Origin: Akkermansia muciniphila
GTDB taxonomy: Bacteria; Verrucomicrobiota; Verrucomicrobiia; Verrucomicrobiales; Akkermansiaceae
NCBI RefSeq assembly: GCF_040616545.1
Contig: NZ_CP156688.1
Coordinates: forward strand, 2,604,001-2,668,000
Direction of reading: 5' to 3'
DNA length: 64,000 nt
Positions 1-64,000 of the stretch are shown one piece after another. The first letter of the stretch is position 1. Every line of letters starts with the position of its first letter. The notes beneath the pieces were generated by a model, which saw only the letters and a list, made by a program, of their open reading frames with translations, had not been told where the DNA came from and did no database searches. Made by a program: the position numbers and the translations under genes.

Positions 1-225
1 GTGCAGCCGGAAATCATTCCGGTGCGGGGCGGCACGGACGGCGCCCGGCTTTCCTTCATGGGGCTGCCGTGTCCCAACCTGTGCGCCGGAGGCCATAACT
101 TCCACGGAAGGCATGAATACGTTCCGGTCCAGTCCCTGGAGAAAATTTCCGCCATCCTTCAGGAAATCGTTTCCGGATACGCCAGGTACGGGCTGGAGCC
201 CCCGGCGCGGGAAAAACAGGAATAA
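1..225 (+). CDS. pepT: Peptidase T, C-terminal fragment
   Basis: This is the last 74 codons of a gene whose 5' part lies before the window, so the GTG at position 1 is taken as an internal valine. The fragment carries the C-terminal M20-family signature of peptidase [11 protein letters not shown] followed by [19 protein letters not shown], which contributes metal- and substrate-binding residues around the His of GGHNFHG. The enzyme removes N-terminal residues from tripeptides in the cytoplasm. About 200 bases separate its stop from purB. The family call rests on this strongly conserved tail only. Confidence 0.88.
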
Positions 226-426
226 CGGGGAGCTTTTCCCGCAGAAGCCCGGTTCCCCGGCCTTTGGGAAAGAACCCCGTAAAGAGGCGGTTTTTCCGCC
301 CGTTGCCGGGAATGAACCGTAAAACCCGGAAGCCTCCTGAAAGGGGAAAGTGCTTGCTTTTTTCCCTTTCGTCACGATCATGGCGGTCCACCGTTTTTTA
401 TAACCCCCGCATACACACATTTTGAT

Positions 427-1851
427 ATGAGCGTGATTCCCAATGTCCTGGCTGAAAGGTACGCATCCTCCGCCATGAAATCCATCTGGTCCGCAGAGGG
501 CCGCATCATTCTGGAACGCGAATTCTGGATTGCCGTGATGAAGGCCCAGAAGGATTTGGGGCTGGATATTCCGGACGGCGTGATTGAGGCCTATGAACGG
601 GTGAAGGACCAGGTGAACCTGCCCGCCATTGACGCCCGCGAACGCGTCACGCGCCACGACGTGAAGGCGCGCATTGAAGAATTCTGCGAGCTGGCCGGGT
701 GCGAACACATCCACAAGGGCATGACCTCCCGCGACCTGACGGAAAACGTGGAACAGCTTCAGATCTGGAAGTCCATGCAGATCATCCGTGACAAGGCCGT
801 GGCCGTGCTGAACCGCATGAGCGCCCTGTCCGAACAGTGGAAGCACGTAACCATTGCCGGGCGCACGCATAACGTGGCCGCGCAGACCACCACCATGGGC
901 AAGCGCGTGGCCATGTTCGGGGAAGACATCGTGCACGGCCTGGGAACCTGGATTTCCCTGATGGACCGTTACAGCGTCCGCGGGCTGAAAGGCGCCGTGG
1001 GCACCCAGCTTGACCAGCTCTCCCTCTTCGGGAAGGATGCCGCCCGCGTCCTGGAACTGGAGGACCGCGTGTGCGCCCACCTGGGCATCCCCTCCAAGTG
1101 GATGAACGTGGGGCAGGTATATCCCCGCTCCCTGGACTTCTCCGTGGTTTCCGGCCTGGTGGAGCTGACCTCCGGCTGCTCCTCCTTTGCCAAGACCCTG
1201 CGCCTGATGGCCGGCCATGAACTGGCTACGGAAGGCTTTGCCAAGGGGCAGACCGGGTCCAGCGCCATGCCGCACAAGATGAACGCCCGCTCCTGCGAAC
1301 GCGTCAACGGCTTCCACGTCATCCTGAAAGGCTACCTGATGATGGTCTCCGGCCTGGCTGGGGAGCAGTGGAACGAGGGAGACGTATCCTGCTCCGTGGT
1401 GCGCCGCGTGGTGATGCCTGATTCCTTCTATGCCGCGGACGGCCTGTTTGAAACCTTCCTGACCGTCCTGAACCAGATGGGCGTGTATGAAGCCGTGGTG
1501 GCCGCGGAACTGCGCCGCTACCTGCCTTTCCTGATGACCACCACCATCCTGATGGAGGCCGTCAAGCGCGGCATTGGCCGTGAAACCGCCCATGAGGTCA
1601 TCAAGGAGCACGCCGTAGCCGTCTCCAACGACCTGCGGGCCGGAAAGATCATGGAAAACAACCTGCTGGACCGCCTGGCGGCAGACGGCCGCCTGGGCAT
1701 CGGCAGGGAGGCTCTCCAGGACATCTTTGACTCCAACTCCTCTGCCACGGGCATGGCCGACGCCCAGGTGGAGGCATTCCAGGCCATGGTGCGGGAGCTG
1801 ACGGGCAGGTTCCCGGACGGCGCCTGCTACATGCCGGGAGACATCCTGTAA
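427..1851 (+). CDS. purB: Adenylosuccinate lyase
   Basis: A 474-residue member of the fumarase/aspartase superfamily. It would cleave adenylosuccinate to AMP and fumarate, and SAICAR to AICAR, in purine synthesis. The superfamily signature loop is present as GSSAMPHKMNARSCERV, and the upstream TSRDLTENV and GRTHNVAAQTT segments match the other two conserved active-site regions. Length is normal for the family. The chosen ATG gives MSVIPNVLAERYAS, a typical N-terminus. The gene stands alone and is followed by a good intrinsic terminator. Confidence 0.95.
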   Translation: MSVIPNVLAERYASSAMKSIWSAEGRIILEREFWIAVMKAQKDLGLDIPDGVIEAYERVKDQVNLPAIDARERVTRHDVKARIEEFCELAGCEHIHKGMTSRDLTENVEQLQIWKSMQIIRDKAVAVLNRMSALSEQWKHVTIAGRTHNVAAQTTTMGKRVAMFGEDIVHGLGTWISLMDRYSVRGLKGAVGTQLDQLSLFGKDAARVLELEDRVCAHLGIPSKWMNVGQVYPRSLDFSVVSGLVELTSGCSSFAKTLRLMAGHELATEGFAKGQTGSSAMPHKMNARSCERVNGFHVILKGYLMMVSGLAGEQWNEGDVSCSVVRRVVMPDSFYAADGLFETFLTVLNQMGVYEAVVAAELRRYLPFLMTTTILMEAVKRGIGRETAHEVIKEHAVAVSNDLRAGKIMENNLLDRLAADGRLGIGREALQDIFDSNSSATGMADAQVEAFQAMVRELTGRFPDGACYMPGDIL

Positions 1852-1896
1852 GCGAACGCCGGAAGAAGGCGTGCGCTGCGGCACCCATTGTATTTT

Positions 1897-1929
1897 CAGA
1901 CGCCGTCCATCCGGGCGGCGTCTGTTTTC
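1897..1929 (+). terminator. Rho-independent terminator after purB
   Basis: A perfect 8-base stem (CAGACGCC / GGCGTCTG) with a short inner GTCC/GGGC pairing is followed by TTTT. It lies 45 bases after the purB stop. Confidence 0.85.
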
Positions 1930-2076
1930 ATGCCGGATGCGTACATTCTTTTTCAATTTCTTTGCGTCAGGAGAGCTTGACGAATCAGAAGGTTGCCAGT
2001 AAGCTTGAATCCAGTAAACGGGCGCGTACGTTGCATGCGCCTTTGCAAGCAACCCTCCTGTTAACCAATTTTCAAT

Positions 2077-2532
2077 ATGGAAAACCAGCAGCTCAGCCTT
2101 TTGGACCGTGTGTACACCGTTCTCAGAAAGAGAGGGGAAGAAACGGAATGGATCACTTCCGCAGACAACCTCAATCTCAGAACGGGCATCGCGTTCGTCC
2201 CCTGTGATACGTTCACGCCCGTGAGCCTCCTGTACACGATGATTGATCATCCGGAGACGCTGGTCATTGACGTGCTTTTCGCCGCCAAGGTGCCTGAACA
2301 CCGCCGTGTGGAAGTCAGCATCATCCTCAGTGAACTGAATGCGGACCAGACGGCAGGCGCCTTCCAGCTGGACCCCGACAGCGGATACGTCTACTACCGC
2401 CAGTCCTTCGTTCTGGAAGGCATGGACCTTACGGAAGCCCAGTTTGCCCAGTTGATGAAGAACATTGAAACCGTGGCTGTGGAAACGGCGGAAGCCTACT
2501 CCCACATCATGGAGACGGAATACCCCAAATAA
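2077..2532 (+). CDS. YbjN-like domain protein
   Basis: A 151-residue soluble protein without signal peptide or membrane segments. The order of short beta strands and two helices (FVPCDTFTPVSLLYTM, then VEVSIILSELN, then a C-terminal helix LTEAQFAQLMKNIETVAVE) resembles the YbjN / type III secretion chaperone-like fold. Proteins of that group often assist or modulate other proteins, but no specific partner can be read here. The next gene, an HlyD-type adaptor, starts 27 bases downstream on the same strand, so the two may be cotranscribed. Function is unknown. Confidence 0.6.
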   Translation: MENQQLSLLDRVYTVLRKRGEETEWITSADNLNLRTGIAFVPCDTFTPVSLLYTMIDHPETLVIDVLFAAKVPEHRRVEVSIILSELNADQTAGAFQLDPDSGYVYYRQSFVLEGMDLTEAQFAQLMKNIETVAVETAEAYSHIMETEYPK

Positions 2533-2559
2533 CGGGCCGCGTTCCCCCCGGAGCTGTTC

Positions 2560-3669
2560 ATGAGCGAGGCCCCTCACAAAAAGGGAACATCATGGTCCAT
2601 AGGCATCGGCCTGGGGATCGTCGCCCTCTTGATCGGCACGGCCATTATCACGGACCCGTCTTTCTCCTCCTCCGGAGAAAGGGACAAGGCCTCCTCCGCC
2701 GGAACGGCGGAACCCCTGCATTTGCAGGAAAATGTCCTGACCATTTCCGCGCCCGGCGTGGTGAAGGCCTCCCACCTGACCATGCTTTCTCCCGGTGTTT
2801 CCGGAAAAGTGGACAAGGTGCACCCCCTCTTTAACGCGGGGGAAATCATCCTGAAGGGAACCCCCCTGCTGGAGCTGGAAAAATTTGAATACCGCGCCCG
2901 GCTGGCGAATGCCCAAGCGGAACTGGAACAGGCTCGCCTGGACGTCTCCACGGAACAGGCGGAAGCCCTGAAAGCCATTAAAAAGACGTACAGCTCCGTC
3001 TCCAAAAGCGGCAAGGAATCCGAGCTGGTGCTCCGGGTGCCGCAGCGCCGGGCCGTGAACGCGCGGCTGAACGCTGCGGAGGCGTACGTGGCTGAGGCGG
3101 AGCAGGCCCTCCGGGATACGGTGCTGGAAGCCCCCTATACCTGCCAGGTAGTGGAATGTTCCGTAGGCGCCGGGGCCCGCGTAGTTGCCGGGCAACCCGT
3201 GGGAAAGGTGATCCCCCTTCAGGAGCGGATGATACGCGTCCCCGTGCCGCTGGAAGAATTTTCCGCGCTGCCCAGGGATGAGCAGGGTAAAATCAATACG
3301 GCCCTGACCGCCTCCTGCGTGCTGAACAACGGCAAACGCCTGCAATGGCTGGGCCACGTGACGGCGGTAGACTCCGCGCTGGATTCCGAACGCAACTCCG
3401 CCGTGCTGATCGCCTCCCTGGAGCCTAACGGCTCCCACGTTTCCGAATGGCAGGTGGCCCCCGTCAACATGGCCCTTCAGGTGAATATCAACGTTCACGT
3501 TCCCGCCTCCGTATGGATTCCCTCCCAGGCCGTCCGGGATGGGAGCTCCATCCGGGTGAAAACCCCGGAAGGCGTGCAGGAGCGCAAGGTGCACGTGGTG
3601 GCGCTGAAGGACGGCAAATCCCTGGTCACCATCCCGGAATTTCAGGAAGGGGACGCCCTGGTGCTTTAA
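2560..3669 (+). CDS. HlyD-family periplasmic adaptor (membrane fusion) protein
   Basis: A 369-residue protein with one N-terminal membrane segment (about residues 14-31, rich in Ile, Gly and Leu). A lipoyl/biotinyl-like half motif follows (VVKASHLTMLSPGVSGKV), then an alpha-helical hairpin (about 100-180), a second lipoyl half (DTVLEAPYTCQVVE) and a beta-barrel region. This is the layout of HlyD/RND adaptors, which bridge an inner-membrane pump and an outer-membrane channel. No ABC, RND or MFS pump and no TolC-like gene lies beside it, so the transported substrate cannot be inferred. The only same-strand neighbour is the YbjN-like gene. Confidence 0.8.
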   Translation: MSEAPHKKGTSWSIGIGLGIVALLIGTAIITDPSFSSSGERDKASSAGTAEPLHLQENVLTISAPGVVKASHLTMLSPGVSGKVDKVHPLFNAGEIILKGTPLLELEKFEYRARLANAQAELEQARLDVSTEQAEALKAIKKTYSSVSKSGKESELVLRVPQRRAVNARLNAAEAYVAEAEQALRDTVLEAPYTCQVVECSVGAGARVVAGQPVGKVIPLQERMIRVPVPLEEFSALPRDEQGKINTALTASCVLNNGKRLQWLGHVTAVDSALDSERNSAVLIASLEPNGSHVSEWQVAPVNMALQVNINVHVPASVWIPSQAVRDGSSIRVKTPEGVQERKVHVVALKDGKSLVTIPEFQEGDALVL

Positions 3670-3751
3670 AGCTCGCGGGAGGATTTCTTCACTCCCTTCA
3701 CCCGGAAAAGCCGTTCTTTCAACACGTTTTCCGTCACCGGAGCCAGCCCGT

Positions 3752-3784
3752 AAAAAACCATGCCGGCCGGAGGGGAAGGCATGG
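3752..3784 (-). terminator. Rho-independent terminator of the GH36-like gene
   Basis: On the minus strand CCATGCC and GGCATGG form a 7-base stem followed by TTTTTT. It lies just downstream of the stop at 3813. Confidence 0.8.
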
Positions 3785-3812
3785 TATTCCATTCATGGGG
3801 GCTTCCCATGTG

Positions 3813-5858
3813 TCAGCGTCCGTCCGTTCTCATGTCAAACACCAGCACCTCAAAGGGCTGGAGCTCCACGCTCACGGGCTTGCCCTGTTCCAGTTTCAGC
3901 GTCTTGACGCGCTGGTCCGGGTAGGAGGCTTTCATGGAGAAAACAGCGGGCTGCCCTGGAACGGGCTCAAAGACGGTCCCGGCATCCAGCTCAATCGACC
4001 GTGGCCTGTCGTCCGGATTGCGGAGGGCCAGCGTGCAGCCCCGCGGGCTCCAGGCCGCGTAACCGTAAGGTTCCAGTTGGTCCGGATTGCCGCCCACCCA
4101 GTGCGCGTCCGCCAGAACGTCCTGGAAGCGCCGCGCCCAGCGTGCCCCCGCCGCTACGTCATCCCATGCCTTTTTGTCCATCATGGCAGGGGTAAGGTAA
4201 AGCTCCTGAAGATTGGCTCCGGAACCAAAATAAATGCGGGCGTCGTTTTTAAGGTCCCTGTTATCCTGTTTCCCGTCCTGCCCCTTGCTGACGCGCTCCG
4301 CCTGGAACTTGGTGCCCAGCACCATGCCATGGTGCATGATGGAGTTCAGCGGGTAAAGGGGACCCGGCTTGACAATGACGTTGTAGCAGGCGCCGTCACG
4401 GAACGTGATCCACTGTTCACGGTCATTTCCCTTGCCGGTCCAGCCCACGTCCGCCGTGCCGCTGCGCCAGGTGGAATCCACATGGTTGAGCCAGAAGGGG
4501 GAGGGCCAGGTACCCACCGTCGTATTAATGAACAGGCGGGGATTTTCCCGGCGAAGCTCGCTGGCGATGGAAAGAAGGGCCATGAAATGGGGGCTGATGC
4601 CGTCCCCGGCCTTGTCCCATTTGAAATATGTCACCTTGTCTTTCTTCATCAGGTCGGAACAGCGTTTTTTGAACCACTCGTAATACTTGGGGAAGGAGAG
4701 GTCGAACCCCGCGGCGTCCGCGGGCAGAATGCCTTTTTCCTTGGCGTGCTGCACCCGCTTTTCCGGGCCAAAATACCCGCCCAGCGGGGAAATCCAGATG
4801 CCGAACCCGGAGGGAATCCGCCCCACCGCCTTGACCACAGGTCCAAATCCGTGCGGAAATTTTTTGGTGGATGGCTGCCAGAGGTCTTCATTCACGTCGT
4901 CCCACCCGTCATCCAGGACAAAGCCGTCCAGCTTCACCTGGCGGGAACCCAGCTCCTTCCTGTATTCTCCGGCGGTCTTGACGAGCGTTTCCTCCGTAGG
5001 GTCCAGGCCGTCGTCATACCAGCCGTTATAATGCAGGAACTGGTGGTAGGGCGCGGCCCGCTCCCGTTCCAGATAATAAAGAAAGCCGCGGCGCAGCTGG
5101 TTTTCCGGCCATACGCCCAGCACCGTGGTGAAAGTCTGGGCGCTTCCCGGCCCCATGGGCAGGTTGCAGTCAAACCCTACGGTCCCCGTTCCGCCGCTAA
5201 CATGCGCCCTGGCTACGGGAAGTTCTATGCCGGCAAACGTGCCCTCCTTCCCGCTGACCAGGGGGCTGCCGGGTACGGAGCCCTTCACGGCCAGGGCGGG
5301 GTCCTTCAAATCAATCAGCTGGATTTTCTTCAAATCCACCTCTCTGGACGCTTCAATCCTGTAGGTTTCCTTGACGTAGGAGGAACCTTCCCTCAATTCC
5401 GCCTTCCAATAAACCGTGAGCCCGCTCTGCTTGTCCCTGAAGACGGCGGAAATCACCGCCCCCTCCAGCCGTTCCCCCAGCCGGGGACTCGCGGCGCGGC
5501 CTTTCAGCGCGCTGATGGTGGGCGTTCCCTCCATCACAAACCGGGAGGAGGGGAGGTTGTAGCCTTCCTTCTCCGTGGAAAGACGGAACAACTCCGGAGC
5601 CTGTCCGCCGGAAGCGTCGTTCTTCTCTCCCTTGCCATCCCGTTCCCGGTTCACGATCCCCAGGGGAACCAGCCTGCTGCCGGAAACCTTCCATGAGGCA
5701 GTCAGCACCTTGTTGCTCAAGGTGTAAACATCTCCCTCCCGATGGGCGGCGGGAGCTCCGGGGGCCGTTCCCGGATAGATGACGGACGCGGCGGCGTCTT
5801 GAAGGCAAACGCAGGAACAGGCCGCCAGGGCAATCACGGGAAGGGATGATACATGCAT
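3813..5858 (-). CDS. Secreted GH36-like glycosidase (putative alpha-galactosidase)
   Basis: 681 residues from the ATG at 5858. The longer open frame to 5888 was not used because the signal peptide begins MHVSSLPVIALAAC. That peptide ends in a possible lipobox (LAAC), so the enzyme may be a lipoprotein. Clan GH-D catalytic features are visible: FVLDDGWDD (residues about 313-321), the nucleophile motif FKWD with Asp415, and WRSGTAD with Asp470 as the likely acid/base. An N-terminal beta domain and a C-terminal beta sandwich flank the barrel. Known relatives act on alpha-linked galactose or N-acetylgalactosamine; which sugar applies here cannot be told. It lies downstream of polA, separated by a terminator. 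Confidence 0.78.
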   Translation of the reverse strand: MHVSSLPVIALAACSCVCLQDAAASVIYPGTAPGAPAAHREGDVYTLSNKVLTASWKVSGSRLVPLGIVNRERDGKGEKNDASGGQAPELFRLSTEKEGYNLPSSRFVMEGTPTISALKGRAASPRLGERLEGAVISAVFRDKQSGLTVYWKAELREGSSYVKETYRIEASREVDLKKIQLIDLKDPALAVKGSVPGSPLVSGKEGTFAGIELPVARAHVSGGTGTVGFDCNLPMGPGSAQTFTTVLGVWPENQLRRGFLYYLERERAAPYHQFLHYNGWYDDGLDPTEETLVKTAGEYRKELGSRQVKLDGFVLDDGWDDVNEDLWQPSTKKFPHGFGPVVKAVGRIPSGFGIWISPLGGYFGPEKRVQHAKEKGILPADAAGFDLSFPKYYEWFKKRCSDLMKKDKVTYFKWDKAGDGISPHFMALLSIASELRRENPRLFINTTVGTWPSPFWLNHVDSTWRSGTADVGWTGKGNDREQWITFRDGACYNVIVKPGPLYPLNSIMHHGMVLGTKFQAERVSKGQDGKQDNRDLKNDARIYFGSGANLQELYLTPAMMDKKAWDDVAAGARWARRFQDVLADAHWVGGNPDQLEPYGYAAWSPRGCTLALRNPDDRPRSIELDAGTVFEPVPGQPAVFSMKASYPDQRVKTLKLEQGKPVSVELQPFEVLVFDMRTDGR

Positions 5859-5897
5859 GATGTGAAAACTTCCACCATCTGAAAGCATCCGTCAATT

Positions 5898-5943
5898 TAA
5901 AAATACGGGAGGAACGGAGAAGACCCGGCGGCATCTCCGTTCC
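5898..5943 (-). terminator. Rho-independent terminator of polA
   Basis: On the minus strand GGAACGGAGA and TCTCCGTTCC form a 10-base stem, followed after a few bases by TATTTTT. It lies 20 bases beyond the polA stop. Confidence 0.85.
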
Positions 5944-5963
5944 CCCTGGACCGGGCAAATGGG

Positions 5964-8798
5964 TCAGTGGGCTTCCAGCCAGTTGCTCCCCGTTCTGGCC
6001 TCCACCAGGATGGGGACGCCGTTGGGGAGGGGCAGGGCGCCGATCATGGCCTCCTCAATCTTGGGGATGAGGTCCGTTTCATCCTTGTGCAGGTCCACCA
6101 GCAATTCATCGTGAATCTGGAGGATCAGCCGGGACCTGGTTCCCTCCAGCAATTTGTTCACATGGATCATGGCTATCTTGATCATGTCCGCCGCGGTGCC
6201 CTGGATGGGGGTGTTGATGGCGGTGCGCTCCGCGGCTGACTTGATGGTCTTGTTGGCGGAATTGATTTCCGGAATCATCCTCCTGCGGCCCAGCAGCGTT
6301 TCCGCGTAACCGGTCTTTTCCGCCTTGTGCACCAGGTTCTCCATGAAAGACTTGACCACCGGGAACTGGGTGAAGTAATTTTCAATCAGGGTGGCGGCCT
6401 CACTGCGGGAGCATCCCAGCCGCTGGGAAAGGCCGAAGGCGGAAATGCCGTAAATGATGCCGAAGTTCACCGTCTTGGCCGCGCGGCGCATGGTCACCTC
6501 CACCTCGTCGCGGGAAATGCCGTACACCCTGGCCGCGGTTTCCGTGTGAATGTCCCTGCCGGCCTGGAACGCCTCGCACATGGCGGGGTCTCCGGAAAGC
6601 GCCGCCATGATGCGCAGCTCAATCTGGGAATAGTCCGCGGAAAGCATGGTGTACTCATCAGAGGCGGGGACGAAGGCCGTGCGGATCAGGCGCCCCTGTT
6701 CCGTCCTTACCGGAATATTCTGCAAGTTGGGGTCCTGGGAAGCCAGCCGCCCGGTGGTGGTCAGCATCTGGTGGAACTGGGTGTGGATGCGGCCGTCCCG
6801 CGGGCAGATGTACTTGGGCAGCGTGTCCAGGTACGTGCTTTTCAGCTTCATGTTCTCCCGGTAGGCCAGGATATCCGCCACAATGGGGTGGCCGGGAGCC
6901 AGGGCGGAGAGGGTGTCTTCATCCGTCACGAACTGGCCCGTCCGCGTCTTCTTGGGCTTCTTCACCAGCTCCAGCTCCCCGAACAGGAAATCTCCGAGCT
7001 GCTTGGGGGAATTCAGGTTGAGGGGGTGGCCCGCGGCTTCTTCAATCCTCTCCCGCAGGCCGTCAATGATGGCGCCCACCTTCACGGAAGCCTTTTCCAG
7101 GGACTCCGGAAGCACGCGTATTCCGGTAAACTCCATATCCGCCAGCACGGGCAGCAGGGGCAGTTCCACCGTGCGGAAGAGCTCCTGCATGCCGCTCTCC
7201 TTCACCTGCTTTTTCAGGATGCCGGAAAGCTGGAGGGTAATATCCGCGTCCTCCGCGGAATACTTGCCCATGACTTCCACGGAAATGCCGCTGGTATCCA
7301 GTTCCCGCTTCCTGGCTCCCGGCGCGGCGATGTCCTTCAGCTTGATGGTGGAATATTGCAGGAAGCTCTCCGCCAGAAGGTCCAGGTCATGCTTCATGCC
7401 GGGGGCGATCAGGGCATGGGCCAGCATCGTGTCAAAAAAGGGCCCCTTCACCCGGATGCCGTTGGCGCGCAGGATTTCCAAGTCAAACTTCAGGTGGTGG
7501 CCGATCTTTTCCGCAGTGCCTTCCAGAAGCGGCCTCACCGCTTCCAGAGCCTCCGGACCGGAAACGGGCAGGTACCATGCCTTGCGCGGTTCCGCGCAGA
7601 AGGCGATTCCCCGCAGCTCGTCCGTCAGGGGATTCTGGCCCGTGGCCTCCGCCTTGAAACACCAGGAATCATGCTTCTCCAGTTCCACCGCCATGGCGGC
7701 GCGGGCTTCCGCCGTATCCGCAATAAGGTATTCATGCTTGAAATCATCCGCCGTTTTCAGATGGCGTTCCTCAAACAAATCCATTTGGCCCGCTTCATGC
7801 TGCTGCCTGGGCTGGGCGGGAGCGGCAGGCGCTTCCGCCGCGGGCTCCGGCGTCCCGGCCGGAGCAAACAGATCATCCGCGGGGAGGGGGGCTTTTCTGG
7901 CCTCCGGGGCTTTTTTACCGAACAGCTTGGACTGCATGGCACGGAATTCCAGCTCCTGGAGAAGGGCCAGCAGGTCCTCCGGGCTCGGTTCCTTCTTCAC
8001 CAGGTCAGGCAGGCTTACCGTCAGGGGCACTTCCCGGTCAATGGTGGCCAGTTGCTTGGAAAGGGTGGCCAGCGCGCCGTTCTCCTCCACCATCTGCCTG
8101 CGTTTCCCCTTCAGCTTGTCCGTGTTGGACAGCAGGTTTTCCACGGAACCGAACTCCCCGATCAGCAGCTTGGCCGTCTTTTCACCCACGCCGGGAATCC
8201 CCGGAATATTGTCGGAGCTGTCCCCCATCAGGGCCAGGATGTCAATCACCTGGTCCGCGCGTTCAATACCCCAGTTCTCTTTAAGCTTTTCCAGGTCAAT
8301 CACCTCATGGTCATTGCCCCGCTTGCCGGGACGCCACAGGAAGCAGGTGGGGGAAATGAGCTGCCCCAGGTCCTTGTCCTGGGAGACCATGTAGGTCTGG
8401 AACTCCTTTGTCTCGTCCGCCAGGCGCGCCAGCGTGCCTATCGTATCGTCCGCCTCATATCCCTCATAACGCAGGATGGGAATATTCATGGCCTCCAGAA
8501 GCCGGAAAATCAGCGGCATCTGCGCGCTCAGATCCTCCGGCATGGATTCCCGGTTGGCCTTGTAGGCCGGGTAAAGCTGGTGGCGCTCCGTGGGAGCGGA
8601 AGTATCAAAGCAGGCCGCGATGTGCGTGGGCCGCTCATGCTCCAGAATGCCCAGCAGCGTATTGGCAAAGCCGTACACGGCGGACGTGTTGACTCCCTTG
8701 GAATTGCGGATGGGGTTGGAGAAAAAGGCAAAATGGGCTCTATAAGCCAGAGCCATTCCATCCAGAATAAAAAGGCGTTTGGAAGGGGAATCAGTCAT
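5964..8798 (-). CDS. polA: DNA polymerase I
   Basis: 944 residues in three parts. Residues 1-290 are the 5'-3' exonuclease (EGYEADDTIG, SQDKDLGQL, GDSSDNIPGIPGVGEKTA). Residues about 350-545 are the 3'-5' exonuclease fold. Residues about 550-944 are the polymerase, with DYSQIELRI, RRAAKTVNFGIIYG and QIHDELLVD. It fills gaps and removes RNA primers in repair and lagging-strand synthesis. Two oddities: the first exonuclease motif reads FKAEA where the Escherichia coli enzyme has FDTET, so the metal-binding Asp is Lys382; and the Pro/Ala-rich linker (about 297-336) is followed by QMDLF (338-342), a beta-clamp-binding-like pentapeptide. The gene is divergent from hpt. Confidence 0.97.
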   Translation of the reverse strand: MTDSPSKRLFILDGMALAYRAHFAFFSNPIRNSKGVNTSAVYGFANTLLGILEHERPTHIAACFDTSAPTERHQLYPAYKANRESMPEDLSAQMPLIFRLLEAMNIPILRYEGYEADDTIGTLARLADETKEFQTYMVSQDKDLGQLISPTCFLWRPGKRGNDHEVIDLEKLKENWGIERADQVIDILALMGDSSDNIPGIPGVGEKTAKLLIGEFGSVENLLSNTDKLKGKRRQMVEENGALATLSKQLATIDREVPLTVSLPDLVKKEPSPEDLLALLQELEFRAMQSKLFGKKAPEARKAPLPADDLFAPAGTPEPAAEAPAAPAQPRQQHEAGQMDLFEERHLKTADDFKHEYLIADTAEARAAMAVELEKHDSWCFKAEATGQNPLTDELRGIAFCAEPRKAWYLPVSGPEALEAVRPLLEGTAEKIGHHLKFDLEILRANGIRVKGPFFDTMLAHALIAPGMKHDLDLLAESFLQYSTIKLKDIAAPGARKRELDTSGISVEVMGKYSAEDADITLQLSGILKKQVKESGMQELFRTVELPLLPVLADMEFTGIRVLPESLEKASVKVGAIIDGLRERIEEAAGHPLNLNSPKQLGDFLFGELELVKKPKKTRTGQFVTDEDTLSALAPGHPIVADILAYRENMKLKSTYLDTLPKYICPRDGRIHTQFHQMLTTTGRLASQDPNLQNIPVRTEQGRLIRTAFVPASDEYTMLSADYSQIELRIMAALSGDPAMCEAFQAGRDIHTETAARVYGISRDEVEVTMRRAAKTVNFGIIYGISAFGLSQRLGCSRSEAATLIENYFTQFPVVKSFMENLVHKAEKTGYAETLLGRRRMIPEINSANKTIKSAAERTAINTPIQGTAADMIKIAMIHVNKLLEGTRSRLILQIHDELLVDLHKDETDLIPKIEEAMIGALPLPNGVPILVEARTGSNWLEAH

Positions 8799-9045
8799 TT
8801 CTGCCCCACTTTACCATGCGGTGCAGGGGGACGCTACCGTTAAATGCGCCCCCGTCCGCCACTTTCCGCAAACCCTGGACAACGCATAAAATTCATGGGC
8901 AAACTCCTGTAAGCGGAAAGCGGAAGAAACGGCCGCCGCCGCGTTCAGGCGGGAAGGGACCCATGCCGGAAGCGTTTCCGCCCGCCAATCATTCTTCTTC
9001 CAAGGTTGATTTCCATGTCCGGGGCGTTATCATTCCTCCGCTTCC

Positions 9046-9567
9046 ATGACTTACACCATCACTCCCTTGATTGGGGAGCAGGCCATCAATGACCGCGTCA
9101 AGGAACTGGCCGCTTCCATTGACGCCGACATGGCGGGGCGGAACTACGTCCTGCTCCTGTTGTTGAAAGGCGCCCTTCCTTTCGCGACCCTGCTGACGGG
9201 GCATTTGAAATCCCGTCCTGCGGTGAAAGCCGTCAAAGTCACCAGCTATGCGGGAATGGCGGCCTCCGGCTCCATTGTCTGGGAGGGTGACTGCGGTTCC
9301 TTCCATCCGGAGGAACCCGTTCTGGTGGTGGACGACGTGCTGGACACGGGTGCCACGCTTGCTGAAGTCTGCCGGGAATTGAAAAACAGGGGCGTGAAGC
9401 GGGTGCTCACCGCCGTGGCCGTGGACAAGCATTGCTGCCGCAAAGTGCCCTTTGAGGCTGATTACGTCGCTTTTACCTGGGGAAATGACTTCCTGGTGGG
9501 GTTCGGAATGGACCTGGACGGGCGTTACCGGGAATTGCCCTATATCGGAAAAGTGGACATGAATTGA
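9046..9567 (+). CDS. hpt: Hypoxanthine phosphoribosyltransferase
   Basis: 173 residues, normal for the family. The PRPP-binding loop is clear as VLVVDDVLDTGATLAEV, and the LLLLKGALPFATLL segment matches the N-terminal substrate loop. It would convert hypoxanthine or guanine plus PRPP to IMP or GMP in purine salvage, complementing purB in the same window. The start is the only ATG consistent with the family N-terminus (MTYTITPLIGEQAI). It is transcribed divergently from polA across about 250 bases. Confidence 0.93.
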   Translation: MTYTITPLIGEQAINDRVKELAASIDADMAGRNYVLLLLLKGALPFATLLTGHLKSRPAVKAVKVTSYAGMAASGSIVWEGDCGSFHPEEPVLVVDDVLDTGATLAEVCRELKNRGVKRVLTAVAVDKHCCRKVPFEADYVAFTWGNDFLVGFGMDLDGRYRELPYIGKVDMN

Positions 9568-9672
9568 AATAATCCCGTTTCAAATTGAACAACCTGCTGA
9601 ATAAAAGTGTCCAAGTACGTTGGAGCGGTAGGATGATCCGCCGTCCCGCAAGCCGGAAAGGAGAACCAAGAC

Positions 9673-10104
9673 ATGAAAATCAACAGGGCAAGACAACAGG
9701 AAAGTGTGGCCGTCTTTGGCCATGAAACGTCCCTTATACGGGATGTTTTGGACAATCTGGAACTGGAACACGCGCTGACGTGGCTGCTGGAGGCCATCAG
9801 CGGCCACCAGTCCGGAGAAACGGATGACGAACCGTGGCATCTGTACCAGACCACGCTGTTCGCCATGTATGTGGATTATGACAACGGCATGGTGCGCATA
9901 TCCGCCGCTCTGGCATGCCATGATGCGGACCTGGAAATGTCCCTGAAGGACTTTGTGGAGATATTGAGCCGGGAAGCCGCCAGGGAGGCGGACCCGCTCC
10001 ACTATACCCCGGGCGCCCCCAGGAACTGCATCCACCGCTACCGCAACCCCTACTTCAAGCGCAGGCGGCAGGAACGGGAACCGGACACCGGTTTTTATTC
10101 CTGA
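9673..10104 (+). CDS. Uncharacterised 143-residue protein
   Basis: I do not recognise the family. The ATG follows a good ribosome site (AAGGAG, about 10 bases upstream), which makes it a likely real gene. The protein looks soluble and acidic in the middle, without signal peptide or membrane segment. A mainly helical core (DLEMSLKDFVEILSREAA) is followed by a strongly basic tail (YFKRRRQERE) that could touch nucleic acid. It follows hpt by about 105 bases and ends just before an intrinsic terminator. Confidence 0.65.
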   Translation: MKINRARQQESVAVFGHETSLIRDVLDNLELEHALTWLLEAISGHQSGETDDEPWHLYQTTLFAMYVDYDNGMVRISAALACHDADLEMSLKDFVEILSREAAREADPLHYTPGAPRNCIHRYRNPYFKRRRQEREPDTGFYS

Positions 10105-10139
10105 ACGCAGGCCCTGGTGCACGGGGCATCCTTTCCAAT

Positions 10140-10172
10140 GGCCGGGTCCCGTCGGGAATCCGGCCGTTTTTT
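10140..10172 (+). terminator. Rho-independent terminator
   Basis: Stem GGCCGG/CCGGCC with an inner TCCC/GGGA pairing, followed by GTTTTTTA. It lies 36 bases after the stop of the 143-residue gene. Confidence 0.88.
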
Positions 10173-10584
10173 ATGGGACGGGAATGCGGGGATTCCCGGT
10201 TGGACAGGAATGCGAGGCATAGGTCCGCAGGGGGAGATGAATCAGGCCCCTTGTTTCCGGCAAGGTGGCTGTGAAAAAATGCTGGGAAGGGCATGTTCCC
10301 GGGAATGGTCCTTCATCCGCCGGCTGGGAGCGGAGGCCTCCGGCCTTCGTCCAGGAAATTGTTCCGAAGCGGAGCGGAGGGAAATTTTCCTCTCCCCATT
10401 TTCATTGGGAATTTCCAAGGGGGGCAAGTCCCCTTGTTCCCAGCAGGAGGGCCATAGAAAAACATGGAAGAGGACCTATTCTCCGGCGCGGCTGGAAACA
10501 ATCCATGGAGCGCCGCAAAAGTTGCGGTCTTCCGTCAATAGAAAGAGTGACAGAACGGCCCCGGCACGGTATGAAGAAAGGGCC
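10173..10584 (+). other. Intergenic stretch, no gene supported
   Basis: Frames stay open here, but their translations are rich in Arg, Gly, Ser and Cys with no protein-like pattern, and the longest one runs back through the terminator at 10140. One perfect 7-base hairpin (CAAGGGG/CCCCTTG, 10416-10436) and the palindrome GGAGGCCTCC are visible. Nothing else is recognised. Confidence 0.5.
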
Positions 10585-11220
10585 ATGGATACGTGCACGC
10601 CTTCACAGCCTCTTGCCGGACACAGGCACGGAATCAGCCTGCGGGCGGCAACGGAACGGGATGCGGAGGCGCTCCTGTCCATTTACGCGCCTTATGTGGC
10701 AGCTACGGCGGTTACCTTTGAATATGAAATTCCCTCCACGGAGGAATTTGCCGCACGGATCAGGCGCGTGCAGGAAAAATATCCCTGGCTGGTAGCGGAA
10801 GCGGACGGGAAAATTCTGGGATATGCCTATGCGGGCGCCTTTCATGAACGGGCGGCTTATGAGTGGGACGCGGAGCTTTCCGTCTATGTGGCTCCGGACA
10901 GAAAAAGACTGGGCATAGGCTCCAGGCTGTATGAAGCCCTGGAACTCATTCTGAAGGAGCAGGGAATCCTGAACCTGTACGCCTGCATTGCCTGTCCGGA
11001 GAAAGAGGATGAATACCTTGCCGCGGACAGCATCAGGTTTCATGAAAAGCTGGGTTTTCACATGGCGGGCAAATTCCACCGGTGCGGGTATAAATTCCAC
11101 CGCTGGTACCACGTGGTCTGGATGGAAAAGCACCTCGGCCTTCATGTGGAGAACCCGCCCGGAGTCAAAAGCTTTGGAGAAATTGAACCCGCGGCCGGCA
11201 GGATACTGGAAGGATGCTAA
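10585..11220 (+). CDS. GNAT acetyltransferase of the phosphinothricin acetyltransferase (Pat) type
   Basis: 211 residues from the ATG at 10585. The frame is open far upstream, but that part crosses a terminator and is not protein-like. The Pat/MddA pattern is well kept: an N-terminal LRAATERDAEALLSIYAPYV, then PWLVAEADGKILGYAYA, ELSVYVAPDRKRLGIG for acetyl-CoA binding, and a C-terminal FHEKLGFHMAGKFHRCGYK. Relatives N-acetylate phosphinothricin, methionine sulfoximine or other amino-acid-like compounds; the true substrate here is unknown. The last 30 residues extend past the usual family end. Confidence 0.82.
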   Translation: MDTCTPSQPLAGHRHGISLRAATERDAEALLSIYAPYVAATAVTFEYEIPSTEEFAARIRRVQEKYPWLVAEADGKILGYAYAGAFHERAAYEWDAELSVYVAPDRKRLGIGSRLYEALELILKEQGILNLYACIACPEKEDEYLAADSIRFHEKLGFHMAGKFHRCGYKFHRWYHVVWMEKHLGLHVENPPGVKSFGEIEPAAGRILEGC

Positions 11221-11281
11221 AAAACGGACGGGCAATAAAAATAGTGCTTTTGCGGCACGGTTCGTCCAGAATGGCGCCGCC

Positions 11282-12235
11282 ATGACCGCTCTCCCCGCCA
11301 CCCCTGTCTTTCAGGGCCGTTTGCCCTGGGTGGAGATTGCGCGCCTGCTGGCCACGCTGGTGGTTGTCATGCAGCATATCCCTTCCGCGGGATTCCCTCC
11401 CAACCAATGGCTGATCGGGCCTGCGCTGGCGGTGTTTTTCCTGCTGGCGGGGTATTTTTCCGCGCCACGCCTGCTGGGGGCGGGCGCGGCCAAATGGACC
11501 GCCGGGCGGCTGATGTCCCTGCTGCGCCCGTACCTGTTCTGGTGTGCGGCCTACTGGCTGCTGGCGGGAATGCCCGTTTCTCCCGGCGCGCTGGCTTCCG
11601 TATTCGGCCTGGGGGCGTGCCCCATGCTCACCCCCATGTGGTTTTTGCGTGACCTGATGATATTCACGCTGGCCGCGTTTCTTCTTTCCAGGGTCCGCTG
11701 GGCTCTTTACACGCTGGGCCTGTTGTGCCTTTTCCTGAACCGGTGGGATGATTCCCTGGCATGGCCCAGCCCCTACATGTTCGGGGATTTTGTGCTCGGC
11801 CTCCTGCTGGCGTCTTCCGTGCCGGACTGCCTGAACCGCTGGGAAAAACTGCCCCTGGCCGTCCACGGCTCCATTCTGCTGGCCTGTGCTGCGCTGGTCT
11901 GGGCAAGCTGTACGGATACCTTCCCGGTTCCGGCCGCTGCTTTTTCAGGGCTGGCCGTGCTGGCCTTCCTGAGCTTCGGGATAGTGCTGAAAACCGTCAA
12001 TTCAGGAGCGGCGCGGCGCATGGCAGAATGGGCCTCCGGCAGCTTCTTCGTGTATTGCTCCCATATCTTTGTGCTGATTGCCCTGACGGGCGTGGAAATG
12101 TGCTTCCCGTCTCCATGGCCCGCCTGGGCGTGGTGGTGCCTGGCGCCTGTGGTTTACATGCTGGCGCGTGGCGTTTATTTGTTCATCAAGCGGTATTTCC
12201 CGCGCGCCCTCATCCTGATGACCGGGGGGAAATGA
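11282..12235 (+). CDS. Acyltransferase 3-family membrane protein
   Basis: 317 residues from the ATG at 11282, chosen because MTALPATPVFQGRLPWVEIARLL gives the usual start of the family just before the first membrane helix; the frame open further upstream overlaps the previous gene. About ten hydrophobic helices are visible, with the conserved first-helix pattern IARLLATLVVVMQHI (His in helix 1) and FFLLAGYF. Family members move acetyl or other acyl groups onto surface sugars or lipids in the inner membrane. The acceptor cannot be inferred. It lies 61 bases after the acetyltransferase gene and converges with the sulfatase. Confidence 0.8.
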   Translation: MTALPATPVFQGRLPWVEIARLLATLVVVMQHIPSAGFPPNQWLIGPALAVFFLLAGYFSAPRLLGAGAAKWTAGRLMSLLRPYLFWCAAYWLLAGMPVSPGALASVFGLGACPMLTPMWFLRDLMIFTLAAFLLSRVRWALYTLGLLCLFLNRWDDSLAWPSPYMFGDFVLGLLLASSVPDCLNRWEKLPLAVHGSILLACAALVWASCTDTFPVPAAAFSGLAVLAFLSFGIVLKTVNSGAARRMAEWASGSFFVYCSHIFVLIALTGVEMCFPSPWPAWAWWCLAPVVYMLARGVYLFIKRYFPRALILMTGGK

Positions 12236-12260
12236 CTTCCGGGGCCGCAGGGGAAAAGCG

Positions 12261-12284
12261 GCGGGGAGGGAAGGCCGTCCCCGC
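12261..12284. terminator. Possible terminator between convergent genes
   Basis: GCGGGGA and TCCCCGC form a 7-base stem in the short gap between the acyltransferase and sulfatase genes. There is no clear T-run on either side, so termination is only suggested by position. Confidence 0.35.
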
Positions 12285-12293
12285 ATCACAGAT

Positions 12294-14342
12294 TCAGGGG
12301 GCCGCCACGCGGAAGGCCCGGGCCGGAATGGCCTCTTTTTTGCCGCCTTCCTTCTGCCAGAAGAGGGTGGGAAGCTCGGAAAAGCCTTCCGTCTCCACCA
12401 GGAGGGGATGCCAGCCCTTTTCCAGCGGGATGGGTTTCCGGCCCGTTTGGTCAGGCGCGCCTTCCGTGGTATTTTCCCCCATGGAGGAGGATACCTCCGC
12501 GCCGGGCCTGTAGCCGTATTCCGCATCCAGCAGGTGAGCGTCGTGCAGCCTGACGAATGCCATGGCCCCCTTTTTGGCCGGAGTTTTCATGAAAAAGACG
12601 TATTTCCCCGTTTCCGGAACGTTCAGGTAAAGCACTCTTTTCATGCTGCCGCCCTTCCGGAGGACGCCCTGGGCGGATTGCGCCGTCAGGGGAACCAGTT
12701 TTCCGGGCATCTCCTCCTTCCTGAGGGCCGGAACGGGTTCTTCATCATAGGGCCGCTGGGCAAAGGTGCCGCGTTCCGGGTGGGTGTAATCGTAAATGCG
12801 CCGCATCCTCAGCACCCTGTCATGCATGACGGGCTGCATCTTTTTGCCTTCCGGCGTGTCTTTCAGGTCATGGCGTTCCGCCGGGTCCTTCGCGGTATCG
12901 TAAATCTCAAACGGGTCCGCATGGGACTGGATGTTGGTGCGCACCCCCTTGTATTTGCCAATGTAAACCATCTGTTCGTCACCACGGACGGCGTTCCTCC
13001 TGGACGGCAGGAAGTCCTTGTAGCCGGGCGTCGTCTTCTTGCTCTGGGACATCTTGGCGCTGTACTCCATGTACAGGCGGCTTTCCGGCTGGGCCCCCTT
13101 GTTCAGCAGAGTGGGGAGCAGGGAAACGCCGTCGCTGCGGAAGGGCGCCCTGACGCCGCCGATGGCGGCCAGCGTCGCCATCCAGTCGTGGAACTGGGAC
13201 GGATGGTCGCTTACGGAACCGGCCGGAACGTGGCCGGGCCAGCGCACGATGGCAGGAACGCGGAAGCCGCCCTCCCACGCATCCTGCTTGATGCCGTCAA
13301 AAGGCCCGTAATTGCGGAAAAACTGCGGATTCTGGCCGCCCTCGTCATGGGGCCCGTTGTCGGACGTCATGATGATGACGGTGTTCTTGTCAATGTTCAG
13401 GTCCTTCAGGGTCTGGATGAGGTCTTCAAAAGAATCGCTCAGGCGAGCGATCATGGTGGCGTACCTCTTCTGCGCCATGGGCCATTTCTTGTCCGCATAG
13501 CGCGGATAGATGTAGGAGTTGATCTTGCCCTCCGCGGTGTTGACCAGTTTGTGGGGCTTCCCCAGCCACTGCACGCCGCCTTTCACGCCCCGGCCTTCCG
13601 GATACGGGCCGGTGGGTATTTGAAGCTGGGAGTGGGGGGCGATGTGGGTCAGCGCCAGAAAGAAGGGCTGGCGGGGATTCTGGCGGTTTGTGTCTATCAT
13701 CCATTTTTTGGCGCGGGCCGTCAGCAGGTCCACGGAATAGGCCTTGTCGCAATCCGCCGTAATGCACTTGTCCCCGTCCCAGATGCCGCTTCTTTTGGTC
13801 GGAGAAATGGGATTGGGGTCTTCCTTGGGATAATGGTGGTGGCCGCTGACGTGGTCCAGGTAGCCGAAGTAATAGTCAAAGCCGCGTTTGGTGGGGTAGG
13901 CCGTGGATTCCTGCGGGGTGCCCGCATGCTCCCGGCCGCCGCCTATCCCCCATTTGCCGATGAGAGCCGTCCTGTACCCGGCGGACTGCATGACCGTGCC
14001 GAGGGTGGGGGCATTTTCAATGGGCAGGTCAAAGGACCTGTCCCGGATCACCTTGGCATGGCCCTGGTGCACGCCCGTGAACAGGGAGCCCCGGGCGGGG
14101 GCACAGAGCGGGGCGGAGGAATAATGGCGCGTCAGCGTCATTCCCTCTCTGGCCAGGGAGCGCAGGCCGGGGTTGTCCATGGCGGGAAGCCCCTCCTTCA
14201 TGCGCTGGTCCTGGCAGGAGGGCAGATCCCCCCAGCCCATGTCATCCATCAGGATGAGAATGACATTGGGCCGCTGGGCGGCCGTGGCGAAAGGAACCGC
14301 CAGCAGAAAAGCCAGCAGGGGGAATAAATGTTTACTTCTCAT
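12294..14342 (-). CDS. Secreted sulfatase (arylsulfatase type)
   Basis: 682 residues with a signal peptide (MRSKHLFPLLAFLLAVPFATAA). The sulfatase signature is present: Cys80 in CAPAR (80-84) is the residue converted to formylglycine, and the metal site NVILILMDDMGWGD lies near the N-terminus. Further motifs are LIGKWGIGG and VIIMTSDNGPHDEGGQ. A C-terminal beta domain follows residue about 520. Its maturation needs a sulfatase-modifying enzyme, not seen in the window. The gene starts 21 bases after the GH20 hexosaminidase stop, so the two are probably cotranscribed. A role in removing sulfate from mucin N-acetylglucosamine or galactose is inferred from that pairing; the sulfated position cannot be told. 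Confidence 0.93.
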   Translation of the reverse strand: MRSKHLFPLLAFLLAVPFATAAQRPNVILILMDDMGWGDLPSCQDQRMKEGLPAMDNPGLRSLAREGMTLTRHYSSAPLCAPARGSLFTGVHQGHAKVIRDRSFDLPIENAPTLGTVMQSAGYRTALIGKWGIGGGREHAGTPQESTAYPTKRGFDYYFGYLDHVSGHHHYPKEDPNPISPTKRSGIWDGDKCITADCDKAYSVDLLTARAKKWMIDTNRQNPRQPFFLALTHIAPHSQLQIPTGPYPEGRGVKGGVQWLGKPHKLVNTAEGKINSYIYPRYADKKWPMAQKRYATMIARLSDSFEDLIQTLKDLNIDKNTVIIMTSDNGPHDEGGQNPQFFRNYGPFDGIKQDAWEGGFRVPAIVRWPGHVPAGSVSDHPSQFHDWMATLAAIGGVRAPFRSDGVSLLPTLLNKGAQPESRLYMEYSAKMSQSKKTTPGYKDFLPSRRNAVRGDEQMVYIGKYKGVRTNIQSHADPFEIYDTAKDPAERHDLKDTPEGKKMQPVMHDRVLRMRRIYDYTHPERGTFAQRPYDEEPVPALRKEEMPGKLVPLTAQSAQGVLRKGGSMKRVLYLNVPETGKYVFFMKTPAKKGAMAFVRLHDAHLLDAEYGYRPGAEVSSSMGENTTEGAPDQTGRKPIPLEKGWHPLLVETEGFSELPTLFWQKEGGKKEAIPARAFRVAAP

Positions 14343-14363
14343 GGCAACCGGAAAGCTGGAATC

Positions 14364-16334
14364 CTACTTTTCCCCCCTGGCCTTGACGTAATAGCTTGGA
14401 TCGGCAACCCAGCGGTCTCCCGATTTTTTCACCGGAATGAAGCTGACTCCCCAGGACTGGAAGCTGCCCGTGTACGGCTGTTCAATCAGGATTTTATTTT
14501 CCCCGGCCTTTACCTGGAAGGGGACCGGAGGCCGTGCCCACCAGAATTCCTCATTGTCAAAGGATATTTCATTGGCAGGAGAATTCCAGGTGTGCTTTTC
14601 ATAACGCCGCTGTCCTGCCAGCTTATAGGTCTGGGGGTTTTTCACTTCCTTGCCGTTCACCCATATCCTGGTGCCGCACTGGGACCACTCCCCGGCAGCT
14701 GGAACGCCGGAACAGCGCCGTGTGGAGCGGGCCGGAGCGTCAAAGCCTACCATGGCGTACATGGTGCCTGCCCTGGGCGCGTAAAAGGTCGTCTCCGCCC
14801 AGGCGGTATTGCCCGGCTTGGTCTTGGAGAACAGGCCTTCCGCTCCCGCACGCGTGCGGAAATACAGGTTGCCGCCGCGCGCCTGGATCTGCTCCACGCC
14901 CGCGGGGGATTTTGCGGCCAGCAGGCCGTTCCTCACTTCCTCCTGCCTGTCTTTCGGAACGGGGCCGGACACGGTCCATTCCACAAAGGAATCCCGCCAG
15001 TAGGGGAAGGGCTTGTTTCCGGCCAGGGCTTCCATGCGTTTTTCAAACAGGGAGAAGGCCTGATAGGCCTCCGTATCCTTTTCCGGCAATTTTCCGGCAA
15101 AGCGGGAGCCGTCCTCCGGAATGCCCTTCCAGCTGCGTTCCGCCATGGCGAACATGGCCGGCCACTGGGGACTCTGGATGGGGATGTTCTTCTTGTCCTC
15201 CACCCGGGTATCCGGCCACAGGCACTGGATGACGCCCAGGGAATGGTCGTCGCTCTTCGCCGTTCCGCAGGGCTGGCGGAAGAAATTCCTGCGCACCAGG
15301 ATGCCGGGGTCAAAGGAATTGATGTAGCCTGCCGTGGAGTCAAAATAGGGATTCTTCTGCTTGGCGGGGTTCGGCAGGCCTACGGAATTCTCGTCATTCC
15401 ACAACTGGGCGTAACTGTCACCGGAAACGGGCAGGTCGTTATTGCCCGCCCACTGGATGGGCTGGCGTCCCAAAGATTTGACCTTGGCCGCCATCCGGTC
15501 CGCAAACTGCTTCCCGTTGGGGATGTGGATTTCATCCGCGCCTATGTGGAGGTAGGGGGACATTTCCACCGGAATTTCCCGGCAGAATTCTTCCAGCAGT
15601 TCCTCCAGAATCTTGGCGCCCCTGGGGTCGTGCATCGGAAAGCCGAAGCAATTCTGGAAATAGGTGCTGTGCCCCGGCATGTCGATTTCCGGAATGATCT
15701 GGATGTGGCGCTTTTTGGCGTACCGGAACAGGTCCCGGATCTGGTCGTAGGTATAAGTGTCGTTGACGTCCCGCCCCTTGATCCTCTTGGAGGGATCATT
15801 TAAAACAGGGTACTTCTTGCACTGGATGCGCCATGCGGGGTAGTCCGTCAGGTGCCAGTGGAAGGCGTTTATCTTGAGCCGGGCCATCTCGTCAATGTCC
15901 GCCTTGAGCGTTTCAATGGGCCGGAAATTGCGGCCTACGTCGTGCATGAAGCAGCGGATGGCGAATGCCGGGCTGTCCTTGATGTCGCAGCACGGGTAAT
16001 CCCCCTTGGCGCCCAGCTGGTCCAGCGTCCTGCGGGCATAAAAAACGCCTGCGTCGGCAGCCGCCCTGATCAGGATGCCGTTGGGGCGGATCTGGAGCTC
16101 GTAGCCTTCCTTGCCCAGCGTTTTAGCCAGGGCGGCGTTCTTTTTCACGGAAACGGGCGCTTTTTTAGGGCATGTTCCCGGTTTCCAGTCTACCTGGGCC
16201 GGGAAGGGGATGAGGGGCACCGGTGCGGCTTTTTCCTGCTGGAGGGGGTGCGGGGAAGTCCAGTCTCCGTAGGAAGAGGGGGAACAGAGCATCAGGCCTG
16301 ATGCCAGCAAAAGGAGGGAGGATGCCAGTCGCAT
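14364..16334 (-). CDS. Secreted GH20 beta-N-acetylhexosaminidase
   Basis: 656 residues from the ATG at 16334 (MRLASSLLLLASGLMLC, a clean signal peptide); an upstream in-frame ATG at 16373 would blur it. The GH20 barrel is clear: NAFHWHLTDYPAWRI, IIPEIDMPGHS, and the catalytic pair Asp267-Glu268 in YLHIGADEIH. The Asp supports the substrate acetamido group and the Glu is the acid/base. A C-terminal carbohydrate-binding-like beta domain follows residue about 480. It would release terminal beta-linked GlcNAc or GalNAc outside the cytoplasm. It sits between the PEP-CTERM gene (78 bases upstream) and the sulfatase (21 bases downstream). Confidence 0.94.
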   Translation of the reverse strand: MRLASSLLLLASGLMLCSPSSYGDWTSPHPLQQEKAAPVPLIPFPAQVDWKPGTCPKKAPVSVKKNAALAKTLGKEGYELQIRPNGILIRAAADAGVFYARRTLDQLGAKGDYPCCDIKDSPAFAIRCFMHDVGRNFRPIETLKADIDEMARLKINAFHWHLTDYPAWRIQCKKYPVLNDPSKRIKGRDVNDTYTYDQIRDLFRYAKKRHIQIIPEIDMPGHSTYFQNCFGFPMHDPRGAKILEELLEEFCREIPVEMSPYLHIGADEIHIPNGKQFADRMAAKVKSLGRQPIQWAGNNDLPVSGDSYAQLWNDENSVGLPNPAKQKNPYFDSTAGYINSFDPGILVRRNFFRQPCGTAKSDDHSLGVIQCLWPDTRVEDKKNIPIQSPQWPAMFAMAERSWKGIPEDGSRFAGKLPEKDTEAYQAFSLFEKRMEALAGNKPFPYWRDSFVEWTVSGPVPKDRQEEVRNGLLAAKSPAGVEQIQARGGNLYFRTRAGAEGLFSKTKPGNTAWAETTFYAPRAGTMYAMVGFDAPARSTRRCSGVPAAGEWSQCGTRIWVNGKEVKNPQTYKLAGQRRYEKHTWNSPANEISFDNEEFWWARPPVPFQVKAGENKILIEQPYTGSFQSWGVSFIPVKKSGDRWVADPSYYVKARGEK

Positions 16335-16411
16335 AATAGTAATACACTTAAATAAAAGCCTCTCTTTCATCAAACTTTAAATGGCGCGGAACACTGGTCT
16401 TTTCTGTTGTC

Positions 16412-17164
16412 TCACCTTCTTTTCCTTCTGAGGACGCAGACACCAAGCCCGAGCAGCGTGACGGCAGCGGAGGAAGGCTCCGGAACCAAAAGGCCCTCCA
16501 TGCTGAAATTGCTCACGGCAAGCTCCTGGTAAGCGTAACTGGTATTAAGAACGCCGGTATTCATCACCAGGTAAAAGGTGGCTCCCCGGTCAAACAAGCT
16601 GCCGTACTCCTCTTTGGAAATCGTCCAGCCATAGGAATTGTTGCTGACATTCCCCGCCAGCCCGGAAATCGTGGACCCGGCCTGGAGAAGGGAATCTGCC
16701 TCTCCCCCCAGGCTGTACCAAAGGCTGAAATTCTGGGGCTGTCCCGTTCTGCTGGCGTCGTAAAGCCCTCCCGTATCAAAGGAAATCCTCAGGGCTTCAT
16801 ATCCGGCCAGGGTAGTTGCGGACACTTCATGGAATTTGACGGCGGTAAACCCTCCGCCTGCGCCGGTGGCGGAAACCAGGTTGGTAGTGCCGTCCGCCGT
16901 CACGGAAGCAAGCGTACCGGTATTGTTATTCCTGGTGCCGGAATACCATCCGGCGTCCAGGGCGCCAAGGACGGACTGCACGTTATTTGCGGAGGGCCCT
17001 CCATTCGCGATCAGAGCGCTTCCGGAGGAATAATTAATGCGGGTGACCGCGGTTTCCCCCATCTTCAGTTCCGGAATGATTCCGTCCAGGGAGCTCCATG
17101 TTTCCGCTCCGGATGCCGCCAGGGCTGCCGCTGTGGATAATGCCAGAAAGAAGGTCGTGTTCAT
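16412..17164 (-). CDS. PEP-CTERM exported protein
   Basis: 250 residues. The N-terminus MNTTFFLALSTAAALAASGA is a signal peptide. The C-terminus is a sorting signal of the PEP-CTERM kind: VPEPSSAAVTLLGLG, a short hydrophobic helix, and the basic tail RRKRR. Such proteins are cleaved and attached by an exosortase, which is not in this window. The body is Ser/Gly/Asn-rich and beta-strand-like, with no recognised catalytic domain. It is the first gene upstream of GH20 and the sulfatase on the same strand, so a surface role in glycan use is possible but unproven. A region with 16-base inverted repeats lies upstream. Confidence 0.88.
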   Translation of the reverse strand: MNTTFFLALSTAAALAASGAETWSSLDGIIPELKMGETAVTRINYSSGSALIANGGPSANNVQSVLGALDAGWYSGTRNNNTGTLASVTADGTTNLVSATGAGGGFTAVKFHEVSATTLAGYEALRISFDTGGLYDASRTGQPQNFSLWYSLGGEADSLLQAGSTISGLAGNVSNNSYGWTISKEEYGSLFDRGATFYLVMNTGVLNTSYAYQELAVSNFSMEGLLVPEPSSAAVTLLGLGVCVLRRKRR

Positions 17165-17516
17165 CAGTATATTAAGTTGCTGCTGGAAAGGGAAAGGGCC
17201 GCGCCCGCCATGGCGCGTATTTCACTTGGTTCATGATGAAGCTACAGGATTTGTAATCCGCTAAAGAAACATTAACGGCAACAAAATGGTTAATTTACTG
17301 ATTAAAAGATGATGATAAAAATATCCACCATTTATTTTCCTGCGACTTTCACCTTTGGGAAAGCCGCGGGAAACGGCGGGAAGGTCCTGACCGTAAATCA
17401 GGAAAGAAAAAAATCCGTTTGACAGCGGATTACAAATCCCGAACATGTTTCCAATCTCCGTTAACGCAATGAAGATCAGGAGATTGACAGGGTAGGGCGC
17501 CTGTCCGGAGGAAAAA
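17165..17516. other. AT-rich intergenic region upstream of the PEP-CTERM gene
   Basis: No convincing gene; a 61-codon minus-strand frame here has no protein-like features. It should hold the promoter of the PEP-CTERM/GH20/sulfatase genes. A pair of perfect inverted repeats (listed separately) bounds most of it, and CCTGA/TCAGG forms a small internal hairpin at about 17387-17403. Confidence 0.6.
17247..17439. repeat. Paired 16-base inverted repeats bounding 193 bases
   Basis: GGATTTGTAATCCGCT at 17247-17262 and its exact reverse complement AGCGGATTACAAATCC at 17424-17439. Each arm itself contains the palindrome GGATT-TGT-AATCC. The immediate flanks show no target-site duplication. The pair could be two binding sites of a dimeric regulator, or the ends of a small non-autonomous element. 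Confidence 0.75.
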
Positions 17517-17969
17517 TTATCCTATCCGTATGCGGATGGAATGGACGGCATTCTTGCCGAACTGCTCCTTCAGTTTCCCCAGCAGGGCGCCCTGCCACTG
17601 CTGGAGGTGGTAGCGCATGGCGGGCTGGAGCACTTGCACGGTAGCCACTCCCTTGACGATGGACAGCAGGTTGGCCTGCTGGCCCAGGAAGGGCCCTGCG
17701 GCGGCCATCCAGCCTTTCCGGAGAAGTTCCGGATCCATCCCTTCTTCATCCAGGGGCAGTTTGGCGAGAATATCCCCCAGCAGGGACTCCGCCGTATGGA
17801 GATTCCGCGTCTCACTGGTTCCGGGGGAAACCTGGAACCAGTCCGCCAGCGCCTGCCGCACCTCCCGTTCGTCACGGGAAAGGTATTCATACCGGACAGG
17901 GGAGGCGTAGGGATCCGGACGGTCCCGGTCAGGGACGTATGGAGACTGCGGAAAAGGCATGAATATCAA
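17517..17969 (-). CDS. DciA-like (DUF721) protein
   Basis: 150 residues. The C-terminal half matches the DUF721/DciA pattern: a Trp in LLRKGWMAAAGPFLGQQ, then VATVQVLQPAMRYHLQQW, and a final basic strand AVHSIRIRIG. DciA proteins help load or operate the replicative helicase DnaB in bacteria without DnaC, a likely role here by family knowledge. The N-terminal 60 residues are Pro/Asp-rich and probably disordered. A second ATG three codons in is equally possible. It follows the ferredoxin gene by 64 bases on the same strand. Confidence 0.72.
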   Translation of the reverse strand: MIFMPFPQSPYVPDRDRPDPYASPVRYEYLSRDEREVRQALADWFQVSPGTSETRNLHTAESLLGDILAKLPLDEEGMDPELLRKGWMAAAGPFLGQQANLLSIVKGVATVQVLQPAMRYHLQQWQGALLGKLKEQFGKNAVHSIRIRIG

Positions 17970-18033
17970 TTAAAAGCCCGGAGCGTTGAATGTCAACAGC
18001 CCCGGGCGGTTTGAAAAATAATATGAAATTATA

Positions 18034-18267
18034 TTATTCGCCGTCGTCACCGATGGCTTCCACGGGGCAGCCTTCCATGGCTTCCACGCAGGCAGCCGTT
18101 TCTTCGTCGTTGTCAGGCTGCTTCTTGACGTAGGAGACGCCTTCGTCATCATCCCTGCCAAAGTTTTCCGGAGCCGTTTCACGGCAAAGGTCGCAGTCAA
18201 TGCAGGAGCTGTCCACGTAAAACTTGCCGGGGACGTTAAGAGGTGTTTTTTCGTCGATATCTGCCAT
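18034..18267 (-). CDS. Small 4Fe-4S ferredoxin
   Basis: 77 residues, very acidic. Four cysteines suit one cluster: Cys22, Cys25 and Cys28 in CIDCDLC, and Cys67 in GCPVEAI; Cys60 could form a disulfide or serve as an extra ligand. The pattern is that of monocluster ferredoxins of the Thermotoga/Desulfovibrio type, which carry single electrons in the cytoplasm. The redox partner is not apparent. It is divergent from lnt. Confidence 0.9.
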   Translation of the reverse strand: MADIDEKTPLNVPGKFYVDSSCIDCDLCRETAPENFGRDDDEGVSYVKKQPDNDEETAACVEAMEGCPVEAIGDDGE

Positions 18268-18402
18268 ATGTGTGATGGGTTGTATGAACTGCTCCCACTA
18301 TTTCCGCATTTGGCCGAATTTTGCAATCTTTTTTGTTGCAGGAATGAGTCAGCATAAGGAAGAATGCCGGCGTGCCTTTTCCGGAAAAGAAGGCTTTTTA
18401 CC

Positions 18403-20286
18403 ATGAACACCGCTTCCCCCTCCCCCCCCCGCCTCCTGCCCGTCTGGGCCGGGCTGCTGCTGGCCGCCCTTTCCGGCGTATTGACGGCCTGTTCCTTTAT
18501 TCCCGTGGACTGGAGCGGCTGCGTCTGGATAGGCTTCCTGCCGCTGCTCACGGCGCTGTGGTACGGCCCCCGCCGGAAGGGGAGGAAAGGGGCCCTGGCT
18601 TATGCCCTGTACGGCTGGCTCTTCGGCGTGGCGTATTACGGCATCTCCTTCTGGTGGGTGAATGAGGTCAGCACGCTGGGCTACATTCCGCTGATGATTT
18701 TTTACGGGGGCCTGTTTCCCGGCGTCTGGGCACTGGTCATGGGCGTGTTCTTCCGCCCGGACGGCCAGCCCCTGCCGGATGCGCAGCAGACGGGAACGGA
18801 CCGCCGGGCCGCCTGGAAAGCCTGGGCCATGGCGGACATGCTGCCCAGCGCCGCCGCCGCGCTGGGCGGAGCGGCCCTGTGGGTGTGCCTGGAATGGGTG
18901 CGGGGCTGGCTGATACCGGGCTTCGGCTGGAACAACCTGGGCGTGGCCCTGTACGGCAATCCCCTGGCCCAGTGGGCGGAATACACGGGGGTGACGGCCC
19001 TGGCCTTTATGCCGGTAGTCTTTTCCATCTGGCTGTGGCGCGTTTGCCGCCGGGCCGGAACCATGGTGGTGCATGAAGGCAGGCGCACGGTGCCCTGGGA
19101 CTTCTTCTCCCTGGTCTCCGTCCTGCTGGTCATGTTTGTCGTGGGCGTGCTTTGGACGGCGCGCTACTCCCCCCACTCCTCCGCAGTTACCGGGAACGGC
19201 AAATGGACCGTTCCCGTCATGACCGTGCAGCTCAACCTGAGCCAGAAGGAAAAATGGGACGCCGCCAACAGGGGCGCCGTTTACAGGGCTTTGCTGGATA
19301 CGACGGAGCAGGGATTGCTGGACCTTCAAGCCCGGACCCTGGAAGAGGCCGCCAGAAACGGGACGGAGGCCTCCCTGGACCTGCCGTCCTGGGTGATCTG
19401 GCCGGAGAGCTCTTTCCCCATCTCCACCTTTTACCGTGATTCCACAGGGGAGCTCTTTCCGGAACAGGACAACGTCAATTTCCTGAGCGCGGAGGAGGAC
19501 TACGTGCAGGCCATCCGGAACAATCTGGGCAACTTCATCCTGCTCACGGGAACGGATGACATTTACCTTTCCGATGAAGGCCGCGTGGCACGGGCCTACA
19601 ATTGCCTCACCGTGTTTGAGGGGGACTATTCCACGGCCAGGCCGCACGCCAAGGCCATGCTGGTCCCCTTCGGAGAATACATTCCCATGCGCGAAACCTT
19701 CCCGTTCCTGGAAAAGGCCTTTGAAGCTTCCGCCGGAACGGCCATGGGACTGAATTACACGCCGGGCGCCTCCACGGAGCCCGTTCCCGTTCCCATCCGG
19801 CCGGGAAGCTCCGTCACGGTGGGCGTCATCCCGCTGGTGTGCTTTGAGGACGTGGTGGGGGGCTGGGTGCGCCGCTTCGTGCGGCAGGGGCCCCAGCTGA
19901 TGGTGAACGTCACCAATGACGGCTGGTTCAACCGCTCCAGCGCCAATGAACAGCATTGGCGCAATGCGGCGTTCCGGTGCATTGAACTGCGCCGCTCCAT
20001 GGTCCGTGCCGCCAATACCGGTGTCAGCGTGGCCCTGGCGCCCAACGGCGCGGTCATTGCGGATTTGAGGGATTCCTCCGGTTCCCCGTTTACCCGGGGG
20101 GTGATGAACGCCACGCTGCCCGTAGGCTGTACGGAGATAACCCTGTACGCCCTGCTGGGGGACTGGGCCGTCCTGGCCTGTTTCCTGCTGTTTGCAGCTC
20201 TTCTCCTGCGCAGGATGAATAAGGGAAAGAGAAACGCCGGCCCCGTGAAGGACGGCGTTTACCGGCGCGGCGCTACGCCCAGGTAA
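18403..20286 (+). CDS. lnt: Apolipoprotein N-acyltransferase
   Basis: 627 residues from the ATG at 18403; an ATG at 18364 with an AAGGAAG site very close upstream would add 13 residues. Several N-terminal membrane helices precede a nitrilase domain. Catalytic residues of the family are visible: Glu in WPESSFPIS, Lys in HAKAMLVPFGEYIP, Cys in VCFEDVVGG, and the supporting VNVTNDGWF. It adds the third acyl chain to lipoproteins at the inner membrane. That fits the many lipobox-bearing proteins in the window. It is longer than the roughly 510 residues of the Escherichia coli protein. The 3' end overlaps the convergent glycosidase gene by 28 bases. Confidence 0.93.
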   Translation: MNTASPSPPRLLPVWAGLLLAALSGVLTACSFIPVDWSGCVWIGFLPLLTALWYGPRRKGRKGALAYALYGWLFGVAYYGISFWWVNEVSTLGYIPLMIFYGGLFPGVWALVMGVFFRPDGQPLPDAQQTGTDRRAAWKAWAMADMLPSAAAALGGAALWVCLEWVRGWLIPGFGWNNLGVALYGNPLAQWAEYTGVTALAFMPVVFSIWLWRVCRRAGTMVVHEGRRTVPWDFFSLVSVLLVMFVVGVLWTARYSPHSSAVTGNGKWTVPVMTVQLNLSQKEKWDAANRGAVYRALLDTTEQGLLDLQARTLEEAARNGTEASLDLPSWVIWPESSFPISTFYRDSTGELFPEQDNVNFLSAEEDYVQAIRNNLGNFILLTGTDDIYLSDEGRVARAYNCLTVFEGDYSTARPHAKAMLVPFGEYIPMRETFPFLEKAFEASAGTAMGLNYTPGASTEPVPVPIRPGSSVTVGVIPLVCFEDVVGGWVRRFVRQGPQLMVNVTNDGWFNRSSANEQHWRNAAFRCIELRRSMVRAANTGVSVALAPNGAVIADLRDSSGSPFTRGVMNATLPVGCTEITLYALLGDWAVLACFLLFAALLLRRMNKGKRNAGPVKDGVYRRGATPR

Positions 20287-21002
20287 TTCCTGACCTGCTT
20301 GAATGCGGGGTAGGAAATGCCGGACTCATGGCACCAGAAGGCGGAGGAAGAGCCTCCGTCCAGGTTCAGCGCCGTCTTTACCCTGAAATCCCCCAGCGCT
20401 CCGGGAGAAGCCAGCCAGTCGGCCAGTTCCTTCAGCGTCAGTGAGGAGGAAACGCCTATGCACCATCGCTTGCCGCCGTCCGTGGCGATGAAGGTGCGGT
20501 AGGTGGACTTCTGCGCGTTAAGCCCCTTTACGGCTGAACCGTTCTCCACCAGAAAGGGGCCGCCCTGAATGGCCGCCTGCATGGCGGGCAGTTTTTTCAT
20601 GCGTTTCAGCACGGAACTGCGGACAAGGGCCAGATCGCTTTTACCGTCCTCATAAACGACTCCGGAAACGACGAAGGAACCCGTGGCCAGCGGAGAAAGG
20701 CGCTTGCCGTCCTGGACGACGAGGCCCAGCGGGGTTCCCTCCGCGTCCGCGCCAAAGAATCCGCCGTTGACTCCGGCCACGCAGGGGCTTTTCCGCATGG
20801 CCTTGTCCAGGGAGCCGTACCTGGGAGCCCTGACGCTCCCTTCATCCCGCACCAGAAGGCGGTGCGTGCCGGACTGGAAAAAATAGACGTTCAGCTTGTC
20901 CCGCATGGACAGGAAGCCGTCTTTTCTGGTGAACACGCGGTGTTCCGCCTGGACCGTGCCGCAGAAGAATGAGAGGAGAAGGAGAAAACGCAGGAAAGGC
21001 AT
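20259..21002 (-). CDS. Secreted phosphodiester glycosidase (NAGPA) family protein
   Basis: 247 residues from the ATG at 21002, chosen because MPFLRFLLLLSFFCGTVQA is a signal peptide; the frame is open further upstream but overlaps the next gene. Family motifs are clear: CVAGVNGGFFGADAEGTPLG, IQGGPFLVENG and the C-terminal LNLDGGSSSAFW. Relatives of this NAGPA (DUF2233) domain cleave sugar phosphodiesters, or act on exopolysaccharide or wall-linked sugars. The substrate here is unknown. It starts 11 bases after the nucleotidyltransferase stop, suggesting cotranscription with sugar-nucleotide synthesis. Confidence 0.85.
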   Translation of the reverse strand: MPFLRFLLLLSFFCGTVQAEHRVFTRKDGFLSMRDKLNVYFFQSGTHRLLVRDEGSVRAPRYGSLDKAMRKSPCVAGVNGGFFGADAEGTPLGLVVQDGKRLSPLATGSFVVSGVVYEDGKSDLALVRSSVLKRMKKLPAMQAAIQGGPFLVENGSAVKGLNAQKSTYRTFIATDGGKRWCIGVSSSLTLKELADWLASPGALGDFRVKTALNLDGGSSSAFWCHESGISYPAFKQVRNYLGVAPRR

Positions 21003-21012
21003 GGGTGGGCAG

Positions 21013-21915
21013 TCAAAGAGAGAGATGAAAAATCCGCCGTGCCGCACGGGTGCCGGCGGGAACGCGGACGCCGGGCCAAACGATGCATTCCCGCAGGCGG
21101 CAGTCTTCTTCCACAACGGCGCGGGGCCCGATCACGCTGGCAGCGTCCACGGAGGCCCCGGGAGGCACTTCCGCGTCCGGATGAATGCGCGGAGCAGGGG
21201 AGGGAAAGTCCAGATGGGCCTGGATGTAGGACTCCGGAGTGCCCATGTCCATCCACAGGCCGTCGTCCGCCGGCACGCCGCGCAGACGTCCCTGGCGGAT
21301 GTAGTCCAGAAAAACGGGAATGATGGAAACGGCCCCATGGGGAGGGATATGGCTGAAAACCTCCGGTTCCATGCAGTATGCCCCGGTAAACTGGCGGGAA
21401 CCGGGATCGCGCCCCAGGGCGTGCCGCATATCCGTCACCAGTCCGGAGGAAGGGTCAAAGCCCACATTCCTCTTGTCTCCGGCAGTCCGGAGGGCCAGCG
21501 TCACGGCGGGGCGGTTCCGCAGATGGTCCTCCAGCAGCCGGTACAGGTCAAAGGTGGCCGCCATGTCCCCGTTCATCACCAGCAGGGGTTCCTCCGCGGA
21601 GGCCCAGGGCTTGATCTTCCTGACGCCGCCGCCTGAATCCAGCAGTACGGCTTCATGGCTGAAATGAACGGGGCACCCGTTCCAGGAACGGTCCGGGAAC
21701 ACGCGGTCCCAGGCTTCCGCCAGATGGTGTGTGTTGATAATGAACTCCCGGATGCCGCAGTCATAACAGCGGCGCATGGAATGCAGCACCAGGGGCTCAT
21801 GGAAAAAGGGAATCAGCGGCTTGGGAAGCACGCTGGTCAGGGGCCGCAGACGGGTGCCCAGCCCGGCGCCAAGAATGAATGCGCGGGAAATGCCGGGACC
21901 TGCTGTGATGTGCAT
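21013..21915 (-). CDS. NDP-sugar pyrophosphorylase (nucleotidyltransferase)
   Basis: 300 residues. The signature GAGLGTRLRPLTSVLPKPL is complete, followed by MNGDMA (metal-binding Asp) and the second lysine region FTGAYCMEPEVF. The C-terminal 70 residues hold a short beta-helix-like segment (DAEVPPGASVDAASVIGP). It would join a nucleoside triphosphate and a sugar-1-phosphate. Mannose-1-P guanylyl-, glucose-1-P thymidylyl- and MurNAc-1-P uridylyltransferases (MurU) all fit, and the choice cannot be made here. It is divergent from lpxC-fabZ. Confidence 0.85.
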   Translation of the reverse strand: MHITAGPGISRAFILGAGLGTRLRPLTSVLPKPLIPFFHEPLVLHSMRRCYDCGIREFIINTHHLAEAWDRVFPDRSWNGCPVHFSHEAVLLDSGGGVRKIKPWASAEEPLLVMNGDMAATFDLYRLLEDHLRNRPAVTLALRTAGDKRNVGFDPSSGLVTDMRHALGRDPGSRQFTGAYCMEPEVFSHIPPHGAVSIIPVFLDYIRQGRLRGVPADDGLWMDMGTPESYIQAHLDFPSPAPRIHPDAEVPPGASVDAASVIGPRAVVEEDCRLRECIVWPGVRVPAGTRAARRIFHLSL

Positions 21916-22073
21916 GGAACATCACTACCGGGAGAAAGGCGTTTTTTCAAGCGCCCTTTCTCCGCTCCCTCTCCGGATGACACGCCGGAATACCGTCCAT
22001 TCCCTGAATTTACAGGAAAATCCGTGATTTCGTGCTTTCCAAACGGGAGCTCATTAACTAGCATTCCCCGCAT

Positions 22074-23390
22074 ATGGCATGTGGAAACCAAAGAACTGTC
22101 GGCTCTCCGGCCTCCCTGGCCGGTACCTCTTTGCATACGGGACAGCCCGTGACCCTGACGCTGAAGCCGGCCCCTGCCGACTTCGGCATTAAATTCCGCC
22201 GGGTGGACATTCCGGACCAGCCCTTCATCAACGCGGACGTGGAAAAGGTGCAGACCGTGGAGCGCGCCACCAGCCTGGCGGAAGGCTCCGTCAAGGTACA
22301 CACCGTGGAACACATCCTTTCCGCCCTCACGGGCATGGGGATTGACAACGCCGTCATTGAAATGGACGCCAATGAACCGCCCATCGGGGACGGTTCCTCC
22401 GCCCCCTACGTGGAGCTGATCAAGAGCGCCGGCATCGTGGAACTGGATGTGCCGCGGCGCTATCTGGAAGTGCGGGAAGCCGTCACCATTGAAACCAAGG
22501 GCGGTTCCATCCTGACCATTCTCCCCTCCAAGCAATTCCGCGTCTCCGTCACCTGCGTGGGCCCGGAAAACCGCATCACCCAGTACTTTGACGCGGTCAT
22601 CACGCCTGAAACGTATGAAAAGGAACTGGCCCCGGCCCGTACCTTCACCTTTTACGAGGACATCAAGCCCCTGCTGGAAAAAGGCCTCATCAAGGGCGGC
22701 AGCCTGGAAAACGCCGTGGTCATCCGCGGAGAGGAACTCATGAGCAAGGAGCCCATGCGCTTCATCAATGAATTCGCCCGCCACAAGGCCATGGACCTCA
22801 TCGGTGACCTCAGCCTGTGCGGAAAGCCCATCCTGGGCCACGTGATCGCCATCAAGCCGGGCCATGGCCCGAACACGGAGCTGACCGCCAAGCTGAAGAA
22901 GGAACACCGCCGCAACCAGCAAATGGCCCCCAACCCGGTCAACGTGCCGTACGGAGACGCCGTGCTGGACATCAATGAAGTGATGAACCTCCTGCCGCAC
23001 CGCTATCCCTTCCTGATGGTGGACCGCATCATCGGCTTTGAAGGGGAAACCAAGTGCCGCGGCCTGAAGAACCTGACGATGAATGAACTCTTCTTCCAGG
23101 GCCATTTCCCGGGGCATCCGGTCATGCCGGGCGTCCTGCAACTGGAAGCCATGGCCCAGGTGGCCTCCATCGTCATGCTGCGCCAGCCCGGCAACGCCAC
23201 CAAGCTCGGCTACTTCATGAGCGCGGACAAGATCAAATTCCGCCGGCCCGTGGTCCCCGGTGATACGCTCATCATTGAAGCGGAGATGACCAAGATGCGC
23301 GGCAACATCGGCCAGGCCCTCGGCCGCTGCCTGGTGAACGGCCAGGTGGTATCGGAAGCAGAGCTCAAATTCGGTCTTCAGGACATCTGA
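22074..23390 (+). CDS. LpxC-FabZ bifunctional fusion
   Basis: 438 residues. Residues 1 to about 285 are UDP-3-O-acyl-N-acetylglucosamine deacetylase: the zinc ligands sit in VHTVEHILSAL and ARHKAMDLIGDL, with IGDGSSAPYV between. Residues about 295-438 are the hot-dog 3-hydroxyacyl-ACP dehydratase, with HRYPFLMVDRI and GHFPGHPVMPGVLQLEAMAQ as catalytic His and Glu. The fusion joins the committed lipid A step with fatty-acid elongation, which compete for the same hydroxyacyl-ACP. The fused form is known from Bacteroidota and related phyla. The ATG at 22074 gives MACGNQRTVGSPASLAG, consistent with LpxC starts. Confidence 0.95.
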   Translation: MACGNQRTVGSPASLAGTSLHTGQPVTLTLKPAPADFGIKFRRVDIPDQPFINADVEKVQTVERATSLAEGSVKVHTVEHILSALTGMGIDNAVIEMDANEPPIGDGSSAPYVELIKSAGIVELDVPRRYLEVREAVTIETKGGSILTILPSKQFRVSVTCVGPENRITQYFDAVITPETYEKELAPARTFTFYEDIKPLLEKGLIKGGSLENAVVIRGEELMSKEPMRFINEFARHKAMDLIGDLSLCGKPILGHVIAIKPGHGPNTELTAKLKKEHRRNQQMAPNPVNVPYGDAVLDINEVMNLLPHRYPFLMVDRIIGFEGETKCRGLKNLTMNELFFQGHFPGHPVMPGVLQLEAMAQVASIVMLRQPGNATKLGYFMSADKIKFRRPVVPGDTLIIEAEMTKMRGNIGQALGRCLVNGQVVSEAELKFGLQDI

Positions 23391-23417
23391 CCTGCCTGAA
23401 CGCAGCCCCGTCTTTAC

Positions 23418-23450
23418 AAAACCCCGGTGTGCATGCCCGCGCCGGGGTTT
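23418..23450. terminator. Bidirectional rho-independent terminator
   Basis: AAACCCCGG and CCGGGGTTT form a 9-base stem, with T-rich sequence on both outer sides. It separates the convergent lpxC-fabZ and PfkB kinase genes. Confidence 0.82.
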
Positions 23451-23454
23451 CTCC

Positions 23455-24417
23455 TTAATCAATTTCCCGTATGGAAACACAGCCTGTGGGAATGCGGCAC
23501 ATGGCCACATACTCTTCCAGGCGCTTGCAGAAAGTCTCCGCCGTCATGGAAAGAAGGGCGTCCGCGGAAAAGGACTCGCAGGTGAAGGAGGCGGCTACCG
23601 TGCCGTAAATAATGCCTCTCTTCATCTCCTCAAAGGAAGGAAGGCCCGGCGGCAGGGTGGCAAGATAACCAGCCAGGGCGCCCAGGAACGTATCTCCCGC
23701 CCCGGTGGGGTCCACCAGGGTTTTCAGCGGGTAGGCCGGGCAGCGGAAAATGTCCGTCCCTCCCTCCGGCCCGCGTCCGAGGAGCGTGGCGCCGTATTCC
23801 CCCTGCTTCACCACCGCATAAACGGCCCCCTTGGAAAGAAGGAACTCCCCGGCCTCCAGCACGGTGGACGCATGGGCGTACTCCTTGGCTTCATCCTCAT
23901 TCATCATGGTGATGTGGGAACGGCTGATCACGGCGTCCAGCAGCTCCGGCTGGCGGCGCAGCCACTTGTCCATGGAATCGGAAAGCACCAGGGAGGAGTC
24001 CGGGCACTGTTCCATGCACTTGAGCTGCTGGGCCGGAACCATGCAGCAGCACGCCAGCACCGGGTGGTTCCGGAGAGGCTCCGGCACGTGAACGTTCCAT
24101 TCCAGCATCACGGAATCATTGGCGCAGACGGTCCTGCGCTTGTTCATATTGTCAAAATATTCCCCGGTCCAGGAAAAGGACGGCCCCTTCTTCCTCTCCA
24201 CGCCGTCCATGCGCAATCCCTTGGCCGCCAGGGCCTCTTCATAATGGGTGGGAAAATCCTCCCCGATGATGCTGACGGCGTCCACCCGGTCCGCGAACAT
24301 CAGGGCCGCCACGGCCGCAAAGGAAACGGAACCGCCCAGCACGCCCTCCGCACGCCCGTGGGGAGTGAGGATGGTATCAATTCCGATGGTTCCGGTGACA
24401 AGCAGGGGCTGGGACAT
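23455..24417 (-). CDS. PfkB-family carbohydrate kinase
   Basis: 320 residues from the ATG at 24417 (MSQPLLVTGTIGIDTILTPHG); an in-frame start at 24453 adds 12 residues with no family match. The ribokinase fold is indicated by GGSVSFAAVAAL near the N-terminus and the second signature DPTGAGDTFLGAL, with the catalytic Asp in the latter. It phosphorylates a sugar or nucleoside with ATP. The substrate (ribose, adenosine, fructose-type and others) is not decided by sequence alone. It stands alone between two convergent or divergent neighbours. Confidence 0.85.
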   Translation of the reverse strand: MSQPLLVTGTIGIDTILTPHGRAEGVLGGSVSFAAVAALMFADRVDAVSIIGEDFPTHYEEALAAKGLRMDGVERKKGPSFSWTGEYFDNMNKRRTVCANDSVMLEWNVHVPEPLRNHPVLACCCMVPAQQLKCMEQCPDSSLVLSDSMDKWLRRQPELLDAVISRSHITMMNEDEAKEYAHASTVLEAGEFLLSKGAVYAVVKQGEYGATLLGRGPEGGTDIFRCPAYPLKTLVDPTGAGDTFLGALAGYLATLPPGLPSFEEMKRGIIYGTVAASFTCESFSADALLSMTAETFCKRLEEYVAMCRIPTGCVSIREID

Positions 24418-24797
24418 GGAAGAAAGGGAATACGGATTTAAACCCGTGATCAAGAATAAAAGGCTGGAGATATGGAAAAAACGGGTTATTTTACCTGCAC
24501 GCGCTTAAAGGAAATGAGGCTCTTCCCTGGGAACGCTCCCTAAACCGCCTGCACGGCAGGCTGATGGCTTCTGTATCACACCGGATGCAGAAGCCTTGTA
24601 CCCGGTAAAGGACATCCCCATACGAACATGAACGCCTTTAAACCCATTCCCGGAAACGCCGGACGCCGCCATTCCGTTCAAGCAAACGGGCCGTTTTCCC
24701 CGGCCTCCCGCCGTCTTTTCCTGAACCATCCGGCCACGGCCTCTTTGGAACCGCGCCCGAAGCCTTATTCCCATTCAACCGGAGAAAAGCCGCTATC
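24418..24797 (+). other. Leader region of crcB
   Basis: A 380-base gap holding the fluoride riboswitch (24509-24574), its expression-platform hairpin, and about 200 bases of leader before crcB. A 57-codon frame runs through the last part and is listed separately as doubtful. The beginning, near 24418-24500, is AT-rich and should carry the promoters of crcB and of the divergent kinase. Confidence 0.6.
24509..24595 (+). promoter_or_regulatory. Fluoride riboswitch (crcB motif) with expression platform
   Basis: The crcB-motif elements occur in order: a hairpin GGAA/TTCC enclosing ATGAGGCT (24510-24525), TAAACCGCC (24541-24549), and the conserved 3' CTGATGGCTTCTG (24561-24573). The loop GAGGCT can pair with GGCTTC to form the pseudoknot, as in the Thermotoga petrophila RNA. 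An extra GGGA/TCCC hairpin is inserted between. The 3' strand GGCTTCTG (24566-24573) is also complementary to CAGAAGCC at 24588-24595, a ready alternative hairpin. Ligand binding would favour the pseudoknot and raise crcB expression. The gene downstream is crcB, as expected for the class. Confidence 0.92.
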
Positions 24798-24801
24798 ATG
24801 A
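24628..24801 (+). CDS. Doubtful 57-codon leader frame upstream of crcB
   Basis: An ATG-initiated frame of 57 codons whose TGA overlaps the crcB start as ATGA, the arrangement of translational coupling. The product (start MNAFKPIPGNAGRR) is Pro/Arg/Ser-rich and resembles no family I know. The precise stop-start overlap is the only support; it may be chance. Confidence 0.2.
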   Translation: MNAFKPIPGNAGRRHSVQANGPFSPASRRLFLNHPATASLEPRPKPYSHSTGEKPLS

Positions 24802-25166
24802 AAATGCTGCTGATGGTAGGGCTGGGAAGCTTTGCGGGAGGCGTGCTGCGCTTCCTGCTGGCCCGTTTTGTCCAGACCAGCTCCATGAGTTCCTTTCCGT
24901 GGGGAACGGCGGCGGTCAACCTGCTGGGATGCCTGGTCCTGGGCGTTCTCTACGGGCTGTTCAGCCGGGGCCTGCTGCTGCATACGGAAACACGGCTTTT
25001 CCTTACCGTGGGGCTGTGCGGCGGCTTCACCACCTTTTCCACGCTGATGAATGAATCCTTCCTTCTGCTGAAGGAAGGGAACTTCCCCGCCTTCTTTCTT
25101 TACACCCTCCTCAGCTTTGCCGGGGGCCTCATTGCCATTGGCCTGGGATACCTGGCCGCCAGATAG
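24798..25166 (+). CDS. crcB: Fluoride channel CrcB/Fluc
   Basis: 122 residues with four membrane helices. Family motifs are visible: GLGSFAGGVLRFLLARF, GTAAVNLLGCLVLGVLYG, and the Na+-binding and pore region GLCGGFTTFSTLMNE. Fluc proteins are dual-topology dimers that let fluoride leave the cell passively. The fluoride riboswitch upstream is independent support for the function. The DUF190 gene follows after 11 bases and is probably cotranscribed. Confidence 0.96.
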   Translation: MKMLLMVGLGSFAGGVLRFLLARFVQTSSMSSFPWGTAAVNLLGCLVLGVLYGLFSRGLLLHTETRLFLTVGLCGGFTTFSTLMNESFLLLKEGNFPAFFLYTLLSFAGGLIAIGLGYLAAR

Positions 25167-25177
25167 GAAACAACTTG

Positions 25178-25528
25178 ATGAATACTCCGGAAGAAACCCT
25201 CATGCTGCGCATCTACGTCAGCAGCACTGACGCCGTCAGGCACACCCCCGTTCACGAAGCTGTAGCGTATGCCGCCCGGCGCTACGGCATGGCCGGCTGC
25301 ACCGTTTACAAGGGACTGATGGGGTTCGGCCGGCATACGCGCCTGATGAGCCCCAAATTCTGGGAAATTACCGAGAAGGTGCCCGTCATCATTGAGATCA
25401 TGGACACCTCCGAACGCATTGAAACGTTCCTGGAAAAAATCTCCTGCTGGCTGGACAGGCTGCCGCACGGCTGCCTGGCGTGCACGCAGCCTGTCCGCAT
25501 TCGTTCCGTAGGCGGTTCCCGCTCTTAG
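25178..25528 (+). CDS. DUF190 protein of the fluoride operon
   Basis: 116 residues from the ATG at 25178 (a TTG one codon earlier is possible), with AGGA about 11 bases upstream. The pattern LRIYVSSTDAVRHTPVHEAV, AGCTVYKGLMGFG and VPVIIEIMDTSERI is that of DUF190, a small PII-like ferredoxin-fold domain often found beside crcB. A sensing or regulatory role for the channel is inferred from that association only. The final four bases overlap the convergent alcohol dehydrogenase gene. Confidence 0.85.
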   Translation: MNTPEETLMLRIYVSSTDAVRHTPVHEAVAYAARRYGMAGCTVYKGLMGFGRHTRLMSPKFWEITEKVPVIIEIMDTSERIETFLEKISCWLDRLPHGCLACTQPVRIRSVGGSRS

Positions 25529-26685
25529 GAATAGGACTTTTCCAGGATGCTGACGACATCCGCCGGAGTAAACTTGCAGCGGTCCAGCTCAAACAGGTTG
25601 CCCATGGTGGAAAAGGCCGTTTTGGCGTACTCCTCAAACAAATCCGGAGTAATGCCGTACTCGGACATCTTCAGCTTGTCCACGCCGCAGGCCTCCTTCA
25701 ACTTGTTCAGCCCGTTCAGGAAGCCGTCCACGGAAGCTCCCTGCCCCATGGCGGCGGCTACCCTGGCGTAACGTTCCGGGCAGGAAGGGGCATAAGCTTC
25801 ATGATAGGCCCAGGAAATCATGATCAGCCCCGCGCCATGGGGCAGGGACGGATGGAAGGCGCTCAGGGCGTGTTCAATGGAATGCTCCGAGGTGCAGCAG
25901 GAAATCGTCTCCACAAAGCCGGAATACGTATTGGCCAGCGCCACGTAGGCGCGCGCCTCCAGGTCATCCCCGTTATGCACGGCGCGGGGAAGATACTTGG
26001 AAACGTATTCAATGGCCTGGAGCGCGAACATATCCCCCATGGGAGAGGCAATCGTGGCCATGTACCCCTCCACGGCGTGGAAAAAGGCGTCAAAGCCCTG
26101 GTAAGCCGTCAATTTGGGCGGAACGGAAAGCATCAGCTCCGGGTCCACGATGGACATGGTGGGGAAGGTGCCCTTGAAGCCGAAGCCGATCTTCTCCTGC
26201 GTATCCTCCTTCGTGATGACGGTCCACGGGTCCGCTTCCGTTCCCGTGCCTGCCGTGGTGGTGATGCAGACAATGGGAAGGGGCTTGTTGGGAATAGGCA
26301 AACCCCTGCCGGAACCGCCCTGGATGTAATCCCAATAGGTTCCCGGATTGGCGGCCATCACGGCAATGCTCTTGGCGGAATCCATGCTGCTGCCTCCGCC
26401 CAGGCCGATGACGAAATCACACCCTGTCTCCTTGGCCAGGGCGGCCGCTTCCATTACGTGCTCCACCACGGGATTGGGCTGGACCTTGTCAAAAACGACG
26501 CTGTCCACTCCCTGCCGTTTCAACAGGTCCTGAACGCGGTCCAGATAACCGAGACGCCGGACGGACGTGCCGCCGATGACGATCAGGGCCTTGGCGCCGG
26601 GCAGGGGGGCGGAACCAAGATTGTCCAAAGAACCCGCGCCAAAGAAAATCTGCGCGGGCATGAAAAACTGAAATGGCTGATACAT
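25525..26685 (-). CDS. Iron-containing alcohol dehydrogenase
   Basis: 386 residues from the ATG at 26685 (MYQPFQFFMPAQIFFGAG); the frame to 26736 adds 17 residues outside the family. NAD(P)-binding is indicated by GLGGGSSMDSAKSIAV. The four metal ligands of the FucO family are recognisable: Asp and His in FDAFFHAVEGY, His in SIEHALSAF, and His in LPHGAGLI. It interconverts alcohols and aldehydes, probably in fermentation; the substrate could be lactaldehyde, butanol or others. It converges with the fluoride operon. Confidence 0.9.
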   Translation of the reverse strand: MYQPFQFFMPAQIFFGAGSLDNLGSAPLPGAKALIVIGGTSVRRLGYLDRVQDLLKRQGVDSVVFDKVQPNPVVEHVMEAAALAKETGCDFVIGLGGGSSMDSAKSIAVMAANPGTYWDYIQGGSGRGLPIPNKPLPIVCITTTAGTGTEADPWTVITKEDTQEKIGFGFKGTFPTMSIVDPELMLSVPPKLTAYQGFDAFFHAVEGYMATIASPMGDMFALQAIEYVSKYLPRAVHNGDDLEARAYVALANTYSGFVETISCCTSEHSIEHALSAFHPSLPHGAGLIMISWAYHEAYAPSCPERYARVAAAMGQGASVDGFLNGLNKLKEACGVDKLKMSEYGITPDLFEEYAKTAFSTMGNLFELDRCKFTPADVVSILEKSYS

Positions 26686-26786
26686 GCCCCTACTGTATAA
26701 AAGGACGGCTCCAAACGTCAAGGATGCTCTGTGCATTCCATGGACGCCGGAGCCACCGTTCAGGCAACAGACTTGGCTAAAACCTG

Positions 26787-28082
26787 TTACGCGTCTTCAA
26801 AAAAATCGTCGCTCCGGGTGGGGTCCGGCTTGGGCGGCTTAGGCACGTCCGTACCGATGGCGCCGGGATCATCCATTTCACGGCTGGTCGTGATCGTGGT
26901 GGGAGGGGTTTTCCTTCTGGGCGGCCGCACTGCGGGGCGGGGCGCGGCGGATGAAGATGAAGAAGAACTGTCCGCCATGCTCTCATCCTCCGAGGCTGTG
27001 ACCATGCTCTTCATGCTCTGGATCAGCTTGTCACGGAGCGTCCGGATTCCCTGTTCCCGGCGCACGGGGTCCACCGTGGTCCGGATCAGCGTCATCATGT
27101 TCCGTGTGGCGTTCGCCTGGTCGCCCAGGTCAAAGCAATCCAGTTCACAACGCCAGCGCAAACGGTCCAGGATGGAGGAATCCTGCTCGTCGAACTCGTC
27201 TTCAGACGCATTGGCAATGCGGCCCTGCATGCCGGACTTCTTGCCGGTGGAAATGGCATGGCTGACCTTGCCCAGGGCCACTTCCATGGAAATTCTCTTG
27301 CTCCATGCCTGCCTGAGGGCGGGAAGGTTGCGCGTCTTGCGGTAGCCCGTAAAGAACAGCTTGTCAAAAATCTCGTCACGGTTCTTCATGGAATCAGGGA
27401 AGGCCTTGGAGGACATGCTGCTGATGCCCAGGGCTTCTCCCACCTCCGTATTCAGGACGGACTGTTCCGCAATGCGGGCGCCGGATTTGCCGGCTCCTCC
27501 TCCGTTGTTTTTGGAGGAAGCCGTGGCGGAGGGATCAATGAAATCCGGGTCCGCACAGGCGGAAAGGTAGGCGTTCAGCAAATCCATGGCGGGCTTCTGG
27601 AACTCCGTCACGTCCAGGGACTCCTCCTCCGCTCCGTTGGTGGCGCTTGACGTGGCATTCATCAGGTTCTCCTTAAGCCGGGCCCTGAGCACCAGCACGC
27701 CCCATTGATATTGAAGCATCAACCCTTTGCGGGCATTCTTGTCCTGGTACTTCTTGGCCTCGCGGTCCATCCAGTCCTTCAGGGAATTGGAGGCGATCTT
27801 CGCGCTCTTTCCCTGGCTCTTGTCCTTCTCCTTTTCCGCCTCCATGAGGAACTTCTTGGACTGGATCAGCAGGTCGTACGCGGCGCTGGGGTCTCTGCCG
27901 GCGGAATTAAGCTTGCTGATGGCGGCATTGATCACCTTGGTTTCCGCAGACCTGTTCAGGGCGAGGAGATTCTCCAAATCCTTGATCACCTTCTTCTTGG
28001 CATCATTATCCATGTGCTGGGCATAGCAGAGGGACCCCAGGCTGAGGCCTCCGATAAGGCAAAGAGAGACGAAAGTATTCAT
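26787..28082 (-). CDS. Secreted protein of unknown function
   Basis: 431 residues from the ATG at 28082, chosen for its signal peptide MNTFVSLCLIGGLSLGSLCYA; the frame is open to 28610, but that part has no protein-like character. The body is helical and charged, rich in Lys/Asp/Glu (AKKKVIKDLENLLALNRSAE and similar), with a Gly/Asn/Ser linker near residue 200. A low-complexity C-terminus carries a Ser run and Pro-rich motifs (PRPAVRPPRRKTPP). I do not recognise a family. It is alone on its strand, between the iron alcohol dehydrogenase and xerD. Confidence 0.75.
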   Translation of the reverse strand: MNTFVSLCLIGGLSLGSLCYAQHMDNDAKKKVIKDLENLLALNRSAETKVINAAISKLNSAGRDPSAAYDLLIQSKKFLMEAEKEKDKSQGKSAKIASNSLKDWMDREAKKYQDKNARKGLMLQYQWGVLVLRARLKENLMNATSSATNGAEEESLDVTEFQKPAMDLLNAYLSACADPDFIDPSATASSKNNGGGAGKSGARIAEQSVLNTEVGEALGISSMSSKAFPDSMKNRDEIFDKLFFTGYRKTRNLPALRQAWSKRISMEVALGKVSHAISTGKKSGMQGRIANASEDEFDEQDSSILDRLRWRCELDCFDLGDQANATRNMMTLIRTTVDPVRREQGIRTLRDKLIQSMKSMVTASEDESMADSSSSSSSAAPRPAVRPPRRKTPPTTITTSREMDDPGAIGTDVPKPPKPDPTRSDDFFEDA

Positions 28083-28606
28083 GCTTTTTTCATTATGACG
28101 GATGAAAGATGATCTGGCAAGAGAGAAGCGCAGGGAAGGGACATCTAAATACCGGTAGTTATCTTCCCCAGAGAAGATCGGGAGAGTTCTACCAAGATAG
28201 CCAAGATAGGGGCCCACGGTTTGAATGGAAGTGCCCGGCTGGCTGCTTGGAAACGGGAAGAAGGAAGGCATCCAGGGAGCGCGCGGGGTTCTAGAAATTG
28301 ACTGGATGGGAGCCAAGGAGGCAATTGGAAAGAGAACCTGCCTTTCGGGCCGAGTTATATTGATTCGAATGACCGCAAAAGTCTGGCGGCGCTCCCTCTT
28401 GCCGGTTCTGATGAACGGGGCAGTCCGGGAAACCCTGTGGAAAAGAAAAACGGGCTGGAGAATACCCCTGTTTAATACTTCGCATAATATATGTAATGCA
28501 AAATATAGAACCAGTGAACAAAGCCCGTTGAATACTGTCTTTAAACAGGATACTTCCCAAACCATCCCCCGGCCATGCCTCATGCAGGAATCCTGCACCC
28601 GCACCT
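28083..28606. other. Long intergenic region between xerD and the secreted protein
   Basis: About 520 bases without a convincing gene. Visible features: a tandem CCAAGATAG pair at about 28191-28208; an AT-rich stretch at 28470-28520 bounded by AACGGGCT (28449-28456) and its complement AGCCCGTT (28522-28529); and the perfect palindrome TGCAGGAATCCTGCA (28583-28597) just beyond the xerD stop. The region should hold the promoter of the secreted-protein gene. Confidence 0.5.
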
Positions 28607-29494
28607 TCACCCCCTGGGATGAAAACGGTGATGAATGGCGTTCAGCCGCTGCTGTTCCAGATGCGTGTAGATCTGCGTGGTGGAAATATCCGCGTGGCCC
28701 AGCATCTCCTGAATGATGCGCAGGTCCGCGCCATTCTCCAGCAGATGCGTGGCAAAGGAATGCCGCAGAATATGCGGGAAAACGTGCTGGTCTATTCCCG
28801 CGGCCCTGGCGCGCTCCTGAAGAATCTGGCGCACCCGTTCCCTGGTCAGCGGCCTCCCGCGCACCGTCAGGAAAATATGGCTCTTCGTTCCCGGCTTGAC
28901 CAGTTTGGGCCTTCCTTTCTCCAGATACGCCTTCAACGCCTCCAGAGCCGATCTTCCCACGGGAACCAGCCGCGTCTTGTCCCCCTTCCCCTGAACTCTG
29001 ACGAACGCGTCATCAGCATCAAAACTCTCTAATTTACAGTTAATTACTTCACTCACCCGCATGCCGCAGGCATAAATCATCTCCAGCAGCGCCCTGTCTC
29101 TGCATCCAAGAGAAACATCTTGAACGTCAATGCTTTCAAGCAATTTTGAAACGGTCTGCTGATCCAGCACATGGGGAAGGGACAGCCCCTGCCGGGGCAT
29201 TTCCAGAAAAGCGGAAGGGTCTTTTTCCAGCATCCCCATCCCGGCCAGCCAGCGGAAGAAAATGCGCAAATGCACCATTTCCACCCGCATGGAACTGCGG
29301 GCCATGCCGCGGGCCTGCAAATGCCGCAGGAACTCCGTAAGCCTGCCGATGTCCACCTGGGAAAGGTCGGCGTCCTCCGTTCCCAGGAACCGGGCGAATT
29401 CCTCCAGCGTCTGCCTCACGGAAAGCTGGTAGGCGGCGCTCAAGCCCTTCTCTGCGGCTAGAAAACGGATGAAGCGTTCCAGATGGGCTTGCAT
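28607..29494 (-). CDS. xerD: Tyrosine recombinase XerD
   Basis: 295 residues, the usual length. Residues 1-100 form the SAM-like N-terminal domain. The catalytic residues are all visible: Arg146 in CGMRVSEV, Lys170 in VQGKGDKTRL, His241 and Arg244 in HILRHSFATHLL, His267 in LGHADI, and nucleophile Tyr276 in TTQIYTHL. It acts with XerC at the dif site to resolve chromosome dimers. XerC and dif are not in the window, so the XerD rather than XerC label rests on overall resemblance. It is followed by a 15-base palindrome. Confidence 0.9.
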   Translation of the reverse strand: MQAHLERFIRFLAAEKGLSAAYQLSVRQTLEEFARFLGTEDADLSQVDIGRLTEFLRHLQARGMARSSMRVEMVHLRIFFRWLAGMGMLEKDPSAFLEMPRQGLSLPHVLDQQTVSKLLESIDVQDVSLGCRDRALLEMIYACGMRVSEVINCKLESFDADDAFVRVQGKGDKTRLVPVGRSALEALKAYLEKGRPKLVKPGTKSHIFLTVRGRPLTRERVRQILQERARAAGIDQHVFPHILRHSFATHLLENGADLRIIQEMLGHADISTTQIYTHLEQQRLNAIHHRFHPRG

Positions 29495-29516
29495 GACCTT
29501 CTACCTCTCCTTCCCG

Positions 29517-30650
29517 TTAAAAACGTTCCACCAGGAACAGGAACTCCGTCACGTTCTGCGGGCGGTTCCTCAAATTCCGGCTCCCCCGGAAGGTAGCGTA
29601 CGGCGTTTCCAGCGTCACAATGCGGCCCAGGCGCCCCAGGAACTCCGTCATCTCCTCATAGCTGATGAACCCCTCCGAGCTGTAGGAAAGCAGGATAAAC
29701 CTGGCCGGGCACTCTTCCAGCAGCCGGAACAGGGCCGCCGGGGCGTGCTGGCGGCTGTTGTACGTGGAACGCTTCCAATCCGTGGGAATGCCGGAAACGC
29801 GGCTGGTTTCCTCCGGCTTTTCATAGGAAGACAGCAGGTTCAGCATGAAATAATTGGAACCGTACGGATGCTGGTTGTAAGGGGGGTCCAGATACACCAC
29901 ATCCATCTCCGGCAATTCCGCAACCAGTTCATTGGCATCCCGGCAATGGATGGAATATTGGCATTCAAATCTGGAAAACACGGGAAACGGCAGAGAAATA
30001 TCCCCCAGGATACGGGCGAGGGCGTTGCCGCCCGTGCCGCCGAATTTGCCCACGCCCTGCCTGTCCTTGTAAAACCCCTTGAACACGCCGGACGTGTTCG
30101 TATGCACGGAGGCTTCCGCCAGAAGGGGGGCGATGAAATACGGCCTTACTTCTTCCGGAAGCAGGTTGATGGTCTGCCGGGCCGTATCCAGGTACACGGC
30201 ATTGCGGCGTGTATAAAAAACGCGGTCTTCCGGCGTGATGCTGTCCGGATTTTTGGGAGCGTACAATTCCGTGATGAAGCCCTGGTATTCATGCTCTTCC
30301 ATATACCGCAGCAGGCGCCGGTAATGCCTCTCCAGCTCCAGATTCTCCACTTCCTCCGGGTTGCTCAGGTAGCAGGTGTTGACGATGCGGCTGTATTCCT
30401 CCAGATCATTGACAATCAATTCCTCCGAATGCTTCTTCAGGAAACGGGCTACAATGCCGCTGCCGGAAAACAGGTCTCCTGCCCTCAATTTCTCCTTCCC
30501 CAGGCGACTTTTCACCTCCTCCAGCCCCGTACCCAGGAAATGCAGCAGGGAACGCTTGTTGCCCAGATACGTCACAATCTGTTCCGTCAGGTATCTGGGG
30601 TCTTCCTCCATCGGCAGAGCGGGAGTGGATGATGGCTCGTTCCGGGTCAT
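29517..30650 (-). CDS. D12-class N6-adenine DNA methyltransferase
   Basis: 377 residues. The motif order is that of Dam/DpnM-like enzymes: N-terminal YLGNKRSLLHFL, motif I DLFSGSGIVARF (AdoMet binding), and motif IV VYLDPPYNQHPYGSNYF (catalytic DPPY). It would methylate adenine in a short duplex site, not deducible from the sequence. No restriction endonuclease gene is recognisable beside it, so it looks orphan, perhaps regulatory or protective. It starts 22 bases beyond the xerD gene on the same strand and is divergent from an AT-rich gene of probable foreign origin. Confidence 0.88.
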   Translation of the reverse strand: MTRNEPSSTPALPMEEDPRYLTEQIVTYLGNKRSLLHFLGTGLEEVKSRLGKEKLRAGDLFSGSGIVARFLKKHSEELIVNDLEEYSRIVNTCYLSNPEEVENLELERHYRRLLRYMEEHEYQGFITELYAPKNPDSITPEDRVFYTRRNAVYLDTARQTINLLPEEVRPYFIAPLLAEASVHTNTSGVFKGFYKDRQGVGKFGGTGGNALARILGDISLPFPVFSRFECQYSIHCRDANELVAELPEMDVVYLDPPYNQHPYGSNYFMLNLLSSYEKPEETSRVSGIPTDWKRSTYNSRQHAPAALFRLLEECPARFILLSYSSEGFISYEEMTEFLGRLGRIVTLETPYATFRGSRNLRNRPQNVTEFLFLVERF

Positions 30651-30861
30651 ATATCAGGTCTAAACCATCATACGGCACTCCCGCCTTTCCGTCAAGTTGT
30701 GCCGGGTACGGAAATGGAAGATATGCCCTTGGAATAAGGAAGAAATCCGCGCCTGCTGAAAGAGACGAGGGGGAAACATATAGAAGGGGAAATCCATTTT
30801 GAAAATTTCCCTGAATGGTGAGGGCGCATTCACGCACGCCTCATGAATAGAAAATAAAATC

Positions 30862-31545
30862 ATGAATAATTCATATATGGATCAATTCTGCTCAGAGCTG
30901 GTAGCTAATTCCGAATCCAAATGGTTCCTGTCCGCGTTGAGGGAATGGGAACATGTGGAAACATTTTTGGAGGAGGAAGAAGGTACATGCATTTGCGGGC
31001 ACGTTATTAAAGAGAACTGTATCATTCAAAACATGATCAATAGAAAAAAACTAACCGTAGGTAATCACTGTGTGAAAAAATTCATGAACCTTGATATATC
31101 AAAACACTTTGATGCCATCCGCCGGGTCCGGAAAGACATCACTAAGCCTTTTAATCCGGCGTGCCTGCGGGAAGCTTTAAATAGTAAGATCATCAGTGAG
31201 AATGAATGCCGTTTCTATGCTGATACATGGCGGAAGAGAAATCTGACCAAAATAGAGAAGGAGTGGCGTATATCCATCAATAAGAGAATATTGAAAGCAA
31301 AAGAGCAGAATATGCTCCACATTAAAATAAGCATGATAATGAGGTACTTTTTTGGCGTTGGAAGCGGAGGGGTATATCGTAACAATTGCTGGTCTGAACA
31401 CATAGACATTAGACTGAAACAGCTGGGGAACGTGAGGATTCCGGTCAATGGGGAAAAGTTTTACGATTGGATCAGGAAACCCGGCCGTACCCCGCAGGAA
31501 ATTCTTCAAATGCTTCGCCGCAAATTAGATAGGCTTCGTTCATAA
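30862..31545 (+). CDS. AT-rich gene, Cys-motif (putative zinc-binding) protein
   Basis: 227 residues. The gene is clearly more AT-rich than its neighbours, suggesting recent transfer. A probable metal site lies near the N-terminus: Cys43, Cys45 (CICGHVI), Cys53 and Cys70 (VGNHCVKKFM), with a conserved-looking Asn before it. CxCG followed by VGxxC occurs in phage- and plasmid-borne proteins of unknown role; I cannot name a family. The remainder is strongly basic and helical, with many Lys/Arg, which would suit nucleic-acid binding. It is divergent from the D12 methyltransferase, about 210 bases apart. No signal peptide. Confidence 0.75.
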   Translation: MNNSYMDQFCSELVANSESKWFLSALREWEHVETFLEEEEGTCICGHVIKENCIIQNMINRKKLTVGNHCVKKFMNLDISKHFDAIRRVRKDITKPFNPACLREALNSKIISENECRFYADTWRKRNLTKIEKEWRISINKRILKAKEQNMLHIKISMIMRYFFGVGSGGVYRNNCWSEHIDIRLKQLGNVRIPVNGEKFYDWIRKPGRTPQEILQMLRRKLDRLRS

Positions 31546-31663
31546 AAGAGGAAACATCCATCCTCCCGCTCATCTCCAGGCCGTGGCTTTCCCCTGCTCC
31601 ATGTGGACATGGCGGAAGAAAGGCCTTTCCAAAACGGACCCGCATGCTATAGTTCCAACAATC

Positions 31664-32254
31664 ATGAAAAGACATCTTCTACCCTGCTCCCTGCTCTGCA
31701 TGATCCTGGCGTCCATGACGGCCTTCGGCGATCCCGGAGACACGTTTTACGAAGCCAACCTTTCCCTGACGCGCGCCGCGCGGCTGGAAAAGGAAGGCGA
31801 TTACAAGGCTGCCATGGAAAGCGGCAAAAAGGCCGCGGAACTCCTTCAATCCCTGAAAAGTTCAACCCCGGAATGGAATCCTGAATGGGTGGACGGCAAG
31901 CTGGAAACCGCCGCGCAATTGCAGCAACGCGTGGAGCCCCTGGCCCGGAAAGCGGGGGAATCCAAGAAGGCGGACTACTCCCTGAAACCCGGGGAACAGA
32001 GAGATTTTACCCTGCAGCGCGCCTACAAGGCCCATGAACAGCAAAAACTGGTGACCGGGACAGTCCCCGCCCCTGCTCCGGTCCATGCCGCGGAACCCGG
32101 GAAAACTGTTGTACCCGCTGCTACCGGGCGGACGGAAATACGCGTGGTCAGGCCGTCCGCAGCCAGACCGGCGACTGTTTCCAGAAGATCCGCGCCTTCA
32201 CGCGGGCTGCCTCCGCGCACGGACCGGGACGGACGGTTCCGCATCGGGAGCTGA
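31664..32254 (+). CDS. Secreted small protein, unknown function
   Basis: 196 residues from the ATG at 31664, giving a signal peptide MKRHLLPCSLLCMILASMTAFG. Residues 25-80 are helical with a tetratricopeptide-like look (FYEANLSLTRAARLEKEGDY, KAAMESGKKAAELL). The second half is rich in Pro, Ala, Arg and Val and probably disordered, ending in a basic tail. No family is recognised. It is probably exported to the periplasm and stands alone, converging with the GGGtGRT gene across a bidirectional terminator. Confidence 0.65.
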   Translation: MKRHLLPCSLLCMILASMTAFGDPGDTFYEANLSLTRAARLEKEGDYKAAMESGKKAAELLQSLKSSTPEWNPEWVDGKLETAAQLQQRVEPLARKAGESKKADYSLKPGEQRDFTLQRAYKAHEQQKLVTGTVPAPAPVHAAEPGKTVVPAATGRTEIRVVRPSAARPATVSRRSAPSRGLPPRTDRDGRFRIGS

Positions 32255-32325
32255 TTTTCGGAAGGAAATAGCAGCGGGAGCCTGTAATTCCCCCTTTTCC
32301 GTCCTTCCCTTGTTTACCAAGCCAT

Positions 32326-32371
32326 AAAAAGAGCCGCTTCCCCACATCAGGGAAGCGGCTCTGTGAATTTT
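32326..32371. terminator. Bidirectional rho-independent terminator
   Basis: A perfect 13-base stem (AGAGCCGCTTCCC / GGGAAGCGGCTCT, 32330-32362) with a 7-base loop and T-runs on both sides. It separates two convergent genes. Confidence 0.92.
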
Positions 32372-32382
32372 TAACGGAGCGC

Positions 32383-33390
32383 TCAGGCGTTTTCCTTGGC
32401 GGCTTCTTCAACAGCCACGGCCACCGCTACGGAAGCGCCGACCATCGGGTTGTTGCCCATGCCGATGAGGCCCATCATTTCCACGTGGGCGGGCACGGAG
32501 GAGGAGCCGGCGAACTGGGCGTCGGAGTGCATGCGGCCCATGGTATCGGTCATGCCGTAGGAGGCGGGACCGGCAGCCATGTTGTCCGGGTGCAGGGTGC
32601 GGCCCGTACCGCCGCCGGAAGCCACGGAGAAGTACTTCTTGCCCTTCTCGTTGCATTCCTTCTTGTAGGTGCCGGCTACCGGGTGCTGGAAGCGGGTGGG
32701 GTTGGTGGAGTTCCCGGTGATGGAAACGTCCACGCCTTCATTCCACATGACGGCCACGCCTTCGCGCACGTCGTCGCAACCGTACACGCGCACGGCGGCC
32801 TTCGGGCCCTTGGAGAAAGCCTTCTCCTGGATGATGTTCAGCTTGCCTGTGGCGTAGTCGAACTTGGTCTGCACGTACGTGAAGCCGTTGATACGGGAGA
32901 TGATGTACGCGGCATCCTTGCCAAGGCCGTTCAGGCAGACGCGGAGGTCCTGCTTGCGGACTCGGTTGGCGGATTTGGCAATGCCGATGGCGCCTTCAGC
33001 GGCGGCAAAGGATTCGTGCCCGGCCAGGAAGCAGAAGCATTCCGTTTCATCACGCAGGAGCATGGCGGCCAGGTTGCCGTGGCCCAGGCCCACCTTGCGG
33101 TCGTCCGCAACGGAACCGGGGATGCAGAAGGACTGGAGGCCTTCACCGATGGCTTCAGCGGCGTCGGCGGCCTTCGTGCAGCCCTTCTTGATGGCGATGG
33201 CGGCGCCCACCACATAGGCCCAGCCGGCGTTTTCAAACGCGATGGGCTGGATGCCGTTCACGATTTCGCGAACGTTGATGCCCTTGGAAAGGCAGAGTTG
33301 TTCCGCTTCTTCAATGGAGCCGATGCCGTATTTGGCCAGGGCTTCATTGATCTGCTTGATGCGGCGGTCGTAGGATTCGAAAAGAGGCAT
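32383..33390 (-). CDS. GGGtGRT protein
   Basis: 335 residues. The family takes its name from the motif seen here as ASGGGTGRTLHP. Other conserved parts are FENAGWAYVVGAAIAIKKG, GLGHGNLAAMLLRDETECF and FAGSSSVPAHVEMMGLIGMG. It is soluble and cytoplasmic, Gly/Ala-rich, with several Cys residues. No biochemical role is established that I know of. It lies 45 bases downstream of a NifU-like gene on the same strand, an arrangement I have seen as recurrent in anaerobes, which points to iron-sulfur or redox metabolism by inference only. Confidence 0.9.
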   Translation of the reverse strand: MPLFESYDRRIKQINEALAKYGIGSIEEAEQLCLSKGINVREIVNGIQPIAFENAGWAYVVGAAIAIKKGCTKAADAAEAIGEGLQSFCIPGSVADDRKVGLGHGNLAAMLLRDETECFCFLAGHESFAAAEGAIGIAKSANRVRKQDLRVCLNGLGKDAAYIISRINGFTYVQTKFDYATGKLNIIQEKAFSKGPKAAVRVYGCDDVREGVAVMWNEGVDVSITGNSTNPTRFQHPVAGTYKKECNEKGKKYFSVASGGGTGRTLHPDNMAAGPASYGMTDTMGRMHSDAQFAGSSSVPAHVEMMGLIGMGNNPMVGASVAVAVAVEEAAKENA

Positions 33391-33435
33391 AATGGTAATA
33401 GTGCTTGAAGTTGATATTCTCTTCTTAATTCAATC

Positions 33436-34128
33436 TCATTCGTGACGAGGATCGATGTACTTGGCGGCCTCGTCAAAACGACCGTAATTGCCCGTGCACT
33501 TGGCGAGGGCTTCATTGGCGTCCATGCCCTTCTTGATCATTTCCATCATCGGGCCCATGCGGACGAACTCGTAGCCGATGATTTCACCGTCTTCGTCCAG
33601 AGCCAGCTTGGTGATGTAGCCTTCAGCCATTTCCAGGTAGCGGGGGCCCTTGGCGCGGGTGCCGTACAGGGTGCCGATCTGGGAGCGGAGGCCTTTGCCG
33701 AGGTCTTCAAGGCCGGCGCCGATGGGCAGGCCGCCTTCGGAGAAAGCGCTCTGGGTGCGGCCGTACACGATCTGCAGGAACAGTTCGCGCATGGCGGTGT
33801 TGATGGCGTCGCACACGAGGTCCGTGTTCATCGCTTCCAGCACGGTCTTGCCGGGCAGGATTTCCGCGGCCATGGCGGCGGAGTGGGTCATGCCGGAGCA
33901 GCCGCTGGTTTCCACAAGGGCTTCTTCAACGATGCCGTTCTTGACGTTCAGCGTCAGCTTGCAGGTGCCCTGCTGGGGAGCGCACCAGCCCACGCCGTGG
34001 GTCAGGCCGGAAATATCCGTGATCTCCTTGGATTGCGTCCAGTTGCCTTCCTGCGGGATGGGGGCCGGACCATGGTTGCAGCCTTTCTTGACGCAACACA
34101 TTTGTTCGATTTCGTGTGTAAACTGCAT
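33436..34128 (-). CDS. NifU-like iron-sulfur scaffold protein
   Basis: 230 residues. The NifU/IscU-like pattern includes a Cys in GWCAPQQGTC and the segment TSGCSGMTHSAAMAAEIL, with an N-terminal extra pair and a CNHG motif. A C-terminal helical extension (EMIKKGMDANEALAKC) distinguishes it from plain IscU. It could assemble or carry an iron-sulfur cluster. It is the upstream member of the pair with the GGGtGRT gene. No cysteine desulfurase lies next to it, so it may not serve general cluster assembly. Confidence 0.82.
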   Translation of the reverse strand: MQFTHEIEQMCCVKKGCNHGPAPIPQEGNWTQSKEITDISGLTHGVGWCAPQQGTCKLTLNVKNGIVEEALVETSGCSGMTHSAAMAAEILPGKTVLEAMNTDLVCDAINTAMRELFLQIVYGRTQSAFSEGGLPIGAGLEDLGKGLRSQIGTLYGTRAKGPRYLEMAEGYITKLALDEDGEIIGYEFVRMGPMMEMIKKGMDANEALAKCTGNYGRFDEAAKYIDPRHE

Positions 34129-34280
34129 GGTATTAGGATGTTAATATGAAGATGGGCCTGCAGTCATCGGACAGCCCCACCTTGAGCGGGACGGATCATA
34201 CCAGCAAAATCCCGATTGGCAAACACGAATGATTGAAAACCGGGCGAAATGCTTCATCATCAGTCCGGAGCCCGCCCCGC

Positions 34281-35138
34281 ATGAAGTCACGCCCGCGTCA
34301 TCCCCTTCTCAACAAACTTGCAATCATCTCTGTCTCAGTACTGATGATCGGCTTTTCCTTATTCATGTGGGCGTGGCAGGTGGAACCCAGGCGCGTGGAA
34401 ACCGTCACAACCGCGCTGGAAGTGCCGCAGTGGAAGGAAAAAGGCGCCTCCCCGCTCCGGATCGTGATTGCCGGAGACTTCCATCTGCGCCCGAACGGCG
34501 GCGACCAGGCGCACCGGTACATGGAAAAAATCATGGAGGCCCAGCCGGACATGATTTTCCTGATGGGGGACTATGCCAACGGCCACACCCGGGAGAGCAG
34601 CATGAGCCCGGACACCGCCCGGGAATACTTCAAGATGCTGAAGGCCCCCCTGGGCATCTTTGCCGTGCAGGGCAACCATGACCAGTACTATGGCTGGGAC
34701 CTGTGGCGGAACATGTTTTCAGAACTGGGCATCCTGCCCATGTGGAACGATTCCCTGCTGCTGCACCTCCCCGGCGGCAGGGATTTGCAGCTTTCCTCCG
34801 TCCGGGATGACTACCACCTGAGAATCAGGCCGGAGGAACTGCCGCTGCGCTTCTCCCCGGACATTCCCCACATCCTGCTCTCCCACGTGCCGGACATCTT
34901 TCCCCTGCTGGCTCCCGGCACGGCGGACGCCGTTATCAGCGCCCACACCCATGGCGGACAGATCTGCCTGCCCGGAGGCAAACCCCTGGCAAACATCTCC
35001 CGGGAGAAGGCCAAATTCTCCTATCCCTGGTCCCAACTGAACGGCACGCCGTTCCTCATCACCCGCGGACTAGGATGCAGCGTTCTCCCCCTCCGCTTCT
35101 GCTGCCCTCCGGAAATCATCGTGCTGGAAATCCAATAA
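34281..35138 (+). CDS. Membrane-anchored metallophosphoesterase
   Basis: 285 residues from the ATG at 34281, followed by a membrane anchor (LAIISVSVLMIGFSLFMWAW). The calcineurin-like metal motifs are in order: GDFHL, MGDYANG, GNHD, SHVPD and AHTHGG. The group resembles YkuE/YaeI and the LpxG-type UDP-2,3-diacylglucosamine pyrophosphatases, so a step in lipid A synthesis is possible, but another phosphoesterase role is not excluded. It is followed after 31 bases by a same-strand gene. Confidence 0.85.
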   Translation: MKSRPRHPLLNKLAIISVSVLMIGFSLFMWAWQVEPRRVETVTTALEVPQWKEKGASPLRIVIAGDFHLRPNGGDQAHRYMEKIMEAQPDMIFLMGDYANGHTRESSMSPDTAREYFKMLKAPLGIFAVQGNHDQYYGWDLWRNMFSELGILPMWNDSLLLHLPGGRDLQLSSVRDDYHLRIRPEELPLRFSPDIPHILLSHVPDIFPLLAPGTADAVISAHTHGGQICLPGGKPLANISREKAKFSYPWSQLNGTPFLITRGLGCSVLPLRFCCPPEIIVLEIQ

Positions 35139-35169
35139 AACAACCGTTCGGAACCCTCCCTGCCAGCCT

Positions 35170-35793
35170 ATGCCCTCTCCCTTTTATTCACATGATATTT
35201 TCATGTTATTCACAACGGCGTGCGTTGCGGTGCTGCTGGAATCGTGCTCCGCGCCCTCCCCTGCTCCGGAAGCCGTGGCCGGATGGTATGAAGGAACCCT
35301 TTATGAAGGCAAGCCTTTCTACATTACTAAAAACGCCATCAGCTGGACCAGCGGTAGGAAAAAGGCGGACTTCGGCGACTGGACCGCCGTCAGCGTGTAT
35401 GACTCCTCCATCCGCCTGGAAGCGGAGGGCGGTACATTCACCATCTCTCCCGGCTACGGCTGGGACGGCGTCACCTGGGGAACCACCCCGCCGGACATGC
35501 TCCTTCCTTCCCTGTTCCACGACGCCATGCTGCACGCCAAAATGAACGGGGCCCCCATCGCCAGAAGCCAGATAGACCTGGCCTTCTACGACCTCATGAC
35601 CACCCAGCACGCCAGCCGCAAGGGACTTTACTACCGCTTTGTACGCCTCTTCGGCTGGTGCTTCACCTTTCCACAGCACCCGCACACGTTGACGGTCCGG
35701 CAGGCGGAGAAGACTTTTCTACCCAACTCTCAAATTCAGCTCAAAGGCGCCTGGGACTGGCGAAACACTACCTTCTTCTTTCCTCCCAAATGA
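35170..35793 (+). CDS. DUF1353-like protein, possibly exported
   Basis: 207 residues. The middle pattern PGYGWDGVTWGTTPPDML, then LPSLFHDAMLHAKM, resembles DUF1353 (WDG and HD pairs), a family of unknown function seen in phages and bacteria. The N-terminus is hydrophobic (LFTTACVAVLLESCSAPSP) with a weak lipobox-like SC; an ATG at 35203 would start right at it. The last 58 bases overlap the convergent TPR gene, an unusual amount for this window. Confidence 0.6.
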   Translation: MPSPFYSHDIFMLFTTACVAVLLESCSAPSPAPEAVAGWYEGTLYEGKPFYITKNAISWTSGRKKADFGDWTAVSVYDSSIRLEAEGGTFTISPGYGWDGVTWGTTPPDMLLPSLFHDAMLHAKMNGAPIARSQIDLAFYDLMTTQHASRKGLYYRFVRLFGWCFTFPQHPHTLTVRQAEKTFLPNSQIQLKGAWDWRNTTFFFPPK

Positions 35794-37760
35794 TGAAGCC
35801 TGAATTTGGCCACATCCACCAGATTGGCAAAATCCCTTAATTTGGGTCCGGCAATCACCTTCTCCAGATATTCCTCCCCATCATGAATGACCGGCAGATA
35901 GCCTACCGACAGACAGTTTTTGCCCGGCAATACCTTGAGGAGAGAATTCTGGTCATGATAAGAATGCAAAGACAGAATCCTCAATTCCTTTTCATCTTTG
36001 AAGGCGGCATCCTTTACTAAATGCCTCAGGTAAATAAGCATTTCCAGAGCGGCCTTTTGAGCCTTTTCGCTGATATGCTCAAAATGCTCCCTAATTTTCC
36101 TCAATGATTTACCGATCTCCTGAAATTTCTTCCTCTCAGATTCTTTCAATGTGTCTTCACAAACGTCAAAATCCTTGTTTAAGGAATATTCAAAACATGC
36201 AGGGGTATAATACATTCGACCGGAAGAGCATTCATAATACAATACCCAGTAAAGAGGCAGTTTGCGGCACATGTTAGCCTCTTTTTTAGAGGAGTCGTCG
36301 TCCTCTTTTTGAACGGCAATCATGGACGTTTCTCCCGGCTTGGCGAAAAAGGATCGGTTAAATACCAGGCACAGCCCGGTTCCTTCCTCCCCCTTGTTCT
36401 TTCCGTAAAGACGAAACTGGTTTAGGGAATCAATTGCAGAAGAAAAGGAAGCCTGCAATACGGCAAGATGACTCTGGATTCTTTGGGAAGGTAGACAATC
36501 CTGCGTCAGAAAGGCCTGAAAAACGGTGCCTTCCGTAGGATCGTTAGCCGCAGCCAGACTGCATAACAACAAGGGGCTTGCTTTCCCGTTCGCTTTCGTC
36601 TGCTTTTGGAGCAAGGTCTCAAATACCATGGAGGATGTATAATGCCCCACTTGCTCAAGATCAGCGTTAAGCAGATACAAGAGTCGATATTGTTCCACCC
36701 ATAGACGGTGGATATGGAATAAATCTTTTCCGGAACATCCTTCCAGTTGTTCCTTGTTTGCCAGGATATTGAAATCATCGTCTCCACTCCATAAATCCAC
36801 CTGGCTATTTTCAGGCAGGCTATCCCAGAATTCCTTGCTTCCTACCAGAGACCTTCGGTTCCGTTTTGCTATTTCGTTATTGGCGTTAATCTGAATGGCT
36901 TGAATATAACACGCTAACGCCTCTTCCCTTTTACCAAGACCGGATAACAAAAGTCCTTTATTGTTTAGGGATGCATCATGATGAGGATTGATTTCCAGGG
37001 CCTTATTGTAACTGGCAAGAGCTTCTTCCTTTCGGCCCAGGTCATCCAGCACATTACCTCTGTTGTAATAGGCCGCCCCATAGTCAGGATTGATTTCCAG
37101 GGCCTTATTGTAACTGGCAAGAGCTTCCTCCTTTCTCCCCAAATCATCCAGGACGTTTCCCCTGTTGTAATAAGCCGCATCGTAACCAGGATTGGCCTCC
37201 AGCGCCTTGTTATAGCTGGAAAGAGCCTCCTCCTTCCGCCCTAAACTTTTCAGGATAATTCCTCTATTACAATAAGCCTTATCATAATCAGGTTTGATTT
37301 CCAACGCCTTGTCGTAGCTATCCAGCGCTTCTTCCTTCCGCTTGAGATCATTCAGGATATTTCCTTTATTATAATAGGCTGCATAATCCTCAGGGTTGAT
37401 CTGTAACGCTTTGCCATAGCTTACCAACGCTTCCTCCTTCCGACCGAGATCATTCAGAATATATCCCCTATTGTAATGGGCAGCATCATTCCGAGGGTTG
37501 ATTTCCAATGATTTGTCGTAGCTGGACAGCGCTTCCTCCTGCCTTCCTAATTTTTTCAACACAATGCCCCTGTTACAATAGGCTTTATCGTAAGCAGGAT
37601 TGATTTCCAGCGCCTTGTTGTAGCTGTCCAGCGCTTCCCTGCTCCGTCCAAGATCATCCAGAACATTTCCTTTCTTCACATAAGCTGTGAAATTTTCAGG
37701 ATCAAGAACAATCTCACGCTCCCATTTTTCCAATTCCTCCTGCAACTTTTCTTCATCCAT
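35736..37760 (-). CDS. TPR-DUF2971 protein
   Basis: 674 residues. Residues about 23-296 form eight tetratricopeptide units of 34 residues, most with the core NRGNVLDDLGRKEEAL. The C-terminal half (about 350-674) has DUF2971 landmarks: HYTSSMVFETLL, AANDPTEG, ASFSSAIDSLNQFRLYG and GTGLCLVF. It has no signal peptide or membrane segment. The gene is more AT-rich than its neighbours, which suggests transfer. DUF2971 is of unknown function and is often found in variable regions; the TPR part suggests partner binding or sensing. A defence-related role is conjecture. Some TPR units are nearly identical at the base level, implying recent duplication. Confidence 0.8.
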   Translation of the reverse strand: MDEEKLQEELEKWEREIVLDPENFTAYVKKGNVLDDLGRSREALDSYNKALEINPAYDKAYCNRGIVLKKLGRQEEALSSYDKSLEINPRNDAAHYNRGYILNDLGRKEEALVSYGKALQINPEDYAAYYNKGNILNDLKRKEEALDSYDKALEIKPDYDKAYCNRGIILKSLGRKEEALSSYNKALEANPGYDAAYYNRGNVLDDLGRKEEALASYNKALEINPDYGAAYYNRGNVLDDLGRKEEALASYNKALEINPHHDASLNNKGLLLSGLGKREEALACYIQAIQINANNEIAKRNRRSLVGSKEFWDSLPENSQVDLWSGDDDFNILANKEQLEGCSGKDLFHIHRLWVEQYRLLYLLNADLEQVGHYTSSMVFETLLQKQTKANGKASPLLLCSLAAANDPTEGTVFQAFLTQDCLPSQRIQSHLAVLQASFSSAIDSLNQFRLYGKNKGEEGTGLCLVFNRSFFAKPGETSMIAVQKEDDDSSKKEANMCRKLPLYWVLYYECSSGRMYYTPACFEYSLNKDFDVCEDTLKESERKKFQEIGKSLRKIREHFEHISEKAQKAALEMLIYLRHLVKDAAFKDEKELRILSLHSYHDQNSLLKVLPGKNCLSVGYLPVIHDGEEYLEKVIAGPKLRDFANLVDVAKFRLHHLGGKKKVVFRQSQAPLS
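36983..37187 (-). repeat. Two near-identical tandem 102-base TPR repeats
   Basis: Two neighbouring TPR units share long runs of identical bases, such as GATTGATTTCCAGGGCCTTA at about 36989 and again at about 37091, one 102-base unit apart. The other units are more diverged. Confidence 0.75.
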
Positions 37761-37859
37761 GCCAAATCAAACTTGAATATATCCAATACTATCCAAAACA
37801 AAAACCTTTGAAAAGCAGATAATAGAAAGGAAAGTAATTCAGTGGAGAGAAGAAGCCGC

Positions 37860-38756
37860 TTATTCCTCAATAGGCGTGGCTTCGGGAATGTATTCATTCC
37901 CGGAGGGGGCCGTCTGGCGGGTTTCCGTGACGAAGCCAAGGACGCGGTCCACGTCCAACTGGGACAGGACGGAGCGCACGTCCTGGTCTTCCAGGAAGCG
38001 GGTAAGCTTGACGTCGTTGTAAAGGCCCTGCATGTCCCCCTTCTCCACCAGCAGGCGGATGGCGGGGTCTTCACTCAGGCTTTTCAGGCTCAGCACGCGG
38101 CTGGTGATGCGGGAGCGGGGCATGTAGCAGTCCAGCTGGGTGCGGCGCTGGTCGGAGAGTTCCGGGCTGAGCGTCACCAGGTAGGCAATCATTTTTGCCA
38201 GGGAGAGGCGTTCCGGATCATGCTCCGGGGAGATGGTCACCAGCCAGTTCAGGTGGGGATTGTCCGTGATGGATTTCTTGACGGAATAAATAGCGGGCAG
38301 GGAGATGGTGCGGTTGGGGTCCATGTGATACAGAGCCAGTTCACGGGCGCGCGTCATTTCCGCCATGGAGCCGTAGTAGAAGATGCACATGACGCCCACC
38401 CAGCAGACGACCGCCGCCATCAGAATGGTGGTGACAATGCCTTTGGCCCCGCCGAAGCCCATACGCCGCCCCCAGGAGAAGACGTCGCTGAACCAGAACA
38501 GGCCGTGCATGAAGATGAAGAAGACCGCCGCCGCCCCTCCGACGGACAGCACGGTGACCATCCATTCCCGTGGGTCGCTGGTGATGAAGGAGAGATAGGT
38601 AAAACCGTATTTGGACAGCCAGAAGTAAGCCGCCACGGCGGATAGCACCGCCGCGCCGAACAGGAGCATCTTAATCATCCCTTTCAGCATGCCGAGCACG
38701 ATGAAGCCGACCAGCAGCGCGCCCAGTACCAGGTAGAATGTGAGGGAGGAGTCCAT
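37860..38756 (-). CDS. CvpA-like membrane protein
   Basis: 298 residues from the ATG at 38756 (MDSSLTFYLVLGALLVGFIV); a longer frame overlaps aroC. Four hydrophobic helices in the first 160 residues (LVLGALLVGFIVLGML, MLLFGAAVLSAVAAYF and others) resemble CvpA/colicin V production proteins. The C-terminal half is cytoplasmic or periplasmic and charged. The exact role is unknown; the classical name comes from colicin V export. It follows aroC by 32 bases on the same strand. Confidence 0.6.
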   Translation of the reverse strand: MDSSLTFYLVLGALLVGFIVLGMLKGMIKMLLFGAAVLSAVAAYFWLSKYGFTYLSFITSDPREWMVTVLSVGGAAAVFFIFMHGLFWFSDVFSWGRRMGFGGAKGIVTTILMAAVVCWVGVMCIFYYGSMAEMTRARELALYHMDPNRTISLPAIYSVKKSITDNPHLNWLVTISPEHDPERLSLAKMIAYLVTLSPELSDQRRTQLDCYMPRSRITSRVLSLKSLSEDPAIRLLVEKGDMQGLYNDVKLTRFLEDQDVRSVLSQLDVDRVLGFVTETRQTAPSGNEYIPEATPIEE

Positions 38757-38788
38757 GAATGACAGGAAAGAAGCCGCGGAACCGATTG

Positions 38789-39874
38789 TTACAGCGCCCG
38801 CTGGCAGCGCTGGCGCAGGTAGTGGTCGCACAGGCAGAGCCACGCCATGGCCTCCACAATGGGCACGGCGCGCGGCAGAACGCAGGCGTCATGCCGTCCC
38901 CTGCCCTTGAGCCGGGCATCCTCCCCTGCCTGGTTGACCGTCTGCTGGTCAATCATGAGCGTGGCGGTGGGCTTGAAGCCGATGCGCATCAGGATGTCTT
39001 CTCCGTTGGAGATGCCGCCCTGAATGCCGCCGGAGTGGTTGGTGACGGTGTGCACATGGCCGTCCCGCATGTAAAAAGGATCGTTGTGTTCCAGCCCGGT
39101 CATCTCCGCCGCCTCAAAGCCGGAGCCCACGGCAAAGGCCTTGGTGGCGGGAATGCTCATCATGGCGTGGGCCAGCGTGGCGTCCAGCTTGTCAAAGACG
39201 GGGTCCCCCAGTCCGGGAGGGCAGCCGCGCACCACGCATTTGACCACGCCGCCCAGGGAGTTGCCGGCATCCCGCGCCTCCTTGATGGCGGCAATCATGG
39301 CCTCCACCACGGAGGGGTCCGCCGTGCGGACGATGTTGCTTTCAATGACGGAGGCCGTGACGGCCTCCCAGTCCACGGAGGCTTTCACCTGGTGCACCTG
39401 GTCCACCCAGGCCAGGACGTCCATGTCCGGAAAGGCCTGCTTCAGCACGGCCCTGGCCACGGCTCCGGCGGCCACGCGGCCGATGGTTTCCCGCGCGGAG
39501 GCCCTGCCCCCGCCCGCCCAGGCGCGGATGCCGTATTTGGCGTCATACGTGTAGTCTGCGTGGGAGGGGCGGTACGTGTGGGCCATTTCATCATAGGCGG
39601 AGGAACGGTGGTCCTTGTTCCGCACGCTGATGGCGATGGGCGTTCCCAGGGTTTTGCCGTCCAGCACGCCGGAAAGGATTTCCGCGCAGTCTTCCTCCTT
39701 GCGGGGGGTCACGATGTCGCTCTGCCCCGGCCTGCGCCGGTCCAGCTCCCGCTGAATGTCTTCTTCCGTCACCGGGACAAGGGACGGACAGCCGTCAATC
39801 ACCACACCCACCCCGGCTCCATGGGACTCACCCCAGGTGGAGATTCTGAACACCTGACCAAAACTGCTGGACAT
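38789..39874 (-). CDS. aroC: Chorismate synthase
   Basis: 361 residues, normal length. It carries the signatures [48 protein letters not shown] and [20 protein letters not shown]. It converts EPSP to chorismate using reduced FMN, the last common step to aromatic amino acids. EPSP synthase (aroA) is also in this window but is not linked. It is separated from the HU gene upstream by a terminator and followed by the CvpA-like gene. Confidence 0.97.
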
Positions 39875-39934
39875 GGCGGCATTCTAGACGGCGGACCGCA
39901 TCCGGTCAAGCCGTGGACAACCCCAGCGGGACAT

Positions 39935-39966
39935 AAAAAACACCCCGGTCCGCGGAGGACGGGGTG
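39935..39966 (-). terminator. Rho-independent terminator of the HU gene
   Basis: On the minus strand CACCCCG and CGGGGTG form a stem with inner TCCGCGGA pairing, followed by TTTTTT. It lies about 40 bases past the HU stop. Confidence 0.88.
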
Positions 39967-40004
39967 CTGAAAGAAAAGTGCTATTTTTAGAAGCAACTGC
40001 CTTC

Positions 40005-40274
40005 TTAGTCCTTCAGAGCGGAAGAGGCCTTGAAAGCAACCGTCTTGGAAGCGGGAATATTGATCGCCTTGCCGGTCTTCGGGTTGCGGCCGGTACGGGC
40101 TTCACGGGTCTTGGTAGCAAACGTACCAAAGCCGATGATCTGCACCTTGCCGGATTCCTGCACGCCTTCCTTGATGGATTCCAGCACAGCGGCCAGAGCT
40201 TCTTCAGCGTGCTTTTTGGTGGTATCGGCACCCAGCTTGTTTTGAATCAATTCGATCAGTTGAGCCTTGTTCAT
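40005..40274 (-). CDS. HU-family DNA-binding protein
   Basis: 89 residues, the normal size. It shows the HU/IHF family pattern: MNKAQLIELIQNKLG, then GFGTFATKTREARTGRNPKT, with the beta arm carrying the conserved RxGRNP-like sequence and a Pro in NIPASKTVAFKA. It bends and compacts DNA. HU and IHF subunits cannot be separated reliably here. Its compact gene sits between murA (71 bases upstream) and its own terminator. Confidence 0.93.
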   Translation of the reverse strand: MNKAQLIELIQNKLGADTTKKHAEEALAAVLESIKEGVQESGKVQIIGFGTFATKTREARTGRNPKTGKAINIPASKTVAFKASSALKD

Positions 40275-40345
40275 AGGACTTCGGTGAATATCATACGGAA
40301 TCCTGACAGTAAAGAAAAAATGCGGTACACAAGCCCAAAACGGCG

Positions 40346-41623
40346 TTAATTGTCGTCATCCGGCTGTCTTTCCACGGCAGCGCCGATCGCCAGGAGCTTT
40401 TCATCAATCATTTCATAGCCGCGGTCAATGTGGTACAAACGGTGTATTTCCGTCGTGCCTTCCGCTTTCAGGGCCGCCAGCACCAGCGCGGCGGACGCGC
40501 GCAGGTCGGACGCCATGACGGGCGCGCCGCTCAGGGTTTCCACGCCGGAGATGACGGCGGTGCCGTTGTCCACCTTGATGTTCGCGCCCATGCGCTTGAG
40601 CTCAGAGCAGTGCATGAAGCGCTGCGGGAAGATGGTGTCCTTCACCACGGAAATGCCCGGCGTGGTGGCGAAGAGGGCCGTCATCTGGGCCTGCATGTCC
40701 GTGGGGTAGCCGGGATAAGGGGCCGTCTTGATTTCCCCGCATTTGGGCGTATTACCGGCAATGATGGTGACGGTGTCCCCGCGTTCGTTGAATTCCACGT
40801 GGTGCCCGCATTTCCGGAGCAGGTCCGTCACCACGGTCATGTGCTCTTCACAAACGCGCCTCAGGGTCACCCCGTCCCCCATCATGGCGGCGGCCACCAT
40901 GAAGGTGCCAGCTTCAATGCGGTCCGGAATGACGGTGTGGTTGCAGCCGCGGAGTTTTTCAACCCCTTCAATGACGATGCGGCGCGTTCCGGCGCCCTGG
41001 ATATTGGCGCCCAGCTTGATCAGGAAGTTGGCCAGGTCCACCACTTCCGGCTCGGAAGCGGCGGATTCAATGACGGTGGTGCCTTCCGCCAGCACGGCGG
41101 CCATCATCAGGTTGTCCGTTCCCAGAACGGTGGGGCCGTGGTCCCCGCTCAAATCCACCGTGGCGCCCTTCAGGCCCCCGGGGGCCTCAATAATCAGGTT
41201 GCCGCGCTCAATCTGCACCCGGGCGCCGAGCGCCTGGATGGCCCTGATGTGCAGGTCCACGGGCCGGTCGCCGATGACGCAGCCGCCCGGCAACGGAATC
41301 ACGCACCGCTGCATGCGGGCCATCAGGGGCCCCAGCAGGCAGATGGAGGCGCGCATCTTGCGCACCTGTTCATAGGTGGCTTCGGAATGCAGGTTCCTGG
41401 CCTCCACGCGCACGTTGCCGCTGGACCTCTCCACGGAAGCGCCAAGCTGGCCCATGATCTGCACCATGAAATTGGTATCGGAGACATCCGGCACACGGCG
41501 CACCACCACAGGCTCATCCGTCAGCAGGGACGCGGCCAGAATGGGCAGGGACGCATTTTTGGACCCGCTGATATTGACGGCTCCCCTCAGCGTAAAACCT
41601 CCGTGTACAACAAGCTTCTCCAT
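40346..41623 (-). CDS. murA: UDP-N-acetylglucosamine 1-carboxyvinyltransferase
   Basis: 425 residues from the ATG at 41623 (MEKLVVHGGFTLRGAVNISG); a TTG 12 bases earlier is the other open start. The catalytic Cys falls exactly at residue 115 (LPGGCVIGDRPVDLHI), the usual fosfomycin-sensitive form. Other family parts are GSKNASLPILAASLL, DRIEAGTFMVAAAM and DLRASAALVLAAL. It adds enolpyruvate to UDP-GlcNAc, the first committed peptidoglycan step. Only one copy is in the window. It lies just upstream of the HU gene. Confidence 0.97.
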   Translation of the reverse strand: MEKLVVHGGFTLRGAVNISGSKNASLPILAASLLTDEPVVVRRVPDVSDTNFMVQIMGQLGASVERSSGNVRVEARNLHSEATYEQVRKMRASICLLGPLMARMQRCVIPLPGGCVIGDRPVDLHIRAIQALGARVQIERGNLIIEAPGGLKGATVDLSGDHGPTVLGTDNLMMAAVLAEGTTVIESAASEPEVVDLANFLIKLGANIQGAGTRRIVIEGVEKLRGCNHTVIPDRIEAGTFMVAAAMMGDGVTLRRVCEEHMTVVTDLLRKCGHHVEFNERGDTVTIIAGNTPKCGEIKTAPYPGYPTDMQAQMTALFATTPGISVVKDTIFPQRFMHCSELKRMGANIKVDNGTAVISGVETLSGAPVMASDLRASAALVLAALKAEGTTEIHRLYHIDRGYEMIDEKLLAIGAAVERQPDDDN

Positions 41624-41761
41624 AGTGGGTGGCAATTAGGTGACGGATTCTACACATTTGAGACATCCATGCAACCCCAAAGAGACCCCGGAACCGGACA
41701 ATTTCCCGGACGTTTCCCTTCCCGGAAAAGGCGGCGGAAAGCCGCGGGGCAAAAAAGACAG

Positions 41762-42185
<424 letters not shown>

Positions 42186-42272
42186 GGACTACATACGCCT
42201 TCAGCGGCGCGCGGTAAAGCCCAAAGCGGGTACGGAGGGCATTTTGTTCCCCTTCCCTGTTCTCCTCCGGAC

Positions 42273-42725
42273 TCAGGAAATGCCGGGCTCCTTCAGGCAG
42301 GCCTCATAGCACGCTTTGTTAAGAGCCTTGCAGACGGCGGTATTGCCGCTTGCGGCAGGTACCGGATGAAATTTCTTTTCCCCCGCGGCGTGCAGGAAAA
42401 CGGCCGGTTCTTCCGGCTGAAGAGAGGCGCCTTTAGTCCATCCTTCCTTTAAGAGGGTTTTGGCCAGGGATTCCACCTTGTAGGCGTCGCCTTTCAGAAA
42501 TACCTTTTTAACAGGGTACTGCTTCCCCAGCGCATCCGCATACAAGGCGAACGGGCGTCTCTTCACCTCCACTCCGTCATCTTTCAACGTGACGTCGTAC
42601 ACAAGGGCGCCGATGCTGACATGCACGGCCGCTTCAGAAACAGGCTGCACGGATTGGCGCTGGGAACAGGCGGCCATGACGCCCAGCGCGGTACAGAGAA
42701 TGACAGTCCGGACAATGAAACTCAC
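42273..42725 (-). CDS. Lipoprotein of unknown function
   Basis: 150 residues with a lipoprotein signal peptide (MSFIVRTVILCTALGVMAAC), Cys20 being the probable acylated residue. The mature part contains YDVTLKDDGVEVKRRPF and GKQYPVKKVFLKG, a small beta-rich domain, and has two further Cys pairs near the C-terminus (AVCKALNKACYEACLK) that may form disulfides. No family is recognised. It is downstream of a hairpin-rich intergenic region and next to rnpB, both on the minus strand. Confidence 0.7.
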   Translation of the reverse strand: MSFIVRTVILCTALGVMAACSQRQSVQPVSEAAVHVSIGALVYDVTLKDDGVEVKRRPFALYADALGKQYPVKKVFLKGDAYKVESLAKTLLKEGWTKGASLQPEEPAVFLHAAGEKKFHPVPAASGNTAVCKALNKACYEACLKEPGIS

Positions 42726-43060
42726 CGGCCTTTTCTATTTCACATTCTCTTGAATGTCAATCCTTGAAACAAGGCAGAGCGGCCACAAGACCACTCCCGT
42801 GGCCGCTCCAACTTACTACCTATGAAAACCAGCTTGATCCATTGATCCGGAAAGGCTCTCTCCTTCCTTTCCGGAGGACGCAGCCGATAACGGGTTGAAA
42901 TATACGTCACCGCCCCGGAAAATCAACTCCATTATGGGGCGTCCACCGCTCCAGTTCCAGCGCCTTTCCGGAAGCCCGGCGCCATCCATTCCGCCTCCCG
43001 GCTTCTCGTAATTGGCTTGATTCAGCCGCCAATACAGGTTAGTTCTTCCGGGACGCCGCC
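42726..43060. other. Hairpin-rich intergenic region upstream of aroA
   Basis: About 335 bases with no gene. Four perfect inverted repeats lie close together: ACATTC/GAATGT (42742-42757), CCTTG/CAAGG (42762-42774), GAGCGGCCAC/GTGGCCGCTC (42777-42808) and TCCGGAAAGG/CCTTTCCGGA (42846-42875). Between the last two is a tiny frame ATG...TGA encoding MKTSLIH. This could be an RNA element or control region; the strand is uncertain. Confidence 0.5.
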
Positions 43061-44368
43061 ATGAACCTTCACTCCCATTCCATTCCCTCCCTGCAAGGGG
43101 TACTGACCGTGCCCGGAGACAAGAGCATCTCCCACCGCGCCGCCATTCTGGGCGGTCTGGCGAAAGGGGTGACGGAGGTGGATAATTTCCTGTGCAGTGA
43201 AGACTGCCTGAATACCCTGCGCGCCATGGAACAGCTGGGAGCGAAGGTGGAGGTGCTGGAAGAACGGGAGGGGTACGGCCCCGTCCGCTTCCGCATGACG
43301 GGCGTGGCCATGAAGCCCGCGGCCCCCGCCCGGCCCATTGACTGCGGCAATTCCGGCACGGGCATGAGGCTGCTTGCCGGCATGCTGGCCGCCTGCCCCT
43401 TTGATTCCGAGATGTTCGGAGACGCTTCCCTGAGTTCCCGCCCCATGGGCCGCATCATGCAGCCGCTGGAACAGATGGGCGCGCGGATTGAAGCCCGCGG
43501 CGCCAAGCCGGGCTGCGCCCCCCTGTATATCCATGGCGGCCGCGTTCACCCCATTTCCTACACGCTGCCCATGGCGAGCGCCCAGGTGAAAAGCGCCATC
43601 CTGCTGGCCGCCATGTTTGCGGACGGCGTTACCACCGTGCGCCAGCCCGCCGTCACCCGTGACCACACGGAACGCCTGTTCCGCCACTTTGGCGTGCCCT
43701 GCACCGTGGACGGCCTGACCGTGAGTACAAAAGGTCCAGCGCTTCCCATGGCCCATGACCTGACGGTCCCCGCAGACATTTCTTCCGCCGCCTTCTGGAT
43801 GGTGGCCGCCGCCAGCCGTCCCGGCTCCCGGCTGACGCTGCGCCAGGTGGGCCTGAACGATACCCGGAACGCCGTCATCAGCGCGCTGAAGAGGATGGGC
43901 GTGCGAATGGATATTGCCACCACGTCCCCGGAGGATGCGGGGGAACCGTACGGGGATATCACCGTATACGGCTCGGACGCCCTGCACGGAACCAGCCTGC
44001 TTCCGGAGGAGATTCCCAACCTGATTGACGAGATTCCCATCCTGGCCGTGGCCGGAGCCCTGGGCCAGGGAGATTTCATCGTCCGCAACGCCCATGAACT
44101 GCGCGTCAAGGAGACGGACCGCATCGCCACCACGGCGGCGAACCTCCGCCTTATGGGCGTAAACGTGGAGGAATTTGACGACGGCATGATCGTTCACGGC
44201 GGCACCGCGCTGAAAGGCGCAGAACTTCCCAGCTACGGGGACCACCGCATCGCCATGAGCTTCCTGGTGGCCGGGTTCAGCGCCCAGGGGGATACCGTGC
44301 TGACGGATGCGGAGTGCATTAATACGTCCTACCCGGGTTTTGAACAGGATTTAGGGCAGTTTATTTAA
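43061..44368 (+). CDS. aroA: EPSP synthase (3-phosphoshikimate 1-carboxyvinyltransferase)
   Basis: 435 residues. It has the family signatures LTVPGDKSISHRAAILGGL, DCGNSGTGMRLLAGML (substrate and PEP contacts), RDHTERLFRHFG and DEIPILAVAGALG. It joins shikimate-3-phosphate and PEP, two steps of the chorismate route before aroC, which is also in the window. The ATG at 43061 gives MNLHSHSIPSLQGVL, a normal start. The LPSYGDHRIAMSFLVAG segment near the C-terminus is complete, so the enzyme should be active. Confidence 0.96.
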   Translation: MNLHSHSIPSLQGVLTVPGDKSISHRAAILGGLAKGVTEVDNFLCSEDCLNTLRAMEQLGAKVEVLEEREGYGPVRFRMTGVAMKPAAPARPIDCGNSGTGMRLLAGMLAACPFDSEMFGDASLSSRPMGRIMQPLEQMGARIEARGAKPGCAPLYIHGGRVHPISYTLPMASAQVKSAILLAAMFADGVTTVRQPAVTRDHTERLFRHFGVPCTVDGLTVSTKGPALPMAHDLTVPADISSAAFWMVAAASRPGSRLTLRQVGLNDTRNAVISALKRMGVRMDIATTSPEDAGEPYGDITVYGSDALHGTSLLPEEIPNLIDEIPILAVAGALGQGDFIVRNAHELRVKETDRIATTAANLRLMGVNVEEFDDGMIVHGGTALKGAELPSYGDHRIAMSFLVAGFSAQGDTVLTDAECINTSYPGFEQDLGQFI

Positions 44369-44464
44369 TCCTGCAAGCTCTCTCATTAAAATTTCCCTCC
44401 GCCGTACTTCGGAAAAAATTTCATTCACGCAGGCCCGGAGGCTTTCTCCCCGTCGCCGGGCACG

Positions 44465-44812
44465 TTATTCCCCTTGTCCCTCCTTCACTTCCCTGGCGCG
44501 GCACAGTTCCCGCCAGCCGGGAAAATTCCATTGGCTTGGGAAGCCCCGGCACTGGCGCGGTTTGACGGGATTGATCCGGCAGCCGTTTTCCGTGAGCATC
44601 ATGCAGGCGCCGTCCTCCGCGTCCCGGATGGATAATCCCTGCCTGTTGGCGCGTAAACGGCAGCACTCGTCGATAAACGCCTGTTCCTCCATGTGCAGGA
44701 AACGGGAGATTTCCCGCACTTCATCCTCTTCTATGCACACGTCCCCCGCCCAGCGGCAGCACGCGCCGCACCGGGCGCATTCATACCGCGCCGCCTTTCC
44801 GCTTTCCGTCAT
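44465..44812 (-). CDS. YkgJ-family cysteine-cluster protein
   Basis: 115 residues from the ATG at 44812 (MTESGKAARYECARCGACC). The N-terminal CARCGACC and the later Cys pairs (DECC, DGACMML, GCRIN, PRQCRGFP) fit the YkgJ/UPF0153 pattern of up to eight Cys thought to bind zinc or an iron-sulfur cluster. Biological function is unknown. It begins 9 bases after the stop of the upstream glycosyltransferase-like gene, so the two are likely in one transcript. Confidence 0.85.
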   Translation of the reverse strand: MTESGKAARYECARCGACCRWAGDVCIEEDEVREISRFLHMEEQAFIDECCRLRANRQGLSIRDAEDGACMMLTENGCRINPVKPRQCRGFPSQWNFPGWRELCRAREVKEGQGE

Positions 44813-44820
44813 GCGCCTCC

Positions 44821-45654
44821 TTAAGTGAAAATTCCCCGGATAACGCCTATGTTCATGTGGGCGTCCCTCCACCGCGGATTATTGACGGCGGTTTCAAAGT
44901 CCTGGGGCAGTTTCCCGATGGTGCCGGGGGCCTGCGCCAGCCCCGTCAGGATCTGCTTGAGCCTGGAGCGGGAAATGAGGGTGGGCTGGTTCGTCCATTG
45001 GAACACTTCACTGTCAATGATATAGCCTTCATCAATCTTGGTGATGTATTTGGGGAAGCGCAGGTGGGGGTTCTGCTCCACGTAAACGCAGCGGCCGATG
45101 GAGCGCTTGGAGCGGAAAGGATGGAAGAAGCGCCGGAGGCTCTTGACCCAGTCCGGGGCCTCGGACAGCCCTTCCGCATGCACCCACATGGTAGCCAGCT
45201 GTTCCACGGGATAAAAGTAGGAGTACGTGTAGGCGGCCTTGTAACGCGTGCTGCCCCGCCATGCATGGCGCAGGCGCACCATGTCCGCCTGGCCGGACGT
45301 CAGCAGCTCCAGTGCCCGCTTCAACTGCTTCTCCAGGGTTTCCCCACGCAGATGCTCCCAGATCATGCAGTCGTCCTCCGCCAGCAGGATATAATCCGTA
45401 TCCAGGGAGTTGACCGCCGTGTGGAGCGTTCCTATAAAGCCGCCGTCCGCGGGGGATGCCTCCGCGGAAAGCCCGTAGGAGAGGGCCGTTTCGCACACCT
45501 TGGTGGCATTCTCCGGAAAAACGATGCAGGCCTCATCAAAATATTCCAGCAGGCCTGCCCTGTCATAGGACGCCAGCGTCATGGCCAGCGTATACGGGGC
45601 ATTATCGCACAGCAGGGCCAGACCAACTTTTTTATCTTGATAGAGAATTCCCAT
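44821..45654 (-). CDS. Glycosyltransferase-like protein
   Basis: 277 residues from the ATG at 45654. The N-terminal strand VGLALLCDNAPYTLAMTLAS and the acidic motif LLAEDDCMIWEHL (an EDD in place of the classical DxD) are consistent with a GT-A fold glycosyltransferase. It has no signal peptide or membrane span. Residues about 150-210 are basic and aromatic. The donor and acceptor are unknown. It is cotranscribed with the YkgJ gene and divergent from a lipoprotein gene. Confidence 0.55.
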   Translation of the reverse strand: MGILYQDKKVGLALLCDNAPYTLAMTLASYDRAGLLEYFDEACIVFPENATKVCETALSYGLSAEASPADGGFIGTLHTAVNSLDTDYILLAEDDCMIWEHLRGETLEKQLKRALELLTSGQADMVRLRHAWRGSTRYKAAYTYSYFYPVEQLATMWVHAEGLSEAPDWVKSLRRFFHPFRSKRSIGRCVYVEQNPHLRFPKYITKIDEGYIIDSEVFQWTNQPTLISRSRLKQILTGLAQAPGTIGKLPQDFETAVNNPRWRDAHMNIGVIRGIFT

Positions 45655-45783
45655 CACGTAGAACGTTTTTGCAGTCTAAGACAAGAGGAAGCCCGTTTCC
45701 AAGCAAAATAATTTTAAACAAATGTACATTTCTCCCGCCGCTTTCCAGGCAAAGGGAAAAAACGCCCACTCCATTTCAACATC

Positions 45784-46674
45784 ATGAAAGCATACGATAT
45801 TTTAAAGAATTCTCTGCTGGCGGCAGCCATCGGCTGCGCCCTGTCCAGTTGCTATGATCCCTATTATGACAGTTTCAGCGTATCGGGATCCTACAGCAGC
45901 GGCGGCTCCGGCGCGTCCTACATGTATGACAATGCCGGCTATCCCATTTACGGGTACTACGGGGGCAGGCCCATTTATGCCTATGACACGTTCGGCAGCC
46001 CCATTTACTCCATCAGCCTGATCCGGCCCAATTATTACATTCCCACGTGGGGCCCCGCTCCCTATTACCGCGGGCACTACATCCGGCCCCATTACTGCCG
46101 CCCCATGGCGCGTCCGCCCATGAAACCCCAGTACAGGCCGGATCATTTCCGTCCGGACCACCGTCCGGGGAACAACAGGCCGGTTCCCCAGCCAGGGAGG
46201 CCGGGCCACCGTCCGGACTTCGGCAAACCCGGCAGTCCCTCCCGTCCCCCCGTGATTCATCCCGGCGGCGGCCACAACCGCCCGGACCGTCCCGGAATCA
46301 GCCAGCCCGGCGGCAGCCACGGGAAGCCGGACTTTGGAAAACCCGGCCGTCCTTCACGCCCTTCCGCAAACAATCCCCACCGTCCCGGCGGCAATAATCC
46401 CGGCGGTTCGCATCGTCCGGGCATAAGCCGCCCGGAGGGCAGCCGCCCATCCAGACCGGATTCCGGCCGTCCTTCCATGCCGTCATCACGGCCAGCCCCG
46501 TCCAATCCGGGCATGAGCCGTCCCGGCAGCGCGCCGTCCGTCTCCAGGCCTTCTTCCCCGCCGCCGTCCGCCGGCGCGCCTGTCAGGCCGTCCTCTCCTC
46601 CTTCTGCCGCTCCGTCCCGTCCCTCCCCCCGGCCTTCCGCTCCGGGCGGAGCCCATGGTCCGCACAGGAGATAG
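45784..46674 (+). CDS. Pro/Arg/Gly-rich repetitive lipoprotein
   Basis: 296 residues with a lipoprotein signal (MKAYDILKNSLLAAAIGCALSSC), Cys23 being the probable acylation site. The mature N-terminal part is Tyr/Gly/Ser-rich (DPYYDSFSVSGSYSSGGSG). From about residue 110 onward it is low-complexity Arg/Pro/Ser/Gly with repeated units such as DFGKPG, RPGIS and SRPS. Such composition suggests a disordered, positively charged surface protein, perhaps for adhesion or polymer binding. No catalytic domain is present. Confidence 0.7.
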   Translation: MKAYDILKNSLLAAAIGCALSSCYDPYYDSFSVSGSYSSGGSGASYMYDNAGYPIYGYYGGRPIYAYDTFGSPIYSISLIRPNYYIPTWGPAPYYRGHYIRPHYCRPMARPPMKPQYRPDHFRPDHRPGNNRPVPQPGRPGHRPDFGKPGSPSRPPVIHPGGGHNRPDRPGISQPGGSHGKPDFGKPGRPSRPSANNPHRPGGNNPGGSHRPGISRPEGSRPSRPDSGRPSMPSSRPAPSNPGMSRPGSAPSVSRPSSPPPSAGAPVRPSSPPSAAPSRPSPRPSAPGGAHGPHRR

Positions 46675-46696
46675 CCGCCTCTGCAAGGTTCTTCCT

Positions 46697-46752
46697 GCGG
46701 GGCTGTCTTGCGAAGGGTTTGATAAACCGGGAAAAGACAGCCCCGCCTTTTA
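46697..46752 (+). terminator. Rho-independent terminator
   Basis: GCGGGGCTGTCTT pairs perfectly with AAGACAGCCCCGC (13 bases), followed by CTTTTAC. It ends the Pro/Arg-rich lipoprotein transcript. Confidence 0.88.
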
Positions 46753-46816
46753 CCCGGGAAAGACAGGCAAGAATGGGGCTTCCCACCGTGAACGGCTTGG
46801 AAGACGGCAGGGCGCC

Positions 46817-47092
46817 CTATTGCTTTTTCCAGCGTTTCAGCGTGGGAAAATACCGGGTCATTTGAGCAACGGCTTCCTCCCTGGTAAAAGAAGAGCCATT
46901 TTCCTTGTTGAACTCCTCCACAAATCCGGCGCAATGCGCAATCATCTCCTCCATGGTGCAGTCTGAGGTAAAGGCTCCGCCTTGAAAGCAATAGCAGCAG
47001 TATTCCTCACTGGCGCTTCCGTCATGACTGGTGCCGCAATCCTCTTTGCTTTTCAGGGGCATGCCGCAGCTTTGGCAGAATGGCGTATTCAT
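46817..47092 (-). CDS. Small zinc-ribbon protein
   Basis: 91 residues. CQSCGMPL near the N-terminus and EEYCCYCFQGG form a four-Cys ribbon, and the family segment GTSHDGSASEEYCCYC is typical of the Zn_ribbon_2 domain. Its function is unknown; the small size suggests a partner-binding or regulatory role. It lies 66 bases downstream of the histidine kinase on the same strand, so it could be a late member of that transcript. Confidence 0.78.
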   Translation of the reverse strand: MNTPFCQSCGMPLKSKEDCGTSHDGSASEEYCCYCFQGGAFTSDCTMEEMIAHCAGFVEEFNKENGSSFTREEAVAQMTRYFPTLKRWKKQ

Positions 47093-47158
47093 GAAAAAGG
47101 ATTAAAACCTATCCGGCCGCTTTTTTGAAGAAAAATGTTTCCTGGCGGAACGGTGGGC

Positions 47159-49243
47159 TCACACCCTGGAAAAAGGGAGCCTGAGGGCAAACCGGCATCC
47201 GTGTCCGGAACTTTCCTCCAGGCACAAATCCCCGCCCATGCTCCTGGCCAGCTCCCGGGACAACGCCAGCCCCAGCCCCACGCCCGGCTGTTTTCCGGCG
47301 GCTTCCTCCGCAGACCTGGAAAAGGGGCGGAACAGTTTGCCTTTCAGGGAATCGGAGATGCCTTTCCCTTCATCCTCCACGCGGATAACCAGAAAACGCT
47401 TCTCCATTTTCAGCTCCACCTTCAGGATGCTTCCGTCAAACCGCGCGTACTTGGCGGCGTTGTCCGCCAGGTTATACACAATCTGCTCCACGGCGGTCAT
47501 GTCCGCCATCACGCTCTCCTGCTGCAACTCCGGCGCCACGGAAAGCTGGGAGTCCATGCCGGCTGCGGTCATCCGGGGGGAAATGCGGGCAATGACGGAG
47601 GCGGCCAGCTCCGGCACGGGAATCTTCTCCGGATGGAGGGAAATAGAATTTTTCTCCACCCGGGCATAGCTCAGCACATTATCCACCAGATGCGTCAGCC
47701 TGCCTGCCTCGTTTTTCAGGATGTCCACATAGTCCATTTCCCTGCCCTTGGGCACCAGGCCGGAGGAGAGCATTTCCGTGTACATGTTAAAGGTGGTCAG
47801 CGGCGTTCTCAGCTCATGGGTTACGGCGGAAACAAAGACGGCGCGGCGTTCGCTCAACCGGATAAGGCCAATCATGAAGCCGATGACCCCGCACAGGGCC
47901 AGAATGCCGCAGAACCACGCCATGGCGATGGAGTTCCACACCGTGCGCAGGGAGTTGGCAGGCATGGGAGGCAGATTCCCCGGGTTCAGCATGGCGGGAA
48001 TGCCAGCCAGGGTCAGATAGCTTTCCTCCCGGCCGTCCGCCGGCGCCAGGGTGGCATCCGGCAAAATATCAGCCACGGATTCCAGAAGGTAGGCGGACAA
48101 TTTGTCCCAATCCAGCCAGATGCCCTGCACCCATACCTGGCCGTGGTCTGAAATGCGGCGCGTCAGGAAGCACTCACTCCCCTCCTGCCACCTGGGCTGG
48201 AGGGAGGAAATGGAGAGCTCCCTGTAACTTTCCGGGGCGCCGGCCATCCTTTCACGGCGGGGAACGGTTATCTCCGCCAAATTTTCCTGCGGCGCGCTTG
48301 CCGGGGGCGCCTTTTCTTCATGGACTTCAAACTGAAGCCTCTTCCCGTCCAGGGTCAATTCCCCGGCTCCGGTATCCAGAAGAGCCACAATATCTCCGGA
48401 CTTGCTTTTCTGCTTTTTTCCGGTCTTCAAGGGACCTCCATAAGTCAGGCATTGGCCCTTGTGTTCCAGATTTTCCATGCCATTCACCGACCCTGAAACG
48501 GTCATCCGGCCTTCCCCCTCAACATCCCTTTTCCCGCGCTGGAGGGATTCCACGGCCTTCTTTTTTACCTTGACGCTGACATTGTACTCCTGCTGGCTGT
48601 TGGAAAGGTTTTTGCGCATGTTGTAGTCTTCCATTCCCTGCTGGAAGGCTTTCCGGCTTTCCACCGCCAGTTCCTGCGGCATGCCGTTCTTCTGCTGTTC
48701 CTTTCCGCCCACGATGGTCACGGAAGATATCTGTACCGCTTCTGCCGGCGGAGGGGCGGAGAAAGTATCCGGCTGCGGCTGCGTCACTTCTTCCCTGGAA
48801 ATGGAGGAAGGCTGCGGCAAATTCTTCATGGCGTCCACCACATGGCTGCCCCACCCGGATTTTCCCAGTTGGATGACATATTCCAGACGCTCCGCACCTT
48901 TCTGGGGTGAGGAAACCTTCCCCTGCGGGTCTATCTGGAAATACAGTTTGGCAAACTCGGATAAATCCGGCATGGAGCCCTCCTTCCTGAGGGATTCCGC
49001 CAGAGCGCCCCTCTGGAAATATTCTCCGGGAGAACGGTTGTTTTCCCCGGCAATCATGGAGGCCAGCAGGGAATCCATGCGCCACAGGGCCAGGCGGCTC
49101 TGCTCCACCAGGCGTATCTGGTGCGTCTCCGCCAGCCTGCGCTTCTCTGCGTCCAGCATGGAATGGCTGAGCCACCCCATCACCCCCAGCAGAATCAGCA
49201 GGCAGGACCACAGCAGCAAATGGAAGGAAAAACGGCTGCTCAT
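47159..49243 (-). CDS. Sensor histidine kinase
   Basis: 694 residues. The N-terminus has one membrane helix (about 6-27), then a large periplasmic sensor domain to about 430 with no recognised family, and a second helix (about 432-455). His476 in AVTHELRTPLTTF is the phosphorylated residue. The ATPase part has NLADNAAKYA (N box), DEGKGI (G1) and GVGLGLALS (G2). It would phosphorylate the response regulator encoded just upstream, whose stop overlaps this start by 4 bases. The signal sensed is unknown; the periplasmic domain is unusually long. Confidence 0.93.
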   Translation of the reverse strand: MSSRFSFHLLLWSCLLILLGVMGWLSHSMLDAEKRRLAETHQIRLVEQSRLALWRMDSLLASMIAGENNRSPGEYFQRGALAESLRKEGSMPDLSEFAKLYFQIDPQGKVSSPQKGAERLEYVIQLGKSGWGSHVVDAMKNLPQPSSISREEVTQPQPDTFSAPPPAEAVQISSVTIVGGKEQQKNGMPQELAVESRKAFQQGMEDYNMRKNLSNSQQEYNVSVKVKKKAVESLQRGKRDVEGEGRMTVSGSVNGMENLEHKGQCLTYGGPLKTGKKQKSKSGDIVALLDTGAGELTLDGKRLQFEVHEEKAPPASAPQENLAEITVPRRERMAGAPESYRELSISSLQPRWQEGSECFLTRRISDHGQVWVQGIWLDWDKLSAYLLESVADILPDATLAPADGREESYLTLAGIPAMLNPGNLPPMPANSLRTVWNSIAMAWFCGILALCGVIGFMIGLIRLSERRAVFVSAVTHELRTPLTTFNMYTEMLSSGLVPKGREMDYVDILKNEAGRLTHLVDNVLSYARVEKNSISLHPEKIPVPELAASVIARISPRMTAAGMDSQLSVAPELQQESVMADMTAVEQIVYNLADNAAKYARFDGSILKVELKMEKRFLVIRVEDEGKGISDSLKGKLFRPFSRSAEEAAGKQPGVGLGLALSRELARSMGGDLCLEESSGHGCRFALRLPFSRV

Positions 49244-49929
49244 GCATCATCCTCCCAAACGTAGCCCTGCCCCCTGAGGGTGCGGATGACGGCGGCATTC
49301 CTTTTCCCCATTTTTTCCCGCAGGCGGGCGATCGTGGTGTCAATGCTCCGCGTTTCCACCAGCCGGGGGTCCATCTTCCAGACCCTCGCCAGGATTTCCT
49401 CACGGGTGATGATTCTTCCGGCATTGGCCGCCAGATGGCGCGCCAGGTCAAATTCCTTGGTCGTCAGCGTCACGGGGCCCTCCTCCAGCACCAGGGCGCG
49501 GGTGGCAAAATCCAGGTGCCCTTCCGGCAGCATGACGCGGCTGACGGCGCTGGGCCTTTCCGGGGACCGCCTCAGCACGGCCTCTATCCTGGCAAGAACC
49601 TCCAGCAGGCTGAAGGGCTTCACCACGTAATCATCCGCCCCCAGCTTCAGCCCCTTCACCTTGTCCGCCTCCGCCCCCTTGGCGGTAAGCATCAGCACGG
49701 GAACCGTGGCCCGGTCTTCCCGGATGCGCCTCAGCAGGTCAAATCCGTTCGCTCCGGGCAGCACTACATCCAGCAGGGCCAGGTCATACTCTTCTGCGTG
49801 GATCATTTCCAGAGCTTCATAGCCGTCCCCGGCGGACAAAACGTCATAGCCGGACACCGAGAGGGCGTCCGCCAGGCCGTTTCTGATGGCATGGTCGTCT
49901 TCTACGACCAGAATGCGGTAGCGGTGCAT
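49240..49929 (-). CDS. OmpR/PhoB-family response regulator
   Basis: 229 residues from the ATG at 49929 (MHRYRILVVEDDHAIRNGLA); the frame to 49992 adds an unneeded 21 residues. The receiver has Asp54 (LALLDVVLPG) as the phosphorylation site, an acidic pair Asp11-Asp12, and Lys104 in YVVKPF. The C-terminal winged helix (TKEFDLARHLAANAGRII, then SIDTTIARLREKMG, then TLRGQGYVWE) binds DNA. Regulated genes are unknown, but the adjacent von Willebrand protein genes are candidates by position. Confidence 0.95.
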   Translation of the reverse strand: MHRYRILVVEDDHAIRNGLADALSVSGYDVLSAGDGYEALEMIHAEEYDLALLDVVLPGANGFDLLRRIREDRATVPVLMLTAKGAEADKVKGLKLGADDYVVKPFSLLEVLARIEAVLRRSPERPSAVSRVMLPEGHLDFATRALVLEEGPVTLTTKEFDLARHLAANAGRIITREEILARVWKMDPRLVETRSIDTTIARLREKMGKRNAAVIRTLRGQGYVWEDDA

Positions 49930-49982
49930 GTATGCAGAGTAATCTATCAAATATAAACGTTCCGGTAAAACCGGTTTTTTCA

Positions 49983-50031
49983 GAAAGAACAATCCTGCGG
50001 GACCGCCCGTACTCCCGGGCAGCCCCGCAGG
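49983..50031 (-). terminator. Terminator after the VWA gene
   Basis: On the minus strand a long stem CCTGCGGG/CCCGCAGG with inner GCCCG/CGGGC is followed by ATTGTTCTTTCTG, T-rich but not pure. It would separate the VWA genes from the two-component genes. Confidence 0.72.
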
Positions 50032-50051
50032 GCACTCATTTCTTCACTCTG

Positions 50052-51719
50052 TTATTTCATAGGGGAATTTTTTCCTTCCGCTCCGTTCTCTTCCACAAAG
50101 GAAAACTGCTTTTTGGAAGCCTGCTTCCGTACGGCCTGGATAATGGCGTCATCCAGGCTGTCCGGCCCGGCATTCCCGGAAACGCTCTGCTGCGCCTTCC
50201 ACCTGGCCAGCCATTCGCTGCGCAGGGCATCCAGCTCCATCACCTTTTTCTGCAGGGCTCCGCGTTCTTCCGCCTTCTTCTTCACCACGGCCTCCAATTC
50301 TTCCGGGGTTTTGCCTTCCAGTTCCTTGGGAAGCTGTCCGGCGCCATTCAACTTGCCCAGAGCCTTGGCTCCGTCCCGTTCGTAAAGGTCCACCAGGTCC
50401 CAGGAGGTATTGCGGTACGCCGCCTTGTTGGCCTTCGCCTTGACGCGGCCCGCGTAAGCCGTGGATGACAGCTCCCGCGCCAGCCTGTCCTGGCCCTCCT
50501 GCTTGCTCAGCCGTTCAGCCTGAACTTCCTGGGAACCGTAGGCCAGATACGTCCCGTTCAGGGAGGAGCTCAGCTTGGCAAGCTCCCCGTCATAGGGCGT
50601 TTCCGGGTCCGGGGGAGTGGCATTGTGGTCAATGTTGAGGAAGCTGCCGTCCCCCTTCTTGGCGCCGTCCTTCCACAGGGCCGTATCCCGGTCCCCCGCA
50701 TTCCCGCAATGAATGGTATTGACGGTGATGCCCTTCGCCAGGCCCCGCGCGATAGATTCCGCATACGGCACATTGCCCTGGTTGAAGGGTTCATTGCCGG
50801 CAATAAACACCAGTTTCAGCGCATTGGGGTCCTCCGTATTCCATTTCAGCTCCTTCACGGCCCGGTCAATGACGGCGCCGCAGCATTCCGTGCCGCCGTT
50901 GGTTTTCAGCTTGAACAATTCCTCGGAGACCTTGTCCAGATCATCCGTGAGCGGAAGCACCTGGCGGACCCACGCGTCTTTGGAAGACAGCCCGTCGTTT
51001 CCATATTCATAAAGGGCAATTTGGATATCGGGCAATTTACCGTTCTGGCGCGCCAGCGTCATGTCATTGACAATCTTCCACAGGTACGTGCGCGCCTGGT
51101 TGATGAGTCCGGTCATGCTGCCGGAGGTATCCAGCAAAAGGGCAATCTGGACCGCGGCGCGGTCTTCCTTTTTTACAGCCGCCTGCTCCGGCGCGGCGGC
51201 CGTTCCGCAAGAAGCTTCTTCCTTCACCGGAACCACGCTGACCTCCATGCCGCCCGGAACGGCGCCTTTTGCGGTGGTGATGGAATACGCGGCCTCCTTC
51301 ACACCGTCAGCCTTCTCCGCTTTCACCGTACTTATGATGATGCCGGAGCTGCCTTTCCCCGTGGTCCTTATGGAATAGGCAGCTTCCATCTTCGGGGTTA
51401 CGCTGATCTCCATTTCTCCGAGGACGGCCCCGTTCCTGGCCGTGACGGAATAGGAGGCTCCCTTAATCTCCCCGGCCTTTTCCGGTTCAGCCGCGCTTAT
51501 GACCACGCAGGAAGCGTGCCCCGCAGCGGAACTTACAGTAGCGGAAGACACGGATTTTTTCACCTCCTGCGCGTTCCCCTGCTGTCCCGGAGTAAGGGAG
51601 GATTTACCCTTTTCCTGCGGAACGGGCTGCCCGGCCGCGGGAATGGCCGGGGATTCGCCATGCGCGCAGAATGCTCCGGCGCCCAGCAGCCCCAATGTAC
51701 ATGCAATAATATGGTTCAT
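50052..51719 (-). CDS. Secreted von Willebrand factor A protein
   Basis: 555 residues with a signal peptide (MNHIIACTLGLLGAGAFCAH). A Ser/Ala/Val-rich stalk holds two imperfect repeats of about 50 residues (69-121 and 124-172) with alternating Val/Ile. The VWA domain begins near 190 and carries the metal-ion site DTSGSM (Asp197). The C-terminal 140 residues are Lys/Glu-rich and helical. VWA domains usually bind other proteins through a metal ion; the target is unknown. It follows the VIT/VWA gene by 27 bases, probably in one transcript. Confidence 0.85.
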   Translation of the reverse strand: MNHIIACTLGLLGAGAFCAHGESPAIPAAGQPVPQEKGKSSLTPGQQGNAQEVKKSVSSATVSSAAGHASCVVISAAEPEKAGEIKGASYSVTARNGAVLGEMEISVTPKMEAAYSIRTTGKGSSGIIISTVKAEKADGVKEAAYSITTAKGAVPGGMEVSVVPVKEEASCGTAAAPEQAAVKKEDRAAVQIALLLDTSGSMTGLINQARTYLWKIVNDMTLARQNGKLPDIQIALYEYGNDGLSSKDAWVRQVLPLTDDLDKVSEELFKLKTNGGTECCGAVIDRAVKELKWNTEDPNALKLVFIAGNEPFNQGNVPYAESIARGLAKGITVNTIHCGNAGDRDTALWKDGAKKGDGSFLNIDHNATPPDPETPYDGELAKLSSSLNGTYLAYGSQEVQAERLSKQEGQDRLARELSSTAYAGRVKAKANKAAYRNTSWDLVDLYERDGAKALGKLNGAGQLPKELEGKTPEELEAVVKKKAEERGALQKKVMELDALRSEWLARWKAQQSVSGNAGPDSLDDAIIQAVRKQASKKQFSFVEENGAEGKNSPMK

Positions 51720-51746
51720 GATTGTTGATTAGTATTTATTGTTTGT

Positions 51747-54026
51747 TTACGGAAAACTGTTCTGCATCAGCACGGTTTCTCCATCCAGGAGAAGCATCAC
51801 GGAGCCATCCAGGGCCAGGAGCCCCTGGCGGTTGGTCTTAACCAGCTTGTCAGCCACGGCGGCATATTCCGGCGTGCCCACCTGGACCGTCCTCACGGCG
51901 CGGCCCGCGTCCGGGAGGGAAAGCACGGCGCTCTCCATCCAGACGCCGTTCCTGTTAAAATATCCGTTCTGCGCAATCTGCGCCGTGTGATGGAAGGAAA
52001 CGGCGCGGCCCCGGCGGTCCATCTGAATGTTGTACTTGTTAACGGCCAGCTCCTTCTTCTTGGCTACGGCATTCTCCTGCAGGGCAATCGCACCCAGACC
52101 TTCACGCGACTCCCGCATCACTCTTCCCATCTGTCCGCCCCGCGGGGAAGTCCCCGGAACGCGCCATGAACCGGAACTGCCGTCATCCGCAAAAAAGGCG
52201 GTGGCTGAACTCATGATCCCGAAATCCCGGGAAAGCCGCATGATCTCCTCCGCCAATTCCAGCGTTTTGGGATAATTCCTCATCTCTTCCGTACCGGAAG
52301 AATCTTCCCCCATATCCATCAGGGCCGTTTCCAGACTGCCTATTTTACGGGCGGCCCACAGCCGGGCCACAAAATCATCCTTCATGCTGGCGATGCGCCG
52401 CGGGTCCACAGTGATGGAAAAAGCCCGTTCCGCGTTATTCCGGTCCACGCAGGTTCCCTTGACCAGGAAAGGTTCCGTGCCTATGTACCTGCCGGCCAGC
52501 ACGGCGGGGGTTCCGGAATAAATATCCGGCAGAGTCCCGGAGGGAATGGCGTCCTGCACCCTTCCCGGCTGTTCCCTGCCATCCGGAGAGCAGACGGTAT
52601 AACGGACCTTCCGGAAAACGGGGCCGTACAACTGCCGGAATACCTGCCCCAGCTTGACCTCAAGACTTTCCCCGGGAAGGACGTAGGACGGCAGCCCTCC
52701 GGAAATTTCAGCCATGCGCCTCAGCAGGGGGGCATTCACGTCTTCCCCCACCCCGATGGTGAAAATGCGCCTTTCCTCCTTGTTCCTCTCTCCCGCCAGG
52801 GCCACAATGTCTTTTTCAGAAGTGCGGCCAATCGTGGGAAGGCCGTCCGTTAGGAAAAGCACCACGGGCAGCATCCCCTCATGGGAGGGCTGGGCCAGCG
52901 CGGCGGACAGGGCCTCATGCACATTGGTGCCGCCCCGCGCCACCACGGCGTCCAGCCACGCATGGGCCGCTTTTTCCGACTCTCCGCTCTTTTCCACCGG
53001 GGCCGCCTCAAACAGGTTGATCCCTTCGTTATAAGTGATGATGTTAAAGCGTTCTCCAGGATTCAGGCCGGAAACGATCTGCTTGGCCGCCTCCTTCATG
53101 CTGGCCAGCTTTTCCCCGCGCATGCTGCCGGACCTGTCCAGCACCAGCGTGACTTCCCGGAGGATGGAGTTTGCGCCGGGAGGGCCGTCCTTGCCCACCA
53201 TCGCCAGAAAGTAGCCGTTTTTGCCGCCTTCCGCGTCAGGAGAAGCGTAAATGCTGGTATCCGGAGCGGCGTGGCCCTGCCCTTTTTGCCCCCGTGCTTC
53301 CAGCCATGACAGGCGGAAGGGTCCGGGGCTCATCCTCTCCTCCGCCAGGGTCAGAACCACGGTTCCATCCTCCAGCTCACGGCGCTCCATCTGATGGGAG
53401 GGGGTGAAAACATTGCCCGGACCGTCCTTTCCGGGGGCCAGCTCCACCCTCACCGTCCACGGCACGCCGCCGGACAGGGCTTCCGTTCTGGGCAGGACGT
53501 AATCCAGGCGGTGGTCCGCGGGGACCAGCAGTTGTTCGTAAACAATGCCCAGTTTCACGGAAGACCGGGGAGGCACCGGAAACACGCTGGTCCGGATGAC
53601 GCCGTAGCCCGCAAATTCCAGCAGGGCCGGGTCTTTTCTGCCCGCTACAATGCGGTCATACAGGCGGCGGGCTTCCGCCGCGGGCATCAGGGACGCCTGC
53701 CAGGCCGTTTTTCCGTCACCGTAATAAAATCCCTTCACCACCACGCCTTCCGGCACGGGCAGCAGCAGCTCCGCCTCCGCGGGGGAGGAACCGTCATTGC
53801 GCACATTCAGCTCCAGGGTGGTCACGGCACTGCGTCCGTTCACCAGAACGCGGGCATTCACCTTTTCCATGCCCACCGCCTGCCGGACCATCCGGTCCGC
53901 CGGAGGGATGACGCGCCTCTGCGGCAGGATGATGTTCCGGGCAGCCAGCCCGTCATCAGCCTCCCGGGAATGCGCCGGAACGGCTATTCCCGCCCATACG
54001 GCTATCAGGCACCACATGATGTTCAT
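51747..54026 (-). CDS. Secreted VIT-VWA protein
   Basis: 759 residues with a signal peptide (MNIMWCLIAVWAGIAVPAHS). Residues about 40-170 form a vault inter-alpha-trypsin (VIT) domain, with DGKTAWQASLMPAAEARRLY. The VWA domain around 290-470 has the metal site LVLDRSGSMRGEK (Asp297) and the later TDGLPT. A C-terminal region of 200 residues follows. This VIT-plus-VWA order is seen in exported bacterial proteins of poorly known function. It is the first gene of a likely VWA transcript, followed by the second VWA gene. Confidence 0.85.
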   Translation of the reverse strand: MNIMWCLIAVWAGIAVPAHSREADDGLAARNIILPQRRVIPPADRMVRQAVGMEKVNARVLVNGRSAVTTLELNVRNDGSSPAEAELLLPVPEGVVVKGFYYGDGKTAWQASLMPAAEARRLYDRIVAGRKDPALLEFAGYGVIRTSVFPVPPRSSVKLGIVYEQLLVPADHRLDYVLPRTEALSGGVPWTVRVELAPGKDGPGNVFTPSHQMERRELEDGTVVLTLAEERMSPGPFRLSWLEARGQKGQGHAAPDTSIYASPDAEGGKNGYFLAMVGKDGPPGANSILREVTLVLDRSGSMRGEKLASMKEAAKQIVSGLNPGERFNIITYNEGINLFEAAPVEKSGESEKAAHAWLDAVVARGGTNVHEALSAALAQPSHEGMLPVVLFLTDGLPTIGRTSEKDIVALAGERNKEERRIFTIGVGEDVNAPLLRRMAEISGGLPSYVLPGESLEVKLGQVFRQLYGPVFRKVRYTVCSPDGREQPGRVQDAIPSGTLPDIYSGTPAVLAGRYIGTEPFLVKGTCVDRNNAERAFSITVDPRRIASMKDDFVARLWAARKIGSLETALMDMGEDSSGTEEMRNYPKTLELAEEIMRLSRDFGIMSSATAFFADDGSSGSWRVPGTSPRGGQMGRVMRESREGLGAIALQENAVAKKKELAVNKYNIQMDRRGRAVSFHHTAQIAQNGYFNRNGVWMESAVLSLPDAGRAVRTVQVGTPEYAAVADKLVKTNRQGLLALDGSVMLLLDGETVLMQNSFP

Positions 54027-54105
54027 GCCTCCATGATGCCGGAAAAACCAATTCCGTGTGTTACAATCAGGTTACATTTTCAAAACCTCTTTTCCCGCGG
54101 CCGGA

Positions 54106-54143
54106 AAAATAAAAGGGCCGCCTTCCCGGACCGGGCAGCGGCT
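54106..54143 (-). terminator. Rho-independent terminator of uppP
   Basis: On the minus strand a GC-rich stem GAGCCGC/GCGGCCC-type with inner CCCGG/CCGGG is followed by TTTTATTTTT. It lies about 30 bases past the uppP stop. Confidence 0.88.
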
Positions 54144-54172
54144 CTTGACATTCAACAAAGAGGAATAAAATT

Positions 54173-55009
54173 TTAATGCATCAGCCCCGCTCCCAAAAGA
54201 ACCAGGGTCACGATGCCGATGGCGATGCGGTACCAGCCGAACACGGCGAAACTGTGCTTTTGAAGGTAGGAGACCATCCACTTTACGGCCAGCCATGCGG
54301 ACAGCCAGCTCACGACCGTTCCCACGGCCAGGGCCTCCCATCCGAAGGCTTCCAGCATCAGCGCTCCATCCTTGTACGCATCATGCGCCGTGGCCGCGCC
54401 CAGGGTAATCAGGCCCAGCAGGAAGCTGAATTCCACGGCGGCCTCCACGCTCAGCCCCACGAACATGCCTCCCAGCATGGTCATCAGGCTCCGGCTGGTG
54501 CCGGGGACCATGGCCACGCACTGGAGCGCGCCCACCGTCAGGGCCTTGGCCGGAGTAAGGCTTTCAATGGAAGCCCCGGCGTTCCCCTCATTGGAACGCC
54601 CCTGCCTGGCGCGCCAGGCGCAGTACGCCAGAATCACGCCGCCGCCCACAATCCAGGAATAAGCCACCGTGTACGTATTGAACAGGTACTCCTTGATCAG
54701 GGAGGCGCAGCACAGGCCCACCACGGCGGCGGGGAGAAAGGCCAGAATGAGGTTCACCAGCAGCTTCAGCCCGGCGGGATTATTGCCGCGCAAGCCCTGC
54801 GCCATGGACTTCACCCGGGGGAAGTACAGGCTCAGCACCGCCAGGATGGCCCCGCCCTGGATGCAGACGGCCAGGGCGTCCAGGGCCTCCTTGCTCTGGG
54901 ACATGTTCAGCAGGGATTCCGTCAGGAGAAGGTGTCCTGTGGAGCTGACCGGCAGGTACTCGGTCAGGCCTTCCACAATGCCCAGGATGATGATGTCCAG
55001 GAGATTCAT
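54173..55009 (-). CDS. uppP: Undecaprenyl-diphosphatase
   Basis: 278 residues with about eight membrane helices. The BacA/UppP signature is at the N-terminus: LGIVEGLTEYLPVSSTGHL, and the second motif VPGTSRSLMTMLGGMFVGLS carries the catalytic Ser/Arg region. It dephosphorylates undecaprenyl diphosphate to recycle the wall-sugar carrier, and overexpression gives bacitracin tolerance. It follows tatC by 24 bases on the same strand, so the two are probably cotranscribed. Confidence 0.96.
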   Translation of the reverse strand: MNLLDIIILGIVEGLTEYLPVSSTGHLLLTESLLNMSQSKEALDALAVCIQGGAILAVLSLYFPRVKSMAQGLRGNNPAGLKLLVNLILAFLPAAVVGLCCASLIKEYLFNTYTVAYSWIVGGGVILAYCAWRARQGRSNEGNAGASIESLTPAKALTVGALQCVAMVPGTSRSLMTMLGGMFVGLSVEAAVEFSFLLGLITLGAATAHDAYKDGALMLEAFGWEALAVGTVVSWLSAWLAVKWMVSYLQKHSFAVFGWYRIAIGIVTLVLLGAGLMH

Positions 55010-55033
55010 GTTACTAGCGTCGGTTGGATGTGT

Positions 55034-56182
55034 TTAATGGTTGTAGGGAGAATTGTCGTTGTTGAAGTCTTCTTCAAACCGGGCGACTTCCTCCCGGGCG
55101 CGGGCGGCCTCCTTGCGCTCATGCATCCAGGCCAGGATGATGCATATTTCATACAGCGCATACATGGGGACGGCCATCAGCATCATGGTGGCTACGTCCG
55201 GCGTGGGGGTGATGACCGCGGCCAGAATGGCGATCGCCACAATGGCGTAGCGGCGCGTGGCCTTCATCATGTCGTAGGTCAGCACGCCCAGCTTGACGAA
55301 GGGCATCACCACCACGGGCAGTTCAAACGCCAGGCCGAACATCAGGATCATCTGCGTGGCGAAAGACAGGTAATAGCCGATGCGCCATTCATTGGAAATG
55401 CCGAATTCCAGGGAGTACGTATAGAAGAAGGTCAGCACCCTGGGAAGCACGATGAAGTAGCAGAACAGCGTTCCGGCCAGGAACAGGCCGAAGCCGACCG
55501 CCATGCACTTGTACAGCAGCTTGCGCTCATGCTCCAGCAGCCCCGGAATAATAAACTGGAGCAGGAAGTACAGCAGCAGGGGGAAGGAGATCACCACCCC
55601 GGCATACAGGGAAAGCTTGATGGTCAGCATGAACGCCTCCCCGGGCTGGAACGCGCTCATCATCTTGAGGGCCCCCCGTCCCGTCCCGTCCGTCAGAATG
55701 GCCTCCTTGGCAAACAGGGATTCCGCCAGTTCCCGCACCGTGGAGCTGGGGCTTCCCTCCCGGATAAAAATTTCCTTCCTGTCCTCCGGCAGAGGTTCCG
55801 CTCCCCGGAGCACCAGGGCCGCCTCCGTCAAATCCGCCAGGGACGGGGAAATCTGCCGGAGAAGCAGCTTCCGCTGGGCGCCGTCCAGGCTCATCATGGC
55901 CGTGGCCGTTTCCTTGGCCTTTCCCCAGGCGTCCAGCCCTATTCCCGCGGGCAGGTGGGATTCCTCAAACATGTCCCACACCTGGTTGACGGGACGCCGC
56001 AGGATGTCCATCAGATTGGACGCGAACCCGGCGCACAGAATCGTGCTGACGGTCAGGCACAGGGCCATCCTCAGCAGCATGGTGCGCAGGTCGTCCAGAT
56101 GCTCCAGAAAGGGCTTTTCCTCGTCCTCCCGCTCAATCTGCCACTTCTCCCGCAGGCGGAATATGTGCTTTAAAAAGAACAC
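55034..56182 (-). CDS. tatC: Twin-arginine translocase subunit TatC with a periplasmic insertion
   Basis: 382 residues, about 130 longer than usual. The cytoplasmic N-terminus EEKPFLEHLDDLRTML and helix 1 (36-55) match TatC. The first periplasmic loop is greatly extended (about residues 70-175), followed by helix 2 (187-211) and the cytoplasmic Glu of LLEHERKLL. The rest, LPRVLTFFYTYSLEFG and ITPTPDVATMMLMAVPMYALYE, is standard. TatC recognises twin-arginine signals and forms the translocon with TatA/TatB, which are not in the window. The insertion has no recognised domain. It is divergent from gltX. Confidence 0.93.
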   Translation of the reverse strand: MFFLKHIFRLREKWQIEREDEEKPFLEHLDDLRTMLLRMALCLTVSTILCAGFASNLMDILRRPVNQVWDMFEESHLPAGIGLDAWGKAKETATAMMSLDGAQRKLLLRQISPSLADLTEAALVLRGAEPLPEDRKEIFIREGSPSSTVRELAESLFAKEAILTDGTGRGALKMMSAFQPGEAFMLTIKLSLYAGVVISFPLLLYFLLQFIIPGLLEHERKLLYKCMAVGFGLFLAGTLFCYFIVLPRVLTFFYTYSLEFGISNEWRIGYYLSFATQMILMFGLAFELPVVVMPFVKLGVLTYDMMKATRRYAIVAIAILAAVITPTPDVATMMLMAVPMYALYEICIILAWMHERKEAARAREEVARFEEDFNNDNSPYNH

Positions 56183-56334
56183 GGCGTTAAATGAACCCTA
56201 AAAACCCTTTCCAGGCAAGCCGCAAGGCCGACAACACCCGTAAAAAACGCCCGTCCCCCGCGCCGTCCTTTTTTGGCATGCACCCCCTGTATCTGCTTGA
56301 CGCGGGCAGGCAGGCCCTTACTCTCTTACCCATC

Positions 56335-57636
56335 ATGAGTCACGTCAGAACAAGATTCGCACCTTCCCCCACGGGCTACCTCCACATCGGCGGCGCGCGC
56401 ACCGCCCTGTTCAACTGGCTGTTTGCCCGCAAGATGGGCGGCACCTTCATCCTCCGCATTGAGGATACGGACAATGCCCGCAACACGGAGGAAGCCACCC
56501 GCGCAATCTTCACCGGCATGGAATGGCTGGGACTGGACTGGGATGAAGGCCCCATGAAGGGTGGCGACTGCGGCCCCTACTTCCAGAGCCAGCGCAATGA
56601 TATTTACGACGCCTATTTCAAGAAGCTCCAGGACGCCGGGCGCGTGTACGAGGACGGCGGCGCATGGCGCTTCCGCTTTGACCGCTCCAAGCCCGTCACC
56701 TTCCATGACCTGATCTGCGGAGACATCACCATTGACTACCGGGACGCCTCCAACACGCCGGACATGGCCATCCGCCGCGCGGACGGCTCCTACATTTTCC
56801 ACTTCGTCAACGTGGTGGACGACATTGAAATGAAGATGACCCACGTCATCCGCGGGGAAGACCACATCATGAACACGCCCAAGCACATCCAGCTGTTTGA
56901 GGCCTTCGGCGTCACTCCCCCGGTCTTCGCCCACATGCCGCTGATCCTGAACCAGGACGGCTCCAAGATGTCCAAGCGCGACGTGGGAGCGGCCCTGGGC
57001 ACGTACCCGGAAGAAGGCTTCCTGCCGGAAGGCGTGATGAACTTCCTGGCCCTGCTGGGCTGGTCCCCCAAGGACGACACGGAAATCTTCTCCCCGCAGG
57101 AGCTCATTGAACGCTTCTCCCTGGAAGCGGTCAACCACTCCGCCGCCAAATTTGACATCACCAAGTGCCGCTGGGTCAACCAGCAGCACATCATTGCCCT
57201 GCCTGCGGAAGAATTCACGGCCCAGGCGCGGCCCTTCTGCCTGAACGCCGGGCTGCCGGACTCCCCCATTCTGGATGACGCCATCGCCACCGTACAGACG
57301 AAGGTGCAGACGCTGGCGGAAGTGCCGGACAAAATCCGCTTCTTCTTTGACCTCAGCATGGACCCGGAAGCCGTCGCCAAGGTCCAGCCGGAAGCCCTGG
57401 AACTGCTTTCCAAACTGGCGGACAGGCTGGAACAGGAACCGGAATGGGACGGCCATGAACTCATTGGCGTGCTAAAAGCCTTTGCCAAGGAAAACGGCGT
57501 GAAGATGGGGGCCGTGATGTTCCCGGCGCGCGTAGCCCTCACCGGCCTGAGCGGCGGCCCGGACCTCTCCTCCGTCTTCTCCCTGCTGGGCCGGGAGGAA
57601 TCCGTGAAGAGAATCCGCTCCTTCTCCCTGAACTGA
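56335..57636 (+). CDS. gltX: Glutamyl-tRNA synthetase
   Basis: 433 residues from the ATG at 56335 (MSHVRTRFAPSPTGYLHIGG); the frame open to 56191 has no family match. Class I motifs are HIGG (HIGH type) near the N-terminus and KMSKRDVG (KMSKS type), with the tRNA-binding LRIEDTDNARN between. The C-terminal anticodon domain is shorter than in Escherichia coli (471 residues), but the end is intact. It charges tRNA-Glu. Whether it also charges tRNA-Gln cannot be judged. Confidence 0.95.
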   Translation: MSHVRTRFAPSPTGYLHIGGARTALFNWLFARKMGGTFILRIEDTDNARNTEEATRAIFTGMEWLGLDWDEGPMKGGDCGPYFQSQRNDIYDAYFKKLQDAGRVYEDGGAWRFRFDRSKPVTFHDLICGDITIDYRDASNTPDMAIRRADGSYIFHFVNVVDDIEMKMTHVIRGEDHIMNTPKHIQLFEAFGVTPPVFAHMPLILNQDGSKMSKRDVGAALGTYPEEGFLPEGVMNFLALLGWSPKDDTEIFSPQELIERFSLEAVNHSAAKFDITKCRWVNQQHIIALPAEEFTAQARPFCLNAGLPDSPILDDAIATVQTKVQTLAEVPDKIRFFFDLSMDPEAVAKVQPEALELLSKLADRLEQEPEWDGHELIGVLKAFAKENGVKMGAVMFPARVALTGLSGGPDLSSVFSLLGREESVKRIRSFSLN

Positions 57637-57668
57637 TTCCCCCTTCCGGGAACAGCTTTCCTTTCCAA

Positions 57669-57697
57669 CGCTCCGGATGGATGTCCGGAGCGTTTTC
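57669..57697 (+). terminator. Rho-independent terminator of gltX
   Basis: CGCTCCGGA pairs with TCCGGAGCG (9 bases, 6-base loop), followed by TTTTCC. It lies 32 bases after the gltX stop. Confidence 0.9.
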
Positions 57698-57707
57698 CGT
57701 GTCCCCG

Positions 57708-59030
57708 TCAGGGCAGCCCCAAGAATTCAGACGGATTGGCCGTCATCAGTTCATGCCTTTCCTGCTCCGTAAAGGTGTTCCGGAAATTCTCCATGTACAC
57801 CTTCATCCCGTCCAGGAAAAGAAGGTTCAGATAAAAATCGCTGCCGAACAGGAATTTGCGGCGCACCTGTTCCGGGGCCTTGAGGAAATACTCCCGCATC
57901 TCCCTGAGCCTGGGCGCCTCCGTGATGCAGGACAAATCCGTATGAAGGCCTGGGAACTGCTCCATCATGCCGTAAATCAGTTCCGTCCATTCCATGCCCT
58001 CGTCCCGGCAGCCGAAGTGGGCCAGGTTCAGCCGGAGGCGCGGAAAAGCTTCCATCACCTTCTTCCACAGCCGCGGATGGTTCAGAAGTTCCGCCTTCTC
58101 CTTCACCCGGAGCTTGTCCGTCAGGCGGTAGTGCCTGAATTCCAGAACGCCGTCATGCGGAACAACCTCTCCATTCCGGTAAACGTGCCCGTGCACCATG
58201 ATGGAAGGGGAAAAACTGGCAAAGCCGCCGCCGGAACAATGGGCCGTCAGCGGAACCCCGTGCCGTTCGCAATACTCGTACAGGGCCATCAGCACGGGGT
58301 CCGTAGGGGAATAGCCATTGGGGCAGTATAGCTTGAAGCCGTAAAAACCGCCCTTCCCTCCCAGCCTGGGAAGCAATCTGTCCGTCAAGGGGGAAATGTC
58401 AATCGTCCCGTCCGGACCGTGCATGCAGTTGCCGGGGCGGCGCGGGTCCACCGCGTAAAACGGAAGCACCCTGCCGGGATGCGCCGCCGCCAGTTTGAGC
58501 AACGCCTCCTCCTGCATCCGGAACGCATCCCGTTTTCCCAGGGAAAGCCGTTCCGTCTTTCCGGACAGGCGGCGGAGGGCCTGCTTCATCTCCCCCAGTT
58601 CCCTTCTTTCCCTCCTCCCGGCGTGCGCCGCCAGTTCATCAAGTTCTTTCCGGAGCGCGGCCCATTCCTGCCGCGCCGCCCTTTTTATATTCTTCTTGCA
58701 GGCCTTGCGCCGCCGGAACCCGTTGGAATACCCGGCGCCCTTCATGCAGTAATCCAGGTCAAACATCAACGGCACAACGGCATTGCAGGCGCCTTCCGCC
58801 AGCAGCTTGCCGTAAATATCCTCCGTGTCCATCAACCCCGTCCTGAAAAAGCGGATGATCCTCTTCAGTTCGCCGATGCCTCCCGCCGTTTCCAGACGGG
58901 CCTGCATTCCCCGGCGGCGTATCCGGGAAAGGATGAAATCCGCCAGGAGCCTCCAGGAGAGAACCTCGTGGTTAAACAAATGGCAATGGGCGTCTATGGT
59001 TAAAATTTCCGGTTCCTTCATACAAATCAT
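57708..59030 (-). CDS. Amidohydrolase-family protein
   Basis: 440 residues. Metal-dependent TIM-barrel hydrolase landmarks are HCH in TIDAHCHLFNHEV, the basic Lys/His regions, His in PLTAHCSGGG, His in LNLAHFGC, and Asp in LFGSDFYLN. A charged, Arg/Glu-rich helical insert lies at about 100-170. It matches the Amidohydro_2 group, which includes decarboxylases and lactonases; the substrate is unknown. A second ATG at 59021 three codons in could be the start. It stands alone. Confidence 0.78.
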   Translation of the reverse strand: MICMKEPEILTIDAHCHLFNHEVLSWRLLADFILSRIRRRGMQARLETAGGIGELKRIIRFFRTGLMDTEDIYGKLLAEGACNAVVPLMFDLDYCMKGAGYSNGFRRRKACKKNIKRAARQEWAALRKELDELAAHAGRRERRELGEMKQALRRLSGKTERLSLGKRDAFRMQEEALLKLAAAHPGRVLPFYAVDPRRPGNCMHGPDGTIDISPLTDRLLPRLGGKGGFYGFKLYCPNGYSPTDPVLMALYEYCERHGVPLTAHCSGGGFASFSPSIMVHGHVYRNGEVVPHDGVLEFRHYRLTDKLRVKEKAELLNHPRLWKKVMEAFPRLRLNLAHFGCRDEGMEWTELIYGMMEQFPGLHTDLSCITEAPRLREMREYFLKAPEQVRRKFLFGSDFYLNLLFLDGMKVYMENFRNTFTEQERHELMTANPSEFLGLP

Positions 59031-59239
59031 GGAATTATTCTCATATTAGCCAATATTCCGTTAAAAAATCAATCATGAAATCAATAAGGGCCAGACGCCG
59101 GGCACGGAAAGCCGGGTCCCGAAAAAACACCCTGGGGCTGCGCCGGAAAGCGCGAGCCTTCCCCCGCAAAGCCGTCTCAGGCAGCGCGGGAATATAACCT
59201 TGACCGTAATGCCCCCAGCCCCTAGAACTGGAACCGTTC

Positions 59240-61696
59240 ATGAGCATCCCTGATTACCGGACGTTTTTCCGCTGCTGCGCCGCCTTCCTCCTGGCGGGTT
59301 TCCTGGCCCTGGGCCATGCTGCGGCACAGCAGGCTGAAGAGCCCGCCGCCGTTCCGGAACAGGCGCAGGAACCGGCCCCGGCGGAGCCGCAGGCGGAACC
59401 GGACCATACGGAAATGGACACCGTCATCATGGCCCTGTGCCATGAAATAGCCATCCTGAAAAAGAATGAAGAAAAGAGGATGGCCATCCGGGACACGCTG
59501 GTGAAGGAGGCTGACGACACCTACAATTACTTTGACACCAGGGTTTATGAAATGTCCGCCGTGCTTTACGCGCTGGACGACCAGAAAATCTTTACCCTGG
59601 CCTTTTACTGCAAGGCCGCCACCAGCCTGGTGAAGCAGTATTACTCCGAGAGGCCGGACTTCCAGGGACAGGAGGAGCGGCTGGACAAGGAAATAGAGCG
59701 CATCAAAAAACTGGTGGAATCCCTGGAGGAAGTCAATACGGACAACCTCTCGGAACCGTCCCTGGTGCAGAGGGATGAAGCCCTGTACACCTGCCGCGCC
59801 CTGGAGGAAGCCCTTCAAAAGGAAAAAGAGCAGATCAGCTACCTCAAGGAGCTGTTCAACAGCCTGACCGTAAAAATAGAAATCCTGAACAACGAGAGCG
59901 GCAAGCTGTTCACCTCCCTGTTCAACCGGGTATTCTACACCCCGTCCAATGCGGCCAAATACATCTTCCTGAAGCCGGTCAAGACTTATGAAGTGTGCAT
60001 GGCGGCGTGGGAAACCTCCGCGGACAGCAAGTTTCAGCTCCCGTCGGACCCGCAGACGCTCAAGCATTACGGCCTCATCCTGCTGGGCATCATCTTCTGT
60101 TCCTACTGGCTTTCCCGCTTCATCGTCTTTCTTGGTTTCAAAAAAACGCTGGAAAAGACGGGCCACGTCAACAAGCGCCACGCCTTCACCAACGTCACCA
60201 CCATCCTCATCGTGGCGCTGGTCCTCGTCATCTCCTCCCTGCGCACGCCGGACTACCTGCTGAAAAGCGCGGCCTCCCTGGGCGCGGAATTCCTCCTGCT
60301 GGTCAGCGCCATCCTGTTCTCCCTGGTGACGCGCCTCAAATACGGCACCATCAACGCCGGCATACGCATCTACATGCCCTACCTGCTCCTGGGAGGCTTT
60401 TTCATGCTGCTGCGCATGTTCATGGCCCCCAACATCATCGTGGACATCTTCATGCCCATCCTGTTCACGCTGGTCTCCCTCTTCTCCCTGCTGACCTGGG
60501 TGCGCCAGAGGCACAAGCTGCCCCGGCTGGACCGCTTCTTCGCCACCATCTCCCTGGTGCTCACCATCCTGGGCAGCGGCCTGTGCTGGGCCGGGTTCAG
60601 CTTCATGGCCTTCCTGGTGCTGATGACGTGGATCATGCTGATGACCAGCATCCTGCTCCTGGTGGGGCTTTGGGACCTGCTGCACCACTATGAAAACCAC
60701 CGCAAGGAACGGAATAAAAAGGACATCCTGTGGTTCCGCCCCTTCGTCTCCAAGCTGGTGCTCCCGTGCCTGGCCATCTTCCTCATCCTGTTCAGCCTCA
60801 TCTGGCCCGCCGCCACCTTCGACATGGGAGACCTCATCGTCAGCAAAATCTTCGCCACCACGGAAGTCAAGGACCTGCTCACCTTCAGCTGGAGCCACCT
60901 CATCACGGTCATCCTGATTGCCATTGTGCTCAACTACCTGATCTTCATCGGTAAAAACACCCTGTATGAAATCTACGGGGAGGAGTATGAAGTGGGCATC
61001 ATCCCCACCTTCATCACCCTCTCCTCCCTGTTCCTGTGGGGGCTCTTCGTCTTCACGGCCCTCATCATCATGGACGCCAACTACAACGGGCTGCTGATGG
61101 TCATGGGCGGCTTGAGCATGGGCATCGGCTTTGCCCTGAAAGACACCATTGAAAACATCATCAGCGGCCTCTCCCTGATGCTGGGGCGCCTGCGCCAGGG
61201 GGACATGATTGAATGCGACGGCTACCGGGGGCGCGTCTCCTCCCTGGGCTACCGCTCCACCATGATTGAAACGCTGGACGGCTCCATCATCGCCTTCCAG
61301 AACTCCCAGCTCTTCAACAAAAACTTCCGCAACATGACCCGCAACCACAAGTTCGAATGCTCCAAGGTGGAAGTGGGCATCTCCTACGGAACGGATGTGG
61401 AGCGGGCGCGCGGCATCATCCTGGAAACGCTCTCCTCCCTGACCTTCCTTTCCAAGGTGAAGAAAACCAGCGTGGTGCTGGACAGCTTTGGGGACAGCTC
61501 CGTCAATCTGGGCGTGTGGGTATGGGTTCCCGTCATGACGAAGGCATCCAGCCTTTCCACCGTGCGGGAAAACATCTATAATGCGTTCAACGAACACGGC
61601 ATTTCCATCCCCTTCCCCCAGCAGGACCTGTACGTGAAGGAATTCCCCGGCAGGGAACCCGTTCGGGAAAAAGACGGCCCCGCGCAGGAAAACTGA
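59240..61696 (+). CDS. Large mechanosensitive channel of the MscS family
   Basis: 818 residues. A signal peptide (AAFLLAGFLALGHAAA) is followed by a Pro/Glu/Ala-rich linker, a helical periplasmic domain to about residue 260, and about ten membrane helices. The MscS core (about residues 600-790) shows LLMVMGGLSMGIGFALKDTI as the pore helix, then RQGDMIECDGYRGRVSSLGYRSTMI and the beta domain. It resembles MscK/YbiO-type large channels that release solutes on osmotic downshock. It is followed after 31 bases by queF, possibly on one transcript. Confidence 0.92.
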   Translation: MSIPDYRTFFRCCAAFLLAGFLALGHAAAQQAEEPAAVPEQAQEPAPAEPQAEPDHTEMDTVIMALCHEIAILKKNEEKRMAIRDTLVKEADDTYNYFDTRVYEMSAVLYALDDQKIFTLAFYCKAATSLVKQYYSERPDFQGQEERLDKEIERIKKLVESLEEVNTDNLSEPSLVQRDEALYTCRALEEALQKEKEQISYLKELFNSLTVKIEILNNESGKLFTSLFNRVFYTPSNAAKYIFLKPVKTYEVCMAAWETSADSKFQLPSDPQTLKHYGLILLGIIFCSYWLSRFIVFLGFKKTLEKTGHVNKRHAFTNVTTILIVALVLVISSLRTPDYLLKSAASLGAEFLLLVSAILFSLVTRLKYGTINAGIRIYMPYLLLGGFFMLLRMFMAPNIIVDIFMPILFTLVSLFSLLTWVRQRHKLPRLDRFFATISLVLTILGSGLCWAGFSFMAFLVLMTWIMLMTSILLLVGLWDLLHHYENHRKERNKKDILWFRPFVSKLVLPCLAIFLILFSLIWPAATFDMGDLIVSKIFATTEVKDLLTFSWSHLITVILIAIVLNYLIFIGKNTLYEIYGEEYEVGIIPTFITLSSLFLWGLFVFTALIIMDANYNGLLMVMGGLSMGIGFALKDTIENIISGLSLMLGRLRQGDMIECDGYRGRVSSLGYRSTMIETLDGSIIAFQNSQLFNKNFRNMTRNHKFECSKVEVGISYGTDVERARGIILETLSSLTFLSKVKKTSVVLDSFGDSSVNLGVWVWVPVMTKASSLSTVRENIYNAFNEHGISIPFPQQDLYVKEFPGREPVREKDGPAQEN

Positions 61697-61727
61697 ATCT
61701 CCACTATAACACAACATCAACCATCCA

Positions 61728-62135
61728 ATGTCCGAACCTCTGACTCTCCTCGGCTCACAAAGCTCCTTCTTCACCAGCCCTGACGACGCCAAGCTGGAAT
61801 CCTTCCCCAACCGCGGCACGCGTCCCTACACCATCACGCTGGACACGCATGAATTCTCTTCCCTCTGCCCCGTCACCGGGCAGCCGGACTCCTGCCACCT
61901 GATGATCACCTACGTGCCGGATGAAAAATGCGTGGAAACCAAATCCCTTAAATACTACCTGGCCTCCTACCGCAACTACCCGGCCTTCAATGAACAGATC
62001 GTCAACCGCATCACGGATGACCTGGCGGCCGCCATCTCCCCCCGGTGGCTGAAGGTGGAAGGCCGCTTCTCCCCCCGCGGCGGCATCCAGCTTACCGCCA
62101 TGGCGGAGCACAACCCGGAAAACCGCCCTCTTTAA
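61728..62135 (+). CDS. queF: NADPH-dependent 7-cyano-7-deazaguanine reductase
   Basis: 135 residues, the size of the short YkvM type. FSSLCPVTGQPDSCHLMI holds the catalytic Cys and Asp, and CVETKSLKYYLASYRNYP the substrate-binding Glu and Lys. The usual FHED is changed to FNEQ. It reduces preQ0 to preQ1 for queuosine. The next gene, queC, starts 10 bases downstream and makes the substrate, so the two are functionally and transcriptionally linked. No preQ1 riboswitch is visible before it. Confidence 0.94.
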   Translation: MSEPLTLLGSQSSFFTSPDDAKLESFPNRGTRPYTITLDTHEFSSLCPVTGQPDSCHLMITYVPDEKCVETKSLKYYLASYRNYPAFNEQIVNRITDDLAAAISPRWLKVEGRFSPRGGIQLTAMAEHNPENRPL

Positions 62136-62145
62136 CCGTTCTGCC

Positions 62146-62838
62146 ATGGAAACAATGGAAACCGCCGTGCTGCTCAGCGGAGGGCTGGACTCCAGCGTGG
62201 CCCTGCACTGGGCGTACCGGAACCACCGCGTGCGGGTGGCCCTCAGCTTTGACTACGCCTCCAACCACGCGGAACGGGAGCTGGAATGCGCCGCGTGGCA
62301 GGCCGCCAGCCTGGGCATTGAGCACCGCGTCATTGACATCTCCTCCATCTCCGCCCATTTGAAATCCGCCCTCCTCTCCGGCGCGGAAGACATCCCGGAC
62401 GGCTCCTATGACGAGGAGCTGATGAAGCAGACCGTCGTCCCCTTCCGCAACGGCATCTTCCTGTCCATTGCCGCCGGAGTGGCGGAAAGCTGCGGAGCGC
62501 AGCAGCTCGTCATTGCGGCCCACTCCGGGGACCACAGCATTTATCCGGACTGCCGGGAGGAATTCATGGCCGCCATGACGGAAGCCGTCCGCCTGGGGAC
62601 CTATGCCGGGCTGGGCATCCTGCGCCCCTTCATCCACACCTCCAAGGGCGGCATCGCCGCCATGGGCCATGAACTGGGCGTGGACTTCTCCCGCACCTAC
62701 TCCTGCTACAAGGGCGGCGCCGTCCACTGCGGCACCTGCTCCACCTGCATGGAACGGCGGGAAGCCTTCAGGGAAGCCGGAATCCCGGACCCGACGGTTT
62801 ATGCGCCTGCGGCGCAGCGGCCAAATACCGCAGACTGA
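62146..62838 (+). CDS. queC: 7-cyano-7-deazaguanine synthase
   Basis: 230 residues. The PP-loop ATP site is LLSGGLDSSVALHWAY, and the C-terminal zinc site is CYKGGAVHCGTCSTCMER with four Cys in the usual spacing. It converts 7-carboxy-7-deazaguanine to preQ0 with ATP and ammonia. QueF next door carries out the following step. The ATG at 62146 is followed by METMETAVLLSGG, close to the P-loop as in relatives. It converges with tmk. Confidence 0.95.
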   Translation: METMETAVLLSGGLDSSVALHWAYRNHRVRVALSFDYASNHAERELECAAWQAASLGIEHRVIDISSISAHLKSALLSGAEDIPDGSYDEELMKQTVVPFRNGIFLSIAAGVAESCGAQQLVIAAHSGDHSIYPDCREEFMAAMTEAVRLGTYAGLGILRPFIHTSKGGIAAMGHELGVDFSRTYSCYKGGAVHCGTCSTCMERREAFREAGIPDPTVYAPAAQRPNTAD

Positions 62839-62872
62839 ACCTCAAAGGGGAATTCGCGGCCTTGAAGACATC

Positions 62873-63499
62873 TCATTCCTGATTACCCATCACTTCAGGA
62901 AAACGCCCGGAAAGTGCTTTCCGGACTCTTGCCGCCACTTCCTCCTTCCCGGCGTCTGCGTCCACGCGGAGCATCCAGGGTTCATGGATGGAGGCGAATA
63001 CATTGCGGCAGGCCGCCAGGCCCGCCTCCGTTTCAAACGCGTCGCGTTCCCCGCGGCTCCCGATGCGCTCCAGCGCCACGGAAACGGGAATATCCAGCCA
63101 GACCACGGCGTCCGGCACGGGGGCAAACTCCTCATTGGCGGCGCGGATGACGGAAGTATCCACGCCCCGCGCGCCCTGGTAGGCCATCATGGAAAGATAA
63201 TAGCGGTCCAGCAGCACCCACGCGCCGCGCGCCAGAGCAGGGGCAATCAGCGTCTCCACATGCTCCCGCCTGTCCTTCAGGAATAACTCTACCTCCTCCT
63301 CCACGGAGAGGCGGCCCGTCACGGCGGAATCCCGGAGCATCCGCCCCCACTGTCCGCGGGTGGGCTCAAAACTCTGCACCACTTCCAGGCCCTGCCCTTC
63401 CAGATGCTTCCGCAACCGGCCGATGTGGGTGGACTTGCCGGTGCCGTCAATGCCTTCAAAGACGATCAGGCGGCCCGTTCTCTCTCCGGTGAAACTCAT
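62873..63499 (-). CDS. tmk: Thymidylate kinase
   Basis: 208 residues, standard size. The P-loop is IVFEGIDGTGKSTHIGRL, then PTRGQWGRML and VLLDRYYLSMMAYQGAR. It phosphorylates dTMP to dTDP. The start overlaps the stop of the upstream beta-CASP gene by 4 bases (ATGA), which implies translational coupling with an RNA-processing protein. Confidence 0.95.
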   Translation of the reverse strand: MSFTGERTGRLIVFEGIDGTGKSTHIGRLRKHLEGQGLEVVQSFEPTRGQWGRMLRDSAVTGRLSVEEEVELFLKDRREHVETLIAPALARGAWVLLDRYYLSMMAYQGARGVDTSVIRAANEEFAPVPDAVVWLDIPVSVALERIGSRGERDAFETEAGLAACRNVFASIHEPWMLRVDADAGKEEVAARVRKALSGRFPEVMGNQE

Positions 63500-63999
63500 G
63501 ACTCAAACGTATAGCGCTGTCCCGGCACGGGTGCGATGATGGTGGAATCCGGCATTCTGGCGGAAAGCGTATCGTGCATCCATTCCACGGCGTCCGGGTC
63601 GCCGTGCACCAGAACCACCTGCCTGGGATTCAGCTTCACGGCATAATTGACCAGGGCGTCACGGGTGGCGTGCCCGGAAAAATCAAAACAATCCACCGTG
63701 CAATTGCGGCGCACCGGCTGGCCCTTGGGCCGCATCTTCACCAGTTCCCCCGCCGGGGCGGCCCTCAACTGGCCTGCCGGGGAATCCGGATCCGCATACC
63801 CCACAAAAAGAATGGCGTTCTTCTCATGCGGAAGAACCTGCTCCGCCATCACGTTGGAGAGCGTATTCTCCGTCATCATGCCGCTGGAAACCACGTAAAT
63901 ATTCCCGGGGGAACACACCAGGGGAGCCTTGCCCTTGCGCGGCAGGGGCATGGTCTTGATCTCCTCCTTCAGCTTGAACTCATGGTCATGCCTGCGGGT
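63496..63999 (-). CDS. MBL-fold beta-CASP ribonuclease-like protein, C-terminal fragment
   Basis: The gene runs off the window end; an in-frame ATG at 63951 is not taken as the start because the frame stays open to 63999 with family-like sequence. The visible part has VVSSGMMTENTLSN and FVGYADPDSPAGQL from the beta-CASP region, then CFDFSGHATRDALVN and VVLVHGDPDAVEW of the RNA-specificity end, as in CPSF73-like bacterial nucleases. It would process RNA 3' ends or act on related substrates. The N-terminal metal-binding HxHxDH motif is outside the window. Confidence 0.85.
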   Translation of the reverse strand, partial: TRRHDHEFKLKEEIKTMPLPRKGKAPLVCSPGNIYVVSSGMMTENTLSNVMAEQVLPHEKNAILFVGYADPDSPAGQLRAAPAGELVKMRPKGQPVRRNCTVDCFDFSGHATRDALVNYAVKLNPRQVVLVHGDPDAVEWMHDTLSARMPDSTIIAPVPGQRYTFES

Positions 64000-64000
64000 C

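Follow-up and report, generated by a model that had tools for sequence, protein, structure and literature searches.

A TPR-DUF2971 gene at an allele-swapping accessory site of Akkermansia and its possible role in defence

Between two core genes of Akkermansia muciniphila lies an accessory, horizontally exchanged gene that encodes a TPR array and a DUF2971 domain on a single chain. We propose that its product is a repeat-sensor/effector protein with ADP-ribosyltransferase (ART)-like chemistry and probably an anti-phage role, a reading to which we give a probability of about 0.45. The gene was found in a window of 64,000 nucleotides (the whole stretch of DNA analysed; contig NZ_CP156688.1, positions 2,604,001 to 2,668,000) and, given the kinship of its DUF2971 domain to known and candidate anti-phage proteins, could plausibly act as a self-contained defence protein. 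In the proposed mechanism the N-terminal TPR array, which varies in repeat number, would be the likely binding or sensing part and the C-terminal DUF2971 domain, a predicted ART-like enzyme (H-Y...E), the likely effector. A phage (or stress) cue bound by the TPRs would lead to modification of a cellular or phage target, and this modification may in turn halt growth or phage production, in the former case a putatively abortive outcome. DUF2971 is already known as a PADLOC candidate, and the defence reading is partly anticipated there. New here are a variant fused to TPRs, found at a site of Akkermansia where alleles are swapped, its streptococcal parallel, the homology of DUF2971 to AbiGi and, tentatively, an ART-like fold.

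The gene occupies positions 35736-37760 of the window on the minus strand (stop codon included) and, from an ATG start, encodes 674 aa in the order TPR units, linker and C-terminal domain. The eight TPRs called in the initial annotation are borne out by PF00515, which matches the protein in 8 stretches above the Pfam cut-off (E = 8.7e-76, 247 bits); the 34-aa units begin at residues 26, 60, 94, 128, 162, 196, 230 and 264, and the array spans residues 26-297 (36870-37685, minus strand). Repeat number differs across orthologues (8 in the window and in genome G017, 2 in G116, at least 7 in G131, where the contig ends). The AT-rich, foreign-looking composition also noted at the outset is real, with a GC content of 45.2% (GC3 49.7%) for the gene, against about 58-62% for its surroundings, and of 44-47% for the 1-kb bins from 36001 to 38000, where neighbouring bins mostly have 55-65%, and all five homologue copies examined in Akkermansia are AT-rich. 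A promoter and terminator scan returned sites no commoner than in shuffled sequence.

When the whole protein was searched against Pfam, NCBIfam, PHROGs and PADLOC, TPR matches dominated and the C-terminus was uninformative. In Pfam, the C-terminal 335 aa matched PF11185 (DUF2971) with an E-value of 4.9e-4 and a score of 21.8 bits, 0.2 below the curated cut-off of 22 bits, and no match to a housekeeping enzyme was found. The orthologues of G093 and G116 score 25.3 bits, above the cut-off, and streptococcal relatives score 25.1 and 28.8 bits. Consistent with this, hhalign of five orthologous domains against seven distant DUF2971 proteins gave a probability of 96.6 (E = 4.8e-10, 228 columns), so the DUF2971 call of the initial annotation was right. 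From PF11185, hhalign, invariant columns and an AlphaFold2 model, we place the DUF2971-like domain at residues 367-674 (35739-36662, minus strand). In a 63-sequence alignment that includes the window copy, H373, Y374, N406, D407, E410, L446, R450, Y452, Y508, K583, E590, E592 and R594 are invariant, as is the signature H-Y, NDxxE, (W/F)RxY and K...ExExR. The three motifs on which the initial call had relied, HYTS (373-376), NDPTEG (406-411) and FRLYG (449-453), coincide with three invariant segments of this alignment. The family is widespread on plasmids and in viral contigs: a single query matched 603 plasmid records, and viral contigs yielded 95 matches. Phage records searched with the window domain, and viral contigs searched with the alignment of the window subfamily, gave no match. 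A literature search returned no functional evidence for DUF2971, and one incidental mention in the open literature.

AlphaFold2 modelled the window domain with a pLDDT of 83 and a pTM of 0.85, and a compact DUF2971 relative with a pLDDT of 91. Comparison of the window domain model with known folds, which the initial annotation had suggested, gave no useful Foldseek match in the PDB and viral libraries, with no ART among the matches listed. For the compact relative, the best PDB match was the DarT toxin (E = 8.7e-3, probability 0.87, TM 0.34) and Tpt1 2'-phosphotransferases stood at ranks 7 and 10; we take DarT and the two Tpt1 matches to be ART folds. Tox-ART-HYD1 was the sole other Pfam family that came up in three or more of the scanned proteins (10 of 63), with matches that, where inspected, cover just the first 20-26 residues. 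Genomes of the class were searched for Tox-ART-HYD1 as material for a fuller profile comparison; none matched, and neither did any control genome. At the profile level Tpt1 scored 22.4, just over its control maximum of 19.2, and DarT scored 21.6, inside its control range (maximum 22.5). DarT, Tpt1 and Tox-ART-HYD1 all align to one H-x-T (HYT) strand-helix motif. In the models H-Y falls in strand one and ExE where a later strand begins, and this predicted order would fit ARTs of the H-Y-E type, a class described elsewhere (PMC3482391, PMC11618068). DarT and Tpt1 thus resemble DUF2971 in a weak fold match, in the H-x-T strand-helix and in the invariant H-Y...E pattern; they differ in the low TM value of the DarT match and in that no macrodomain antitoxin gene lies beside the window gene, and catalysis by DUF2971 is only predicted. 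An ART-like fold for DUF2971 is, from these models, suggestive only.

The same data could be read as those of a defence or abortive-infection effector whose DUF2971/AbiGi domain has, instead of an ART fold, that of some other enzyme or a binding fold, with an HYT motif that looks like those of ARTs by chance. Such a reading draws on the two good models, neither of which has a PDB match at E ≤ 0.001, on the lack of any sequence relative of the domain in the PDB and on the dependence of the ART matches upon a single motif of ~20 residues. We nonetheless consider it unlikely, given that three different ART-fold entries fall within the top ten PDB matches, that DarT, Tpt1 and Tox-ART-HYD1 each match the same strand-helix, and that the H-Y...Y...ExE residues are invariant.

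The proposed role in defence draws on two links. The first is to PDC-S31, a single-gene phage defence candidate of PADLOC that belongs to the same domain family as the window gene and corresponds to DUF2971; its models match 42 of the 63 DUF2971 proteins. The initial annotation's description of the system as undescribed therefore does not wholly stand. A guilt-by-embedding method put the PDCs forward as candidates, and most are without experimental validation (PMC12988326). The match to PDC-S31 reaches 6e-29 for a stand-alone DUF2971 protein of Akkermansia and about 1e-8 to 1e-9 for three streptococcal proteins with repeats and DUF2971; in the subfamily of the window gene 3 of 5 members match weakly (best E = 0.001), and the window copy gave no match to the PDC-S31 models. 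These models span 208-273 positions, whereas the window gene adds eight TPRs and its domain is too divergent for detection. One Akkermansia gene for a stand-alone DUF2971 protein (2862-3773 of locus L160) lies directly downstream of one for a 505-aa protein (3826-5343), and the pair is possibly a two-gene unit.

The second link is to AbiGi (PF10899). Profiles of DUF2971 and AbiGi aligned with a score of 77.8 (E = 7e-11), whereas none of 60 column-shuffled controls scored above 18.2. When AbiGi was represented by its two strongest sequences only, the match contracted to a motif of 13 columns, which scored 29.1 (control maximum 19.9); weaker AbiGi sequences bridge the two families, and the subsets also beat their controls. 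A direct comparison of the window subfamily profile with AbiGi scored 17.7, no better than its controls (maximum 22.1). As far as profile comparison can tell, DUF2971 is thus homologous to AbiGi at the level of the family, not for the window subfamily alone, and the two have the segments CFxE/SFS, YG...G and ExEWR in common. AbiG is a bicistronic abortive-infection system of lactococci (abiGi/abiGii), and in a published screen neither of its components alone inhibited growth of E. coli (PMC3985639). Unlike AbiG, the Akkermansia gene has TPRs and no partner gene; abiGii is absent from the site, where the gene for a CvpA-like membrane protein lies on one side and a lipoprotein-like ORF on the other. 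On an E. coli plasmid, one DUF2971 copy adjoins an Abi_C/AbiJ-type gene. Avs-type STAND sensors also combine TPR-like repeats, their proposed sensing part, with an effector in a single protein; the window protein resembles them in joining a proposed sensor array to a likely effector and differs in having no NTPase module.

The closest DUF2971 proteins that we found outside Akkermansia are encoded on streptococcal megaplasmids (rep_cluster_199), upstream of xerS. Like the Akkermansia gene, WP_080610167, WP_181671357 and WP_181717257 have a helical-repeat array of variable length before a related DUF2971 domain (~27% identity), and like it they evolve faster than their flanks. The arrays are very unequal in length (the proteins have 606, 783 and 1223 aa in total), the DUF2971 parts are 63-73% identical to each other against mostly 92-98% for neighbouring genes, and dN is 0.17-0.24 in the DUF2971 part against 0.007-0.03 in the neighbours. 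Unlike those of Akkermansia, the streptococcal repeats are ~41 aa long and only marginally TPR-like, and the genes are carried on plasmids, next to xerS or close by. A DUF2971 domain that is joined to an expandable repeat array and diverges fast is therefore seen twice, in Akkermansia and, independently, on streptococcal plasmids. Directly downstream of one repeat-DUF2971 gene, on the opposite strand, a Streptococcus salivarius plasmid carries an annotated ADP-ribosyltransferase gene (L073, 7353-8021).

Turning to the Akkermansia site, the upstream flank is a core gene for a conserved membrane protein (37860-38843, minus strand; weak Colicin_V/CvpA-like match, E = 0.4) that adjoins the site in relatives both with and without the TPR-DUF2971 gene. 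The downstream flank, a lipoprotein-like core ORF (35170-35793, plus strand), shows an identity of 77% or more across 11 genomes of Akkermansia, again with or without the gene. This ORF matches PHROG 1158 (E = 1.5e-8), a tail assembly chaperone, and has distant copies in many Akkermansia genomes. Its C-terminus is extended in the window genome, which produces the 58-bp convergent overlap with the TPR-DUF2971 gene (35736-35793) that the initial annotation had correctly pointed out. In G017, G102 and G116 the lipoprotein stops short of this stretch and the overlap is absent, so that it seems incidental to the window genome and looks like a local accident, no feature of the system.

Five further genomes of Akkermansia have an orthologue at this site; four of these were aligned (69-88% identity to the window protein), and wherever the locus was readable the same pair of core genes bounds it. 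The gene has open frames in six genomes and is absent from most. Among the other loci, two (L049 and L050) have an empty site of ~280 bp between the conserved flanks, L048 has a flavodoxin gene and L051 an unrelated epimerase-like gene, a matching fragment of which is found in L053, and L052 keeps a decayed stub, the first ~48 codons of the TPR gene. We conclude from this variety of empty, otherwise filled and decayed states that this is a small insertion spot for accessory genes rather than a defence island, and that the gene is accessory, as the initial annotation had it, sporadic among relatives and old in Akkermansia. The survey of neighbourhoods for defence islands, likewise suggested there, found none around the window gene or in the orthologous loci that were read, each with a single gene between core genes. 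Of the defence role proposed in the initial annotation, the role itself is therefore plausible in view of PDC-S31 and the AbiGi homology, while a setting in a defence island is rejected for the window gene, the flanks of which are core genes. In some Akkermansia genomes the flavodoxin-like gene occurs at the site by itself, next to the TPR-DUF2971 gene or next to what is left of it (L002, 757-1191; L048; L052). The epimerase-like gene is NAD-epimerase-like, AT-rich and foreign-looking (genome G004, with the matching fragment in G229; L051, L053 and L165, 5100-5978).

Alleles at this site have been swapped. Between the window and G102, of the same species, the C-terminal domain has a dS of 1.38 and a dN of 0.187, against a dS of 0.01-0.14 in the flanking genes, and the allele closest to that of the window is in another species (G017). 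The topologies of gene and flanks conflict, each being rejected against the other by the AU test (p-AU 6e-52 and 2e-11), from which it follows that alleles were exchanged. These alleles are also under purifying selection, with an omega of 0.08-0.14 in every part of the protein between the window and G017. Positive selection in the TPRs was sought in the same comparison and none was found: the 33 differences are scattered across the positions of the repeat, and omega is 0.08. Because purifying selection acts on all parts, the divergence is better explained by old alleles exchanged through recombination than by positive selection.

An accessory gene kept under purifying selection need not serve defence; it may have another role, for example as a modification enzyme in regulation or the stress response, with TPRs that, as general protein-binding repeats, bind a host partner. 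Such a role would suit a gene that stands by itself between core genes and has no defence genes next to it. We hold this to be quite unlikely, as its presence is patchy and its alleles are swapped, DUF2971 is common on plasmids and viral contigs and is listed as PDC-S31, and the domain family is homologous to AbiGi. That the gene is transferred cargo, decaying or neutral, which makes no difference to its host is very improbable: a decayed remnant does lie at the same site in G198 and most Akkermansia genomes are without the gene, but the dN/dS of ~0.1 to 0.2 between intact alleles and the open frames in six genomes largely refute it.

If DUF2971 is tied to AbiGi and to a defence candidate and, tentatively, has an ART fold, then its invariant residues become candidates for catalysis in two uncharacterised families at once. 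That some versions are fused to repeats suggests that one protein can combine sensor and effector, and the Akkermansia locus supplies naturally swapped alleles in a gut commensal. A bolder and rather doubtful extension is that DUF2971, AbiGi and related domains may form one ART-like superfamily of immune effectors, of which the Akkermansia and streptococcal proteins would be self-contained forms whose expandable array senses phage, and that swapped alleles at a fixed locus might track changing phages.

Elsewhere in the window, a D12-class methyltransferase gene (29517-30650; PADLOC MTase_II, E = 2.4e-116) was rejected as a partner of the TPR-DUF2971 gene, being conserved in L003 and L004 and 5 kb off. 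Adjoining it is a second AT-rich ORF of no clear family (30862-31545, plus strand), which encodes 227 aa and lies in a bin of 48% GC.
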